Below, in pieces: positions 1 to 64,000 of a stretch of DNA of 64,000 nt. Made by a program: the position numbers and the translations under genes. Source of the DNA: Methylocystaceae bacterium (lineage in GTDB: Bacteria; Pseudomonadota; Alphaproteobacteria; Rhizobiales; Beijerinckiaceae); NCBI GenBank assembly GCA_009773555.1, contig WSXZ01000030.1:1-64000 (forward strand), read 5' to 3'. Positions within the stretch are counted from its first letter, which is position 1; every line of letters begins with the position of its first letter. Under the pieces are notes generated by a model. It saw only the letters and a program-made list of their open reading frames with translations. It was not told where the DNA came from and did not search any database.

Positions 1-1
1 G

Positions 2-790
2 CTAGGCCGCGCGAGACGCCTTGCGCTCGAAGAACAGCGCCTGGCTGATCGTCGCCTTGACCGTATCGACCTTGTACGGCTTGCTGATGAGAAACGCTGG
101 CTCGGGCCGCTCGCCGGTCAGCAGGCGTTCGGGAAATGCAGTTATGAAAATCACTGGCGCGTCGAAGCTTTCGAGCATTTCGTTGACGGCGTTCAGACCA
201 GAGCTGCCGTCGGCAAGCTGAATGTCCGCGAGAATCAGCCCCGGCCGCTTGCGCGCCGCGAGCTCCACGGCTTCCTGATGGGTGCGGGCGACGCCAATGA
301 TGCGATGGCCCAGATCGCGCGCGATGAACTCGATGTCCTGCGCAATGAGCGATTCATCCTCGATGATGAGCACATCCGTCGCGACGCGTTCGGCGATTTC
401 CCGGCCGGCCTCCGTTACGAGCGCTTCGACCTCTTCTTCGGTCGCGCCCAGGATCGCGGCGGCGTCAGCGACCGAAAACCCCTCGACCGTGCGCAGCAAA
501 AAGGCCTGTCGCGACCGCGGCGTCAGCAAGCTGATATTCCGCTGCGCTGCGGATATCTCGTCATCGGGCGCCGCTTCTGTGTTCAGCCGGATTGACGACC
601 AGGACGTCATGAAGAGGTGGTAAAGCCCGACCTTGGGCGACATATTCGATGGAAACGCATCCGGATCCACCACCAGCGCCTCGAGCGTGGCGACGACGTA
701 AGCGTCGCCGCTCTTTTGCGAGCCGCAAAGCGCCCTCGCAAACCGGCGGAGGTAAGGCAGGTGCACCGCAATTTCTCGGGAGAGGTTCAT
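2..790 (-). CDS. phyR: PhyR-type response regulator (sigma-like domain + receiver), general stress response
   Basis: 262 aa ORF; N-terminal sigma-like domain (MNLSREIAVHLPYLRRFARALCGS..) followed by receiver domain (DVLIIEDESLIAQDIE..ILADIQL..FITAFPE..FLISKPY); divergent from nepR-ecfG. Confidence 0.95.
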   Translation of the reverse strand: MNLSREIAVHLPYLRRFARALCGSQKSGDAYVVATLEALVVDPDAFPSNMSPKVGLYHLFMTSWSSIRLNTEAAPDDEISAAQRNISLLTPRSRQAFLLRTVEGFSVADAAAILGATEEEVEALVTEAGREIAERVATDVLIIEDESLIAQDIEFIARDLGHRIIGVARTHQEAVELAARKRPGLILADIQLADGSSGLNAVNEMLESFDAPVIFITAFPERLLTGERPEPAFLISKPYKVDTVKATISQALFFERKASRAA

Positions 791-870
791 AGTTTCATCC
801 TATGCCGCCCAGCGCCCAAGTCAATTCAAGCGCCCGCTGATAAGTCACAGTGTTCCTTGCTTGCAATGAC

Positions 871-895
871 GGAACAATTAGTGTTCTTACGCGTT
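871..895 (+). promoter_or_regulatory. EcfG-type promoter GGAAC-N16-CGTT upstream of nepR
   Basis: ggaac (871-875), 16 nt, cgtt (892-895) in the phyR/nepR divergent intergenic region. Confidence 0.75.
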
Positions 896-967
896 CCATC
901 AAGGGAGGTCGTCGCTCGGCCGCCCCGGGTAGAGGCGGCCAGTCTCGGGGCGAACTCGGGGTCGAGA

Positions 968-1246
968 ATGAGCCAACGCGAAAATCCTCACGACAACGAC
1001 GGCCCCTCCCGCGACGCGGAACCGAACTTGAACAATAAGACGGGTGGTCGGGAGGAGGCTGATGCCGACGGCTTCCAGGATGCTGACGGGGCACAAGCGG
1101 ATGGCGTTGCGCTGGACCCGAAGGTCCAAGCTCAGCTCGGGCGGGTATTTCGCGCTTATTGCGACGATCTGATCCACCAACCTATTCCAGACAAATTCAC
1201 TGTGCTGCTGGCCAAGCTGGAAGCCAAACAGCGCGAAAAGAAATGA
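968..1246 (+). CDS. nepR: NepR-like anti-sigma factor
   Basis: 92 aa, C-terminal ..LDPKVQAQLGRVFRAYCDDLIHQPIPDKFTVLLAKLE; 4-nt overlap (ATGA) with ecfG. Confidence 0.85.
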   Translation: MSQRENPHDNDGPSRDAEPNLNNKTGGREEADADGFQDADGAQADGVALDPKVQAQLGRVFRAYCDDLIHQPIPDKFTVLLAKLEAKQREKK

Positions 1247-1726
1247 GCGACGAGGCCTTCGGAGATCAGATGGTGGCGCAGATGCCCTATCTGCGCCTGG
1301 TCGCACGCCGACTCCTTTCAGAGAAACACCAATCTGCGCGCCTGGCTCGTGACCATTCTGCGCAATACCTATTTTTCCAGCTACCGGAAACGCTCGCGCG
1401 AAGTGCAGGACAGCGATAATCTCCTGGCCCAGCAAATCCCTGTGAAAGGCGGACAGGAGTCGGCGCTGACCCTTACGGATGTTCAGGCGGCGCTGGATAA
1501 GCTTGCCCCCGAACACAAGGAAATTTTGCTGCTGATCGGGATCACCGAACTCTCCTACGACGAAGCGGCGGAGATCTGCGGCGTGGCCATTGGCACCGTC
1601 AAGAGCCGGTTGAATCGTGCGCGCGCCAAACTTGCCGAACATCTGGGCCTGCTCAACACGAGCGACATCGACACCGATCCCACCGTATCGGACCTCGCGG
1701 CGCGCCGACCTTCCCGCGCAGTTTGA
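1243..1726 (+). pseudogene. ecfG: EcfG-type sigma factor, frame-disrupted with part of sigma region 2 missing
   Basis: MSDEAFGDQMVAQMPYLRLVARRL in frame 1, then FQRNTNLRAWLVTILRNTYFSSYRKR..AEICGVAIGTVKSRLNRARAKL in another frame; junction ~1316-1322. Confidence 0.8.
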
Positions 1727-1817
1727 CAGGCCAAGCCTTCGCGTGGGATGCGCGACCAAGAAACCGCTCTATCTGACGGTTACGCCCGGCAGGGTCCCGA
1801 CAATCTTGGCAGCGTCA

Positions 1818-3254
1818 ATGACGGAAGGCCGTAACGGTCGATCATCCCCGCGATCGCCGCCCGTGTCGGCGACGGCCAAACCATACCCGCGGGCGCCGGG
1901 GATCGCCGCTTTGCGGGCTGCGCCCGTGTTCTTCCTCGCGATGATGTCTGCCGCCCACGCCGCAGAGAGCGTGGAAACCATGACCGAGGTTTGGCGCCAG
2001 ATCGTTGGCGCGCTCACGCTCGCTCTGGCGACGACGCTCGCCGTGATTTTTTGGCTGGTGAGACAGCGCCGGGAGACGCAAAGGGCGCAACATGAGCTCG
2101 CCGAATTGAGCCTGGCCGTGGAAGCGCGCCGCGCCTCGCATTGGAGCGACACCGGCGTTCCTGAGGTCGATGCGATCGCGCATAGCATTCAGGACATGGA
2201 CGAGCGCCTGCGCGAAAAGCGCAAGCGGGTGTCCGAGCTGAACGATTTACTGCTGAAAAGCTCGACGATCGTCAGCCGCGCCGGGGCGAATCTGCAACTG
2301 CGCGCGCTGCTTGACGCCGTGCCGGTCGGAATCATCATCGCCGAAGCCCCGAGCGGACGAATCGTCGAAGGCAATCACGTCATTGAAGCGATCCTGCGTC
2401 GCCCTGTTCGCTACTCGGAAAGCACCCAAGCCTATTCCAAATGGAACGCCATTCATCAGGACGGCCGCCCGGTCGCGAATGAGGAATACCCGCTCGCGCG
2501 CGCCCTTGCTGGGGAGAACCATCCGCAGCTCGAGTGCAAGATCGAGCGCGGCGACGGCGCCTACGTCTGGATCAACATCGTCGGCGCGCCGATCCGCGAC
2601 GACAAGGGGGCCGTTATCGGCGCGATCGTCGCCATCACCGACGTCGACGAGATCAAAAACGCGGAGATGCACAATCAGATGATGAACCGGGAGCTGCATC
2701 ACCGGGTGAACAATTCGCTCGCGATGATCCAGGGAATCGCCAATATTACCGCGCGCACGGCGCAGGACTTTTCGAGCTTTCAGCAAGGCTTTTCGCACCG
2801 CGTGCAGTGTCTGAGCCGCATCTCCACGCTGCTCGTGCAGACCTCTTGGGAACGAACGCCGCTCAAAGACCTGCTGATGATCGCGCTGTCTTGTGGCGGC
2901 CAAGACTATGCCGACCGTATCTCGGTCTCGGGCGAAGACGTGGAATTGCGCTCCGCGGTCGCTTCCGCCTTGGGTCTGACCATTAACGAGCTGCTTGCCA
3001 ACGCCGAGCAGCACGGAGCGCTCTCCGACGACGACGGTCGGATCGCGATCAGCTGGCGTATCGATCGCGAAGAGGATCGTCCGCGACTGATCTTGGATTG
3101 GACGGAGACGGGGGGGCCAAAGGTCGAACATCCGGAGCAAACCGGAGTCGGGCATTTCCTGATCACCAATGTGCTCGCGCGCCAGATGGGCGGAGACGTC
3201 AGGCTCTCGTATCGCGCCGAAGGCCTGCAAGCCGAAATATCCGCCGAAATTTAA
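1818..3254 (+). CDS. Membrane-associated PAS sensor histidine kinase, HisKA_2/HWE type
   Basis: TM segment (ALTLALATTLAVIFWLV), PAS domain (LLDAVPVGIIIAEAPSGRIVEGN), LHHRVNNSLAMIQGIANITAR phosphoacceptor box, ATPase (LGLTINELLANAEQHGAL); adjacent to phyR module. Confidence 0.88.
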   Translation: MTEGRNGRSSPRSPPVSATAKPYPRAPGIAALRAAPVFFLAMMSAAHAAESVETMTEVWRQIVGALTLALATTLAVIFWLVRQRRETQRAQHELAELSLAVEARRASHWSDTGVPEVDAIAHSIQDMDERLREKRKRVSELNDLLLKSSTIVSRAGANLQLRALLDAVPVGIIIAEAPSGRIVEGNHVIEAILRRPVRYSESTQAYSKWNAIHQDGRPVANEEYPLARALAGENHPQLECKIERGDGAYVWINIVGAPIRDDKGAVIGAIVAITDVDEIKNAEMHNQMMNRELHHRVNNSLAMIQGIANITARTAQDFSSFQQGFSHRVQCLSRISTLLVQTSWERTPLKDLLMIALSCGGQDYADRISVSGEDVELRSAVASALGLTINELLANAEQHGALSDDDGRIAISWRIDREEDRPRLILDWTETGGPKVEHPEQTGVGHFLITNVLARQMGGDVRLSYRAEGLQAEISAEI

Positions 3255-3276
3255 AAAGCGATCTCTGCGCGGGTCG

Positions 3277-4572
3277 TCAAACGGCTTGCTGCGGCGTCAC
3301 CCGCAAGGCGGTAACGCGATTCCTGATCTTCCGCATCACCTCGAAACGGAAACCGTGATAGGTGAAGACCTGCCCGGCTTCCGGAATCGCGCCCGCCTCG
3401 TGGATCACGAGTCCCGCGATCGTTGTCGCTTCCTCATCGGGCAGCTCCCACGCCATGACGCGATTGAGATCGCGCACCGGCACGGCGCCGTCGACCAGCA
3501 CCGACCCGTCGGGCTGCGGACGCACGCCCTGCACCGCGAGATCATGTTCGTCACGAATGTCGCCGACGATTTCCTCGAGGATGTCTTCGAGCGTGACGAG
3601 TCCCATCACCTCGCCATATTCGTCGACGACCAAAGCGAAATGCGTCTTACGCTTCAAGAAGGCTTCGAGCTGATCCTCGAGCGTCGTCGCCTCAGGCACA
3701 AACCACGGGGCGAACATCACCTCGCCGACATCGATCTTGGATGCGTCGCCGCCTGCGGCGTTCAGCGCCCGCAGCATGTCCTTCGAATGCAGGACGCCGA
3801 CAAAATTATCCGGTCGCTCGCGCCAGAGCGGCATGCGAGTGAAGGGCGACGACAGCACCTCGCGCACGATCTGGGCCGGCGGCAGATCCGCGTCGATCGT
3901 GCGCATTTTGGTGCGGTGGATCATCACGTCCGACACATGCAGCACCTGCAAATCGAGGACGCCGCCGAACATGTCGCGCGCGGCGCGCTCGACATTGCCT
4001 TCGTCATGCAGAATATCGACGGCGCTCTTTAATTCGTCATAGGGCGAGCGAACCGTTCGGCCATAGCCGACCTCGACGCCCGCCAACGCGAGCACCATAC
4101 GCACGATATATTCGACGCCCGCGAGGAGCGGCCCGACGACTCGCACGAAGGGCGCGATAAACTTCGCGACGCGCAGCGACGTTTCGTCGGGATGGTTGAT
4201 CGCCAGCGTTTTCGGCAGAACCTCGGCGAAAACGAGCAGCAACACGGTCATGATGACGGTCGCATACACCGCGCCATTGTCTCCCGCGACGACGACCAGC
4301 ACGCTCGTGGTGAAAGCGGAGCCGCCGATATTGACCAGGGTGCCGCCAAGCAACAGCGCGGCGATCATGCGGTTGCGCTGGCGCAACAGCCGATTGACGG
4401 CGGCGGCGCGCTTATCGCCCTCCTTTTCCAGCGAATGCATCCGGGCGTGCGACGCGGCGGTGAGCGCCGTCTCCGATCCAGCAAAGACCGCCGACAGGAA
4501 CACGCAGACGATGACGACGCCAACCGCAGTCCATATGTCGACCTGCGGCGCGCCGGATTCGAGGCCATGCAT
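3277..4572 (-). CDS. CNNM/CBS-domain (hemolysin C/CorC family) membrane protein
   Basis: N-terminal CNNM TM domain (AVFAGSETALTAASHARMHSLEKEGDKRAAAVNRLL) plus CBS pair and CorC_HlyC C-terminus (DEYGEVMGLVTLEDILEEIVGDIRDEHD). Confidence 0.92.
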   Translation of the reverse strand: MHGLESGAPQVDIWTAVGVVIVCVFLSAVFAGSETALTAASHARMHSLEKEGDKRAAAVNRLLRQRNRMIAALLLGGTLVNIGGSAFTTSVLVVVAGDNGAVYATVIMTVLLLVFAEVLPKTLAINHPDETSLRVAKFIAPFVRVVGPLLAGVEYIVRMVLALAGVEVGYGRTVRSPYDELKSAVDILHDEGNVERAARDMFGGVLDLQVLHVSDVMIHRTKMRTIDADLPPAQIVREVLSSPFTRMPLWRERPDNFVGVLHSKDMLRALNAAGGDASKIDVGEVMFAPWFVPEATTLEDQLEAFLKRKTHFALVVDEYGEVMGLVTLEDILEEIVGDIRDEHDLAVQGVRPQPDGSVLVDGAVPVRDLNRVMAWELPDEEATTIAGLVIHEAGAIPEAGQVFTYHGFRFEVMRKIRNRVTALRVTPQQAV

Positions 4573-4576
4573 GGCG

Positions 4577-6385
4577 CTATGTCCGCTTTAGCTCGTCTTT
4601 AAGAAAGCCAAGCACTTCATTGGCGTCGACCGATTTTGCAATGAACGCCTGGCCGATGCCGCGCAAGAGAATGAAGGTCAGCGCGCCGCGCTCGACCTTC
4701 TTGTCCTGATACATGGCGTCGAGGATGGCCTGGGCGTCGTGACGCCAATCCGGAATGTCGTGGATCTTCGTCGGCAGACCGACGCCCTTCAGATGGCGTT
4801 CGACGCGCTCCGCGGCGGCCCCGGCGCACAGGCCGCGGCGCACGGAGAAGCGCGCGGCGCACGCCATGCCGATCGCAACGCCCTCGCCGTGAACCAGGCG
4901 CGCGCTGTTGTAATCGGTCAGCCGTTCGAAGGCGTGGCCGAATGTGTGACCGAAATTGAGCAACGCCCGTTCGCCCTGCTCCATTTCATCCCGCGCGACG
5001 ATCGTCGCCTTGGTCTCGCAGCTCACCGCGACGGCGCAGATCTGTTCCGCTTGACTATGGAACACCGCTTCCGAGTCGGCGTCGAGCCAATCGAAGAACC
5101 GGGCGTCGCCGATCAGGCCATATTTCACGACTTCGGCGTAGCCGGCGCGGAACTCGCGCAGCGGCAAGGTCCGCAGCGTGTCGACGTCGGCCAGAACCAG
5201 CGCAGGCTGGTGAAAGGCGCCGATCAAATTCTTGCCATGGCGCGAATTGATCCCCGTCTTGCCGCCGACCGAAGAATCGACTTGCGACAGCAACGTCGTC
5301 GGAATTTGCACGAAGCGCGAACCGCGCCGCACGCTCGCCGCGACGAATCCGGCAAGGTCGCCGACGACGCCGCCGCCAAGCGCGACGATCAGATCGCGCC
5401 GTTCGATCCTCGCGGTCAGCACGTCGTCGCAGACGCGACCATAGACCGAAAGCGACTTTGACGCCTCGCCAGGCGGAACGATGATGGTCGTCGCACGCAG
5501 GCCGGCGTCCTTCAGACTCTGCTCAACGGTCGGAAGGTGCAGTCTGGCGACATTCTCGTCCGTGATGATGGCGCAGGCGGCTCCGGGCGCGATCTCCGCA
5601 ATATAATCGCCGGCGCGCTGCAGCAGCCCGTCGCCGATGATGATGTCGTAGGAGCGCCCGCCAAGCGCGACCCGGACAATTTCCTGGCGGCGGGCGTCGC
5701 CTTCCGTGCGCGCGGGATAAAGATGCGTCATGGCCTTGGCGAAACCTTTGCTTTGCGCCCGCTGTCGCAAGTCTTCCAACATTGGCAAGCCTGCAGCGAG
5801 AACGGCGAGCGTATCATCCACCATCGCATCCTGCGGAACTTCGCGCGACTCGACACGAAGATCGGCGAGTTCGTATAGGGGGCGTCGCGCCTCGAGTAAC
5901 TGGCGCAGCGTCTCCTCCGGATCCTCCGTTTGCAGCAGGGGACGATCGTTCTTGCGGCGCACGCGCTTCAGCAGGGTCTTCAAATCGGCGTCAAGCCACA
6001 CCGATACGCCCCGTTCGCCGATGCGATCGCGCGTGCGAGGGTCGAGAAACGCGCCGCCGCCGGTCGCGAGCACGACCGGGCCGCCGTTCAGCAGGCGCAT
6101 GATGACGCGCCTCTCGCCGTCGCGAAAATAGCGCTCGCCATATTTGGCGAAAATCTCGGGAATGGACATGCCGGCCGCCGCGGCGACGATCTCAGCGTCC
6201 GCGTCGACGAAAGGAAGTCCGAGCCGCACGGCCAGCCTCTGGCCGATGGCGCTCTTGCCGGAGCCCATCATGCCGACAAGCACGATTACCCTGCCATTCA
6301 GGGCGGCCCGCACGGCCAAAGCACGCTCATCATTCATCGCTTGCGGAGCTGGAAGGACGACGCCGGAGTGTTGCGGTCGAGTCAT
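4577..6385 (-). CDS. aroKB: Bifunctional shikimate kinase / 3-dehydroquinate synthase fusion
   Basis: N-terminal VLVGMMGSGKSAIGQRLA (AroK) and C-terminal DHQ synthase motifs (ERRDLIVALGGGVVGDLAGFVAA, LLSQVDSSVGGKTGIN, LNFGHTFGHA). Confidence 0.93.
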   Translation of the reverse strand: MTRPQHSGVVLPAPQAMNDERALAVRAALNGRVIVLVGMMGSGKSAIGQRLAVRLGLPFVDADAEIVAAAAGMSIPEIFAKYGERYFRDGERRVIMRLLNGGPVVLATGGGAFLDPRTRDRIGERGVSVWLDADLKTLLKRVRRKNDRPLLQTEDPEETLRQLLEARRPLYELADLRVESREVPQDAMVDDTLAVLAAGLPMLEDLRQRAQSKGFAKAMTHLYPARTEGDARRQEIVRVALGGRSYDIIIGDGLLQRAGDYIAEIAPGAACAIITDENVARLHLPTVEQSLKDAGLRATTIIVPPGEASKSLSVYGRVCDDVLTARIERRDLIVALGGGVVGDLAGFVAASVRRGSRFVQIPTTLLSQVDSSVGGKTGINSRHGKNLIGAFHQPALVLADVDTLRTLPLREFRAGYAEVVKYGLIGDARFFDWLDADSEAVFHSQAEQICAVAVSCETKATIVARDEMEQGERALLNFGHTFGHAFERLTDYNSARLVHGEGVAIGMACAARFSVRRGLCAGAAAERVERHLKGVGLPTKIHDIPDWRHDAQAILDAMYQDKKVERGALTFILLRGIGQAFIAKSVDANEVLGFLKDELKRT

Positions 6386-6395
6386 TGGCGCAAAT

Positions 6396-7166
6396 CTAAC
6401 TCGCGCCGAGCGGAATTTCATCCGCGCCGGCGAGGGCGCGCGAAAGATACGCGACCATGAAGGTGGGCAGGCGCGGGTCGGAAAGCGCCGTCAAGCTCGA
6501 AACCATATGCGCGTCCGCGAGTTCGGGCGCGCTTTCGGTCGCGATAAAGTCCTTCACCCTGGCGAGGAGGGCGTGCGACGGCGCCTCGAAATCCAGTCTC
6601 TTGACGCAGGCGACATGTTGGCGATCGAATATCGCCGTCCAACCGGCCGACGCATGCGCCTCCGAAGCGGCGAGGCCCGTCTCTTCTGCGAGTTCGCGCA
6701 CAAGACTGCCGGCAAGATCGACGCGACCGCCCGAGACGACGTCGGAAGGGTCGGGGGTTCCGCATGGAAAATAGAGCTGACCGGCGAATGAGTGGCTTGG
6801 CCCCATTTCCCCGAGGAGATAGGCGCCGTCGCGCGCGCGCGCCGCCGGCATCGAGAAGCAATTGTATACGGCTTCGTCCGGCCAGCCGAATTCTCGCCAG
6901 GCAAGAAAGCTCGAGAAAGACGTCTTGAAGAACGCCATACGCAAGACGCGCGCGCCATCTTCGCCCGTGGTCCGCTCGACGCGGCAGGCGAGCAGCACCG
7001 AGCCGTCGTAGAGCGCCGGATTGGCGCGTCGACGCTCCTCCCAATGGCGCTCGATGTCGACGGCGCGCTCCTCAACGAAGCCCCAGCGATGGTCGCCAAA
7101 GCGACACTCGAGGCGATCAAACTCAGCAATTTCGATGGTCACAGGCGGACCGCTCCTTGGCCGCAA
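6396..7166 (-). CDS. NUDIX-like hydrolase
   Basis: 256 aa; GGRVDLAGSLVRELAEETGL Nudix box region. Confidence 0.7.
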   Translation of the reverse strand: MRPRSGPPVTIEIAEFDRLECRFGDHRWGFVEERAVDIERHWEERRRANPALYDGSVLLACRVERTTGEDGARVLRMAFFKTSFSSFLAWREFGWPDEAVYNCFSMPAARARDGAYLLGEMGPSHSFAGQLYFPCGTPDPSDVVSGGRVDLAGSLVRELAEETGLAASEAHASAGWTAIFDRQHVACVKRLDFEAPSHALLARVKDFIATESAPELADAHMVSSLTALSDPRLPTFMVAYLSRALAGADEIPLGAS

Positions 7167-7241
7167 CGGCGCACGAAGCCGTCAAATCTAGGCTGAGTTC
7201 GACTGGACCGACTGAACGCATCGCACATGTCACGTGCTTTG

Positions 7242-8120
7242 TTACGCCTGCATCTGCAAAAGCGCCGTGCTGTCGCGAAATTCGACGATCTCGACGATGC
7301 GGCCGTCCTCGAAGCGCACGAAGTCGGCAAGCTGAACTTGGCCGCAACGGCCTGTGCCGCGATGACGCCATTCGACGATCCGACGCGCAGCGGCGGCGCC
7401 GCCGTCGACGATGACCTCGGGCATGGCGAGTCCGAGTTGCTCGAACTCGACCTCGATGGTGCGCACGATGTTGATCAGCGCGTCTATGCCGCGATGTCGC
7501 CCGGCGTGCGAAACCGTCGCGCGGTCGCCAACGAATTCGCACACGACGTCAGGCGAACACAGCTCACGGAACAGCGCGATGTCGGGTGCGCACGAGAAAC
7601 TGCCCATGGCGATCAACCGGCGCGCCATTTCATCGCGCGAGAGTCCCGGGCTGCGGGGATGGAGAATGTCGTCGAGGCTTTGCGGCAGGAAATCGGCGCC
7701 GCGCGCTACGCAACGATGATCCCGGAACTCGTACATTTCCGAAACGAGTCCGTTCCGCCAGCGCAGAAAATGCGCCATGTCCATGCTGTGGATATGGCCG
7801 GTGGCGCGGTGGCGCCACCGGCTGATCCATCGCACCACGGTATTGTCGCCTTCGACAAGAACCGAGAGAACTTCCGCGTCGAGCGGTTCATAATCGACGT
7901 CGACGCGACGCAAATGGGCGCGCAGCGCATCCCGCCCGCGCCATTGTCCCGGGGGAAGCACGCCAAGTCGGGAGCAGCTGTAGTTCAACTCGACGTCTTC
8001 GACGAAATGTTCGACCAATGTCGAGACGTCGTACGTCATGCGGCTCCGTACAATCTCATGTACGCGCCGACGCGTTTCGCTCTCGATAACATGACTCGAC
8101 CGCCCGCCCGGCCCGTGCAT
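7242..8120 (-). CDS. Tandem SnoaL/NTF2-like domain protein
   Basis: Two repeated NTF2-like halves: VVRWISRWRHRATGHIHSMDMAHFLRWRNGLVSEMYEFRDHR and ARRIVEWRHRGTGRCGQVQLADFVRFEDGRIVEIVEFRDS. Confidence 0.75.
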   Translation of the reverse strand: MHGPGGRSSHVIESETRRRVHEIVRSRMTYDVSTLVEHFVEDVELNYSCSRLGVLPPGQWRGRDALRAHLRRVDVDYEPLDAEVLSVLVEGDNTVVRWISRWRHRATGHIHSMDMAHFLRWRNGLVSEMYEFRDHRCVARGADFLPQSLDDILHPRSPGLSRDEMARRLIAMGSFSCAPDIALFRELCSPDVVCEFVGDRATVSHAGRHRGIDALINIVRTIEVEFEQLGLAMPEVIVDGGAAAARRIVEWRHRGTGRCGQVQLADFVRFEDGRIVEIVEFRDSTALLQMQA

Positions 8121-8226
8121 TCATCCCCCGCTATGGCGATGCATTTGTCGATGCGTGATGCGCCGACTGCGCCTCGGCAACGCCCCAAACCCGAGTGCGC
8201 GTTCGCCTTTTTGGGATCATTATGCG

Positions 8227-9327
<1,101 letters not shown>

Positions 9328-9365
9328 CTACGCGGGCCGCCCGGCAAGGTCAAAATTCTCGAGCC

Positions 9366-9917
9366 TTAGATTGGATCCGGCCCGCGCGAGATGGCGGCGA
9401 CGCCTGTGCGGGAGACCTCGACGAGCCCGATCGGACGCATCAGGTCGATGAATTCATCAATCTTGTGCGGTTTGCCGGTCAATTCGAAAATGAAACTCTC
9501 AGTCGTCGCATCGACGATGCGGGCGCGAAAGGCTTCGGCAAGCTGTAGCGCGAAGGTGCGGTGGTCGCCGCGACCTTTGACTTTGACCATGGCGAGTTCG
9601 CGTTCGAGCGAGCGCATCGACATGGTGAGGTCGGTCACCTGATGCACGGGCACGAGTCGCTCGAGCTGATGATGGATCTGGTCGATCGTCTCCGGCGCGC
9701 CGGAGGTCAATATGGTGATGCGCGAGAGATGTTCGGCGTGGGCGACTTCGGCGACCGTGAGGCTCTCGATATTATAGCCGCGGCCGGAAAACAGGCCGAC
9801 GACGCGCGCCAAGACGCCCGGCTCATTGTCGACGAGCACGGAGAGCGTATGCGACTCGACCTTGGAGTTCGGCGCGGCCGCGGAATAGGGAGATGGCGGA
9901 GAAGCAGGAGCGTTCAT
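9366..9917 (-). CDS. ilvN: Acetolactate synthase small subunit
   Basis: HTLSVLVDNEPGVLARVVGLFSGRGYNIESLTVAEV ACT domain; lies between ilvB and ilvC. Confidence 0.95.
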   Translation of the reverse strand: MNAPASPPSPYSAAAPNSKVESHTLSVLVDNEPGVLARVVGLFSGRGYNIESLTVAEVAHAEHLSRITILTSGAPETIDQIHHQLERLVPVHQVTDLTMSMRSLERELAMVKVKGRGDHRTFALQLAEAFRARIVDATTESFIFELTGKPHKIDEFIDLMRPIGLVEVSRTGVAAISRGPDPI

Positions 9918-9968
9918 TCGGGGCGAATCCAAGCTACAATGTTTAGCCTGTTGCAAGGGCAATCGGCA

Positions 9969-10027
9969 TTAGGCAGTCGGCAGTCGATCTCGCTCCGACT
10001 GCCCATTGCCGACTGCCGACTGCCTAA
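9969..10027. repeat. 18-bp perfect inverted repeat in the ilvB-ilvN gap
   Basis: ttaggcagtcggcagtcg (9969-9986) ... cgactgccgactgcctaa (10010-10027); overlaps the ilvB stop codon. Confidence 0.85.
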
Positions 10028-11802
10028 ACAAGCATCTTGCCTTTTTCGTCGATGACCGCGCCGATCTCTATCCCAGCGTCATCGGAAAGATCGGCGAGCA
10101 GCATGTCGTTATGCGCCTTGCCGGAGGGGATCATCGGGAAGCAATTTTCGACCTTGTCGACGACGCAATCGAAGATCACCGGCCCGTCATAGTCGATCAT
10201 CTCCTGGATCGCGGCGTCGAGCGAGGCGGGATCAGAGCAGCGGATGCCCTTGGCGCCGAACGCTTCGGCAAGCTTGACGAAATCGGGGAGCGCCTCGGAG
10301 TAGCTATGGGAATAGCGCCCGCCATGCAGCAGCTCCTGCCACTGGCGCACCATGCCCATATATTCGTTGTTGAGGATGAAGATCTTCACCGGCAGGCGAT
10401 ATTGGATCGCCGTCGACATTTCCTGAATGCACATCAGAATCGAGGCTTCGCCGGCGATGTCGATCACGAGCGAACCGGGGTGCGCGAGTTGCGCGCCGAT
10501 CGCCGCCGGGAGACCGTAGCCCATGGTGCCGAGTCCGCCCGAGGTCATCCAGCGGTTCGGCTCTTCGAAATGATAATGCTGGGCGGCCCACATCTGATGC
10601 TGCCCGACCTCGGTGGTGACATAGACGTCGCGATCCTTGGTCAGCGCATAGAGCCGCTGCACCGCATGCTGCGGCTTGATCGTGGTTTCCGAATTGCGGA
10701 AGGCCAGCGATCTGCGCGCCCGCCACTCGTTGATCTTCGCCCACCAATGATCGAGCGGCTGTTTGTCGGCGCTCATCGCCTCGGCGCGCCACAGGCGCAC
10801 CATGGCTTCGAGCACATGGGCGCAGTCGCCGACGATGGCGAGATCGACTTTGACGTTCTTGTTGATGGATGAACGATCGATGTCGATGTGGATCTTTTTC
10901 GAGCCCGGCGAAAAGGCGTCGAGACGCCCGGTGATGCGGTCGTCGAAACGCGCGCCGACCGCGATCATCAGATCGCAGTCATGCATGGCGTGATTGGCTT
11001 CCCAGGTGCCGTGCATGCCGAGCATGCCAAGCCAGTTTTCGCCCGACCCCGGATAGGCGCCGAGCCCCATCAGCGTCGAGGTGATGGGAAAGCCCGTCAG
11101 GCTGACGAGTTCGCGCAGCAGCGTCGACGCCGCGGGTCCGGAATTGATGACGCCGCCGCCGGTGTAAAAGATCGGACGCTTCGCCGCCGCCATCATGCGC
11201 ACGGCCTGCTGCATCGCCTCCATGTCGGCGTCGAGCTTGGGATGATAGGTCTTGTGCGCGGCGCTGCGCGGCGGGGCGTAGACGCCGCGCGCAAACTGCA
11301 CGTCCTTGGGGATGTCGATGACCACCGGTCCGGGCCGGCCGGACGACGCCACATAAAAGGCTTCATGCAGCACGCGCGGCAGATCGGCGATGTTCTTGAC
11401 GAGATAATTGTGCTTCGTGCAGTGGCGCGTGATGCCGACCGTGTCGCATTCCTGAAAGGCGTCGGAGCCAATGAGATGCGTCGGCACCTGCCCGGTGATG
11501 CAGACCAGCGGGATCGAATCCATCAACGCGTCGGTGAGGCCCGTCACCGTATTGGTGGCGCCCGGTCCCGAGGTGACGAGCAACACGCCGACCTTGCCCG
11601 AGGAGCGCGCATAGCCCTCCGCGGCATGGGCGGCCCCCTGCTCATGGCGCACGAGAATGTGCTGCACCTTCTCCTGCTGGAAGAGCACGTCGTAGATCGG
11701 AAGGACGGCGCCGCCCGGATAGCCGAAAAGAATCTCCACGCCCTGGTCCTTCAGGGCTTCGACCACCATTTCGGCGCCGGACATTTCCTTCGACATCAGC
11801 AT
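10024..11802 (-). CDS. ilvB: Acetolactate synthase large subunit
   Basis: [40 protein letters not shown]..; TPP-binding motif region ([20 protein letters not shown]); start chosen at ATG 11802 rather than upstream TTG. Confidence 0.95.
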
Positions 11803-11857
11803 TTTCCGTCTTGCTTCTCGCGGCGGGCGACTAGGATGTTTTTTGTCTTCGGGCAAC

Positions 11858-11880
11858 AAAAAAGGCCCTCTTGGGGCCTT
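11858..11880 (-). terminator. Intrinsic terminator / attenuator upstream of ilvB
   Basis: Minus strand AAGGCCC-CAAGA-GGGCCTT followed by TTTT, 7-bp perfect stem, between leader ORF and ilvB. Confidence 0.8.
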
Positions 11881-11909
11881 GGGTCAAGCGCCATTGGCGG
11901 AGGCCGGGC

Positions 11910-11957
11910 CTAGCCCTGCTCCGTCCCCGGCGCTTCAAATACGAGAATTGCGCGCAT
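11910..11957 (-). CDS. ilv leader peptide MRAILVFEAPGTEQG
   Basis: ATG CGC GCA ATT CTC GTA TTT GAA GCG CCG GGG ACG GAG CAG GGC TAG; consecutive Ile-Leu-Val codons 30 nt before a terminator hairpin. Confidence 0.7.
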   Translation of the reverse strand: MRAILVFEAPGTEQG

Positions 11958-12032
11958 TCCGCGTTCCGCCCTTTTGTTCACAGCCGACGTTACGGGAGGC
12001 GGGGCGGAGAATCAAGGGCGGAGAGTGACTCT

Positions 12033-12797
12033 TCAGCGGGCGATCCATCCGCCATCGACGACGAGGAGGTGGCCAACGATGAACCGCGCCTGTTCGGAGC
12101 ACAAGAACAGCACGGCCTCCGTCAGCTCCTCGGCCTTGCCCATCCGCCCGATCGGAAACAGCTTCCCGGCCTGCTCAGGGCTGATGTGCTCCTTCTCCAT
12201 CCATTGGTGGAAGACGTCGCCGGGCGCGTCGATGCCGCAGGCGCAAATGGCGTTGACGCTGATATTGTCCTTGGCGACCTCGAGCGCGACCGTCTTGGTC
12301 AAGCCGTCAACGCCGCCCTTGGAGGCGGCATAGGCGCCTTCCGCGGGATTGCCGGTGAGGCTGCCGGTGATCGACGACTGGTTGACGATGGCGCCGCCGC
12401 CGTTTTGGCGCATCTGGCGGATCTCGTGCTTCATGCAAAAGAACACGCCGCGCAGATTGACGTCGATGTGGAAGTTGAAGCCCTCCTCCGTCTCCTCGAC
12501 GATGGGCTTGAAGCGCACGACGCCGGCGTTGTTCACCGCGCAGTCGAGGCGACCGTACGCCTCGACGGTCTTCGCGACCATGGCTTCGACGTCCCGCTCG
12601 ATCCGCATATCGGCGAGCGTGAAGAGCCCCTCGCCGCCTGCGGCGCGGATCATGTCGAGAGTCTCCCGCCCGCCTGCCTCGTCGAGATCGGCGAGCGCGA
12701 CCCTCGCCCCCTCGCGGGCGAAGGCGAGCGCCGTCACCCGGCCAAGACCTCTCGCCGCGCCGGTGACGAGCGCAACTTTTCCATCAAACCGACCCAT
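12033..12797 (-). CDS. SDR-family oxidoreductase
   Basis: MGRFDGKVALVTGAARGLGRVTALAFAREGARVALADLDE, YAASKGGVDGLTK. Confidence 0.9.
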   Translation of the reverse strand: MGRFDGKVALVTGAARGLGRVTALAFAREGARVALADLDEAGGRETLDMIRAAGGEGLFTLADMRIERDVEAMVAKTVEAYGRLDCAVNNAGVVRFKPIVEETEEGFNFHIDVNLRGVFFCMKHEIRQMRQNGGGAIVNQSSITGSLTGNPAEGAYAASKGGVDGLTKTVALEVAKDNISVNAICACGIDAPGDVFHQWMEKEHISPEQAGKLFPIGRMGKAEELTEAVLFLCSEQARFIVGHLLVVDGGWIAR

Positions 12798-12877
12798 GAA
12801 CCTCTCCCGCGCCTGAGCGGACGCTTTCATCCGCCGCCGTCGCGGTCAAGCTCGTAAGAGGCGATCATTCGAGGCGT

Positions 12878-13495
12878 TCACGCGCCTTCGGCGGCGAGCA
12901 CGCGCTTTACGCCTTCGTCCGCCGCCATCGTGTCGTGGTGTTTCTGAACATTTGGGTATTCCGACAGACCGTCCTCCAGCAGTGACGCGGCCCAGCGCTC
13001 CATCGGAAAAACATAGGCGTCGAGATAGCTGCGCTTGTCGCCGACCAAGAAGCGGCGACCCGCAAGATGCGCTTCGAGGATATCGAATTTCTTGCGCACG
13101 AGCGCCTTGGCGGCTTCGCGCACATTGTCGAACGCCTCCTTCTCGCGGGCGCGGGTGTAGCGGTCCGGCAAAAACAGCGGGAAGAACGCCGGGTGGAGAT
13201 CGCCGGTGATGAAGGAGGACCAGCGGTCGGCCTCGGCCTCGTCGCGCGGCGAACCGTCGGGGGCGATCCCCGCCTGCGGGAAGCGGTCGGCGAGATAGCG
13301 CAGCACGGCCGCGGCCTGGGTCAGGACCCAGCCTTCGCCGGTGTCGAGCGCGGGCACTGCGCCTGCCGGATTGATCTTCAAATATTCCTTGTCGCCGAAT
13401 TCGACCGCCTTGGTCTCGTAGGGTTCGCCAATCCATTCGAGCGCGATATGCGGCGCGAGCGAACACGCGCCTGTATGATAATAGAGCGTGACCAT
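12878..13495 (-). CDS. Glutathione S-transferase family protein
   Basis: MVTLYYHTGACSLAPHIALEWIGEPYETKAVEF..INPAGAVPALDTGEGWVLTQAAAVLRYLAD. Confidence 0.9.
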   Translation of the reverse strand: MVTLYYHTGACSLAPHIALEWIGEPYETKAVEFGDKEYLKINPAGAVPALDTGEGWVLTQAAAVLRYLADRFPQAGIAPDGSPRDEAEADRWSSFITGDLHPAFFPLFLPDRYTRAREKEAFDNVREAAKALVRKKFDILEAHLAGRRFLVGDKRSYLDAYVFPMERWAASLLEDGLSEYPNVQKHHDTMAADEGVKRVLAAEGA

Positions 13496-13557
13496 GGGGG
13501 CCTCCGGTTGAGGGCGTCGCTCTTAGAATAGGGCGGCCGCCCGCAGGAGGGTCGCGT

Positions 13558-13989
13558 CTATCCCTCGCCGCAATCGAGAATCCAGGTTTTGTCGCAGAAG
13601 GCGACATAGAGGCGCTCCTGCCCCAGCGCCGCCCCGAGTTCGCCGGCGAGTTCATTCAGCATCGCCTCGATCTGCGCGTCGGGAATGCCGCCGAGATAGG
13701 CATGCACCGCTTCGCCGGTAAGGATCGCGACCGGCTCGCGGTCGGAACCGACCGTGCCGTCGTCCCTGGGCCAGGCGTAGGTCACCTCGCCGCGGGTGAA
13801 CATGCCCGAGAGCGCAGGCTGGCCCGCCTCGACGCGGCGGCGCATCCAGGCGTGCGCGCAGCGCACCGCTTCGGAAACGTCATAGACGCGGCCCTCGGCC
13901 TCCCAGCCCTCACGCAGCCCGACGGTGATGCGGAAATCCCGCCGCGGCCCGCGCGAGCCGTCAACGAGGCGATAGACGCGCTTGCTCAT
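13558..13989 (-). CDS. Hypothetical protein (143 aa)
   Basis: MSKRVYRLVDGSRGPRRDFRITVGLREGWEAEGRVYDVSEAVRCA..; intact reading frame with sensible start. Confidence 0.6.
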   Translation of the reverse strand: MSKRVYRLVDGSRGPRRDFRITVGLREGWEAEGRVYDVSEAVRCAHAWMRRRVEAGQPALSGMFTRGEVTYAWPRDDGTVGSDREPVAILTGEAVHAYLGGIPDAQIEAMLNELAGELGAALGQERLYVAFCDKTWILDCGEG

Positions 13990-14134
13990 GAGCGGAAGGT
14001 AAGGCGCCGGGCGCGCGCGAGAAAGGCTAAGAACAGAGATAGCGCCGCGCAGCCTATGGGACTTCGATTGCGCCTTTGGCGATGTCGAACAGGCGCTTTG
14101 CCCATTCGTCGAGGTCGCGCTGGCGATGGCTTGG

Positions 14135-14335
14135 TTAGCGCTTGCCCGTCCATGTGGACGCGAGCTTTTGCAGCGCCTTATCCGCTTCCTGCTCAGCCTC
14201 GCGCTTGGTTGCGTAGGAATGCGGGGACCGCAGATGAATCTGGGAGCCCTCGCAGACAGTCCAACGGAACCGCTCAGCGTAGAGCGGGTCAGGCTCAATT
14301 CTGGACGTAAAGAGATCTGTTTCTCGCATGGCCAC
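14135..14335 (-). CDS. Small hypothetical protein
   Basis: 66 aa MAMRETDLFTSRIEPDPLYAERFRWTVCEGSQIHLRSPHSYATKREAEQEADKALQKL. Confidence 0.45.
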   Translation of the reverse strand: MAMRETDLFTSRIEPDPLYAERFRWTVCEGSQIHLRSPHSYATKREAEQEADKALQKLASTWTGKR

Positions 14336-14425
14336 ATTATGCGCGCGGCCGCCGGTTTATTCCAGAGCGCTCACGCATGCGCGACGAAAAGCTTCAGTCT
14401 TTTGAGACGACAGCTCATGAGCGCG

Positions 14426-14552
14426 CGTGGATGCCCGCGACAAGCGCGGGCATGACGTGGAGAGGTTGCGCGTCTTCGATTCAGTCGTCGCGCTTTTCGT
14501 TCATGACGGCGCCTTTCCACCGTCATGGCCGGGCTTGTCCCGGCCATCCACG
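14426..14552. repeat. REPIN-like inverted pair A of 32-bp palindromic units
   Basis: cgtggatgcccgcgacaagcgcgggcatgacg (14426-14457) and cgtcatggccgggcttgtcccggccatccacg (14521-14552). Confidence 0.9.
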
Positions 14553-14578
14553 AAAGTTCCCTCGGATGCCGCGCGCCC

Positions 14579-16252
14579 TTACCCCTCCAGCAGCCGCCGC
14601 GCGATCACTTGCGCCTGAATCTCGGCCGCGCCCTCGAAGATGTTGAGGATGCGGGCGTCGCAGAGCACGCGCGAGACGGGATATTCCAGCGCGAAGCCGT
14701 TGCCGCCGTGGATCTGCAGGGCGTTGTCGGCCGCCGCCCAGGCGACGCGGGCGCCGAGAAGCTTCGCCATGCCCGCCTCGAGATCGCAACGCTTGCCCTC
14801 GTCCTTCTCGCGCGCGGCGAAATAGGTGATCTGGCGGGCGACGTGGATCTCGATCGCCATCGAGACGATCTTGTTGAAGACGCGCGGGAAGGAGAACAGC
14901 GGCTTGCCGAACTGAATGCGCTCCTTGGCGTATTTCAAGCCGAGATCGAGGGCGCATTGGGCGACGCCGAGCGCGCGCGCCGCCGTCTGGATGCGCGCCG
15001 ACTCGAAGGTCTCCATGAGCTGCTTGAAGCCCTTGCCCTCCTCGCCGCCGAGAAGGTTTTCAGCCGGCACTTCGAAATTGTCGAAGCCGATTTCGAACTC
15101 CTTCATGCCGCGATAGCCGAGCACTTCGATCTCGCCGCCGGTCATGCCCTTGGCGGGGAAAGGCTCGCTGTCAGTTCCGCGCGGCTTTTCGGCGAGCAGC
15201 ATCGAGAGGCCCTTGTAACCCTTCTCGTTCGGATTGGTGCGCACGAGCAGCGTCATCAGATCGGCGCGCACCGGATGGGTGATCCAGGTCTTGTTGCCGA
15301 AGACCTTGTAGACCCCGCCCTCGAGCGTCGCGCGGGTGCGCAGTCCGGCAAGATCGGAGCCGTTGTTGGGCTCGGTGAAGACCGCGGTCGGCAGGATGTC
15401 GCCAGCAGCGATCTTGGGGAGATATTTCTCCTTCTGCGCCTCTGTACCGCCGACCAGGATCAGTTCCGCCGCGATCTCCGAACGCGTGCCGAGCGAACCG
15501 ACGCCGATATAAGCGCGCGACAGCTCCTCGGAGACGACGCACATGGCGATCTTGCCCATGCCGGAGCCGCCATATTCCTCCGGAATCGTCAGGCCGAAGA
15601 CGCCGAGTTCGGCGAGGCCGGAGATGACGTCGAGCGGGATGTAGTCATTTTTCGAATGCCAGTCGTGCGCATAGGGCGTGACATTGGCGGAAGCGAATTT
15701 GCGCATCTCGCTGCGGATCGCCTCCAGCGTCTCGTCGAGCCCCGAGGCGCCGATGGTTTCCGCCGCGGCGTGGTGGTCGATGAGTTCGGCGAGGCGGGCG
15801 CGGTTCGTCGGCGTGTTTCCGGTGAGGATCAGCCGGTCGACGCAGGCGGGGCGCCGCGCGACGATCTGCTGGCTTGAAAGCCCGAAATCCGAGAGCCGGA
15901 CGATCTCGCCCTGGCTCATCGGAATGCCGCCGTAAACTTGAGCGAGGAATTCGGCGAAGCCGATCTGGTTCAAAAGCTCCTCGGTCTCGCCATAGGCGCC
16001 CTCCGCCGAGAGGCGCTCGGCGTAGTCGATGAGTTCGCGCAGGCCCTGGATATAGGTCGCGAGCCAGGCGAGCCCGTGGGCGGCGTGCTGGTCGGCCTCG
16101 ATCAGCTCGCTGGAAAGCTTGCCGTCTTTCGTGACGCGGGCGCGCACGCTCGTAAGCGCATCCTTGTAAAGCGCCTCGACGGCGGCGAGCGCCTCTTTTG
16201 CATCGGTCGTCCAATCGGCGGCTTCAAGTTTCGTCGCGACGGCTGCGGTCAT
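14579..16252 (-). CDS. mcd: Methylsuccinyl-CoA dehydrogenase (acyl-CoA dehydrogenase with N-terminal extension)
   Basis: 557 aa; acyl-CoA DH core (VTPYAHDWHSKNDYIPLDVISGLAELGVFGLTIPEEYGGSGM; LQIHGGNGFALEYPVSRVLCDARILNIFEGAAEIQAQVIARRLLEG) plus ~150 aa helical N-terminus typical of Mcd; near ccr and ecm. Confidence 0.8.
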   Translation of the reverse strand: MTAAVATKLEAADWTTDAKEALAAVEALYKDALTSVRARVTKDGKLSSELIEADQHAAHGLAWLATYIQGLRELIDYAERLSAEGAYGETEELLNQIGFAEFLAQVYGGIPMSQGEIVRLSDFGLSSQQIVARRPACVDRLILTGNTPTNRARLAELIDHHAAAETIGASGLDETLEAIRSEMRKFASANVTPYAHDWHSKNDYIPLDVISGLAELGVFGLTIPEEYGGSGMGKIAMCVVSEELSRAYIGVGSLGTRSEIAAELILVGGTEAQKEKYLPKIAAGDILPTAVFTEPNNGSDLAGLRTRATLEGGVYKVFGNKTWITHPVRADLMTLLVRTNPNEKGYKGLSMLLAEKPRGTDSEPFPAKGMTGGEIEVLGYRGMKEFEIGFDNFEVPAENLLGGEEGKGFKQLMETFESARIQTAARALGVAQCALDLGLKYAKERIQFGKPLFSFPRVFNKIVSMAIEIHVARQITYFAAREKDEGKRCDLEAGMAKLLGARVAWAAADNALQIHGGNGFALEYPVSRVLCDARILNIFEGAAEIQAQVIARRLLEG

Positions 16253-16289
16253 TTTGCTTTCCGAAATTAAGAGCCCTGAGGCCGAAAGC

Positions 16290-16418
16290 CCACCCTCCCC
16301 TTGAGGGGGAGGGTCGAGCCGCGTGAGCGGCTCGGGGTGGGGTGAAACGCCCAATATTTGGACCGCCACCCCCACCCGATCGCCTGCGGCGATCGACCTC
16401 CCCCCTCAAGGGGGAGGT
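16290..16418. repeat. Inverted pair of CTCCCCCTTGAGGGGGAG-type palindromic repeats
   Basis: caccctccccttgagggggagggtcgagccgcgtgagcggctcggggtgggg ... ccacccccacccgatcgcctgcggcgatcgacctcccccctcaagggggaggt. Confidence 0.85.
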
Positions 16419-16677
16419 GTTTGCGCCTACATGCCGACATTTGGCCTAAGACGCAACTGAGCCGGCGGGGGATAGCGCTTTCACTTTGAATTTCGGCGTT
16501 GGGGTGAAAAACTGAAACTCTTGATTGGCGGGCGAGACGGCCACTTCGCCGCCAAAAGCGAACCATCGCGCTGGCGGCCGCTTTGCAACAGGAAGGGATC
16601 ATCGCCGCTTGCGCCTCTTGTAAACTCAAGACAGGAGCATATTCTGCCTGAAGACTGGCTATGTTTAGGGATATTAC

Positions 16678-17040
16678 ATGAAGGATTTAATCGTTATTCT
16701 CGTGTCATGCATAATTGCCGTCCCCGTGTTTAAGCGATGGGTATATTTCCGACGGTCCGTAATGGTAAAGGGAACCGTTGTCGATTTTCGACATGTATAC
16801 ACCGATGATGGCAGGATGTGGTGCCCAAACATCGAATATGTGGGTCTTGATGGAGAGAAGAAAATATTTGAGTCAGGGACAGGTGCAACATATAGAATGT
16901 GGAAAATAGGAGAGACTGTTGATGTGGCTATCGATCCTGTTCGAGATTCGGCTCCTGAAGTTTACTCAATAGGTTTTGAGCTAATTTTTGGAAGTATAAT
17001 TCTATTTATCCTATCTGCGGCAATTTATGCTGTACTATAA
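16678..17040 (+). CDS. DUF3592-like membrane protein in AT-rich patch
   Basis: 120 aa, TM helices at both ends, central VKGTVVDFRHVYTDDGRMWCPNIEYVGLDGEKKIFESGTG; visibly low GC. Confidence 0.65.
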   Translation: MKDLIVILVSCIIAVPVFKRWVYFRRSVMVKGTVVDFRHVYTDDGRMWCPNIEYVGLDGEKKIFESGTGATYRMWKIGETVDVAIDPVRDSAPEVYSIGFELIFGSIILFILSAAIYAVL

Positions 17041-17294
17041 ATTAGCAAACAACCTTGTTCGAATTCTCGATGGGGGGCGCGCCCTCCCCACTAATGTGTC
17101 GGCCGCAAATGCGTCCGCTTCGGTCATATATAGCCATTCATTATCCACTCGGCAGCCGACTGCGATGGGTCCCAAGCCGAAATTCAAACTGAGGACACTG
17201 CCGGCCGCGCTTTATCGCGCCGCCGCCCGAGCTGGTGCAGCGCCGCCCTTATAGCCGCCGGACAGGAAGCGGCAGCCCGCCTTTGGGCCGCGCC

Positions 17295-17843
17295 TCAACT
17301 AAGAACAGTTGCAATCCACGCCGCGATGCGAGCGGCGGCTTCATCTGGAGCCAAATGCGTCACATCCAACCGTAGACTGTCGTTTCCTGCTTCCTCGATA
17401 AGAGGTCGAACGCCAATATCTTCAACATAGGAAGGATTTTGTAATTTTCCGCGTGCGCCTCGATCACCGCCGACAATGCGCTTTCGGTGCTCTTCAGCCT
17501 CGCAAATTATGGAAATCGTGAAGAATCGGCACTGTCGAGACGCCGCTAGTTGTTTTATTGCCTGCCAGCTTTCCCATCCCCAATCGGAGTCCGCGAAATA
17601 GGCATCCGTCAGGACGACGGTGATGGACTTGGGCAATTTCAAAATTTGATCGTAAGCCGCTCGTCTGACCTCCCGCACGGCTTCATAGAACTCGGGCGAT
17701 TGGAATTCCGTAAGGCCGAAAGCCACATTGTAGATGGCGTGATTGTCAAGAAGACGCGCTTGCAGACGCGCGCATAAAAACCGGGCGATCGTGAGTTTTC
17801 CTACGCCTGGCGCGCCATTGAGATGAATAAGATTGCCCACCAT
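17295..17843 (-). CDS. P-loop small-molecule kinase-like ATPase
   Basis: MVGNLIHLNGAPGVGKLTIARFLCARL (Walker A) 182 aa. Confidence 0.7.
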   Translation of the reverse strand: MVGNLIHLNGAPGVGKLTIARFLCARLQARLLDNHAIYNVAFGLTEFQSPEFYEAVREVRRAAYDQILKLPKSITVVLTDAYFADSDWGWESWQAIKQLAASRQCRFFTISIICEAEEHRKRIVGGDRGARGKLQNPSYVEDIGVRPLIEEAGNDSLRLDVTHLAPDEAAARIAAWIATVLS

Positions 17844-17884
17844 GGATGACGGCTAACCTCTGCAATAATCATAAGACGAAAACG

Positions 17885-17992
17885 CATGCGCCGGCCGGCG
17901 CCGAAGGGCAGGTAAGCGCAGCGATGGCGCGGCTTGGCTTTGTCCGGCGCGAAGCGGTCGGGGTCGAAAGCGTTGGGCGCGTCCCAGAGTTT
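17885..17992 (-). pseudogene. Cytochrome P450 C-terminal remnant
   Basis: RKLWDAPNAFDPDRFAPDKAKPRHRCAYLPFGAGRRM matches P450 meander/heme-loop pattern but frame ends before the Cys ligand. Confidence 0.75.
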
Positions 17993-18039
17993 TCTCGTGA
18001 AGATGCAAAGCCGACGCAGAAAAACGCCTGCCGCTCCCG

Positions 18040-19518
18040 TCAGATCCTGCAGCGGCGGAACCCCCGCCAAGCAAAAACAGCGAGAATCAGCATCGGCAGC
18101 GCAACGCCGATGAGCGCGCCGGCATGTCCGGTCGGCGCAGGCCCCATCAACTCTTCGTCCGCCTGCGTAAATTTCGGCATTGCGGCGTAGTCCTGCGCGG
18201 TGAGCGAGGCGCCGGCCTTGGCGCGGGAGAGAAAAAACTCCCGCCAGTCGAGATGGAAGGCGCGGATGCGGTCGAGGAAGGCGCGGTAGCGCGTCTCCCC
18301 CGAGCCGGCGACATCCGCCATCGCCTGATAGGTCAGATAGGCGGGCGAGAGATAGCCGAGCCTGTCCGCCATGTCGCGCTGGCGCGCAAGCTGCGCGTCA
18401 TGCTCGGCGACGATCGCTTCGACGCGCTGAAACGCGGCCTCCTGCGTCGCGAGGCGGCGCAGCGTCGCCTCCTGCGGACCGCCGGCCGGCTTTTCCGCGT
18501 CGCCATGTTCCTGAGCGTAGCGCGCGAGCGAGGCGTCGCGCGCGCGGTCGGCGTCGATCGAGGCCGCCCGCGCCGCGAGCACCATGTCGGTTCGGGAGGG
18601 CGCGGGATGCGCGAACGCCGCGAGGCTGTTGATCGCGGCGGGCAGGATCATGGTGATCGCCACCCAGGCGCCGATCAGCGTCAGCGCGTTGAACGCCGAA
18701 CTCCGACCGAGGCCGTCGACGGCGGCGGCGAGCGCCGCCCAGAAGAGTCCGTAGAGCAGCACTACGATGAGCAACGCCGCGAAGCCCGGCGAAGCAAGCC
18801 GCTCCCAGCCGGCGAAGATCCCGACGCCGGCGGCGACGGCGAGAAGCGTCGCGAGGATCGGCGCCGCGACCCGCGCCGTCAGCTTGCCGGCGAGCGCGGC
18901 GCTGGGCCGGCGCGCCGAGGCGAGCGTCATCGCCAGAGTTCCCTGCTCGCGCTCGCCGGCGAGCAGATTGAAGGCCATCGCCAGAATGACGAGCGGATAG
19001 ACGAAGACGATGACAAAGGCGAGATCGGTCGCCCCCGACATCAGATTCGCCGGATTGTCGATCTCGTCAGCGAAGAGAAAACCGTCCTTCGAGCCGGTCG
19101 TCACCCGGACGGCGGGCGGCAGAAGATCGCTCTGCCCTGTCGCGACGAGCGCCAAGGGCGCGGGCGCGAGCGCGGCGACCGCCGCGGCGGGGCCTCCGCC
19201 CATGAAGGCGGCGTTGCGCGGATCTCGGAACGGCGGCGGCTCCGGCGCGGGCTTTCCCTGCGTCTGGCTCTGCTGCAATTGCGCCAGCGTCTTCTGGAGG
19301 TTTGTGAGGCGCTGCGTCTCGTCGGCGCGGGCGCCCGCGATCGCCGCCTGTTGCGACACGACGCGCGACGCGCCCATGGCCAGCGCAAAAAGCGCAACGC
19401 CCGCCAACGCCAGCAGCGCGAACCAGATTGCGCCGTCGCGGCGCATCATGCGCGCCTCGAACCGCACGCCTGCGAGAAAAGCGGAAGAGAGAAAAGCGGA
19501 AGACATGGGCGCGCTCAT
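18040..19518 (-). CDS. ABC-2 type transporter permease (second)
   Basis: MSAPMSSAFLSSAFLAGVRFEARMMRRDGAIWFALLALAGVALFALAMG.. multi-TM, paralogous in style to the upstream permease. Confidence 0.8.
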   Translation of the reverse strand: MSAPMSSAFLSSAFLAGVRFEARMMRRDGAIWFALLALAGVALFALAMGASRVVSQQAAIAGARADETQRLTNLQKTLAQLQQSQTQGKPAPEPPPFRDPRNAAFMGGGPAAAVAALAPAPLALVATGQSDLLPPAVRVTTGSKDGFLFADEIDNPANLMSGATDLAFVIVFVYPLVILAMAFNLLAGEREQGTLAMTLASARRPSAALAGKLTARVAAPILATLLAVAAGVGIFAGWERLASPGFAALLIVVLLYGLFWAALAAAVDGLGRSSAFNALTLIGAWVAITMILPAAINSLAAFAHPAPSRTDMVLAARAASIDADRARDASLARYAQEHGDAEKPAGGPQEATLRRLATQEAAFQRVEAIVAEHDAQLARQRDMADRLGYLSPAYLTYQAMADVAGSGETRYRAFLDRIRAFHLDWREFFLSRAKAGASLTAQDYAAMPKFTQADEELMGPAPTGHAGALIGVALPMLILAVFAWRGFRRCRI

Positions 19519-20955
19519 ACGGGCCGCAGACGCCGCGCCGCGAAGAGCGCGAAAGCGCAAGCGAGCGCGAGCCAGGCGAACAGGCCGATTATCGGGAGGG
19601 CGCTGTAGCCGAGGGCGAAGACCGCGCCGGGCGCGCGATAGGCGAAGCAGGCGATCTTTCGCCACAGCTCCGGACCCGCGACGTAGTGATTGTCGTGGGC
19701 GAAATGGATGATGTTGTCGCTGACCTGATTTTGGATGTCGCGCCGGTGCGCCTCGGCCGCCGTGGCGAAATCGAACTGGCTGCGGCTGTCGACGCCGGCG
19801 AAGGCCATCGAGATCGGCCGCAGCGCGAGCAGCGGGAACAGGAAGCCGGGCGCGGCGCGCAGCGCGTCCTGGCGGTCGAAGGCCGACTGCAGCGCGCCGA
19901 AGTGGCGGCGAGAGGCCGCGGAAGCTGACCGGCAGATCCTCGATGCGCGACACGCCGTATGTCTTCAGCGTCTCGTCGCGGAAAGCGACGAAGGCGGGAT
20001 GGCTTTCGTCATGGCCGAATGTCTTCGCCTTGTCCTGCGCGATTCCCGCCCGAAACTCCTGCCATGTCGGCGTCGGCGCGAAGGCGCGCGCGGCGTCCGT
20101 GGCGAGGCGCGGCGCGAGAAAGGAATTGGCGAGCCAGAAGGCGAGCAGCGTCACGAGCGCGGCGCGGGAGTTTCTCGCCAAAGCCGAAACGCCCAGCGCC
20201 AGAAAGGCGAAGCCGGCGAGATAGGCCGCATAGGCTGCGCCAAGCGCGCCGAGCCGAAGGAATTGATCGGCAAGCGACAGGCGCTCGCGATCGACGAAGA
20301 AGACGAGTGCGAGCGCCGCGCCGATGAAGGCCGGCGCGAGCAGCGCGAAAATCGCGCCGATGAGCGCCATCGCCTTGCCGGCGAGAATGTCGCGCGGCCG
20401 CGCGCCGACGCTGAGCAACTGTTTCAGCGTGCCGCTTTCGCGCTCGCCCGAGAAGCTCGCAAAGCCCATCAGGATGACGATGAGCGGCGCGACCGTCTGC
20501 AGGATGAAGGCGAGCGACAGCGAGCCGAGCCGCGCGCCGACGCCGCCGTCGCGCGCCTGTTTGAACTGTGTCTCGTTCTGCTTATGCGCCTCGAGCCACA
20601 CCGCCGAGCCGACATAGGCGTCGACGCCGGGATCGGCGAGCGCCAGCGGGCTCAACGGCTTGAAGGCGTATTGGCCGAAATGCGCGGCGGCGTGCGGATT
20701 CTTGGCGCTCTGTCCGACCCAGAGGTCGCGATCGGCCTGCGCCGCCGCCTCGCGCTCGCGCAGGATGCGGGCGTTCTCGACATAGCCGAAGGCGAGCGCG
20801 GCGAGCATCAGCGCGACGACGAAGACGCAGAGCCAGACGAGGCGACGGTCGCGGAACAGCTCCAGCCATTCCTTGCCGGCGACGGCGCGCACGACGCGCC
20901 AGCGGCTCTTCGCCGGCGCCGTCGTGGCGAGCGGGGCGAGAGCGAGATCGCTCAC
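19515..20955 (-). pseudogene. ABC-2 type transporter permease (first), frame-disrupted
   Basis: MSDLALAPLATTAPAKSRWRVVRAVAGKEWLELFRDRRLVW..EDLPVSFRGL in one frame; HFGALQSAFDRQDALRAAPGFLFPLLALRPISMAFAGVDS..AARRLRPV in another; junction ~19901-19920. Confidence 0.8.
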
Positions 20956-21597
20956 GCCGCCGCCCTCGCGAAGAGATCGAGATAGGCGCGCTCCAGCCCC
21001 AGATGATCGACGTCATCAGCGCCGAAGACGGATGCGAGACGCCCCTGCGCCATGATGCCGATCTTGGTGCCGCATTGCTTGGCGAGGAAGAGGTCATGTG
21101 TGACCATCAGCACCGCCATGCCCTCCTTGCGCAGCCGCTCGATAAGAGCGGCGAATTCATTGGCCGCGAGCGGATCGAGGCCGGAGGTCGGCTCATCCAG
21201 CACCAGCGCCTGCGCGCGCCTTGCGAGCGCGATGGCGACGCCGACCTTCTGGCGCATGCCCTTGGAATAGCCGCGCACGGGACGATCGAAGGCGTCGCTC
21301 GGCAGGCAGATTCTCGAGGCCCGTCAGCGCGCCGTAGAGCATCACCTGCTCGGGGATATAGGCGAGAAGCGCGCGCGCCGCAGAGGGATCAACCGCCGCG
21401 TCGATCCCACAGACGAGCGCCTGACCTGCGGTCGGCTGGATAAAATTCAGGAAGAGATTGACGGTCGTCGTCTTGCCGGCGCCGTTGGGGCCGAGCAGGC
21501 AAAACACCTCGCCCGCCGGCACGGTCAAATTCAAACGATCGAGCGCCGGAGAGTCCGCGCCGTCGTAACGCTTGGTGAGATTGCACGCTTCGAGCAT
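20952..21597 (-). pseudogene. ABC transporter ATP-binding protein, frame-disrupted between Walker A and signature
   Basis: MLEACNLTKRYDGADSPALDRLNLTVPAGEVFCLLGPNGAGKTTTVN..YGALTGLENL then SDAFDRPVRGYSKGMRQKVGVAIALARRAQALVLDEPTSGLDP in a different frame; junction ~21298-21312. Confidence 0.85.
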
Positions 21598-21811
21598 GGC
21601 CGCATCCGCCTTACGACTCACCGCCGGCGCGCGTGGCCCGCGCCGGCGTCAAGTATGATTTCTGCCTCAAATCTGCATCATTGCGTCAAGGCGGTCAAGC
21701 GCGCGGGCGACACGTCACTTAGCTTCTAGACCTTCCAAGGAAGCGGTCTAAAGCTGGTCGGCCGCCCTCTCGTTTTGGATTTATTCCGCGGTTGGGTAAT
21801 TTTGCGCGCAA

Positions 21812-22184
21812 TTGAGGATCAAGCGATCATGTCGAAGGCGCGGAGCGCCGCTATTGCCTTTGCGCCGCGCCGAAGCCTGTCGGCGTTATCATGCGCGCCG
21901 GCGACATGGCTGGGCGTCCTCGGCAGCTACCTTCCGCGTCCTCTACTGGGTCATTGGCGTCTCATTCCTCGGCGCCGTCTATCTGAAGACGCGCGTGAAG
22001 GGCGTGCGCGACGGCCGCTATATTTTTTTGGTGCTTTGGCGCGAGCCTGGCTCGGCTCCTCCCCGCGATCGAAATCAACAAGGAGTTCACCGCCTTCTTC
22101 GACGATCCCAAACGCGAGCGACTGACCGGTTGGCAGAGCTTCGTCTTTTCGGCGATCCGCCTGGTGGGCTGGGTGTTCGGGTGA
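21812..22184 (+). pseudogene. Frame-disrupted small hypothetical protein
   Basis: FRVLYWVIGVSFLGAVYLKTRVKGVRDGRYIFLVLWREPG in one frame; EINKEFTAFFDDPKRERLTGWQSFVFSAIRLVGWVFG* in another. Confidence 0.4.
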
Positions 22185-22311
22185 TCCTTCTCGCCGCCAT
22201 CTCCGGCCTGACGCAAGGATCGTGACGAGAGCCCGATACGCCATGGTCGGCCCGCCGGTTCAAAGGCAGCCCCTTTCGGATGCTTTTCGCCGCATCCGAA
22301 TATGACGAAAA

Positions 22312-22337
22312 CGGCGCGCCGGTTTCCCGACGCGCCG
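22312..22337 (-). terminator. Intrinsic terminator downstream of ccr
   Basis: Minus strand CGGCGCG-TCGGGAAACCGG-CGCGCCG followed by TTTT. Confidence 0.65.
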
Positions 22338-22361
22338 CGAATTTTCTCCAGGCTGAAAAAC

Positions 22362-23524
22362 CTATTTCTGCTTATAGGCTTCCGTCACATCCTCGACGGT
22401 GCGCAATCCCGGCTTCGGCGACATCACCAGCACCGCCATATTGCCGGGCGCATGTTCATTCTTCCACATCTTAGTGTGCGCAAGTGGGATTTTCTCCCAA
22501 GGGAACACTTCCGACATGCAGGGGTCGACGCGCCGGTCCAGCACGAAGCGATTGGCGGCGGTCGCCTGCTTCAAATGGGCGAAATGCGAACCCTGAATGC
22601 GCTTCTGGCGCATCCACACATAGCGGGCGTCGAAGGTGAGGTTGAAGCCGGTCGTGCCGGCGCAGAACACCACCATGCCGCCGCGCTTCACCACCAGACA
22701 GGAAACCGGGAAGGTCTGTTCGCCCGGATGTTCAAAGACGATGTCGACGTCCTTCTTGCCGGTGATGTCCCAGATCGCCTTGCCGAAGGCGCGGGCGTTC
22801 TTGGTCCATTCGTTGAACTCGGGCGTGTTGACCAGATGACGCCGATGGCGTTGGCGCCCGAGGCGGCGCAGAGCTGCACGGCGAAGACGCCAAGGCCGCC
22901 GGAGGCGCCCCACACCAGCACATTGTCGCCCGGCTTCAACTGGTGCGGCGCGTGGCCAAAGAGCATGCGATAGGCGGTGGCGAGCGTCAGCGTGTAACAA
23001 GCCGCCTCTTCCCAGGTGAGGTGCTTGGGGCGCTCCATGAGCTGGCGGTCCTGAACGCGGCAGAACTGGGCGAAAGAGCCGTCCGGCGTCTCATAGCCCC
23101 AGATGCGCTGCGAGGTCGAGAACATCGGATCGCCGCCGTTGCACTCCTCGTCGTCGCCGTCATCCTGGTTGCAGTGGATGATGACCTCGTCGCCGACCTT
23201 CCAGCGCTTCACCTTGGAGCCGACCGCCCAGACGATGCCAGAGGCGTCCGAGCCGGCGATATGAAACGGATTTTTGTGAACGTCGAACATCGACACCGGC
23301 TCGCCGAGCGAGGCCCAGACGCCGTTGTAATTGACGCCCGCCGCCATCACGAGAACGAGCACGTCGTGACTGTCGAGCTCCCAGGTCGGCACGACCTCCA
23401 TCTGCATGGCGTTTTCCGGCGGCCCCTGCCGCTCGCGGCGGATCGCCCAGGCGTACATGTTCTTGGGAACATGCCCGAGCGGCGGAATCTCGCCCATCTC
23501 ATAGAGGTCTTTCTTCTCGCTCAA
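22362..23524 (-). pseudogene. ccr: Crotonyl-CoA carboxylase/reductase, frame-disrupted
   Basis: MSEKKDLYEMGEIPPLGHVPKNMYAWAIRRERQGPPENAMQMEVV..GDNVLVWGASGGLGVFAVQLCAASGANAIGVI then VNTPEFNEWTKNARAFGKAIWDITGKKDVDIVFEHPGEQTFPVSC.. in a different frame; junction ~22828-22841. Confidence 0.9.
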
Positions 23525-23678
23525 GGTTTCGTTCCCTTCCGGCGGAGCTTATAATAGGGCGACGGCGCGCTTCATAGCGCGAAATTCCTATGGATCGGCA
23601 AGTGTTTCTCTATCGCTGCGGGAAGCCTTTCGGCGCCGGCGCATTATTTATCTGCGCCTGGGGGCAGAAAGAGACCCG

Positions 23679-24242
23679 ATGGAAACCGCGCCCGAGATCG
23701 ATTTCATCGACATGGAGCCGCGCCCGGAGCTGGGCGCAAAAATCGTCGCCAAGCTGGCTCAGCTGGAGAAGGTTTATGGGCGCATGACCGCCTGCCGCGT
23801 CGTCGCCAAGGGGCCCAGCGGCCATCATCGGACCGGCGGCCAACATCATTTTACGATCTACATCGCGCTCCCCGACGGTCGCGAAGTGTCGGTAGAGCGC
23901 ACGCCCGACGCCGACGAGCGCTTCATGGACGCTGATTTCGCGCTCAACGACGCCTTCAGGCGGGCGCGGCGGCAATTGCGCGATCAGTCGCGCCAGCTTC
24001 GCGGCAAGGTCAAGCATCACGAGACGGCGCCGACGGCCGTGGTGAAAAGCGTATCTCGCGCCGACGGCTTCGGCTTCCTTGAAAGCGAGGATGGACGCGA
24101 GATTTATTTTCACCGCAACAGCGTGGCCGAACCCGGCTTTGACGCGCTCGAAATCGGCGAGCGGGTGGAGTTCCTGGAAGGCCAAGGCCGGGAGGGCGGG
24201 ATAGGCATGTATTGGCCGGAGGCCGCGCGCCATGCCGCGTAA
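23679..24242 (+). CDS. HPF/RaiA-like ribosome-associated protein fused to a cold-shock domain
   Basis: N-terminal RaiA-like (IVAKLAQLEKVYGRMTACRVVAKGPSGHHRTGGQHHFTIYIALPDGREVSVER) and C-terminal CSD (VVKSVSRADGFGFLESEDGREIYFHRNSVAEPGFDALEIGERVEF). Confidence 0.8.
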   Translation: METAPEIDFIDMEPRPELGAKIVAKLAQLEKVYGRMTACRVVAKGPSGHHRTGGQHHFTIYIALPDGREVSVERTPDADERFMDADFALNDAFRRARRQLRDQSRQLRGKVKHHETAPTAVVKSVSRADGFGFLESEDGREIYFHRNSVAEPGFDALEIGERVEFLEGQGREGGIGMYWPEAARHAA

Positions 24243-24447
24243 GTTGAAGCCCGGCGATCCCGTCAGCTGGAAGACATCCCAGGGCGTGACGACCGGCAAG
24301 GTCGTCAAGAAGGTCACGGCGCGGGCGCGCGTGAAAGGCCATGTCGCCGAGGCGAGCCCGGACAATCCACAATATCTGGTCGAAAGCGGTAAGACGGGCG
24401 CCCGCGCGATCCACAAGCCAAAAGCGCTGAAGAAAGATGAGCGCTGA
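24232..24447 (+). CDS. DUF2945/HVA1-type TUDOR-like small protein
   Basis: MPRKLKPGDPVSWKTSQGVTTGKVVKKVTARARVKGHVAEASPDNPQYLVESGKTGARAIHKPKAL. Confidence 0.8.
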   Translation: MPRKLKPGDPVSWKTSQGVTTGKVVKKVTARARVKGHVAEASPDNPQYLVESGKTGARAIHKPKALKKDER

Positions 24448-24622
24448 CTCGAGGCGTGCGACTTGCTCAAGCGGCTATACTACTCAACGGTCACGTAAAT
24501 TCCTCCCGTTGATACCTACATCAATAAGGGCGCCGGCTGGATTTCGGACGCTTACCGCCCATTGCGCCCGTCTTCCTCCAGCGCTGGCCGCATGCTAAGC
24601 GCAACGGCGGAGGAGAGGCTAT

Positions 24623-26599
24623 ATGAACGACATGTCCGCCCCGCGCCGCGACAAGCCCTGGATGTTTCGCACCTACGCCGGTCATTCGACGGCCAGCGAG
24701 TCCAATAAGCTCTATCGCTCCAATCTCGCCAAAGGGCAGACCGGTCTCTCCATCGCATTCGATCTGCCGACGCAGACGGGCTACGACTGCGACCACATTC
24801 TCTCGCGCGGCGAGGTCGGCAAGGTCGGCGTGCCGGTCTCGCATCTTGGCGACATGCGCGCGCTCTTCGACGGCATTCCGATCGCCGAGATGAATACGTC
24901 GATGACCATCAACGCCACCGCCGTGTGGCTGATGGCGCTCTACATCGCCGCCGCCGAGGAACAGGGCGCGCCCCGCGCAAAACTGCAGGGCACGACGCAA
25001 AACGACATCATCAAGGAATATCTCTCGCGCGGTTCCTATGTGTTTCCGCCGACGCAGTCGCTGCGCCTCACACAGGACCTCATTCTCTTCACAACGAAGG
25101 AATGCCCCAAGTTCAATCCGATGAACGTCTGCTCCTACCATCTGCAGGAAGCCGGCGCGACGCCGTCGCAGGAACTGGCCTATGCGCTCGCGACCGCCGT
25201 CGCCATTCTCGACAATGTGAAGACGTCTGGCGAACTCTCGGACGAAGATTTCGCGCAGGTCGTCGGCCGCATCTCCTTCTTCGTCAACGCCGGCATGCGC
25301 TTCGTCACCGAACTGTGCAAAATGCGGGCGTTCGCGGAGCTTTGGGAAGAGATCACGCGCGAGCGCTACGGGGTGAAGGACGAGAAGCTCCGCCGCTTCC
25401 GCTATGGCGTGCAGGTCAATTCGCTGGGCCTCACCGAGCAGCAGCCGGAAAACAACGTCTATCGCATCCTGATCGAGATGCTCGCCGTCGTTCTCTCCAA
25501 GAACGCGCGCGCGCGCGCCGTGCAGCTTCCGGCCTGGAACGAAGCGCTCGGCCTGCCGCGCCCCTTCGACCAGCAATGGTCGCTGCGCATGCAGCAGATC
25601 ATGGCCTATGAGACGGACCTCTTGGAATATGGCGACATCTTCGACGGCAATCCGGAGATCGCCCGCAAGGTCGCCGAATTGAAGGCCGAAGCGATGGCCG
25701 AACTCAAGAAGATCGAAGAACTCGGCGGCGCGGCCGCGGCGGTCGAGATCGGCTATATGAAGGGCAAGCTCGTCGAAGCTAACACCGCGCGTCTCGAGTC
25801 GATCGAGGCCGGCGAGCAGATCGTCGTCGGCGTCAACAAATTCACTGGCGGCGAGCCGTCGCCGCTCGCCTCGGGCGACGACCAGATCATGGTCGTGCCG
25901 GAACATGTCGAAGCCGAACAGATTGCGCGGCTGAAGGCCTGGCGCGAAAGCCGCGACCAGAACGCCGCGCAAGCCGCGATCGAAGAGCTGGCCCGCGCCG
26001 CCAAGGAAGGCCGCAATATGGTCGAGCCGTCCATCGCTGCGGCGAAGGCGGGCGTCACCACCGGCGAATGGGGCAATGTTTTACGCGGGGTGTTCGGGGA
26101 ATATCGCGCGCCGACGGGCGTCTCCTCGACCGCCCGACAGGTCGGCGGCGCGCTCGACGCCGTGCGCGGCGAAGTCGAACGCGTGTCGCAAAAGCTCGGC
26201 AAGCGCGCGAAATTTTTGGTCGGCAAGCCGGGCCTCGACGGCCATTCCAACGGCGCCGAGCAGATCGCCGTGCGCGCCCGCGACGCCGGCTTCGACGTGA
26301 TCTACGCCGGCATCCGCTCGACGCCGGCCGAACTCGTCGAGGCGGCGAAGAAGGAAGGCGCGCATTGCATCGGCCTCTCCATTCTCTCAGGCTCGCATGT
26401 GACGCTGGCGCATGAAGTGATCAAACTGATGAAGCAGGAGGGCGTGGACGCGCCGCTGGTCGTCGGCGGCATTATTCCGCCAGCCGATGAAAAGCTTTTG
26501 CGCGACGCGGGCGTCGCGGCGGTCTATACGCCGAAGAACTATGACCTCAACGCCATCATGACCGACCTCGCCCACATCATCGAGAAGGCGGCGGTTTAG
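24623..26599 (+). CDS. ecm: Ethylmalonyl-CoA mutase
   Basis: 658 aa; RTYAGHSTASESNKLYRSNLAKGQTGLSIAFDLPTQTGYDCDH and C-terminal B12 domain (GKPGLDGHSNGAEQIAVRARDAGFDVIY); context with ccr and mcd. Confidence 0.92.
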   Translation: MNDMSAPRRDKPWMFRTYAGHSTASESNKLYRSNLAKGQTGLSIAFDLPTQTGYDCDHILSRGEVGKVGVPVSHLGDMRALFDGIPIAEMNTSMTINATAVWLMALYIAAAEEQGAPRAKLQGTTQNDIIKEYLSRGSYVFPPTQSLRLTQDLILFTTKECPKFNPMNVCSYHLQEAGATPSQELAYALATAVAILDNVKTSGELSDEDFAQVVGRISFFVNAGMRFVTELCKMRAFAELWEEITRERYGVKDEKLRRFRYGVQVNSLGLTEQQPENNVYRILIEMLAVVLSKNARARAVQLPAWNEALGLPRPFDQQWSLRMQQIMAYETDLLEYGDIFDGNPEIARKVAELKAEAMAELKKIEELGGAAAAVEIGYMKGKLVEANTARLESIEAGEQIVVGVNKFTGGEPSPLASGDDQIMVVPEHVEAEQIARLKAWRESRDQNAAQAAIEELARAAKEGRNMVEPSIAAAKAGVTTGEWGNVLRGVFGEYRAPTGVSSTARQVGGALDAVRGEVERVSQKLGKRAKFLVGKPGLDGHSNGAEQIAVRARDAGFDVIYAGIRSTPAELVEAAKKEGAHCIGLSILSGSHVTLAHEVIKLMKQEGVDAPLVVGGIIPPADEKLLRDAGVAAVYTPKNYDLNAIMTDLAHIIEKAAV

Positions 26600-26620
26600 G
26601 CGCGAATCGCAACCTCTCCG

Positions 26621-26725
26621 CGTCATGCCCGCGCTCGTCGCGGGCATCCACGCGCCAGTTCAGTCGGCCTGCCGCATAAGTGGCGATTGCCTTCGTGGAT
26701 GGCCGGGACAAGCCCGGCCATGACG
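26621..26725. repeat. REPIN-like inverted pair B of 32-bp palindromic units
   Basis: cgtcatgcccgcgctcgtcgcgggcatccacg (26621-26652) and cgtggatggccgggacaagcccggccatgacg (26694-26725). Confidence 0.9.
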
Positions 26726-26830
26726 CGCCCAATGTCAGGTCTCGACAGGGATTGCTTTGGGCAGCCCGGACTTGTGCCGCGCGCCGCGCATGCGCAATAA
26801 CCGACCTACGAAAACAAGCTCGGGAAGTTA

Positions 26831-28552
26831 ATGACTGCCGACGCCATCGCCCCACCCGATTTCTTTAGCCGGGATCGAACCATCGCTTCTCCCGCCTTCA
26901 ATCGCTGGCTCGTGCCGCCGGCGGCGCTGGCGATTCATCTCTGCATCGGCATGGCCTACGGCTTTTCCGTCTTCTGGCTGCCGCTGTCGCGGATCATTGG
27001 CGGCGCGCAGCCGAAGGAATGCCCTGAGACGCTCGGGTTTTTCGCCACGCTCGTGGCGACCGATTGCGACTGGAAGGTCAGCTGGCTTGGCTGGACCTTC
27101 ACGCTCTTTTTCGTCCTGCTCGGCTCCTCGGCGGCGGTCTTCGGCCATTGGCTGGAGACGGCCGGACCCCGAAAGGCCGGTCTCGCGGCGGCCTGCTGCT
27201 GGTGCGGCGGCCTGCTGATCTCGGCGCTCGGCGTCTATCTGCATCAGATCTCTTTGCTGTGGATCGGCTCCGGCGTGATCGGCGGCATTGGTCTCGGGCT
27301 CGGATATATCTCGCCCGTCTCGACGCTCATCAAATGGTTTCCCGACCGGCGCGGCCTGGCGACGGGTCTCGCGATCATGGGATTTGGCGGCGGCGCCATG
27401 ATCGGCGCGCCGCTCGCCGACCGGCTGATGGGCTTCTACGCCACGCCGGCTTCGCCGGGCGTCTGGCAGACCTTCGTGACGCTGGCGGCGATCTATTTCG
27501 CCTTCATGGTCGCCGGCGCGCTCAGCTACCGGGTGCCGTCCGAAGGCTGGACGCCGGAAGGATTCACGCCGCCCGCGGCGGCCAAGAACGCCATGGTGAC
27601 GCATCGTCATGTGCATCTCGACGTCGCCTGGAAGACGCCGCAATTCTGGCTGCTCTGGGCCGTGCTCTGTCTCAACGTCTCCGCCGGCATCGGCGTTCTG
27701 GGCATGGCCTCGCCGATGCTGCAGGAAGTTTTCGGCGGCAGGCTGATCGGTCTGGACATCGGTTTTGATCAGCTCGCCCCCGATCAGAAAAAGCAGATCG
27801 CGGCGATCGCAGCGGGCTTCACTGGCCTGTTGAGCCTGTGCAACATCGGCGGGCGCATCGGCTGGGCCTCGGCGTCCGATACATTTGGCCGCAAGGTCAC
27901 CTACGCGATCTTTTTTATCGTCGGCATCGCGCTCTATTCCGCCGAACCCTTCGCGGCGAAGGGCGGCATGGTCGGCCTCTTCGTCCTGCTCTTCGCCGTC
28001 ATCATCACCATGTATGGCGGCGGCTTCGCGACGATCCCCGCCTATCTCGCCGACATCTTCGGCACGCATCATGTCGGCGCCATTCATGGCCGGCTGCTGA
28101 CCGCCTGGTCGACGGCGGGCGTGCTCGGACCGGTGCTGGTCAATTACATTCGCGAATATCAGCTTGCGCACGGCGCGCCGCGCGAAGACGCCTATAATCA
28201 GACCATGTATGTGCTCGCGGGCCTGCTGCTCTGCGGTCTCGTCTGCAATCTGCTGGTGCGGCCCTGCGCCGAGAAATATTACATGAGCGATGAAGAGGTC
28301 GCGGCGCAAAAGCACATCACGGTCGCCGAGGTCGTCAAGGAAGATGACGAGGTCCACGCCGACTTCGAGGATTTCGTCGAAGAAGGGTTGGACCCCGCGG
28401 CGACCGACGCCGATCCGCCGGTCGCCGCGCGCCCGTCGCCCGGCTCAAAGGGCGGATCATTGCTGCTGGTTTTCGCCTGGGCCGCCGTTGGCGTCCCCCT
28501 CGCCTGGGGGGTCTGGACGACGCTTCTCAAAACCGCCGCGCTGTTTCACTAG
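26831..28552 (+). CDS. OFA-family (oxalate/formate antiporter-like) MFS transporter
   Basis: 573 aa; NRWLVPPAALAIHLCIGMAYGFSVFWLPLSRIIGG..; 12-TM pattern, extended C-terminus. Confidence 0.88.
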   Translation: MTADAIAPPDFFSRDRTIASPAFNRWLVPPAALAIHLCIGMAYGFSVFWLPLSRIIGGAQPKECPETLGFFATLVATDCDWKVSWLGWTFTLFFVLLGSSAAVFGHWLETAGPRKAGLAAACCWCGGLLISALGVYLHQISLLWIGSGVIGGIGLGLGYISPVSTLIKWFPDRRGLATGLAIMGFGGGAMIGAPLADRLMGFYATPASPGVWQTFVTLAAIYFAFMVAGALSYRVPSEGWTPEGFTPPAAAKNAMVTHRHVHLDVAWKTPQFWLLWAVLCLNVSAGIGVLGMASPMLQEVFGGRLIGLDIGFDQLAPDQKKQIAAIAAGFTGLLSLCNIGGRIGWASASDTFGRKVTYAIFFIVGIALYSAEPFAAKGGMVGLFVLLFAVIITMYGGGFATIPAYLADIFGTHHVGAIHGRLLTAWSTAGVLGPVLVNYIREYQLAHGAPREDAYNQTMYVLAGLLLCGLVCNLLVRPCAEKYYMSDEEVAAQKHITVAEVVKEDDEVHADFEDFVEEGLDPAATDADPPVAARPSPGSKGGSLLLVFAWAAVGVPLAWGVWTTLLKTAALFH

Positions 28553-28624
28553 GCGCTCGCGATGAGCTTAATCGGCTTCGGGCGGCAGGCTTCGAACTCG
28601 GCTTAATTTCAACTCACTTTCAGC

Positions 28625-28762
28625 CGTCATGCCCGGCCTTGTGCCGGGCATCCACGCCGGGACATCGCGAGGCGCATCGCGCGGAGGCGGTATATTTGGT
28701 TCATGTTCTCACATTTGCATCGCGTGGTCGCGTGGATGGCCGCGACAAGCGCGGCCATGACG
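28625..28762. repeat. REPIN-like inverted pair C of 32-bp palindromic units
   Basis: cgtcatgcccggccttgtgccgggcatccacg (28625-28656) and cgtggatggccgcgacaagcgcggccatgacg (28731-28762). Confidence 0.9.
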
Positions 28763-28907
28763 CGGTGAGATGACGCCTGTTAACCTGGGTTCGGTCCTGT
28801 TTCGCGCGGCCCTCGCCTTGATCGCGGCCGGCTTGTTTGCCAGAAGTCGGAGTCGCTTGGCGCCTTCGTGATTCGTCGCGGGGCCGACAAACGAGACGAG
28901 GGCCTCT

Positions 28908-29780
28908 ATGGCGACCGCTTGCACGAATGGGCTCGACACCGGTTTTGTCGATCTCGGTTATATGAAAGTCGCCGTTCTTGGCGTGGTGCAGGGCATCACC
29001 GAGCTTCTGCCGATCTCCTCGACCGCGCATATGCGCATCGTGCCGGCGCTGCTCGGCTGGAAGGACCCCGGCTCCGCCTTCTCCGCGGCGATGCAGCTCG
29101 CGGCGCTCGCCGCCGTCGTCAGCTATTTCTGGAGCGACATCCGCGCGCTTGCCGAGGGGTCCGTGCGGGCGCTGGTGCGGCGCGATTTCAACGCCTGGAC
29201 CTTTCGCTTCGTCGTCTGGATCGCGCTCGCGACCGTGCCGATCGGCATCGCCGGCCTCGCGCTGTCGCATACGCTCAACACCTGCGGCTCGCCGCTGCGC
29301 ACGCTGCCGGTGATCGGCATTTCCTCGATCGTGATGGCGGCGCTGCTCGCCATCGCCGAACTCTATTGCAATCACAAGCGCACGCTCGAACATGTCAGCC
29401 TGAAGGACGCGATGATCGTCGGCTTCGCGCAGGTCGGCGCGCTCATTCCGGGCGTCTCGCGCTCGGGCTCGACTCTGACGGCGGCGCTCTTCTTAGACCT
29501 CAAGCGCGAGGAAGCGGCGCGCTTTTCCTTCCTGCTCGGCCTGCCGGCGATCGCCCTCGCGGGCCTCAAGGAGCTGTGGGAGCTGCATAAGGCGCAGCTC
29601 GATTTCCACGGCTGGGCGGTGCTGACGCTCGGGCTCTTCGTCGCCTCGATCTCCGCCTTTGTCGCGATCTGGGGCTTGCTGCGGATTCTCGAGCGCTTCT
29701 CCGCCTGGCCCTTCGTCTTCTATCGCGCCTTCATCGGAATCGTGCTGCTCGTCGGCTTCTACGCAGGCTTTTTGGTCTGA
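28908..29780 (+). CDS. uppP: Undecaprenyl-diphosphatase
   Basis: VLGVVQGITELLPISSTAHMRIVPALLGW and IPGVSRSGSTLTAALFLDLKREEAARFSFLLGLPAI. Confidence 0.93.
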   Translation: MATACTNGLDTGFVDLGYMKVAVLGVVQGITELLPISSTAHMRIVPALLGWKDPGSAFSAAMQLAALAAVVSYFWSDIRALAEGSVRALVRRDFNAWTFRFVVWIALATVPIGIAGLALSHTLNTCGSPLRTLPVIGISSIVMAALLAIAELYCNHKRTLEHVSLKDAMIVGFAQVGALIPGVSRSGSTLTAALFLDLKREEAARFSFLLGLPAIALAGLKELWELHKAQLDFHGWAVLTLGLFVASISAFVAIWGLLRILERFSAWPFVFYRAFIGIVLLVGFYAGFLV

Positions 29781-29809
29781 TACGAATTTCGTCGACCGCT
29801 ACGCAGGGT

Positions 29810-29911
29810 GTCATTCCCGACAGGCCGAAGGCCTGATCGGGAATCCAGAGCCAATACAGGAGCGCTGGTCTGCTCTGGATTCCCGATCGCGCTTCGCGCG
29901 TCGGGAATGAC
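29810..29911. repeat. Inverted pair of GTCATTCCCGA...TCGGGAATCCAGAG palindromic repeats
   Basis: gtcattcccgacaggccgaaggcctgatcgggaatccagag and ctctggattcccgatcgcgcttcgcgcgtcgggaatgac between uppP and ccrM. Confidence 0.85.
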
Positions 29912-29971
29912 ATGAGAGAGTTCAGACGGAAATAGTCACAGGCGCTCTACCCGTCTCAGGAAGAGAGCACG

Positions 29972-31207
<1,236 letters not shown>

Positions 31208-31296
31208 TTAGATTGGCAAAATGCAGACGTCTCTTTTTCGAACGGAAGTCTTAAAGAAGTAAAAAGGTTAGCGAATAGTTGACGAGGCCTCACGCG

Positions 31297-31880
31297 TCAC
31301 GCCTCACGCACGGGCGCGAAGCTGACGCGGTGCGCCGGGCTCGCGCCGTGCAGCGCCAGCGCGTCGAGGTGACGCTGCACGGCGTAGCCGACATTCGTCT
31401 CAAAACCATAGTGCGGATAGTGGACGGCGAGGCGGCGCATCATGGCGTCGCGCGCGACCTTGGCGACGATCGAGGCGGCGGCGATGCTGAGCGCCGTCGC
31501 GTCGCCCTTGATGATCAGCTGGCAGGGGCAGTTGACCGGCGGCCGGTCGTTGCCGTCGATGAGAAGATAGGCCGGCGTCTGGGCAAGGCCGGCGACCGCC
31601 CGCGCCATCGCCGCGAGCGTCGCCTGGCGGATATTGATGCGGTCGATCTCGGCGGGCGCGACGAAGGCGACGCTCACGGCGAGCGCGCTGGCCATGATGC
31701 GCTCAAACGCTTCTTCGCGCTGCGCCTGATTCAGCACCTTCGAATCATCGAGGCCCCGCGGCCGTCGTTCGGGATCGAGAATCACCGCCGCCGCCGCCAC
31801 CGGACCCGCGAGCGGCCCGCGTCCAACCTCGTCGACGCCGGCGATCGGCCAGACGCCTTTTGGGGCCCCTTGGCCGTCAC
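31297..31880 (-). pseudogene. rnhB: Ribonuclease HII; catalytic frame lacks a start codon upstream of GVDEVGRG
   Basis: [40 protein letters not shown] in one frame; possible start GTG ACG GCC AAG GGG CCC (31880) behind GGAGGAG RBS in another frame. Confidence 0.75.
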
Positions 31881-32066
31881 CAACGCTCCTCCCGGGCGGA
31901 TCGCTAGGGTCCTGCGCGACGGTGGCGTCAGTGCAGGACCGCGCAGCGAATAAAGCGCGGCGGGCGGGCGGCTGGCAACCGGAAAGACGGCGTTTGCGGC
32001 CGCGTCCAATGAATTCTCGGCCCGCGCGAGCGCAATAAGCTCGCCGGAGACGAGTCTAAGATGGGC

Positions 32067-33197
32067 TCAGAAGAGGCTGAGCTGCTGCGGCGCGCGGCGC
32101 GGCGGCTCGAACAGATCCGTTCGCAGCCTCGTTTTCTGCGTGAACCCTAGCCGGGCGGCCGCGAGCTCGAAACGCCGGCCGATCATCCAGGCGTAGGGCC
32201 CCTCGCCTTTCATGCGGGTCCCGAAGGACGCATCGTAAAGCTTGCCGTCTCGCGTCGAGCGCACGAGCGCGAGGGCGCGGCGGGCCCTGTCAGGAAAATG
32301 CGTCGCCAGCCATTCGGTGAAGAGATCGCGCAATTCGAGCGGCAGCCGCAGCAGCACATAGCCCGCTTCGCGCGCGCCGGCGGCGTGCGCCCGCGTCAAG
32401 ATCCGCTCGATCTCGTCGTCATTGATGGCGGGAATGATCGGCGCCGTCATCACCGCCGTCGGCACGCCGGCGGCGCTGAGCTTTTCGATGGTCTCGAGCC
32501 GCAGCTCCGGCGTTGCGGCGCGTGGCTCCATCAGCCGCGCGAGCGTGCGGTCGAGCGTCGTCACCGAGATCGCGACCTTCGCAAGGCCCTTGGCCGCCAT
32601 TGGCGCGAGCAGATCGAGGTCACGCAGGACGAGCGCGGACTTCGTCACGATGCCGACCGGATGATTGGCGCGCGCCAGCACTTCGAGGATCGAACGCATC
32701 ACGCGATGGCTTTTCTCGGCGGGCTGATAGGGATCGGTGTTGGTGCCGATGGCGATCGTCTTGGGGACATAGCCCGGCGCCGACAATTCGCGTTCGAGAA
32801 GCTGCGCCGCGCCGTCCTTGACGAAGATCTCGGTCTCGAAATCGAGGCCGGGCGAAAAGCCCATATAGGCGTGCGTCGGCCGCGCGAAACAATACACGCA
32901 GCCATGCTCGCAGCCGCGATAGGGATTGATCGAGCGATCGAACGAAATATCCGGCGAATCATTCCTGGTGATGATGGTACGCGGCTTCTCGACGTGGAAA
33001 TTGGTCTTGAGCGCCGGCAGGCTCTCGAGCGACCCCCAGCCGTCGTCGGCCTCCTCGCGCGTCTCCTTTTCGAAACGGCCGCTGCGCTTCGACAGCGCGC
33101 CGCGTCCGCGCCGGCGCTCGGCGTCGACGAGGGCCGCGGCGTCGATCGGCTGCGGCGCGCCTTTTGTCTCTGCCGATGCCTGAGCCGCACGCCCCAT
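32067..33197 (-). CDS. PA0069-family radical SAM protein
   Basis: FDRSINPYRGCEHGCVYCFARPTHAYMGFSPGLDFETEI (CxxxCxxC), full length 376 aa. Confidence 0.93.
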   Translation of the reverse strand: MGRAAQASAETKGAPQPIDAAALVDAERRRGRGALSKRSGRFEKETREEADDGWGSLESLPALKTNFHVEKPRTIITRNDSPDISFDRSINPYRGCEHGCVYCFARPTHAYMGFSPGLDFETEIFVKDGAAQLLERELSAPGYVPKTIAIGTNTDPYQPAEKSHRVMRSILEVLARANHPVGIVTKSALVLRDLDLLAPMAAKGLAKVAISVTTLDRTLARLMEPRAATPELRLETIEKLSAAGVPTAVMTAPIIPAINDDEIERILTRAHAAGAREAGYVLLRLPLELRDLFTEWLATHFPDRARRALALVRSTRDGKLYDASFGTRMKGEGPYAWMIGRRFELAAARLGFTQKTRLRTDLFEPPRRAPQQLSLF

Positions 33198-33310
33198 GTT
33201 CGCAACCTCTGCCCAGCGTCGGCCCGAGGATCGCCGTGGCGACCGCTCAGAACCAACGCTAGTCAGAACATATAGAGAACATTAAAGTGAGGCAAGCGGC
33301 TTTCTGAACG

Positions 33311-33342
33311 AAAAAGCGCGCCGACTCTCGACGGCGCGCCTC
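33311..33342 (-). terminator. Intrinsic terminator downstream of homospermidine synthase
   Basis: Minus strand GCGCGCCG-TCGAGAGT-CGGCGCGC followed by TTTTT. Confidence 0.75.
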
Positions 33343-33365
33343 CTAATGCTGCGCTTGAGGCGCCC

Positions 33366-34799
33366 TCAGCGCACGAGAACATTCCTGAACTGCCACGGAT
33401 CGCTTTCGTCGATATCTTCCGGGAACAGCCCGGGACGCCCCTCGAGCGGCGTCCAATCCGTGTAATAGCCCTTCACCGGGCCGAGATACGGCAGCTGCAC
33501 GTCGAGGCAGCGCCTGTAGTCGACCTCGTCGGCCTCGACGATTCCCGCCTGCGGATTCTCCAGCGCCCAGACCATGCCGGCGAGCGCCGCCGAACTCACC
33601 TGAAGTCCGGTGGCGTTCTGATAGGGCGCGAGATCGCGAGTCTCCTCGATCGAGAGCTGCGACCCGTACCAATAGGCGTTCCTGGCGTGGCCGTAGAGCA
33701 GCACCCCGAGCTCGTCGATCCCGTCGACGATCTCGTGCTCGTCGAGAATCTTCCAGCTCTCCTGCATCTTGCCGGCGGCGCCGAACATCTCGTGCAGAGA
33801 AAGCACGGCGTCGTCGGCGGGATGATAGGCGTAGTGACAGGTCGGACGATAGATCGCCTGACCCTTCTCGTCGCGCAGCGTGAGATAATCCGCGATCGAG
33901 ATCGACTCATTGTGGGTGACGAGAAAGCCATATTGCGGCCCCGGCGTCGGGCACCATGAGCGCACGCGCGTATTGGCGCCGGGCGACAGCAGATAGATCG
34001 CCGCGCCGCAGCCGGCCGGATGCGTGCGGCCGATGTCGGGCAAAGATTTTTCATGCGTGCCCCAGCCGAGTTCGGCGGGCTGCAGGCCCTCGGAGACAAA
34101 GCCTTCGACCGACCAGGTGTTGACGAAGACGTCGCGCGGCTTCGGATTGCGCGCGCGCTGGGTGTCGCGTTCGGCGATGTGGACGCCCTTGACCCCGAGC
34201 TTTTGGGCGAGCGCGCCCCATTCGGCGCGCGTCGCCGGCTCCTTGTCGAAGGCGTCCGTGTCGCGCGCGATATCGACGAGCGCCTGCTTGACGAACCAGG
34301 ACACCATGCCGGGATTGGCGCCGACGCAGGACACCGCCGTCGATCCGCCGGGATTTTTGCGGCGCTCTTCGAGCACCGTCTCGCGCAGGGCATAATTGGT
34401 GCGCGCTTCATTGGACATGCTCTTGTCGAAGTAGAAGCCCGGCCATGGCTCCACCACCGTGTCGACGCACAGCGCGTTCAATTCGCGCGCGAGCTTGATG
34501 ATCGCGAGCGAAGAAACGTCGACCGAGAGATTAACGATAAAGCCCTGGCCTTCGCCCTTGGTCAAAAGCGGGGTCAAGACGTCGCGGTAGTTCTCCGGCG
34601 TCAGCCTGGTTTTCAGAAAAGCGATGCCGCGCTCGTCCAGCAGACGGCGATGCGTATCGACCGGGTCGATGACGGTGACGCGCGATTTGTCGAAATCGAA
34701 ATGGCGCTCGATCAGCGGCAAAATGCCTCGGCCGATGGAGCCGAAGCCGATCAGCACGATCGGACCGGTGATTTTGCCGTAGTTTGGCCAAGTCGACAT
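33366..34799 (-). CDS. hss: Homospermidine synthase
   Basis: 477 aa; MSTWPNYGKITGPIVLIGFGSIGRGILPLIERHFDFDKSRVTVIDP.. Confidence 0.92.
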   Translation of the reverse strand: MSTWPNYGKITGPIVLIGFGSIGRGILPLIERHFDFDKSRVTVIDPVDTHRRLLDERGIAFLKTRLTPENYRDVLTPLLTKGEGQGFIVNLSVDVSSLAIIKLARELNALCVDTVVEPWPGFYFDKSMSNEARTNYALRETVLEERRKNPGGSTAVSCVGANPGMVSWFVKQALVDIARDTDAFDKEPATRAEWGALAQKLGVKGVHIAERDTQRARNPKPRDVFVNTWSVEGFVSEGLQPAELGWGTHEKSLPDIGRTHPAGCGAAIYLLSPGANTRVRSWCPTPGPQYGFLVTHNESISIADYLTLRDEKGQAIYRPTCHYAYHPADDAVLSLHEMFGAAGKMQESWKILDEHEIVDGIDELGVLLYGHARNAYWYGSQLSIEETRDLAPYQNATGLQVSSAALAGMVWALENPQAGIVEADEVDYRRCLDVQLPYLGPVKGYYTDWTPLEGRPGLFPEDIDESDPWQFRNVLVR

Positions 34800-34985
34800 G
34801 AGGCGCAGCTCCCGAGAAAGATATTGCGCCGCGATAAAGCAAGCGCGGACGTATTAATCAAGAGCTTGAGAGATTTGCGGCGGGCGCATGGCTTGGCGCT
34901 TTTTGCGCGCGCTCGGCGACACGCAGGCCAGTTGGGCGTCTTCGAGGACATGCGGGCGTGGCCCATCGGTCATTAAGATGCGCAA

Positions 34986-35073
34986 GGGCCCCTCGTCCTT
35001 CGAGACGCCCTCTTCGAGGCCTTCCTACAAGCTTAGGAGCGCCCGAATGGCGGCGTCTCGAAGGGCGAGGACC
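34986..35073. repeat. Inverted repeat, CCTCGTCCTTCGAGACGCC / GGCGTCTCGAAGGGCGAGG
   Basis: Left arm ~34991-35009, right arm ~35052-35070, between hss and the acyltransferase fusion. Confidence 0.8.
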
Positions 35074-35105
35074 GCAGCGCGATCAAAAATTTAGACCTTG
35101 GAATT

Positions 35106-38100
35106 TCACGCAGGCGCAGCGGCGTTGCCGTCGATGCGTCCCTGCAGACCGTTGGGCAGGCGCGGGTTGGGCAGAATATAGCGCCCGCGCTCCCGCACCA
35201 TTTTGGTCACCGCCGCGAAATCGAGCTTGCCGGAGCCCAAAAGCGGCACTTGATCGACGATCATGACTTCCGCCGGAATCATCAAGTCCGACGCGCCCTT
35301 CGATTTGGCGTAGGCCTGGAAATCGGCGCGCGTCGCGTCCTTCTGCTGCGTGATGAGAGTGATTCGCTCGCCCTTGCGCGGATCGACCTCAGTCGCCGCC
35401 GCCGACAGAGCGTCGGGCCAAAGTTCCGCCGCCAGCTGTTCGATCGCCGCGAGCGACACCATCTCGCCGCCGACCTTGGCGAAGCGCTTGGCGCGACCCT
35501 TGATCGTCACATAGCCCTGCGCGTCGATGGTGACGATATCGCCCGTATCATGCCAGCCGTTCTCCGTCGGCTGCACCACGCCGGGCTTGTCGATCTTGAG
35601 ATAGCCCATCATCACATTCGGCCCCCGCACCAAGAGCCTGCCGCCGTCCTCCACGCCTGGAACGGGCTCAAGCCGATGTTCGATCCCCGGCATCAGGCGT
35701 CCGACGGAGCCGAATCTGTTGAACATCGGCGTGTTGAGCGCGAGGACCGGCGAGGCTTCCGTCACGCCATAGCCTTCAAGGATGCGGACGCCGAACTTCT
35801 CCATCCACAGATCGCGCGTCGATTGTTTCACCGGCTCGGCGCCGGCGACGACATAACGGATCGACCGAAAGTCATAGGCGTGCGCCGGGCGCGCGTAACC
35901 GGCGAGAAAAGTGTCCGTCCCGAAAAGAATCGTGGCGTTTGAGCCGTAAACGAGCTCCGGCACGATGCGATAGTGCAAGGGCGAGGGATAAAGATAGATC
36001 GGAACGCCGGAGATGAGCGGCAGCGTGAAGCCGACCGTCAGACCGAAGGAATGGAACATCGGCAGCACGTTGAAGACCTTGTCCGTGCGGCCGAAGTCGA
36101 TGCGCGCGGCGGCCTGCGCGGCATTGGCGAGCATGTTTCGATGCGACAAAGCCACGCCCTTTGGCGCGCCTTCCGAACCCGAGGTGAAAAGTATCGCCGC
36201 CATCTCTGCGGCCTTGCGCGCCACGACGGGCTTACGGAAGCGTCGGAGCGCGTCCAGCCTGTCGGCGAAGGAGATGCGCGCGCGCATGTCTTCGAGATAG
36301 ACGAGCGCAACTTTCTCTTCGAGCGCAGCGACAAGCTTTTCGAGTTTGGCTTTCTCGATGAAGCCGCGCGACGTCAGAATCGTCCTCGCCTGCGCCGCCT
36401 CGCAGCCCGCCAGAATATTGGCGGCGCCGGCGGTGAAATTGATCATCGCCGGCGCGCGGCCGGCAGAAATGACCGCGAGGAACGCTATTCCCGCGCCATT
36501 GGCGTTCGGCAGCATCAGTCCGATCGCATCGCCCGTCCTCCCGATCGCGGCGATCTTGCCGGCGAGCGCGCGCGTCCCGATCAGCAGCCTGCGATAGCTG
36601 AGCTGGCCGGCGATCGGGTCTTCGAGCGCGACGCGCGACAGCCCATGCGTGCGCGCGGCTTCGACGACGGCTTCGAAAAGCGTGCGATCGGCGTTGGTCG
36701 CGCGGAAGACGAGATCCGACATGATCTGATAGAGCGCCGCGCCGGCCGCCATCCGCCGCGCTTTGCCCTTCAGCGCGTCATCGACCGTGAGGCGGATCGG
36801 TTCGAGCACGGTGAGCGTGAATTTCGGAAACCACCGCCGGCGCGCCTGTTCACGCGTCAGCCGCGAGAACATCGTCGCCTCGGCGCCATCGATGTGCACC
36901 GGGACGACCATCGCGCCGGATTTTTCCGCGATCAGCCCCGCCCCGTCATAGACTTTCATCAGACTGCCGGTGACCGTCAGCCGGCCTTCCGGGAAGATGA
37001 CGAGCGGGTTTCCATCCTTGACCGCATTGATGAGCGCGCGCGCGCCAAGCGGATTGGCTGGATCGAGCGGGATCACGCGCATGAATTTCAAAAACGGCTT
37101 CGCCCACCATGTCTGCGAGATTGCGCGGTCGACGGCGAAGACCGGCTGCTTTGGCATGACGGCGAAAATCGCCGCGGCGTCGAGAAAACTCACATGGTTG
37201 AGCGCGACGATCGGATTGGGTCCCGCCTTCTCGAAATTTTCCAGCCCCTTAACCTCGAGACGATAGAAGGCGCGAAAGTAGATCGAGAGCAGATCCTGCA
37301 AAGGCGACGCGACGACCGCCTTGACGATCCAGATCGAAGCGACGAGCGCGACGACGGCCAGGCCGATCAGCAGCGCCGCGAAAGAGACGCCCAAGCTCTG
37401 CAGACCCGCAACCCCGAGGCCGCCAAGCGCCATGAAGGCGGCGTTCTGCACATTCACCGCGGCGATGGTGCGGGCGCGCTGCTGCGGCGCGCTCTGCGCC
37501 TGAATGGCGGCGAAGGACGGAACGATCATCAGCCCGCCGGCGACCGCGAGCAGTGAAAGATCGATCGCGGCGCGCCAGGCGAGCGGCTGAGCGAAATAGG
37601 CCTGCGGCGCCAGCGCCGTCGCTGCGGCGGGCGCATTCGAAAGGAGCAGCGCGAGCCCAAGGTCCGCGGACGCAAAAGCGACGAGCGCCGCGCCGACGGC
37701 AGTCGGCAGCAGCACGATCTTGCCCTTGAGCAGGAAGGCGGCGAGCCCTGATCCGATGGCGATGCCGACGGCGAACAGCGCCAGATGAATGCTGACGAGG
37801 ATCTCGGCGCCATGCAGCGTCTGGGTGATGAGCGAGGGCGTGAGCGACATGGCGATCGAGCCGAACAGCCAGAAGAGACTCGTCACCACGGCAAGCCGCC
37901 GCAGCGCTATTTGACCACGCAGATGCCGCAGCAATTTGAAAGTTGAGCGGAAGACGTTGGCGTCGATCGCAAGATCGGGATCGGCGCGCCGGGTTGGGGG
38001 AATGAGCCACGCCGCGCCAAGCGCCAACGCCGCGACGCCCATGACTCCCGCCGCGAGGATCGCCCCGTCGCCGACATGCAACGCCATGCCACCGGCGACC

Positions 38101-38564
38101 GTGCCGCTGAGAATGGCGAAAAAGGTCGCGCTCTCGACGAGCGCATTGCCCGCCGGAAGTTCCTCGCGCGTCAGATGGTCGGGCAAGATGCCGTATTTGA
38201 CGGGGCCGAACAGCGCGCCGGTGACGCCGAAGAGAATGAGCGCGCCAAAGAGCGTCGGGATATTGGCTAACAGAAAGCCGGTCGCGGACAATGCCGCCAC
38301 GGCGATCTCCGCGACGCTCAGCCAGCGCACGACGCGCGCCTTGTCATATTTGTCGGCGAGCTCGCCGCCGATCGCCGAGAACAGAAAGAACGGCGCGATG
38401 AAGGCCGCGCCGGCGAGCGTCACGAGCGACGCGCCGCTCTCGGCCGCGTGCGCCAAGATCAGGAGAACCAGGGCGTTCTTCAAGAAATTGTCGTTGAAGG
38501 CGGCGAAGAACTGACGCCAGAACAATGGCGCGAAACGCCGAGAAGCGAGAAGCGAATGCGTCAT
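35106..38564 (-). CDS. MFS - PlsC acyltransferase - AMP-ligase fusion (Aas-like, acyl-ACP/phospholipid acyltransferase)
   Basis: 1152 aa; MFS N-terminus (FFAAFNDNFLKNALVLLILAH), acyltransferase NHVSFLDAAAIF / FPEGRLTVTG, AMP-binding ILFTSGSEGAPKGVALSHRN. Confidence 0.92.
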   Translation of the reverse strand: MTHSLLASRRFAPLFWRQFFAAFNDNFLKNALVLLILAHAAESGASLVTLAGAAFIAPFFLFSAIGGELADKYDKARVVRWLSVAEIAVAALSATGFLLANIPTLFGALILFGVTGALFGPVKYGILPDHLTREELPAGNALVESATFFAILSGTVAGGMALHVGDGAILAAGVMGVAALALGAAWLIPPTRRADPDLAIDANVFRSTFKLLRHLRGQIALRRLAVVTSLFWLFGSIAMSLTPSLITQTLHGAEILVSIHLALFAVGIAIGSGLAAFLLKGKIVLLPTAVGAALVAFASADLGLALLLSNAPAAATALAPQAYFAQPLAWRAAIDLSLLAVAGGLMIVPSFAAIQAQSAPQQRARTIAAVNVQNAAFMALGGLGVAGLQSLGVSFAALLIGLAVVALVASIWIVKAVVASPLQDLLSIYFRAFYRLEVKGLENFEKAGPNPIVALNHVSFLDAAAIFAVMPKQPVFAVDRAISQTWWAKPFLKFMRVIPLDPANPLGARALINAVKDGNPLVIFPEGRLTVTGSLMKVYDGAGLIAEKSGAMVVPVHIDGAEATMFSRLTREQARRRWFPKFTLTVLEPIRLTVDDALKGKARRMAAGAALYQIMSDLVFRATNADRTLFEAVVEAARTHGLSRVALEDPIAGQLSYRRLLIGTRALAGKIAAIGRTGDAIGLMLPNANGAGIAFLAVISAGRAPAMINFTAGAANILAGCEAAQARTILTSRGFIEKAKLEKLVAALEEKVALVYLEDMRARISFADRLDALRRFRKPVVARKAAEMAAILFTSGSEGAPKGVALSHRNMLANAAQAAARIDFGRTDKVFNVLPMFHSFGLTVGFTLPLISGVPIYLYPSPLHYRIVPELVYGSNATILFGTDTFLAGYARPAHAYDFRSIRYVVAGAEPVKQSTRDLWMEKFGVRILEGYGVTEASPVLALNTPMFNRFGSVGRLMPGIEHRLEPVPGVEDGGRLLVRGPNVMMGYLKIDKPGVVQPTENGWHDTGDIVTIDAQGYVTIKGRAKRFAKVGGEMVSLAAIEQLAAELWPDALSAAATEVDPRKGERITLITQQKDATRADFQAYAKSKGASDLMIPAEVMIVDQVPLLGSGKLDFAAVTKMVRERGRYILPNPRLPNGLQGRIDGNAAAPA

Positions 38565-38689
38565 GTCGAAGCTTCCGGGAGGTGCGTCGTGACATTCGCC
38601 GATCACCCTTAAGGATCGGTCAAACCGGACGCGTTGCAATGGGCGTGGCGATCGGCGTTGCAACCGGGTCGAAGGTCAGCCTTTCGCCA

Positions 38690-38702
38690 TGAACTATGTT
38701 CA
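38690..38702. promoter_or_regulatory. Candidate TetR operator 1, TGAAC-TAT-GTTCA
   Basis: Perfect palindrome in divergent aas-like/tetR intergenic region. Confidence 0.6.
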
Positions 38703-38744
38703 ATATGGAGACTGCAGCGCTTTTGCTCTGCCGTCAACAAGAAA

Positions 38745-38759
38745 ATGAACGGTGTTCAT
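38745..38759. promoter_or_regulatory. Candidate TetR operator 2, ATGAAC-GGT-GTTCAT
   Basis: Perfect palindrome, same half-site as operator 1, centres ~56 bp apart. Confidence 0.6.
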
Positions 38760-38779
38760 GCCGAATTGGGAGACGTTCC

Positions 38780-39406
38780 TTGAACGAGAATAACGCCGAC
38801 GCGGGAGCCGGCCGCCGGACGCAGTTGCGTGACCGGCTTATCGACATCGCGCAGGAGACCATCGCGGCGCAGGGTCTCGACGGACTTAAGGCGCGCGATC
38901 TCGCCGCCGCCGCCGGTTGCGCGCTCGGCGCGATCTATACCGCTTTTCATGACCTCGACGAGCTGATCCTGCGGGTCAACGCGCGCACCCTGGCGCGCCT
39001 GGAGCTCGCGCTCGGCGCGGCGTTTGTGGACGCAGAGGCGGAGCAGGCGCTCGAAGCCATGGCGCGAGCCTATCTGAGCTTTGCGAGAAAAGAGGAGCCG
39101 AGCTGGCGCGCGCTGTTCGAGCACCGATTGCCCCCTGGCGCGCCCGTGCCGGCCTGGTATGCGGACGCGCGCAACCGCCTGTTCAGTCGGTTGGACGCGC
39201 CGCTTGCGCAACTGCTGCCAGGCAAGGACGCGACGGCGCGCGCTGCGCTCGCGCGCACGCTGTTTTCGGCCGTCCATGGAGTCATCGCGCTAGGGCTCGA
39301 GGAGAAGATCGCTGAGACTCCGCCAAAGTTGCTGGATGAGCAGCTCGGCCTGCTGATACGGCTTCTCGCGGCGGGACTGATGATGGAGTCGGCCCGCTTG
39401 ATTTGA
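38780..39406 (+). CDS. TetR/AcrR-family transcriptional regulator
   Basis: QLRDRLIDIAQETIAAQGLDGLKARDLAAAAGCALGAIYTAFHDLDELILRVN HTH; TTG start assigned at 38780 (LNENNADAGAG). Confidence 0.88.
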   Translation: MNENNADAGAGRRTQLRDRLIDIAQETIAAQGLDGLKARDLAAAAGCALGAIYTAFHDLDELILRVNARTLARLELALGAAFVDAEAEQALEAMARAYLSFARKEEPSWRALFEHRLPPGAPVPAWYADARNRLFSRLDAPLAQLLPGKDATARAALARTLFSAVHGVIALGLEEKIAETPPKLLDEQLGLLIRLLAAGLMMESARLI

Positions 39407-39431
39407 GCCGCGCGAGCTGACATAGGCGCGC

Positions 39432-40172
39432 ATGACTTACATTCTGCTGTTTGCCGTAGCGACCTGGGCGGGCGCGCAGAATGCGCTTGCCGGCGGCGGC
39501 TCCTTCCTCACGCTTCCCGCCCTGATGTTCACGGGCATGGACGCGCTCGCCGCCAATATCACGTCATGCGCGGCGCTGTTTCCGGCGCAGGTCGCGACCG
39601 GCTGGACCGGCCGCAAGCTCGCCAAGGGCGCCAGTGGGCTTTCGCTGCGCACGCTGTTCGTCATCAGCATCGTCGGCGGCGCCGTCGGCGCGGCGGTGTT
39701 GCTGGGCACGCCGCGCGGACTCTTCGCGCGTCTCGTGCCATGGCTCGTGCTCTTTGCGACGGTGGTCTTCGCCTGGGGCAGTTTCTTTCGCAAGCCCGTC
39801 GAAACGCACAGCCATCTCGGCACGCCGCGCGCGGCCCTCGCGCAATTTCTGATTTCGGTTTACGGCGGCTATTTCGGCGGCGGCATCGGCTTCCTCATGG
39901 TCGCCGCGCTGACCATGGCCGGACAGGGGGTGCGCGTCGCCAGCGCAACAAAAAATGTTCTGGCCGGCGTCATGAACGCCTCCGCCGTCGCGATCTTCCT
40001 GTTCTCGCCGGATCTGCACTGGCCGCAGGCGCTGGTGACGAGCGTGGGCGCGACGATCGGCGGCGTCGCCGGCGCCCGCCTGATCCATCACATCGACGAA
40101 AAAATCCTGCGCATCTTCATCGTCGTGGTCGGCGCGGCGCTGACTGTCGGCCTCTTCCTCAGAGCGCCATGA
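39432..40172 (+). CDS. TauE/SafE-family sulfite exporter-like permease
   Basis: AGAQNALAGGGSFLTLPALMFTGMDALAANITSCAALFPAQ..GGYFGGGIGFLM. Confidence 0.88.
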   Translation: MTYILLFAVATWAGAQNALAGGGSFLTLPALMFTGMDALAANITSCAALFPAQVATGWTGRKLAKGASGLSLRTLFVISIVGGAVGAAVLLGTPRGLFARLVPWLVLFATVVFAWGSFFRKPVETHSHLGTPRAALAQFLISVYGGYFGGGIGFLMVAALTMAGQGVRVASATKNVLAGVMNASAVAIFLFSPDLHWPQALVTSVGATIGGVAGARLIHHIDEKILRIFIVVVGAALTVGLFLRAP

Positions 40173-40191
40173 TCCCGGACGCCCGATGCGT

Positions 40192-40788
40192 TCAGCGCGT
40201 CGTGGCCGCCCCGCCCGCCATCGCCTTTTCGATCTCGGGAATGAGCGTCGTCGCAATGGCGGAAGGCGTCAGCGGCCCGACAAATTTATAGGCGATCGTT
40301 CCGTCGCCCTTGATCACGAAGGTCTCCGGCACGCCGTAGACGCCGAAGTCGATCGCCGTGCGGCCGGCAGGGTCGACGCCGACGCGCGCGAAAGGATTGC
40401 CGCCCTCCTCAAGAAAACCTAAGGCCTTTGTCGTCTCATCCTTGTAGGAGAGCCCGTAAAGCTCGACGCCTTTGGCCTTGAGCGCTTGATCGCCAGCCAT
40501 CGCCATGAGCGCCGAATGCTCCTGTCGGCAGGGTCCGCACCAGCTGGCGAAGACATTGACGAGGCTCACGTGACCCTTGCGCAAATCTTCGGTCGAGAGA
40601 CCAGGAACGCCGGCCAATCCTTCAAGCGCCGGCAGATCGAAAGCCGGCGCCGGCCTGCCGATCAGCGCCGAGGGGATACGCGACGCGTCGCCGGAGAAGA
40701 GCCGCACCAGGAAGACCAGCGCCAGCAGCGCGAAGAGCGCCAGCGGCAGAAAGCGCAGCGCCGAGCGCGGCGCGACGGCGTCGCTCAC
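40192..40788 (-). CDS. ccmG: Cytochrome c biogenesis thioredoxin (DsbE/CcmG)
   Basis: VSLVNVFASWCGPCRQEHSALMAMAGD, N-terminal TM anchor. Confidence 0.93.
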   Translation of the reverse strand: MSDAVAPRSALRFLPLALFALLALVFLVRLFSGDASRIPSALIGRPAPAFDLPALEGLAGVPGLSTEDLRKGHVSLVNVFASWCGPCRQEHSALMAMAGDQALKAKGVELYGLSYKDETTKALGFLEEGGNPFARVGVDPAGRTAIDFGVYGVPETFVIKGDGTIAYKFVGPLTPSAIATTLIPEIEKAMAGGAATTR

Positions 40789-40943
40789 GCGCCCTCTCCT
40801 TCATCGCGCGCGCCCGCCGCGCCAAAGCGCGCCAGCGCCGAGCGCAGGCGGCGATAGTCGAGGATAATGCGCAAGGTCACGACGCCGAGCGTCACGGCCG
40901 TCACGCCATAAGCGGCGGCGATATAGAACCAGTGGCCGCTCAT
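40785..40943 (-). CDS. ccmD: Heme exporter protein D, CcmD (not in the supplied ORF track)
   Basis: 52 aa MSGHWFYIAAAYGVTAVTLGVVTLRIILDYRRLRSALARFGAAGARDEGEGA, overlaps both ccmC and ccmG. Confidence 0.88.
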   Translation of the reverse strand: MSGHWFYIAAAYGVTAVTLGVVTLRIILDYRRLRSALARFGAAGARDEGEGA

Positions 40944-41704
40944 TCCGCCGCCTCCATGCTCTCATTGCCGGCGACTTCGCCGGCGCGGACGGCCTGCATC
41001 GACAAGCGCGCGAGGCGCCGGCGCAGGATTTCGTTGCGGATCGCCATGATATGCAGCGTCGAGAACAACAACGTCGCGGCGAGCGCCATGACGATCAGCG
41101 GCCACAGCATCGATCCGGAGATCGCCGGTCCGTCAATGCGAAACACCGAGGCCGGCTGGTGCAACGTATTCCACCAGTCGACGGAATATTTGATGATCGG
41201 AATGTCGATGGCGCCGACGAGTGTCATGATCGCTGCGATGCGCGCGCCGCGCGGCGTGTCGTCCATCGTCTGCCTGACGGCGATGAGACCGAGATAGAGA
41301 AGAAAAAGCACCAGCATCGAGGTGAGGCGCGCGTCCCACACCCAGAACGTCCCCCACATCGGCTTGCCCCAGAGCGAGCCCGTGACGAGACAAATGAAGG
41401 TGAAGGCGGCGCCGAGGCTGGCGGCGGTTTTCTGCGCCGCGTCGGCGAGGGGATGACGCCACACCAGAACGCCGAGCGACGCCGAGGTCATCACGATATA
41501 GGCGAAGATCGCCAGCCAGGCGGACGGAACATGGATGTACATGATCCGGACGGTTTCGCCCTGCTGATAATCGGGCGGCGCCGTGAAGGCGCCGTAGAGC
41601 CCGATCGCGAGCAGCAGCGCCGTGGCGCTTGAGAGCCACGGCAACGCGCGTTCTGCGAAACGCAGAAAGCGCGTTGGATTAGCGTAAGTGGACAGAAAGC
41701 TCAT
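40940..41704 (-). CDS. ccmC: Heme exporter protein C
   Basis: EQ-type: VRIMYIHVPSAWLAIFAYIVMTSASLGVLVWRHPLAD..GSLWGKPMWGTFWVWDARLTSMLVLFLLYLG. Confidence 0.95.
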   Translation of the reverse strand: MSFLSTYANPTRFLRFAERALPWLSSATALLLAIGLYGAFTAPPDYQQGETVRIMYIHVPSAWLAIFAYIVMTSASLGVLVWRHPLADAAQKTAASLGAAFTFICLVTGSLWGKPMWGTFWVWDARLTSMLVLFLLYLGLIAVRQTMDDTPRGARIAAIMTLVGAIDIPIIKYSVDWWNTLHQPASVFRIDGPAISGSMLWPLIVMALAATLLFSTLHIMAIRNEILRRRLARLSMQAVRAGEVAGNESMEAAE

Positions 41705-41753
41705 CGATCGCCGGAAACTCCCGCCGACCGTCTAAGCCCCACGGCCATCACCG

Positions 41754-43118
41754 TCAATTGGCGGCTTTGGACGGCGGCTTGGTCGTGTCCTTGGCGACTT
41801 CCTTGGACTGTTCGGCGAGGATCTGCGCCCTCGGCTTGCCGTGCAGAAGTTCGACCGCCGCGGTGAGCTGCTTGTCCTTCGCCTCATCCGGCGGGACATA
41901 GGCCTGCGAGCCGGTCTTTTCCTCGTCGCCCGTCTTGAGATGGCCCTTCAGCGACGCTTCGCCCTTGGTGTCGTCCTTACCCTTGAGCTCGTCCGGCACG
42001 TCCTGCAGGATGATCATGTCGGGATCAATGCCCTTGGCCTGGATCGTGCGGCCGGACGGCGTGTAATAGCGCGCCGTCGTCAGCCGCAGCGCGCCGCTCG
42101 AGCCGCCAAGCGGAATGATCGTCTGCACCGAGCCCTTACCGAAGGACCGCGTCCCGATCAGCGTCGCGCGCTTGTGATCCTGCAAGGCGCCGGCGACGAT
42201 TTCGGACGCCGAGGCCGAGCCGCCGTTGATCAGCACGACGACGGGCTTGCCCTTCGACAGATCGCCGGAGCCGCGGGCGTTGTAGCGCTGAGTTTCATCG
42301 GCGTTGCGGCCGCGCGTCGACACGATCTCGCCCTTGTCGATGAAGGAGTTGACGACCTGGATGGACTGATCCAGCAAGCCGCCCGGATTGTTGCGCAGAT
42401 CGAGGATGTAGCCTTTGAACTTGTCCGCGGGGATGTCCTGCTGCGCCTTAGCCATGGCGGTGCGCAGGCCTTCCGCGGTCTCTTCATTGAACTGCGAAAT
42501 GCGTACATAGGCGATGTCGTCGCCCTGCTTGCGCGAGCGCACGGATTTGATGTGGATCTCGGCGCGGACGAGCTTGACCTCGACCTTGTCCTTGTTCTTG
42601 CCGCGGAAGAGCGTCAGCTTGACAGGCGTGTTGATCGCGCCGCGCATTTTATCGACGGCCTGATTGAGCGTCATGCCCTGCACGGTCTCGTCGTCGATGG
42701 CGCCGATGAGATCGCCGGACATGATCCCGGCGCGCGACGCCGGGGTGTCGTCGATCGGCGTGACGACCTTCACGAGCCCGTCTTCCTGGGTGACCTCGAT
42801 GCCGAGGCCGCCGAACTTGCCCTCGGTCTGCGTCCGCATATCCTTGAAGGCCTTGGCGTCAAGGTAGCTCGAATGCGGATCGAGCGAGGTCAGCATGCCG
42901 TTGATGGCGTTTTCGACGAGCTTTTGCTCATCGGGCTTCTCGACATAGTCGGCGCGCACCTTGTCGAACACGTCGCCGAACAGGCTGAGGTTCTTGTAGG
43001 TGTCGGCGGAAGCGGCTTGAGCCGGAGCGCCGATGACGGCGCGCGCCTGCTGGCCAAGCGTGGCGCATCCCGCTCCAATTGCTATTCCTGTGGCGATAAG
43101 GGCTGTTTTGCGAATCAT
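41754..43118 (-). CDS. ctpA: S41-family C-terminal processing peptidase
   Basis: PDZ and S41 motifs: YILDLRNNPGGLLDQSIQVVNSFIDKGEIVSTRG..INGGSASASEIVAGALQDHKRATLIGTRSFGKGSVQT. Confidence 0.93.
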   Translation of the reverse strand: MIRKTALIATGIAIGAGCATLGQQARAVIGAPAQAASADTYKNLSLFGDVFDKVRADYVEKPDEQKLVENAINGMLTSLDPHSSYLDAKAFKDMRTQTEGKFGGLGIEVTQEDGLVKVVTPIDDTPASRAGIMSGDLIGAIDDETVQGMTLNQAVDKMRGAINTPVKLTLFRGKNKDKVEVKLVRAEIHIKSVRSRKQGDDIAYVRISQFNEETAEGLRTAMAKAQQDIPADKFKGYILDLRNNPGGLLDQSIQVVNSFIDKGEIVSTRGRNADETQRYNARGSGDLSKGKPVVVLINGGSASASEIVAGALQDHKRATLIGTRSFGKGSVQTIIPLGGSSGALRLTTARYYTPSGRTIQAKGIDPDMIILQDVPDELKGKDDTKGEASLKGHLKTGDEEKTGSQAYVPPDEAKDKQLTAAVELLHGKPRAQILAEQSKEVAKDTTKPPSKAAN

Positions 43119-44467
43119 CCGCCGACCTTCCGACTGTCTGACTTTGCCCACCATGGGCCCGAGTCGATTGACGCTCCGTCCTTGCGGAACTCAACATAAA
43201 GAATGGGTTGTTTCGCGCCGATTGCGATGGTCGCCGCGGTTTGCGCGGCTCCGTCTCCCATGCTGGCTATCGGCTCACCTGCGAGAACGAACTGTCCCAC
43301 GTTCACATTGGTGCGACTCATGCCGGCCAGGACCACATAATAACCGCCGCCGGCGTTAATGATCAAGAGTTGTCCATAACTTCGGTAAGGCCCTGAAAAA
43401 GCGATCCATCCGTCGCAAGGGGCGATAACCACCCCATTCTCGCGCGCCGCGATCGACAGGCCCTTCTCCTTGCCGCCAAAACCGTCCGGCGCGCCGAAAC
43501 GCCGCACGACCGATCCTGCGGCCGGGGCCGGCAGTCGGCCTTTAAGATCCATGAAAGCGACGGCGGGCGCAAGTCGCGCCGGATCCTTGAACGGCGCAGA
43601 CAACGCTTTGAGCCGCTCTCGCTCTGAAAGCATCGCTTGAGCTTTGGCGCGCTCGTCGTCGGCCTTGCGCGCCGCCTCCGCCGCGCGTCGCGCCGCCGCG
43701 CTGTCCGCCTCCATGCGCGAGATCAGGTCCTTGAGGCTTGTGGCGCGCTGCGCCAGCGTGCGCGCGCGCTCCGTCTCCGCCTGCAAGGCGCTTTGCGCGG
43801 TGGAAAGCGCGTCCTGACGTTCGCCGATCATCGGGGCGAGCCTTTCGCGCTGAACGTTGAGGCTCGCTTGCTGCTCCGCGAGGCGTTCGCGCTCACGCCG
43901 AACGCCATCGCGCACCTGTTCGAGTTCCGAAAGATCGCGCTGCAGCTGGCGCGCTTCGGCGCGCATTTGCGGCAGCACGGCGCCGAGCGCGAGCGACGCC
44001 CGGACGGCCTCGAGAATCTCGTTCGGTCGCGCGATCAGCGCCGGCGGCGGCTTACGGCCCATCCGTTGCAGGACGGTAAGAATCTCCATGATCAATCCGC
44101 GGCGGCTCTCGAGCGAGGATACGATCTTCCGCTCGTTCTCGGTGAGCGCCGAAAGCCGCTCTTCGATCTCGGCCGCGCGGCCTTCCGTCTCCTGCAGCCG
44201 CTGCGTCGCTTCGATGAGCGCGCCATTCAGCCTTTCGCGCGCGGCGGCGTGATCGACAAGCTGCTCTTCAAGTCGACGCGCGCGCTCCCGGGCGGCGCCC
44301 ATCGTGTCTTCGACGCCGCGCAATTCTTGTTGCTTTGATGAAATGTCTTTGGCGTCCGGACCCTGTTGTTCGGCATGTGCGGAAAATGCGACAGAAATCG
44401 CCAGGAGCGCCGCAGAGATGAGCCCGCGCTCGGTGGCTTCGTTACCCGCCATGCTCGAAACGCTCAT
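43115..44467 (-). CDS. envC: Murein hydrolase activator EnvC-like (coiled coil + LytM/M23 domain)
   Basis: Long coiled coil then GKEKGLSIAARENGVVIAPCDGWIAFSGPYRSYGQLLIINAGGGYYVVLAGM. Confidence 0.9.
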   Translation of the reverse strand: MSVSSMAGNEATERGLISAALLAISVAFSAHAEQQGPDAKDISSKQQELRGVEDTMGAARERARRLEEQLVDHAAARERLNGALIEATQRLQETEGRAAEIEERLSALTENERKIVSSLESRRGLIMEILTVLQRMGRKPPPALIARPNEILEAVRASLALGAVLPQMRAEARQLQRDLSELEQVRDGVRRERERLAEQQASLNVQRERLAPMIGERQDALSTAQSALQAETERARTLAQRATSLKDLISRMEADSAAARRAAEAARKADDERAKAQAMLSERERLKALSAPFKDPARLAPAVAFMDLKGRLPAPAAGSVVRRFGAPDGFGGKEKGLSIAARENGVVIAPCDGWIAFSGPYRSYGQLLIINAGGGYYVVLAGMSRTNVNVGQFVLAGEPIASMGDGAAQTAATIAIGAKQPILYVEFRKDGASIDSGPWWAKSDSRKVGG

Positions 44468-46630
44468 GTCCGTCCGCGGCATCAATTTCGCCCGGAGGCC
44501 GATATGCGCCGGCAATCGCGTCCACATTGCGGCAAAGCCCGGCGAGGATCGCGCGGGCGCGGCGCGAATCAAGGAGCGCGTCGATCGATTCTGGCAGTCT
44601 GCGGCGCCAGTTCAAGCGTTCGCGATCGGTGCCGGGCAAGTTGATCGCCTGCGTTTCCCCCGCGAGATCGTCGAGTTGCGCCATGGCGAGCAAGGACGGC
44701 GTGCGTGCGATGAAAGCATGGAGCGCCTGAGCCAAGAGATCATCGAAGGCGCCCGACGAACGGCGCCCATCATCGATCAGCGACTGCGCGCGAAGCGCTT
44801 CGAGGAGCGCGTCCTTTTCCGCGCGGCGCGCGGCGCGGGCGACTTCGGCCGTGTCTGGCGCAATCAGCCCCAAGGCTTGCTTCTCGGCGATGTCCGCCGC
44901 CGCCCACCAGCCTTCGAGCGTCGGCAAATCATGCGTCGAAACGCAGGCCATGGCTTTCTTGGGGTAGAGCGCCGGCGGCGTGAAGCCCTCTCCCGAACGT
45001 TCGAACCATAGAACCCGGTAGCTCAGCACGTCGGCATGGGCGATGCGCTCGTGGAAGCCCCACGGCGCCGTGCCGAGATCTTCGCCGACGACCACGCATT
45101 GGGCGCGTCGGCTTTCGAGCGCAGTTTGCCCCAGCAAGGTCTCGAAGGGATAGCTGAGATAGGCGCCGGCCGCAGGCTTTTCGCCGTCCGGAATGACGAA
45201 AAGCCGCGCGAGGCCCATGACGTGATCGATGCGCAGCGCGCCCGCATGGCGCATGTTGGCGCGCAACAGCTCCGCGAAATCGGCGCCGCCGCTTTTCTCC
45301 ATTTCGATCGGATTTGGCGGCGGCAATCCCCAATTCTGGCCCTCCCGACTGAAGGCGTCGGGCGGCGCGCCGATCGAGAAGCCGTCCACGAAACTGCCCG
45401 CGCGGCTCCAGCTCTCGGCGCCGTCGGGCGCCGCGCCGATGGCGAGGTCGCGGCAGAAGCCGAGCGACAGACCGGCGGCGCGCGCATCCTGCGCCGCATG
45501 TGCAAATTGCGCATCGGCGAGCCATTGCAGAAATTGGTGAAATTGGACGCGCGTCGCATGTTCGCGCGCGAAGGCGGTCAGCGCCGCGGCGCGCGCCTCC
45601 CGCAGCTCTTGCGGCCACATCCGCCAGCTTTGGCCGTTGCGCGCCTCGCTGACCGCCTCGAAGACGCAGAAACGCGCGAGCGCCGTCCCGCCTTGGTCAA
45701 TGAAGCGCTGGAACGATGCGGCGGGCGCGGCGTTCGGCTGGCGGCGCGAGAGATCAAGGAAGACGGCGAAGGCGCGTTCGAGCGCCGCCACCTTCAGCGC
45801 ATGAACGCCGGGATAGTCGACATCCGCGGCGACGCTGAGAGCCGCCGCGATCTTCTCGTCGACATCCATCGGCGCGCCGAGCGTGCGCTGCAATTCAGCG
45901 ACATCGATATAGAGCGGATCGAGGAAGCGCCGGTCGGACGGATAATACGGACTGACGCGCGTGCGATCTTGCGCAAACAGGGCGTGCAGCGGATTGATCG
46001 CGATGAGCGCGGCGCCGGCTTTGGCGCCAGCGCGCGCGAGTTCCGCGAGCGTCGAGAAGTCGCCGATCCCCTGATCGCCGTCGCGGCGAACGGAATAGAG
46101 CTGCGCCGACAGGCCGAATGCGCGGGCCGCGTCGTGAGGCAGATAACAGCCCGGCGGCGCGACGGTGAGCGCGCAGGCTTCGCCGCCCTCGAGCGAAAGA
46201 TGGTGGCGTCCGGCGGGCATCGGCGGCAGTCGCGCCTCGACGCCCTCGCAGCGCCGGCCATCCAATCCGCGCCAGTTGACCGGCGCGGCGTTCTCCGCGC
46301 GCAGCGCGACGCGCGAACAGCTTCCGTCTTCCTGCGTGACGACGATCCAGCTCGGCGTGCGTCCGTTGCGCGCGGCGAGCCTAAGCGCGAAGGACTCGCC
46401 CTCCTGCGCCGAAAGGCTCGCCGGCAACGTGCGTCTGTCGCGGAAGTCTGAAAGACGCGCGAGACTCTCGCGGGCCTCATCGAGCGTTCCGGCCGGAAAG
46501 CCGAGCTGCGCCAGCAGTGCGCAGACCGTCTCGCGCGGGACGTCGTGCAGCGCGCCTTCCACATCTCGCCATTGTCGTTCAACGCCGGTCGCCTCGGCGA
46601 GACGCGAGAGAATCTCTTCCGAAGCCCTTT
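44442..46630 (-). CDS. malQ: 4-alpha-glucanotransferase (MalQ) portion, no stop between it and the GlgX C-terminus
   Basis: FGLSAQLYSVRRDGDQGIGDFSTLAEL..ALRIDHVMGLARLF..VVGEDLGTAPWGFHERI..STHDLPTLEGWW; ORF continues upstream into GlgX C-terminal sequence. Confidence 0.9.
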
Positions 46631-48601
46631 CCTCGACGAGAAGCGCTACGGAGCGCGGCGCGACGGAAATGCTTCCTTCAATGTCTTCGTCCGCGCCGTC
46701 CTTCGCCGAATTGAACGCCAATTTCCAGCCGTGATTGTCGCGAGGGGGCGGCGGGCGCACGATAATCTCGTCGGCGCCGCGATGCAGAACGACGATGACG
46801 CGATCGCCTTCGGCATAAAGCGCGACGACAAGCGTTTGCGCCTCGCCGTCGCGCCAGTCGTCTTCGCGCATCGGCGCGCCGTCAGGACGTGCGGCGCGCC
46901 GTCGAGAAAGCGATCCTCGCGCAAGGCTGCATGTCGCTTGCGCAGCGCGATGAGCTTCGACGTCGTCGCGAACAGTTCTTCGTCGGCGCGCGCCCAATCG
47001 ATCCATGAAAGGGCGTTGTCCTGCGCATAGGCGTTATTATTGCCGGACTGCGTCTTACCCAACTCCGCGCCCATCGCCAGCATCGGCGTTCCGCGAGAGA
47101 AAAGCAGCGTGGCGAGCAGATTGCGCGCATCCCGAGCGCGCGCCGCATGGATCGCGGCGTCTGCGCTCTCGCCTTCGGCGCCATTGTTCCAGGAAAGATT
47201 GTGGTCGGCGCCGTCGCGGTTCTCTTCGCCGTTCGCTTCATTGTGCTTATGCGCGTAGGAGACAAGATCGCGCAAAGTAAAGCCGTCATGCGCCGTAATG
47301 AAATTGACGCTGCGGGATGGGCGCCTGCGCGCAAACACGTCCTGCGAGCCGGCGAATCGCGTTGCGAGTTCGGCGACGCCGCAGGAGTCTCCGCGCCAGA
47401 AGCCCCGCGCGCCGTCGCGATAGCGATCGTTCCATTCGGCGAAAGGCTCGGGAAAGTCGCCGAGCCGATAGCCGCCTGGGCCCATGTCCCAGGGTTCGGC
47501 GATAAGCTTCAAGTCCCGCAACACCGGGTCTTGCAGGATCGCGGAAAGAAATGGCGCGTCGCGATCGTATCCCGAGGAACGACGCGCGAGCGTCGTCGCC
47601 AGATCGAAGCGAAAGCCGTCGACGCCGCCATAGAGCGCCCAGGCGCGCAGCGCATCCATGATGAGCCGCACGACAGGCGCAAGCGTGCAGTCGAGAACAT
47701 TGCCGCAGGCCGAGTCGTTGACGTAACGCGCGCGGTCGTCGGCGAGCCGATAATAGCTGGCGTTGTCGAGTCCCCGGAACGAGACGGTCGGGCCGAATTC
47801 GTCGCTCTCGCCGGTATGGTTGAACACGACGTCAAGAATGACTTCGAGCCCGGCGTCGTGGAGCCTGGCGACGGCTTCGCGAACTTCACGCCAGCCGCCC
47901 GGCGCAAGCCGCGGGTCGGGCGCCATCATGGCGATGGGATTGTAGCCCCAGTAATTGGAAAGGCCGAGCGGCGGCAAATGGCGCTCGTCGATCCACGCCG
48001 CGCAAGGCAAAAGCTCCAGCGTCGTGACGCCGAGTCGCGTCAGATGCGCGATCGCAGCGTCATGCGCGAGACCGGCGAAGGTCCCGCGCAGATGTTGCGG
48101 AATGTCGGGGTGGGTGGCGGTGAAACCCTTGACGTGAAGCTCGTAGATGAGCGTATCGCGCCAGGGATGCTTTGGCCGCAGCGACTCCGCAGGGACGGAC
48201 TTCGTGACAATCGCTTTCGGCACACGCGCGGCGCTGTCGGCGCGCGCCGTCTCGCCATAGGCGAATAGGGACGGATGAAGGAAGAAGGCGCGGTCGAGCG
48301 CGAGCGCGTAAGGGTCGACGAGCAGTTTGGCCGGATTGAAGCGATGGCCCGCCTCCGGCGCATCGGGTCCATAGGCGCGAAAGCCATAGCGCTGGCCTTC
48401 TTTGAGGCCCTCGAGATAACCATGAAAAATGTCGCCGCTGCGCGCCGGCAATTTGATCCGGGCGATCTCTTGATCAGCGTCATTGAAGAGACAAAGCTCG
48501 ATCGCCTCGGCGTGAGCGGAAAACACCGCGACATTGGCGCCGCGCTCATCCGGCGTGACGCCGAGCGGCTCCGGCGCGCCATCGGTGAGATGGCCGATCA
48601 T
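46630..48601 (-). pseudogene. glgX: Glycogen debranching enzyme GlgX portion, frame-disrupted near its C-terminus
   Basis: VTPDERGANVAVFSAHAEAIELCLFNDADQE..REDRFLDGAP then RPDGAPMREDDWRDGEAQTLVVALYAEGDRVIVVLHRGAD.. in another frame; junction ~46880-46895. Confidence 0.88.
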
Positions 48602-48623
48602 GTGGCGCGGCTCCTGCCCGGTT

Positions 48624-48751
48624 CGTCATGCCCGCGCTTGTCGCGGGCATCCACGCGGTCCGATCGGGCGATATCATTGGAGGCTTTTCGCAAACTTGCA
48701 TCATTGCGCCAGATGAAGGCGTGGATGGCCGGCACAAGGCCGGCCATGACG
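48624..48751. repeat. REPIN-like inverted pair D of 32-bp palindromic units
   Basis: cgtcatgcccgcgcttgtcgcgggcatccacg (48624-48655) and cgtggatggccggcacaaggccggccatgacg (48720-48751). Confidence 0.9.
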
Positions 48752-48767
48752 GCGAATTTGCGAGCAG

Positions 48768-50225
48768 TCATCCAAGGTTCGCGGCGACCGCGTCCCGAAA
48801 AAGCCTTGCGTAGCGTCGCGCCGGATTGCGCCAGGAGACATCCGTTTTCATGCCGTTGACCTGAATCTTGCGCCACGTCTCGGCGTCCTCGAACAAACGC
48901 TCGGCGTCGCGCAGCGTGAGGGCGAGCGCATCGGCGGTCGTCGGCGAGAATTGCAGGCCGGTCGCGACGTCCGCATGCAGCGCCATCTCATTGGCGTCGA
49001 CGATCGTATCTTTCAGCCCGCCGACGCGCGAAACGATCGGCACGGCGCCATAACGCAGCGCATAAAGCTGCGTCAGTCCGCATGGCTCGAAGCGCGACGG
49101 AACGAGGAAGGCGTCGGCGCCCGCCTGGATCATATGCGCAAGCTCTTCGCTATAGCCGATATGAACGCCGACTCGGCCGGGATGCGCGGCCTCCGCGGCC
49201 GCAAATCCTTCTTCAAGCGTCTTGTCGCCAGCGCCGAGCAACGCAAGTTGCGCGCGTCCGCGCATCAGCTGCGGCGAAACGTCGAGCAGCAGGTCGAGCC
49301 CCTTCTGCCAGGACAGCCGGCTGACGACGCCGATAAGAAAGGCGTCGGGATCGACGCGCAGTCGCAGACGTTTCTGCAAAGCCGCCTTGTTCCTGGCGCG
49401 CGACGGCAGGCTCCAATGATCATAGCGCGTTCCAAGATGCGCGTCCGTCGCCGGATCCCACGTCTCTTCATCGACGCCGTTCAATATGCCGCTCACGCGA
49501 TCCGCGCGCGCGCGCAACAATCCCTCGAGGCCCATGCCGAATTCCGGCGTCTCGATCTCGCGCGCATAGCTTGGCGAGACAGTTGTGATGCGGTCGGCGA
49601 GCTGCAGGCCAGCCTTCAGGAAACCGATCGCGCCGTAATATTCGACGCCGTCGATATCGAAGGCGCGCGGCGGCAGGCGCAACGGCTCCAGCATTTCCTT
49701 GGGAAATTGCCCCTGGAAGGCGATGTTGTGGATGCTGACGATCGTCGCCGGGCGCGGCCGCTCCGCATAATGCATATAGGCCGGCGCGAGCGCCGCCTGC
49801 CAGTCATGCGCATGCACGACGTCGGGCGTAAATCCATCGAGCGCGCCGAGCCCGATCTGCGCGCCGGCCCAGGCGAGCGCGGCGAAGCGGAAGGCGTTGT
49901 CGGGGTAATCCGCGCCGTCCGGCCCGGTATAGAGCCCGCCTTCGCGCGCATAAAGATGCGGCGCGATGAGCGCATAGATCGCGAGTCCGTTATGGCGCGC
50001 CGCGTGGATCCAGGCCGGACCGCCGAAGAGATCTTCGAACTCAAGAACCGTTTCGCCCGCGCCCAGCGTGGCGATTACGTCGGGATAGCCGGGGATCAGC
50101 GTGCGCAGCTCGATGTTTTCAGCGGCGAGCGCATGCGGCAGCGCGCCGACGACATCGGCGAGTCCGCCGGTCTTGACGAAGGGCGCCATCTCCGAAGCGA
50201 TGGCGAGCGCGCGCAGCGAACTCAT
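48768..50225 (-). CDS. glgA: Glycogen synthase
   Basis: [33 protein letters not shown]..; start overlaps glgC stop. Confidence 0.95.
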
Positions 50226-51484
50226 ACGCCGAGCCTGTCGATCATCGGCTGGGTGATGAGACAGATCCCGCTCTCGGTGCGGCGGAAACGCGCGGCGTCG
50301 AACTCCGGGTCCTCCCCGACGATAAGGCCCTGCGGGATCTGCACGCCGCGGTCGACGACGACGTTGGTGAGCCGCGCCGAGCGGCCGACGTCGACATAGG
50401 GCAGGACGACGGCGTTCTCGACGGTCGCGTAGGAATTCACGCGCACGCCGGTAAAGAGCAGCGTTCGGCGCAGCGTCGAGCCGGAGACGATACAGCCGCC
50501 CGAGACGAGCGAGGACAGCGCCTGTCCGCGCCGTCCGACCTGATCGTGCACGAATTTCGCTGGCGGGGTGATTTCGGCATATGTCCAGATCGGCCAGTTG
50601 CGATCGTAAAGATCGAGCTGCGGCGTGAAGTCGGTGAGATCGATATTGGCCGCCCAATAGGCGTCCACCGTGCCGACGTCGCGCCAATAGGCGTTGGGTT
50701 CGCTCGCCGCGCGCACGCAGGAGCGCTCGAAATGATGCGCGACGGCTTTGCCATGCGAGACGATGTAGGGGATCAAATCCTTGCCGAAGTCATGCGTCGA
50801 GAGCGTCTCAGCGGCGTCGCGGCGCAATTGCTCGTAGAGAAACTTCGCCTCGAAAACATAGATGCCCATGCTGACGAGCGCGCGGTCCGGATGTCTCGGC
50901 ATCGCCGGCGGATCGCGCGGCTTTTCGATGAAGGAGATGATGCGGTCGTTTTCGTCGACATGCATGACGCCAAAGCCGGACGCCTCTGCGCGCAGCACCT
51001 CGAAACAGCCGATCGTCACGTCGGCGCCGGAATCCACATGCTGCTGCAGCATGGGCTCATAGTCCATCTTGTAGACGTGATCGCCCGCGAGCAGCACGAT
51101 ATATTTCGGATCATAGCTCTCGACGATGTCGAGGTTCTGATAGACGGCGTCCGCCGTGCCGAGATACCAGTGGTCTTCAGACACGCGCTGGCTCGCCGGC
51201 AGAATATCGAAGCTCTCGTTGCGTTCGGTGCGAAAGAAGCTCCAGCCGCGCTGCAAATGGCGGATGAGGCTGTGCGCCTTGTATTGCGTCGCGACGCAGA
51301 TGCGCCTGATGCCGGAATTCAGCGCATTGGAGAGCGCGAAGTCGATGATGCGCGACTTGCCCCCGAAATAAACCGCGGGCTTGGCGCGCCGGTCGGTCAA
51401 TTCCATTAGCCGCGCGCCGCGGCCGCCGGCAAGGACATAGGCCATGGCGTGGCGCGCGAGGGGCGGATTTTCAAAGGCCGACAT
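50222..51484 (-). CDS. glgC: Glucose-1-phosphate adenylyltransferase
   Basis: [50 protein letters not shown]. Confidence 0.96.
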
Positions 51485-51540
51485 CGCCAGTTCCCATCAG
51501 ATCGATGACGTGGTGATCGCGCGAATGGGGCGCCTTCGCG

Positions 51541-51603
51541 CTCATGCTGAGGAGCCTGCGCAGCAGGCGTCTCGAAGCCCTTTCGGGCCTCCTCAGGATG
51601 AGG
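51541..51603. repeat. CTCATGCTGAGGAGC...CCTCAGGATGAGG palindromic repeat
   Basis: Imperfect inverted repeat with internal GAAGCCCTTTCGGGCC hairpin between glgC and glgB. Confidence 0.7.
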
Positions 51604-51661
51604 AAATCTTTGCCCCGATCACTTGAAGCGGACATCTTCATCGCCCTGCTCGATTCGATCT

Positions 51662-53826
51662 TCATTCTAATTCATCGCTTTCGAATGCGAAGAAGAGAGT
51701 CGACAGCGGCGGCAGAAGAATCTCGGCGCTCGCGGGAAAGTCGCGGAACCCTTCGGCGCGCGCATGAATGGCGCCGAGATTGCCGAGTCCAGAGCCGCCA
51801 TAGACCGCAGCGTCCGAATTGACGAGTTCACGCCAGCGTCCTGCTCTCGGCAAGCCGAGCCGATAGGCGCTGCGCGTCACCGGCGTGAAATTCGATATGA
51901 CGGCGATCGCGCGGGAACGATCCGCGCCAAAACGCGCGAAGGCGAATACCGAACTCTCCGCGTCGTCCGCGACGATCCACTGGAAGCCTTCGGCCTCGCA
52001 GTCGCGCGCACCTGAAGTCCGCGATGCGGGGGAAAATCCAGTAACCACCAGTCGAGGCTGCTCGCGAAATTCCACTCGCCTGTCTGGCCGAATTCCTGAC
52101 CCATGAACAGGAGCTTCTTGCCGGGATGGCCCCACATGAATCCGTAATAGGCGCGCGCTGTCGCGAAGCGGCGCCATTCGTCGCCGGGAATTTTGCCGAT
52201 GACCGAACCCTTGCCGTGCACGACCTCGTCATGAGAGATCGGCAACACGAAGTTTTCGGTGAAGGCGTAGAGCAGACCGAAGGTCAGCTCGCTATGGCGC
52301 CATTTGCGATGGACGGGCTCGGACGAAAGATAGCGCAGCGAATCGTTCATCCACCCCATGTTCCATTTGAAGCCAAAGCCGAGTCCGCCCGCATATGTCG
52401 GCCGCGTCACGCCGCCCCAGGCGGTGGATTCTTCGGCGATCGTCACGACGCCGGGATAAAGCGCATAGACGCGTTCATTGAACCTTTGAAGAAAGGCGAC
52501 CGCGTCGCGATTGTCGTTTGAGCCGTCGGGATTGGGCGACCATTCGCCTGGCTTTCGCGAATAATCGAGATAGAGCATGGAGGCGACGGCGTCGACGCGC
52601 AGCCCGTCGACGTGGAAGCGGTCGAGCCAATAGAGCGCGCTGGCGATGAGGAAATTCGCCACTTCGCGCCGCCCATAATCATAGATCGCGGTATTCCAGT
52701 CGGGATGAAAACCGCGCTTGGGATCGGAATGCTCATAGAGCGGCCCCCCGTCGAATTGCGCGAGGCCATGTTCGTCGGTGGGAAAATGCGCCGGAACCCA
52801 GTCGAGAATAACGCTGAGGCCCGCCTGATGCGCGCGATCGACGAAACGGCGAAAGCCATAGGAGTCGCCGTGCCGCCGCGTCGGCGCAAAGAGCCCGATC
52901 GGTTGATAGCCCCAGGAGGCGTCGAGCGGATGCTCATTGATCGGCATCAGCTCGATATGGGTGAAGCCGAGATCGGCGACATAGGGCACGAGCTGATCGG
53001 CGAGTTCGTCATAGGTGAGAAAGCGCCCATCCTCGCCGCGCCGCCACGACGGTAGATGCACTTCGTAGACCGACATAGGCGAACGTCGCGGGTCAACTTC
53101 GGCGCGCGCGCGCATGTGACTCTCATCGCCCCATGGATAGGGCGCGTTCGACGCGACGACGGACGCCGTCGAGGGGCGCAGCTCCGCCTCGAAGCCGAGC
53201 GGGTCGGCTTTGAGCGGCAGAAGCTCGCCATGCCGCCCGATGATTTCATATTTGTAATTCGCGCCCGCCCCAACGCCGGGAATGAAGATCTCCCAGACGC
53301 CGCTGTCGATCCGCTTGCGCATCTGCGCGCGGCGCCCGTCCCACTGGTTGAAGTCGCCGACGACGGAGACGCGTCTGGCGTTTGGCGCCCAGACGGCGAA
53401 ATGCGTTCCGTCGACGCCCTCATGCGTCAGCACATGCGCGCCGAGCTTTTCGTAGAGCTTTTGATGCGCGCCTTCGACGAGAAGATGGTCGTCCGTCGAG
53501 CCGAGCACGGGCGAAAAGGAATAAGGGTCGGCGAACTCCCATCGCGCGGCGTCGTTCGAGGCGCGCAGGCGATACGGCGCGCGCGCCTTCAGCGGCGTCA
53601 CCCCTTCGAAGAAGCCGTCGGCGCGAACGCGACCCAGCGGCGCGATCGTGGCGCCGTCCGGCGCAATCGCCTCCACGCGCGTCGCGCCTGGAACGAACGC
53701 GCGAATGACGTAGCCTGCGGGCGTTTCATGCAGGCCGAGCACGGCGAACGGGTCGCCATGACGCGCGCCGAGGATGGCGTCGATGTCGTCCGCGGAAGCG
53801 CGCCAGTCGGCTTTTGTCACTCTCAC
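51662..53826 (-). pseudogene. glgB: 1,4-alpha-glucan branching enzyme, frame-disrupted in C-terminal part
   Basis: Intact core ([55 protein letters not shown]..) to [11 protein letters not shown], then [28 protein letters not shown].. in another frame; junction ~52008-52018. Confidence 0.9.
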
Positions 53827-53842
53827 GTCCTTGAAGCCGCAT

Positions 53843-53924
53843 CGTCATTGCGAGGAGCGAAGCGACGAAGCAATCCAGATATGATCGAACGCCGCTGGAT
53901 TGCATCGCTTCGCTCGCAATGACG
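53843..53924. repeat. Inverted pair of CGTCATTGCGAG(G)AGCGAAGC-type repeats
   Basis: cgtcattgcgaggagcgaagcgacgaagcaatccag and ctggattgcatcgcttcgctcgcaatgacg between glgB and glgP. Confidence 0.88.
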
Positions 53925-53933
53925 CAGTCTTAC

Positions 53934-56387
53934 TCACACGGCGACATTCCAGATCTCTTGCGCATATTCGCGGATCGTGCGGTCCGAGGAAAACCATGCA
54001 ACCCGCGCCGTATTGAGAATGCTCGATCGCCGCCATGCCTTCTGGTCTCGCCAGCGGGCGTCGACGCGGCGCTGCGCCTCCCAATAGGCGTCGAAGTCTT
54101 TGGCGACGAGAAAGTGATCGTAATAGGTCAGCGTATCGACAAGCTGCGCGTAGCGGTGCGGATCGTCGGGCGAAAAAACGCCGGCGGCGATGGCCCGCAG
54201 CGCCTCGGCGAGACGGGGACTCGCGGCGATCGTCTCGCGCGCGTCGATGCCCTTGGCGCGGCTTTGCTCCACCTCCTGCGCCGTAAGGCCGAAGATGAAA
54301 ATATTATCGTCGCCGACGCGCTCCCTGATTTCGACATTGGCGCCGTCCAGCGTGCCGATGGTGAGCGCGCCATTGAGCGCGAATTTCATATTGCCGGTGC
54401 CCGACGCCTCCATGCCGGCGGTCGAAATCTGCTCGGAAAGATCAGCCGCCGGAATGATCGTCTCGGCCAGGCTCACATTGTAGTTCGGCAGGAACACGAT
54501 CTTCAAAAGGCCGCGCGTCGCTGGATCGCCGTTCACGACCTTCGCCACATCGTTCGCGAGCTTGATGATGAGTTTGGCCTGATGATAGCTCGCGGCGGCC
54601 TTGCCGGCGAAGATCTTCACCCGCGGCGCAAATTCGCGCGCCGGCTGCGCGATGATGTCCTGATAGAGCGCGACGGCTTCAAGCACATTCAAAAGCTGGC
54701 GCTTATATTCGTGAATGCGCTTGATTTGCACGTCGAACAGCGCGGCAGGATCGACTCTGACGCCGACGCGCTCGAAGGTTGTCGTAGCCAGGCGCACCTT
54801 GTTTTCGCGCTTGGCCGCCGCAAATTTGTTTTGGAACTCGGCGTCGTCGGCGAATTTCTCGAGCTCGATCAGTCGTTCCGGCTCATCGAAAACGCCCGCG
54901 CCGATCGTGTCGGCGAGCAATCGCGACAGCGGCGGATTGGCCTCGAGCAGCCAGCGGCGGAAGGTGACGCCATTGGTCTTGTTCACGATGCGATCGGGAT
55001 AGAGCCGATGGAAATCCTTGAACACCGTCTCCTTGACCAGCGCGCTATGCAGCGCCGAGACGCCATTCACCTTGTGCGAACCCAGAAACGCCAGATGGCC
55101 CATGCGCACATGCCGTCCGTTGCGCTCATCGATGAGCGACACTGAGGAGAGCGTCGCCGCGTCGCTCTCGCCCTTCGCACGCAACGCATCGAGGTGCATG
55201 GCGTTGATGAGATAGATGATCTGCATGTGGCGCGGCAGCAGCCGCTCCATCAGCTGCACCGGCCAGGTTTCCAGCGCTTCCGGCAAAAGCGTGTGGTTGG
55301 TGTAGGAGAAGGTCGCCTGAGTGATGCGCCAGGCCTCCTTCCATTCAACGCCGTGGACGTCGACGAGAAGGCGCATCAGCTCGGCGACGCCGATCGCCGG
55401 ATGCGTGTCGTTGAGCTGGATCGCCACCTTGTCGGCGAGCTTGTGGATGTCGCCGGTCTGCCTTAGGTGACGACGAATCAGATCCTGCAGCGACGCCGAG
55501 GCGAAGAAATATTCCTGCCGCAGCCGCAGCTCCTGTCCGGCGGGCGTCGAGTCGCTTGGATAAAGAACCTTGGAGATCGCTTCGGCGCGCGCCTGCTCCG
55601 ATTGCGCCCCGACGTGATCGCCCTGATTGAAGGCGTCGAGGCGCAGCGCGTCAGGCGCGCGCGCCGACCACAGGCGCAGCGTGTTGACATGTTTGCCGCG
55701 CCACCCGACGACGGGCGTGTCATAGGCGACCGCGACGATGGTTTCGCCCGGCCGCCACACATGCGCCAGCATGCCGTCGGCGAGGCGGGAGCTTTCGACA
55801 TGGCCGAAGAAGCCGACGTCATAGGTGATTTCCGGCCGCGGGAACTGCCAGGAATTGCCGAAGGAGAGCCAGTCTTCGGGATATTCATGCTGCCAGCCGT
55901 CCTTGAGCGTCTGGCGAAACAGGCCGTGGTCGTAACGAATGCCGTATCCCATGGCAGCGATTTCGAGAGTCGCCATGCTGTCCATGAAACAGGCGGCGAG
56001 GCGCCCGAGCCCGCCATTGCCGAGCGCCGCATCAGGCTCGAGCGCGCGCAGCATATCGAGATCGACGCCAAGTTCGGCGAGCGCGTCGCGCATCGCCTCG
56101 GTCAGGCCGAGATTGGTCAGCGCGTCGATGAGCAGCCTGCCAATGAGAAATTCGAGCGAGAGATAATAAACGCGCCGCCGGTCTTCCTGATAATTGCGCT
56201 TCGTTGATTCCAGCCAAGAAGGAACGAGCCGGTCGCGCGTGGCGAGCGCCGTGGCGACGAACCAGTCGCGCGGACTGGCGTCGGCGTTGTCCTTGCCGAC
56301 CGTGTAAGTGAGACGCCGCTGCACGTCGTCGCGCAGCGCGGCGACGACGGCCTTGTGAGCGGCCTTGGGCGGGTCAAAAGCGTTCAA
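53934..56387 (-). CDS. glgP: Glycogen/starch/alpha-glucan phosphorylase
   Basis: [78 protein letters not shown]; TTG start at 56387 is inferred. Confidence 0.93.
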   Translation of the reverse strand: [817 protein letters not shown]

Positions 56388-56511
56388 GGCGATCCTTTCG
56401 CGACGGACGGGGCTCCCGGCAGACAGTCTTAGAGGCCGCTGTTTTAAGTAGAATTGGAATTTGGCGCTACCGGGCCGCGCCGGCGCCTGAAGTTGAGGCG
56501 CCGAGAGCTGC

Positions 56512-57363
56512 TCATCGAACCTCAAAGGTGAGGGCGCGGTTTTCCGCCTGATCCGCTTCGCCGGGGAATGCGACGAGGCGGCGCCCGCCGACGCCCTGGC
56601 TCTCGATATAGCCCGTCGCCGCCGCCGCGCGCCTCTGCGCCAGCGCGTCATTTGACGCTTTCGCGCCTGAACCGCGAACATGGCCCCTGACCGCGATCGT
56701 CGCGTTTTCCGGGCACCGGCGAATGATCGTCGCCGCCTTGTCGAGCGCGCGCGTCGCCGACGGCGTGAGTTGCGCGCTGCCTTTGCGAAAGACCAGTACG
56801 CCGGGCGTCGAAGAGGCTGCGAGGGCCGTCTGGCAATCGGCGAGCGTCATGCCGGCCGATACTGCCGGAGCTGGCGCGCTTGGCGCTTGCGCGTGTACGG
56901 GCGATATGGTCGCGCCGGCGGTTGGCGTTTCGTCGGCAGGCGGCGACGTCGCGGGCGGCATGTCGGCGCCCGCGCTTTTTGGCGGCGCGGCAAAGCGGCG
57001 ACCCTGTTCGCCGTCGGATTGGCCGATCACGACCGCTCCGACCCAGAGGAGCGATGCGGCGACCAGCCCTATGGCCCAGCCCTCATGCGCCCAGATCGAC
57101 CGATGCCGCGCCAAGGCGCCGAGCGCGGCGCCGATCATCAAGGCCGCATATGCGGCAAGCGCGCCCTCGATCAAAGGCGCGGCGGCGTCGAGCGCGCCGA
57201 GGCGGACGAGAAGGAGGCCGACGCCGAAAGCGAGCGCGGTCCACACCAGCCAGCGGGCGACGAGGCCATTTTCAGGCGCGCGCCGAGTCAGCGCCCCGGC
57301 GGCGGCGCCGATGGCGAAACAGGCGAGAAGCCACGGCCAGAGGCGAGGGAATTCAACAAGCAC
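56512..57363 (-). CDS. OmpA-like peptidoglycan-associated domain membrane protein
   Basis: N-terminal TM helices; C-terminal GVLVFRKGSAQLTPSATRALDKAATIIRRCPENATIAVRGHVRGSGAKASNDALAQRRAAAATGYIESQGV. Confidence 0.8.
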   Translation of the reverse strand: MLVEFPRLWPWLLACFAIGAAAGALTRRAPENGLVARWLVWTALAFGVGLLLVRLGALDAAAPLIEGALAAYAALMIGAALGALARHRSIWAHEGWAIGLVAASLLWVGAVVIGQSDGEQGRRFAAPPKSAGADMPPATSPPADETPTAGATISPVHAQAPSAPAPAVSAGMTLADCQTALAASSTPGVLVFRKGSAQLTPSATRALDKAATIIRRCPENATIAVRGHVRGSGAKASNDALAQRRAAAATGYIESQGVGGRRLVAFPGEADQAENRALTFEVR

Positions 57364-57422
57364 GCGCCGACCCTAACGGGCTGGAGGCGTCTCTCCAAGA
57401 CTTAAAGGCGTCGTGGCAAGAC

Positions 57423-58477
57423 TTAAACGCGCATCGGCATCAAGACGTAGAGCGCCGTGGCCCCGTCACGGTCCTGGACCAGCGTCGGCGAGCCGGGGTC
57501 GGCGAGCTTGAAGAGCGCCGTGTCGCTGTCGAGCTGCTGGGTGATGTCCAGGAGGTAGCGGGCGTTGAAGCCGATATCGAGCGGCGGCCCGTCATAGTCG
57601 GCTTCGAGCTCCTCGACCGCCGAGCCCTGGTCCGGATTGGTGACGGACAGCACGAGCTTGCTGTCGGAGAGCGAGAGCTTGACGGCGCGGCCGCGCTCGG
57701 AGGAAATCGTCGAGACGCGATCGACCGCCTTGGCGAAGACGTCGCGCTCGACGGTGAGCCGCTTGTCGTTGCCGGAGGGAATGACGCGCCCGTAATCGGG
57801 GAACGTGCCGTCGATCAGTTTGGTCGTCAGCAGCGCATCGCCGAAGGTGAAGCGCATCTTGTTGATCGAAAGCTCGACCGAAACCTCGCCCTGCGCGTCC
57901 TCGATGAGACGCATCACTTCGGTGACGGCCTTGCGCGGCAGGATGATTCCCGGCATCCCGGCGCTGCCTTCAGGGGCGGGAAGCTCCAGCCGCGCCAGAC
58001 GATGGCCGTCGGTGGCGACGGCTCGGAGCATGGGCCGGCCTTCGACGTCGAGCGTGTGGAGATAGATGCCGTTGAGGTAATAGCGCGTCTCTTCGGAAGA
58101 GATGGCGAACTGCGTCTTTTCGATGAGACGCTTCAGATCCGCCGGGGGCAGCGTGAACTTGTGGCTGAAGTCGCCGGAGGTGACGTCGGGAAAGTCACTC
58201 TCCGGCAAACTCGACAGATTGAACCGCGAACGCCCCGAACGCAGCGTCAGTTGTCCGGCGTCGCCCGTCGCCTCCAAAGAGACCTGCGCGCCCTCCGGCA
58301 GTTTGCGCACGATGTCATAGAGCGTATGCGCCGGCAGCGTGGTCGCGCCGGGTTGGGAGACCTCCGCCGCGGTCTTCTCGGTAATCTCCAGATCGAGATC
58401 GGTGGCCTTGAGCGTCAGCGCGCCGTCCTTGGCGGACAGCCCCGCAACAGCGCCGCTCTCTCAATCGTGACCTTCAT
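57423..58477 (-). pseudogene. dnaN: DNA polymerase III beta subunit (sliding clamp), frame-disrupted near N-terminus
   Basis: MKVTIERAALLR in one frame; LSAKDGALTLKATDLDLEITEKTAAEVSQPGATTLPAHTLYDIVRKLPEGAQVSLEA.. in another; junction ~58441-58453; C-terminal YVLMPMRV. Confidence 0.92.
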
Positions 58478-58627
58478 CGCCGGAAAATCCGCATATTATT
58501 GCGGCGCGGCAGGCCGCCGCGCCGGGGGCGAAGACTTTGGCGCGGCAGGACGCGAAGCGCAAGGGCGGGTGACGCGCCGCCGGGGGTTCGTCCACGAATT
58601 TCGGCCGGGCGCTGCGCAATGGCGTCG

Positions 58628-61113
58628 TCACAAAGCATTTAGACCCGGCAGGGATTTCATGAAACCGCCTGGAGTCTTTTCGGCGAAGTCGTATCGCAAG
58701 CTGAGATAATAGGTGCGCTGCGGATAGGGATGGAAGGCGTAGGCCTTATAGCGGCCGATATTGTCGACGCCCGCCGCGAGCGTCCACTCGGGCGTAAGCC
58801 GGTAGCTCGCCTTGGCGTCGAAAAACAGGAACACGAACTGGAGCCGCCGGCAAGCACGTCATGGTTGAAGTCGGAATTGTCGAGGTTGTTGAAGGCGGCG
58901 GTTTGGTATCGCACGCCCGCCGACAGGATGAGATTGGGCTCCCACGGCGGCGTATAGACGGCAAGACCGCGCAGGCGGATGCGCGGAATGCGCAGGAATT
59001 GCATGCCCTGCGTATTGGGCTGGCGCCAATTGGATAGGGTTTTCGCGTCGGTGAAGGTCACGCTCCCATTGATGTCGAGGCGTTCCGTCAAGAAGTCCTT
59101 CATGTCGATCGCGCCCTCGACGCCGCGGAAACGCACCTTGTCGACATTGACATTGGCGCTGGTTCGAAGAGCCGGATCGATGAGGTTGGCGATGGAGTTC
59201 CAGCGATCGTCCATGAACAGGGTGACGCGCGGCCGCGCCCAGCCGATCGACCCCCACAGGTTCTCAAGTGTATATTCTCCGCTCAGCTCATAGACCGTCG
59301 AAATCTCGGGCTGAAGATCGGGATTGGCGATGGTGATGGCGTTCGGGGTCACGAGGTTTTGGAACAATTCATTGACCGTCGGATAGCGGTAGGCTCGTCC
59401 GATCGCGCCGCGCATCACAAAATCCCGCGACACATTCCATACGAGTCCGCCGCTCGGCGAGAAGGACTGCTTGTAACGATTGGTGAAGAAAGTCGGCGCC
59501 GCTCGAACGCCGAAGGTGTTGAAGCCTGTCAGCGTCTGGTTCATCCCGTTAAAGGCTTCCCAGAAGTCGCCGCGCCCTCCGGCGCTGATCAGCCAGTCGG
59601 GATGGAAGCGCCATGCGTCCTGGACATAGACGCCCTTAGTTGACGTCTTGCCGGTGTTAACCGCCTGAATCGAGGTGAAGAACGTGTCGGTGAAGACTGG
59701 CGTATTGGTCTGCGTCGAGGCCAGCGAATAGACATCCCAATGGCCGCCCATCGACACTTCATGCTTGCCGAAAAGATCCCATTCGGGACGCCACGTGCCG
59801 CGCGCGTCAAGCGTGCGCCAATATGTGCCGGTTTGCACGACATTCGTGCCGCCCGGCTGCACGCCATAGCGAACGGCGACGTGGCGATAATCCCGGAGGA
59901 AATTATAGGACGTGCCGGTGATGTCGAAATCGAAAACGCCGCCATCCTTCTTTACCAACGACGCCGCCTGCATCAGATGGCTGGCGTTGGCGTGCGCCGG
60001 ATTTGTGGCCGGCAGATTGAAACGCCAAGGGCCGAACTGCACGGCGTTGTTGGGCGAATTATAGAATTCGGCGCCATTGTCGGCGCGGCGCAGGAAGGGA
60101 GTCACAACCGCGTCGGAGACGAAAGACCACAAGCCCGTCTGATATTTGGCGTGCACATTGGGTAGGAACTCGTAATCGAGTTTGACCTTGCCAAGATGTT
60201 GCTGGGAATGGTCCCGACCGTTCAGCGCGGCAATGAGGCGCGGGCGCCCTTGCGGGTCAACGTCGAACCAGCCCTTGGCGATGACGGGCGTTCCGCCAGT
60301 TCCAACGGTCGGATTGGCGACGGTAAAGTCAGCTGACTGACCACGCGCGTCGAGCCAGTCGTAACCGACCCAATATCTGAAATCGTTAATCTTGTCGCCG
60401 ATCAACAAATTCATATGGCCAGAGAGGTTGTTCTCCTTGGCGCCAAACATAGAGAAGTTCTGAAACGCGCCGTCGCCCTGATAATGGACCTCGAATTTCT
60501 CCGGCATCCGCGTCGTGATCGTCATAACGCCACTGATGGAATTGCCCGGATACGCCGCCGAGAACGGCCCATACATGATGTCCACACGCTCGATTTCCGC
60601 AGGCGAAACCATCCCCCAGCGCGGCGGAAAGCTGGGGCTGTTTCCGAGATAATTCGACAGCAGCACGTTGTCGGCGAACACCATGGTCTGCGCGCCAGCG
60701 AGCGTGCTGTTCGTGCGCAGGGACAGTATGCCGTTGCGGTCGCCGATGAAGCGCTCGCGCACGGTGACGCTCGGCATATATTTCACCACGCCCATAGTCG
60801 TCAGCGAATTGACCGATTTATCGATTTGCGCGCGCGAGAGGGTGGCGATCTCAGCGCCCGGCGCCGGCTGCATGGCGCTCGGAACGCGCGGGGCGTCGCG
60901 CAAGGCAAGCAGCGTTGAGGACGGTTGTTGCGCGGGCGCGAGCGTGAGCGCGCGACTTGGACCGGGTGGGCCGGGCCGAGCTGCGCTTGCCTGCCGCCGC
61001 GCGACGCCGACGTTGATCGTCGGCAGCGCCTGCTGCGCGAGCGCGACAGACGCCCAGACGCCGCTGAGGAAGACGATACTGAAAATAGCTGGCGTGCAGC
61101 GCATGTGGTGCAT
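58628..61113 (-). pseudogene. TonB-dependent outer-membrane receptor, C-terminal frame disruption
   Basis: Signal peptide, plug (IERVDIMYGPFSAAYPGNSISGVMTITT), barrel to DFNHDVLAGGS; terminal strands FLFFDAKASYRLTPEWTLAAGVDNIGRYKAYAFHPYPQRTYYLSLRYDF in another frame; junction ~58835-58845. Confidence 0.88.
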
Positions 61114-61391
61114 CGACGATCCCCCCAGAGCTTGCCTCCGGGCGCGAGCCGCAGAGTATGCACTCCTTAGTCAGTTAGCTTAACGTTAACAGGAGGGATG
61201 CCCGCGTCTAGCGGGGCGTAGGACGATTGCTTCTTTTTTACTTACCTGTGTCGGTTTGGCCACAGCTGGCCGCGCTCAAATGCTTGGCGGCATATGGTTG
61301 GAAGGACGACGCCTTAACCGGCCCTTAAACGGCCTTCGTTACGCTTCATCAGGCACTTCGGCCCCGTGCGGCGGCGACAGGCGAGTATCCG

Positions 61392-63647
61392 ATGGCGCGC
61401 AGCGACAAGCGTCGCGAACCGCGGTTCGACGACGACGAAGACGGCGAATTGCGCGCCGAGCGCCGTCCGCCGCCCCGCCCGCGCGCCCGCAAAAAATCGC
61501 GGCGCTCGCGCTCGCTCTTTGGCGCGCTGATCTATTGGAGCTTCACGCTGGCGCTCTGGGGGGCCATCGCCGGGGGCGGCCTCGCCGTCTATTACGGCGC
61601 GCGACTGCCGCCGATCGACCAGCTCGCGGTGCCCAAGCGCCCGCCCAATATCGCCATCCTCGACGCAAACGGCGAGCTTCTGGCCAACCGCGGCGACACG
61701 GGCGGCGCGGCGGTCCGGCTCGCGGACCTCCCGCCCTATGTCCCCAAAGCCTTCATCGCCATCGAGGATCGGCGCTTCTATTCGCATTGGGGCGTCGATC
61801 CGATCGGCATCGGCCGCGCCATCGTCCGCAACGTCACGGGACGCGGCGGCATGCAGGGCGGCTCGACCCTGACGCAGCAGCTCGCCAAAAACCTGTTCCT
61901 GACCCAGGAGCGCACCATCTCGCGCAAGATCCAGGAGGCGATTCTCGCGCTCTGGCTCGAGCATAAATATTCCAAGGACCAGATCCTCGAACTCTACCTC
62001 AACCGCGTCTATTTCGGCTCCGGCGCCTATGGCGTCGAAGCCGCGGCCGAGCGCTACTTCGGGCATGGCGCGAAGACCATCACCCTCTCCGAAGCCGCCG
62101 TCCTCGCCGGGCTGATGAAGGCGCCGAGCAAGCTTGCGCCGGATCGCAATCCGGAGGGAGCGGCCGAGCGCGCGGCGCAGGTGATCGCCGCCATGGCGCA
62201 GGAAGGCCATATCAGCGAGTCGACGGCGACGACGGCGCTGTCGCATTCTGCACGCGCGCGGAGCGACATCGGCGCGGGGTCGATCAATTACGCCGCCGAC
62301 TATGTCATGGACATGCTCGACGACACGATCGGCGCGATCGACCAAGATATCGTCGTCACGACGACGATCGATGCGCGCATGGAGATGGCGGCGGAAGGCG
62401 CGCTCAAGCAGGAGCTCGACGAGAAAGGCGCGAAATTCGGCGTCGCCCAGGGCGCGATCGTCGCCCTCGATCCCACCGGCGCGATCCGGGCGCTCGTCGG
62501 CGGACGCGACTATTCGGCCAGCCAGTTCAATCGCGCGGTCTCGGCGAAACGCCAGCCCGGCTCCGCCTTCAAGCCCTTTGTCTATCTGACGGGGCTCGAA
62601 CAGGGACTTACCCCTGAGTCCGTGCGCGAGGACGGTCCGCTCGACGTCAAAGGCTGGCGGCCGGAAAACTACAGCCGTCAATATCTCGGACCCGTCACCC
62701 TCACCAAGGCGCTGTCGCTATCGCTCAACACCGTCGCCGTGCGCGTGGGCCTCGAAGTCGGCCCCAAGGCCGTCGCGAAGACCGCGCATCGCCTCGGCGT
62801 CCAGTCCGACCTGCAGGCGAACGCCTCGATCGCGCTCGGCACGTCGGAGGTGACGCCGCTCGAACTCGTCGCCGCCTATACGCCTTTCGCCAATGGCGGG
62901 ATCGGCGTCCAGCCGCATGTCATTCTCAAGGTGAAGACCGCCGCCGGCAAGACCCTCTATCAGCGTAAGAATGCGTCGCTCGGCCGCGTCATCGCGCCGC
63001 AATATGTGGCGATGATGAACGACATGATGCGGGAGACGCTGCTCACCGGCACCGCCCGCAAGGCCGAGCTTCCGGGATGGAACGCCGCTGGCAAAACGGG
63101 CACGAGCCAGGATTTCCGGGACGCCTGGTTCGTCGGCTACACGGGCCGGCTGGTCGCGGGCGTCTGGCTCGGCAATGACGACAACTCGCCGACGAAAAAA
63201 GCCTCAGGGGGCAATCTGCCGGTCGAAATCTGGAGCCGCTTCATGAGCGTCGCCTTGAAGGGCCAACCCGTCGCCGGCCTGCCCTCGGGCGCCTGGCGGT
63301 CGGAGAATATTGCGCTCCCCGAGTCGATCGCCAAGCCGATGGATGACCTCATCGGCTTGTTCACGGGGGAGTCGAGGCCCGCGCCCCGGCCGCAATCGGC
63401 GAGAACGGCGCCGACGCCGCGCCCGCCGGCGCCAATCCCCGCCGACTCGCCCGAGCAACCGCCTGTCGCGCAGGCGCAGCCGGCGTCGCCCGCGCCGCGG
63501 GACGCTCCGCCCAGGTCGCCGCCGCGCGCGATCGACGATCTTCTGCCGCCCGAAGACATCCCGACGGTCGGCTCGATCGAACGGCCGCGGCAGAGGCGCG
63601 GGGCGCCGGATCGAAGCATATTCGAGGATCTCTTCGGCGGCGGCTGA
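61392..63647 (+). CDS. Penicillin-binding protein 1A family (transglycosylase/transpeptidase)
   Basis: VPKAFIAIEDRRFYSHWGVDPIGIGRAIVRN..GGSTLTQQLAKNLFL..KRQPGSAFKPFVYLTGLEQG..GKTGTSQDFRDAWFVGYT. Confidence 0.95.
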   Translation: MARSDKRREPRFDDDEDGELRAERRPPPRPRARKKSRRSRSLFGALIYWSFTLALWGAIAGGGLAVYYGARLPPIDQLAVPKRPPNIAILDANGELLANRGDTGGAAVRLADLPPYVPKAFIAIEDRRFYSHWGVDPIGIGRAIVRNVTGRGGMQGGSTLTQQLAKNLFLTQERTISRKIQEAILALWLEHKYSKDQILELYLNRVYFGSGAYGVEAAAERYFGHGAKTITLSEAAVLAGLMKAPSKLAPDRNPEGAAERAAQVIAAMAQEGHISESTATTALSHSARARSDIGAGSINYAADYVMDMLDDTIGAIDQDIVVTTTIDARMEMAAEGALKQELDEKGAKFGVAQGAIVALDPTGAIRALVGGRDYSASQFNRAVSAKRQPGSAFKPFVYLTGLEQGLTPESVREDGPLDVKGWRPENYSRQYLGPVTLTKALSLSLNTVAVRVGLEVGPKAVAKTAHRLGVQSDLQANASIALGTSEVTPLELVAAYTPFANGGIGVQPHVILKVKTAAGKTLYQRKNASLGRVIAPQYVAMMNDMMRETLLTGTARKAELPGWNAAGKTGTSQDFRDAWFVGYTGRLVAGVWLGNDDNSPTKKASGGNLPVEIWSRFMSVALKGQPVAGLPSGAWRSENIALPESIAKPMDDLIGLFTGESRPAPRPQSARTAPTPRPPAPIPADSPEQPPVAQAQPASPAPRDAPPRSPPRAIDDLLPPEDIPTVGSIERPRQRRGAPDRSIFEDLFGGG

Positions 63648-63685
63648 GGCAGCGGTCGATCGCCGCGCGCGCAACCGGCCAGACG

Positions 63686-64000
63686 CTACTCCGCCGGGGC
63701 GCGCACCGTGGCCGAAGGCGGCCGCGCGGCAAAAAACTTGGTCGCCGCGACGATGGCGATGAGCGTCGCGAGATAGACCGCGACCTGCATGCCGGAAGGC
63801 TGGTCGGCGTAGCCGATCAGCGTGTGCAGCACCCGGCCGACGATGCTCTTATCCGACAAAAGCCATGACGAGTCCCAGGCGGTGTCGGAGAGCGCGGTCA
63901 CGAAGCCTGCCTGCTGCAGAAAAGCGACGCATTGCGCCGCAAGGCCGGCGGCGAGCAGCGTGATGAGCCATGTCGTTACGGCGAACAGGCGGCGCGGAGG
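63686..64000 (-). CDS. FTR1-family iron permease, C-terminal part (runs off window)
   Basis: Minus-strand frame reads PPRRLFAVTTWLITLLAAGLAAQCVAFLQQAGFVTALSDTAWDSSWLLSDKSIVGRVLHTLIGYADQPSGMQVAVYLATL. Confidence 0.8.
   Translation of the reverse strand, partial: PPRRLFAVTTWLITLLAAGLAAQCVAFLQQAGFVTALSDTAWDSSWLLSDKSIVGRVLHTLIGYADQPSGMQVAVYLATLIAIVAATKFFAARPPSATVRAPAE

Follow-up and report, generated by a model that had tools for sequence, protein, structure and literature searches.

A probable ribosome-mediated transcription attenuator ahead of ilvB in a Methylocystaceae bacterium and its relation to the Rfam family RF02502

Transcription attenuators of the trp and his type in enterobacteria combine a leader peptide containing control codons, an RNA structure overlapping its ORF, an intrinsic terminator, and a defined antiterminator. 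The element described below has the same kind of leader peptide, ORF-overlapping structure, and terminator, whereas no antiterminator was found for it. In alphaproteobacteria, an ilvB leader peptide has already been described (PMC1273637, citing Vitreschak et al. 2004), as has a cis-regulatory element of ilvIH in S. meliloti (PMC2573895). For Caulobacter, ilvBN has been reported to be attenuated through tandem Ile and Val codons (PMC4117421), and a theoretical treatment of how codons are chosen in attenuators covers, among others, the rare Leu codons of the leu leader (PMC1183508).

Here, we analyzed a stretch of 64,000 nucleotides of contig WSXZ01000030.1 from a Methylocystaceae bacterium (the window). 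Upstream of its ilvB gene, which encodes the first enzyme common to the pathways that make branched-chain amino acids, we found an element that is very probably a ribosome-mediated transcription attenuator of ilvB (probability about 0.92). Like the alphaproteobacterial ilvB/ilvIH attenuator (Vitreschak et al. 2004, cited in PMC1273637 and PMC2573895), it has a terminator ahead of the acetolactate synthase genes and a leader peptide with Ile, Leu, and Val codons. The Caulobacter crescentus ilvBN leader likewise has tandem Ile/Val codons and a terminator before ilvBN (PMC4117421); the Caulobacter-type loci that we fetched carry different leader sequences. Attenuators of ilvB and ilvI are thus already known in alphaproteobacteria, and the window element is ordinary in kind. 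The fresh points are a fixed rare Val codon, the identity with an Rfam sRNA family, and copies at efflux-pump genes in other bacteria.

Leader, hairpin and terminator at ilvB

The features of the locus, in the order of transcription, are as follows.

12010-12015, minus strand: TTGATT, putative -35 element (CTTGA[C/T] in relatives)
11987-11992, minus strand: TAACGT, putative -10-like element after a 17-nt spacer (most relatives have TA in this position)
11910-11957, minus strand: leader ORF MRAILVFEAPGTEQG, read from the sequence (ATG at 11957, TAG at 11912-11910)
11940-11948, minus strand: regulatory codons ATT CTC GTA (GTA invariant among relatives)
11928-11933, minus strand: arm 1, GCGCCG, within the leader ORF, starting 6 nt past GTA
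11894-11927, minus strand: inner stem or stems around the leader stop codon (helices 2 and 3)
11888-11893, minus strand: arm 2, TGGCGC, just before the terminator (helix 1, with arm 1)
11862-11880, minus strand: intrinsic terminator stem-loop AAGGCCC-CAAGA-GGGCCTT (helices 4 and 5), kept in all aligned relatives
11858-11863, minus strand: terminator U run TTTTTT, invariant in the 30-sequence alignment
10024-11802, minus strand: ilvB, acetolactate synthase large subunit, the putatively controlled gene (NCBIfam PRK09107, 1134 bits, cut-off 974)
9366-9920, minus strand: ilvH, acetolactate synthase small subunit (NCBIfam PRK11895 and TIGR00119, above cut-off)
8227-9246, minus strand: ilvC, ketol-acid reductoisomerase (NCBIfam PRK05479, above cut-off), putatively cotranscribed with ilvBH

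The element is flanked by ilvB on one side and by a short-chain dehydrogenase gene (12033-12830) on the other. In the ORF list, the longest ORF for ilvB (10024-11859, minus strand) opens at TTG 11859, which falls within the terminator; ATG 11802 is the likely start codon. The IlvB protein shares 96% identity with its counterpart in Methylocystis sp. B8. Transcription is predicted to start near 11980. TTGA[C/T] was aligned in each of the 28 relatives for which the extracted sequence extends that far. The conserved promoter-like elements, which stand at a fixed distance upstream, speak against transcription starting beyond the hairpin.

By DNA search, the region was detected in 39 of the 99 family genomes; all 30 places that were fetched, including that of the window, were at ilvB. 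In the alignment of these 30 places, the GTA codon and the terminator U run were invariant, and GCGC[C/T] and GGCGC were nearly so. A covariance model built from this alignment matched 98 of the 99 family genomes (93 of 93 well-assembled ones) and, in the wider order, 156 of 249 genomes, so that an unannotated stretch has become a defined regulatory element. Of 48 places checked from the order search, 45 adjoin ilvB; the other three comprise two terminator-only matches and locus L182, which is described below. Matches that involved the terminator part of the model only were rejected as attenuators, namely L192 and L193 from the order search and the weak matches L172-L175, which lie at a tRNA gene, upstream of an ilvC, and at other terminators.

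The leader ORF has 15 codons and a stop (ATG CGC GCA ATT CTC GTA TTT GAA GCG CCG GGG ACG GAG CAG GGC TAG), and a homologous ORF was present in all 79 distinct relatives. Each of these 79 leaders kept an Ile/Leu/Val run containing GTA, most commonly ILIV (27 leaders). Their stop codons, located at the same place, were TGA in 39, TAG in 26, and TAA in 14; the start codons interchange among ATG, GTG, and TTG, and insertions or deletions in the ORF are multiples of whole codons. An earlier note, made from the single sequence, had proposed a leader peptide with consecutive Ile-Leu-Val codons, followed by a terminator with a U run ahead of ilvB (11880-11858), and had recognized in them the architecture of branched-chain attenuation. 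The codons can be read directly from the DNA, and comparison with relatives, which that note had suggested for the 100-nt region, bore out both parts: the ilv attenuator is the best reading of the leader, the terminator, their position, and their conservation. Conservation in 98 of 99 family genomes, 156 of 249 order genomes, and 79 of 79 leaders places the element far beyond chance.

The regulatory signal looks to be centered on the Val codon GUA instead of being shared evenly among the Ile, Leu, and Val codons. In a codon usage sample of five window genes and 80 ilvB genes, GTA accounted for 0 of 143 Val codons in the former and 2.9% of 3567 Val codons in the latter. The distance between the end of GTA and the start of arm 1 was 6 nt in 69 of the 79 distinct leaders. 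In two genomes of the same genus as the window (L004:1550-1662 and L017:1504-1616, minus strand), the run has lost its Ile and Leu codons and retains GTC GTA. The rarity of GUA, the 6-nt spacing, and the leaders with GTC GTA only together point to a stall at GUA. The footprint of a ribosome extends about 12 nt past the first base of the A-site codon; a ribosome stalled at GUA would therefore just reach arm 1, whereas one stalled at the Ile codon would not.

The single sequence gave weak evidence for the RNA structure (one terminator found versus 0.8 expected in shuffled sequences, and a fold z-score of -1.69), and the comparison was decisive. Overall, 93.9% of cells in the alignment were paired, and 113 cells carried two-sided changes, versus 31 in shuffles and 12-24 with a slid partner. 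Since the alignment was fitted to the covariance model, these values are biased toward the structure; the effect size is still far beyond the controls. In the helix of arms 1 and 2, 98.9% of cells were paired, with two-sided changes in five of six pairs. Helices 2 and 3 were paired in 86.8% and 88.1% of cells, respectively, with two-sided changes at every pair. The terminator is conserved across relatives, and the changes in it are chiefly one-sided. With arm 1 placed as it is and covarying with arm 2, the predicted RNA structure extends into the leader ORF, where a stalled ribosome could break it. We also observed that [A/G]TTGCCC directly after the U run (11850-11857, minus strand) is strongly conserved in relatives, though it lies beyond the terminator.

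Proposed mechanism and the search for an antiterminator

The mechanism that we propose starts from features that are directly supported, namely the conserved ORF, the choice of its codons and their spacing, a hairpin that covaries, a terminator kept among relatives, and the location ahead of ilvB. To these it adds a promoter, ribosome stalling, and derepression as conditional steps. Transcription would begin about 25 nt ahead of the leader ORF. When charged Val, Ile, and Leu tRNAs are plentiful, the ribosome would read through AUU-CUC-GUA, reach the stop codon, and depart. The GCGCC:GGCGC hairpin could then fold, with the terminator beside it, and transcription would halt before ilvB. When valyl-tRNA is scarce (or, to a lesser degree, Ile- or Leu-tRNA), the ribosome would stall at the rare GUA and cover the start of arm 1; arm 2 would be freed, the terminator would fail, and ilvB would be made.

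For the switch itself, the earlier note had proposed that GGCCT just after the leader stop codon pairs with AGGCC of the 5' arm of the terminator as an antiterminator. The complementarity exists, but the pairing is at chance level, the duplex of this middle region with the terminator arm having -10.4 kcal/mol versus -9.8 kcal/mol in shuffled sequences, and it does not covary. The pairing that covaries strongly is a different one, in which GCGCC of the leader ORF forms a predicted hairpin with GGCGC immediately ahead of the terminator. A second candidate, pairing of arm 2 with the 5' arm of the terminator (GGCGCTTG...CAAGGCC), was good in the window and no better than shuffled arm 2 over the 79 relatives; this pairing is lost in many members because their arm 2 is TGACGC. 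An unbiased scan of column pairs in the alignment gave no third covarying helix, and no covarying stack of columns linked any upstream part with the 5' arm of the terminator. In equilibrium folding with the ribosome-covered part masked, the mean probability of the terminator was about 0.92-0.96 whatever the position of the ribosome, with no clear difference between states. As equilibrium folds do not switch, switching would have to be kinetic or to use an element missed here. The sensing half and the terminating half of the attenuator are well supported; the link between the two halves is not.

RF02502 and other readings of the element

No Rfam family was found above threshold in the window. 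At a lax threshold, RF02502 ('Rhizobiales sRNA Atu_C8') aligned over its full length with the window element (17.1 bits, E 0.68); with a gathering score of 50, the element is related to this family and not a formal member of it. In Rhizobiaceae and relatives, RF02502 matched exactly on the ilvB leader with 101-124 bits (L079, L082, L062, L071, L065, L083, L059, and L061, at about 1263-1440), and it was above cut-off in 188 of 200 genomes of a rhizobial family. In one genome of the window's family, RF02502 (E 2.2e-4) and our region model (E 1.5e-16) matched a single place. The two elements share the site before ilvB, the codon run, a GCGC hairpin around the stop codon, and the terminator; in contrast to the window, the Rhizobiaceae leaders mostly have GUG GUG and a longer hairpin, and they are filed in Rfam as sRNA. 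From the exact position on the ilvB leader and the genome matched by both models, we infer that what Rfam lists as an 'sRNA' is, in Rhizobiaceae, the ilv attenuator, and not, or not only, a trans-acting sRNA.

The entry as an sRNA family presumably means that a discrete short transcript was observed in Rhizobiaceae, and the trp attenuator of Sinorhizobium, with its products rnTrpL and peTrpL, offers a precedent (PMC10117765, PMC7298713). The terminated leader might therefore also, or instead, act as a small RNA in trans, or its peptide might do so. We consider this improbable, since the conserved parts are those that attenuation in cis needs (codon run, spacing, hairpin, terminator, and position before ilvB), and arms 1 and 2 are engaged with each other.

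Control by a bound ligand or protein, in place of the ribosome, would also yield a conserved structured RNA, and the antiterminator candidates, at chance level and without covariation, fit such a riboswitch or protein-binding leader as well. Selection nevertheless acts on codons and frame (the invariant GUA, the exchanged start and stop codons, and the codon-sized indels), conservation outside the codon run is mostly in base pairing, and no Rfam riboswitch matched in the window; we give this reading very little credence. It is just as hard to believe that the terminator merely ends the dehydrogenase gene, which is on the same strand about 150 bp away, with the small ORF being incidental, because conservation starts at the promoter-like element between that gene and ilvB and spans the ORF and hairpins, the leader codons are kept, and the hairpin covaries.

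Copies of the attenuator at other genes

Beyond ilvB, a ribosome-mediated attenuator of this type appears to have been copied to other genes. An RF02502-type element was found before transporters of the Bcr/CflA family of MFS proteins in four genomes (L171:1018-1138; L182:203-322; L199:2308-2428, minus strand; L200:233-353). The ordinary form is also present in the L171 genome, which belongs to the family of the window; the copy at L171 may thus have come from rhizobia by horizontal transfer. We further selected eight plasmid transporter loci by protein similarity alone, blind to RNA, and seven of the eight had an RF02502-type element within about 200 bp upstream. These copies are located as follows.

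L206-L211 and L213, about 1317-1472: transporter-linked copies in plasmid loci, directly upstream of Bcr/CflA-family transporters

The transporter-linked element is present in Rhizobium gallicum, R. lusitanum, R. sp. 007, and R. etli 8C-3, and also in R. sp. BG4, R. etli IE4803, and Phyllobacterium sp.; the transporter locus of Pseudomonas hygromyciniae, one of the eight plasmid loci, does not have it. Among the 11 transporter-linked leaders, of the kind of MKIAMVLVVVIGRMGRMV, nine have the rare codon AUA near the hairpin, after GUG GUG. AUA makes up 2.3% of Ile codons in ilvB genes and was absent from the eight ilvB leaders that were compared.

Our guess is that the pump might export a compound, such as an inhibitor or analogue, by which the cell runs short of charged Val- or Ile-tRNA. 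We put at even odds the combined proposal that the rhizobial ilv attenuator was recruited to Bcr/CflA exporters, where a lack of charged Val- or Ile-tRNA, caused for example by an inhibitor of a synthetase or of the pathway, would turn the exporter on, with AUA beside the hairpin as an added control codon, and that the single invariant GUA, and not the complete Ile-Leu-Val run, is the main sensor in the family of the window. The literature search returned no earlier report of transporter-linked copies, an absence that proves little. With these copies, the placing of a biosynthetic attenuator ahead of a drug-type exporter can be put to the test.

Additional copies were observed at genes of branched-chain amino-acid metabolism. 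In one family genome, a second copy with the leader MNAILFVKVTPETGQA precedes a branched-chain aminotransferase gene (L170:473-584). In some rhizobia, a second ilvB gene has an attenuator copy of its own (L198, L202, and L204), and one genome has two ilvB genes about 2.7 kb apart, with a copy at each (L179 and L180).
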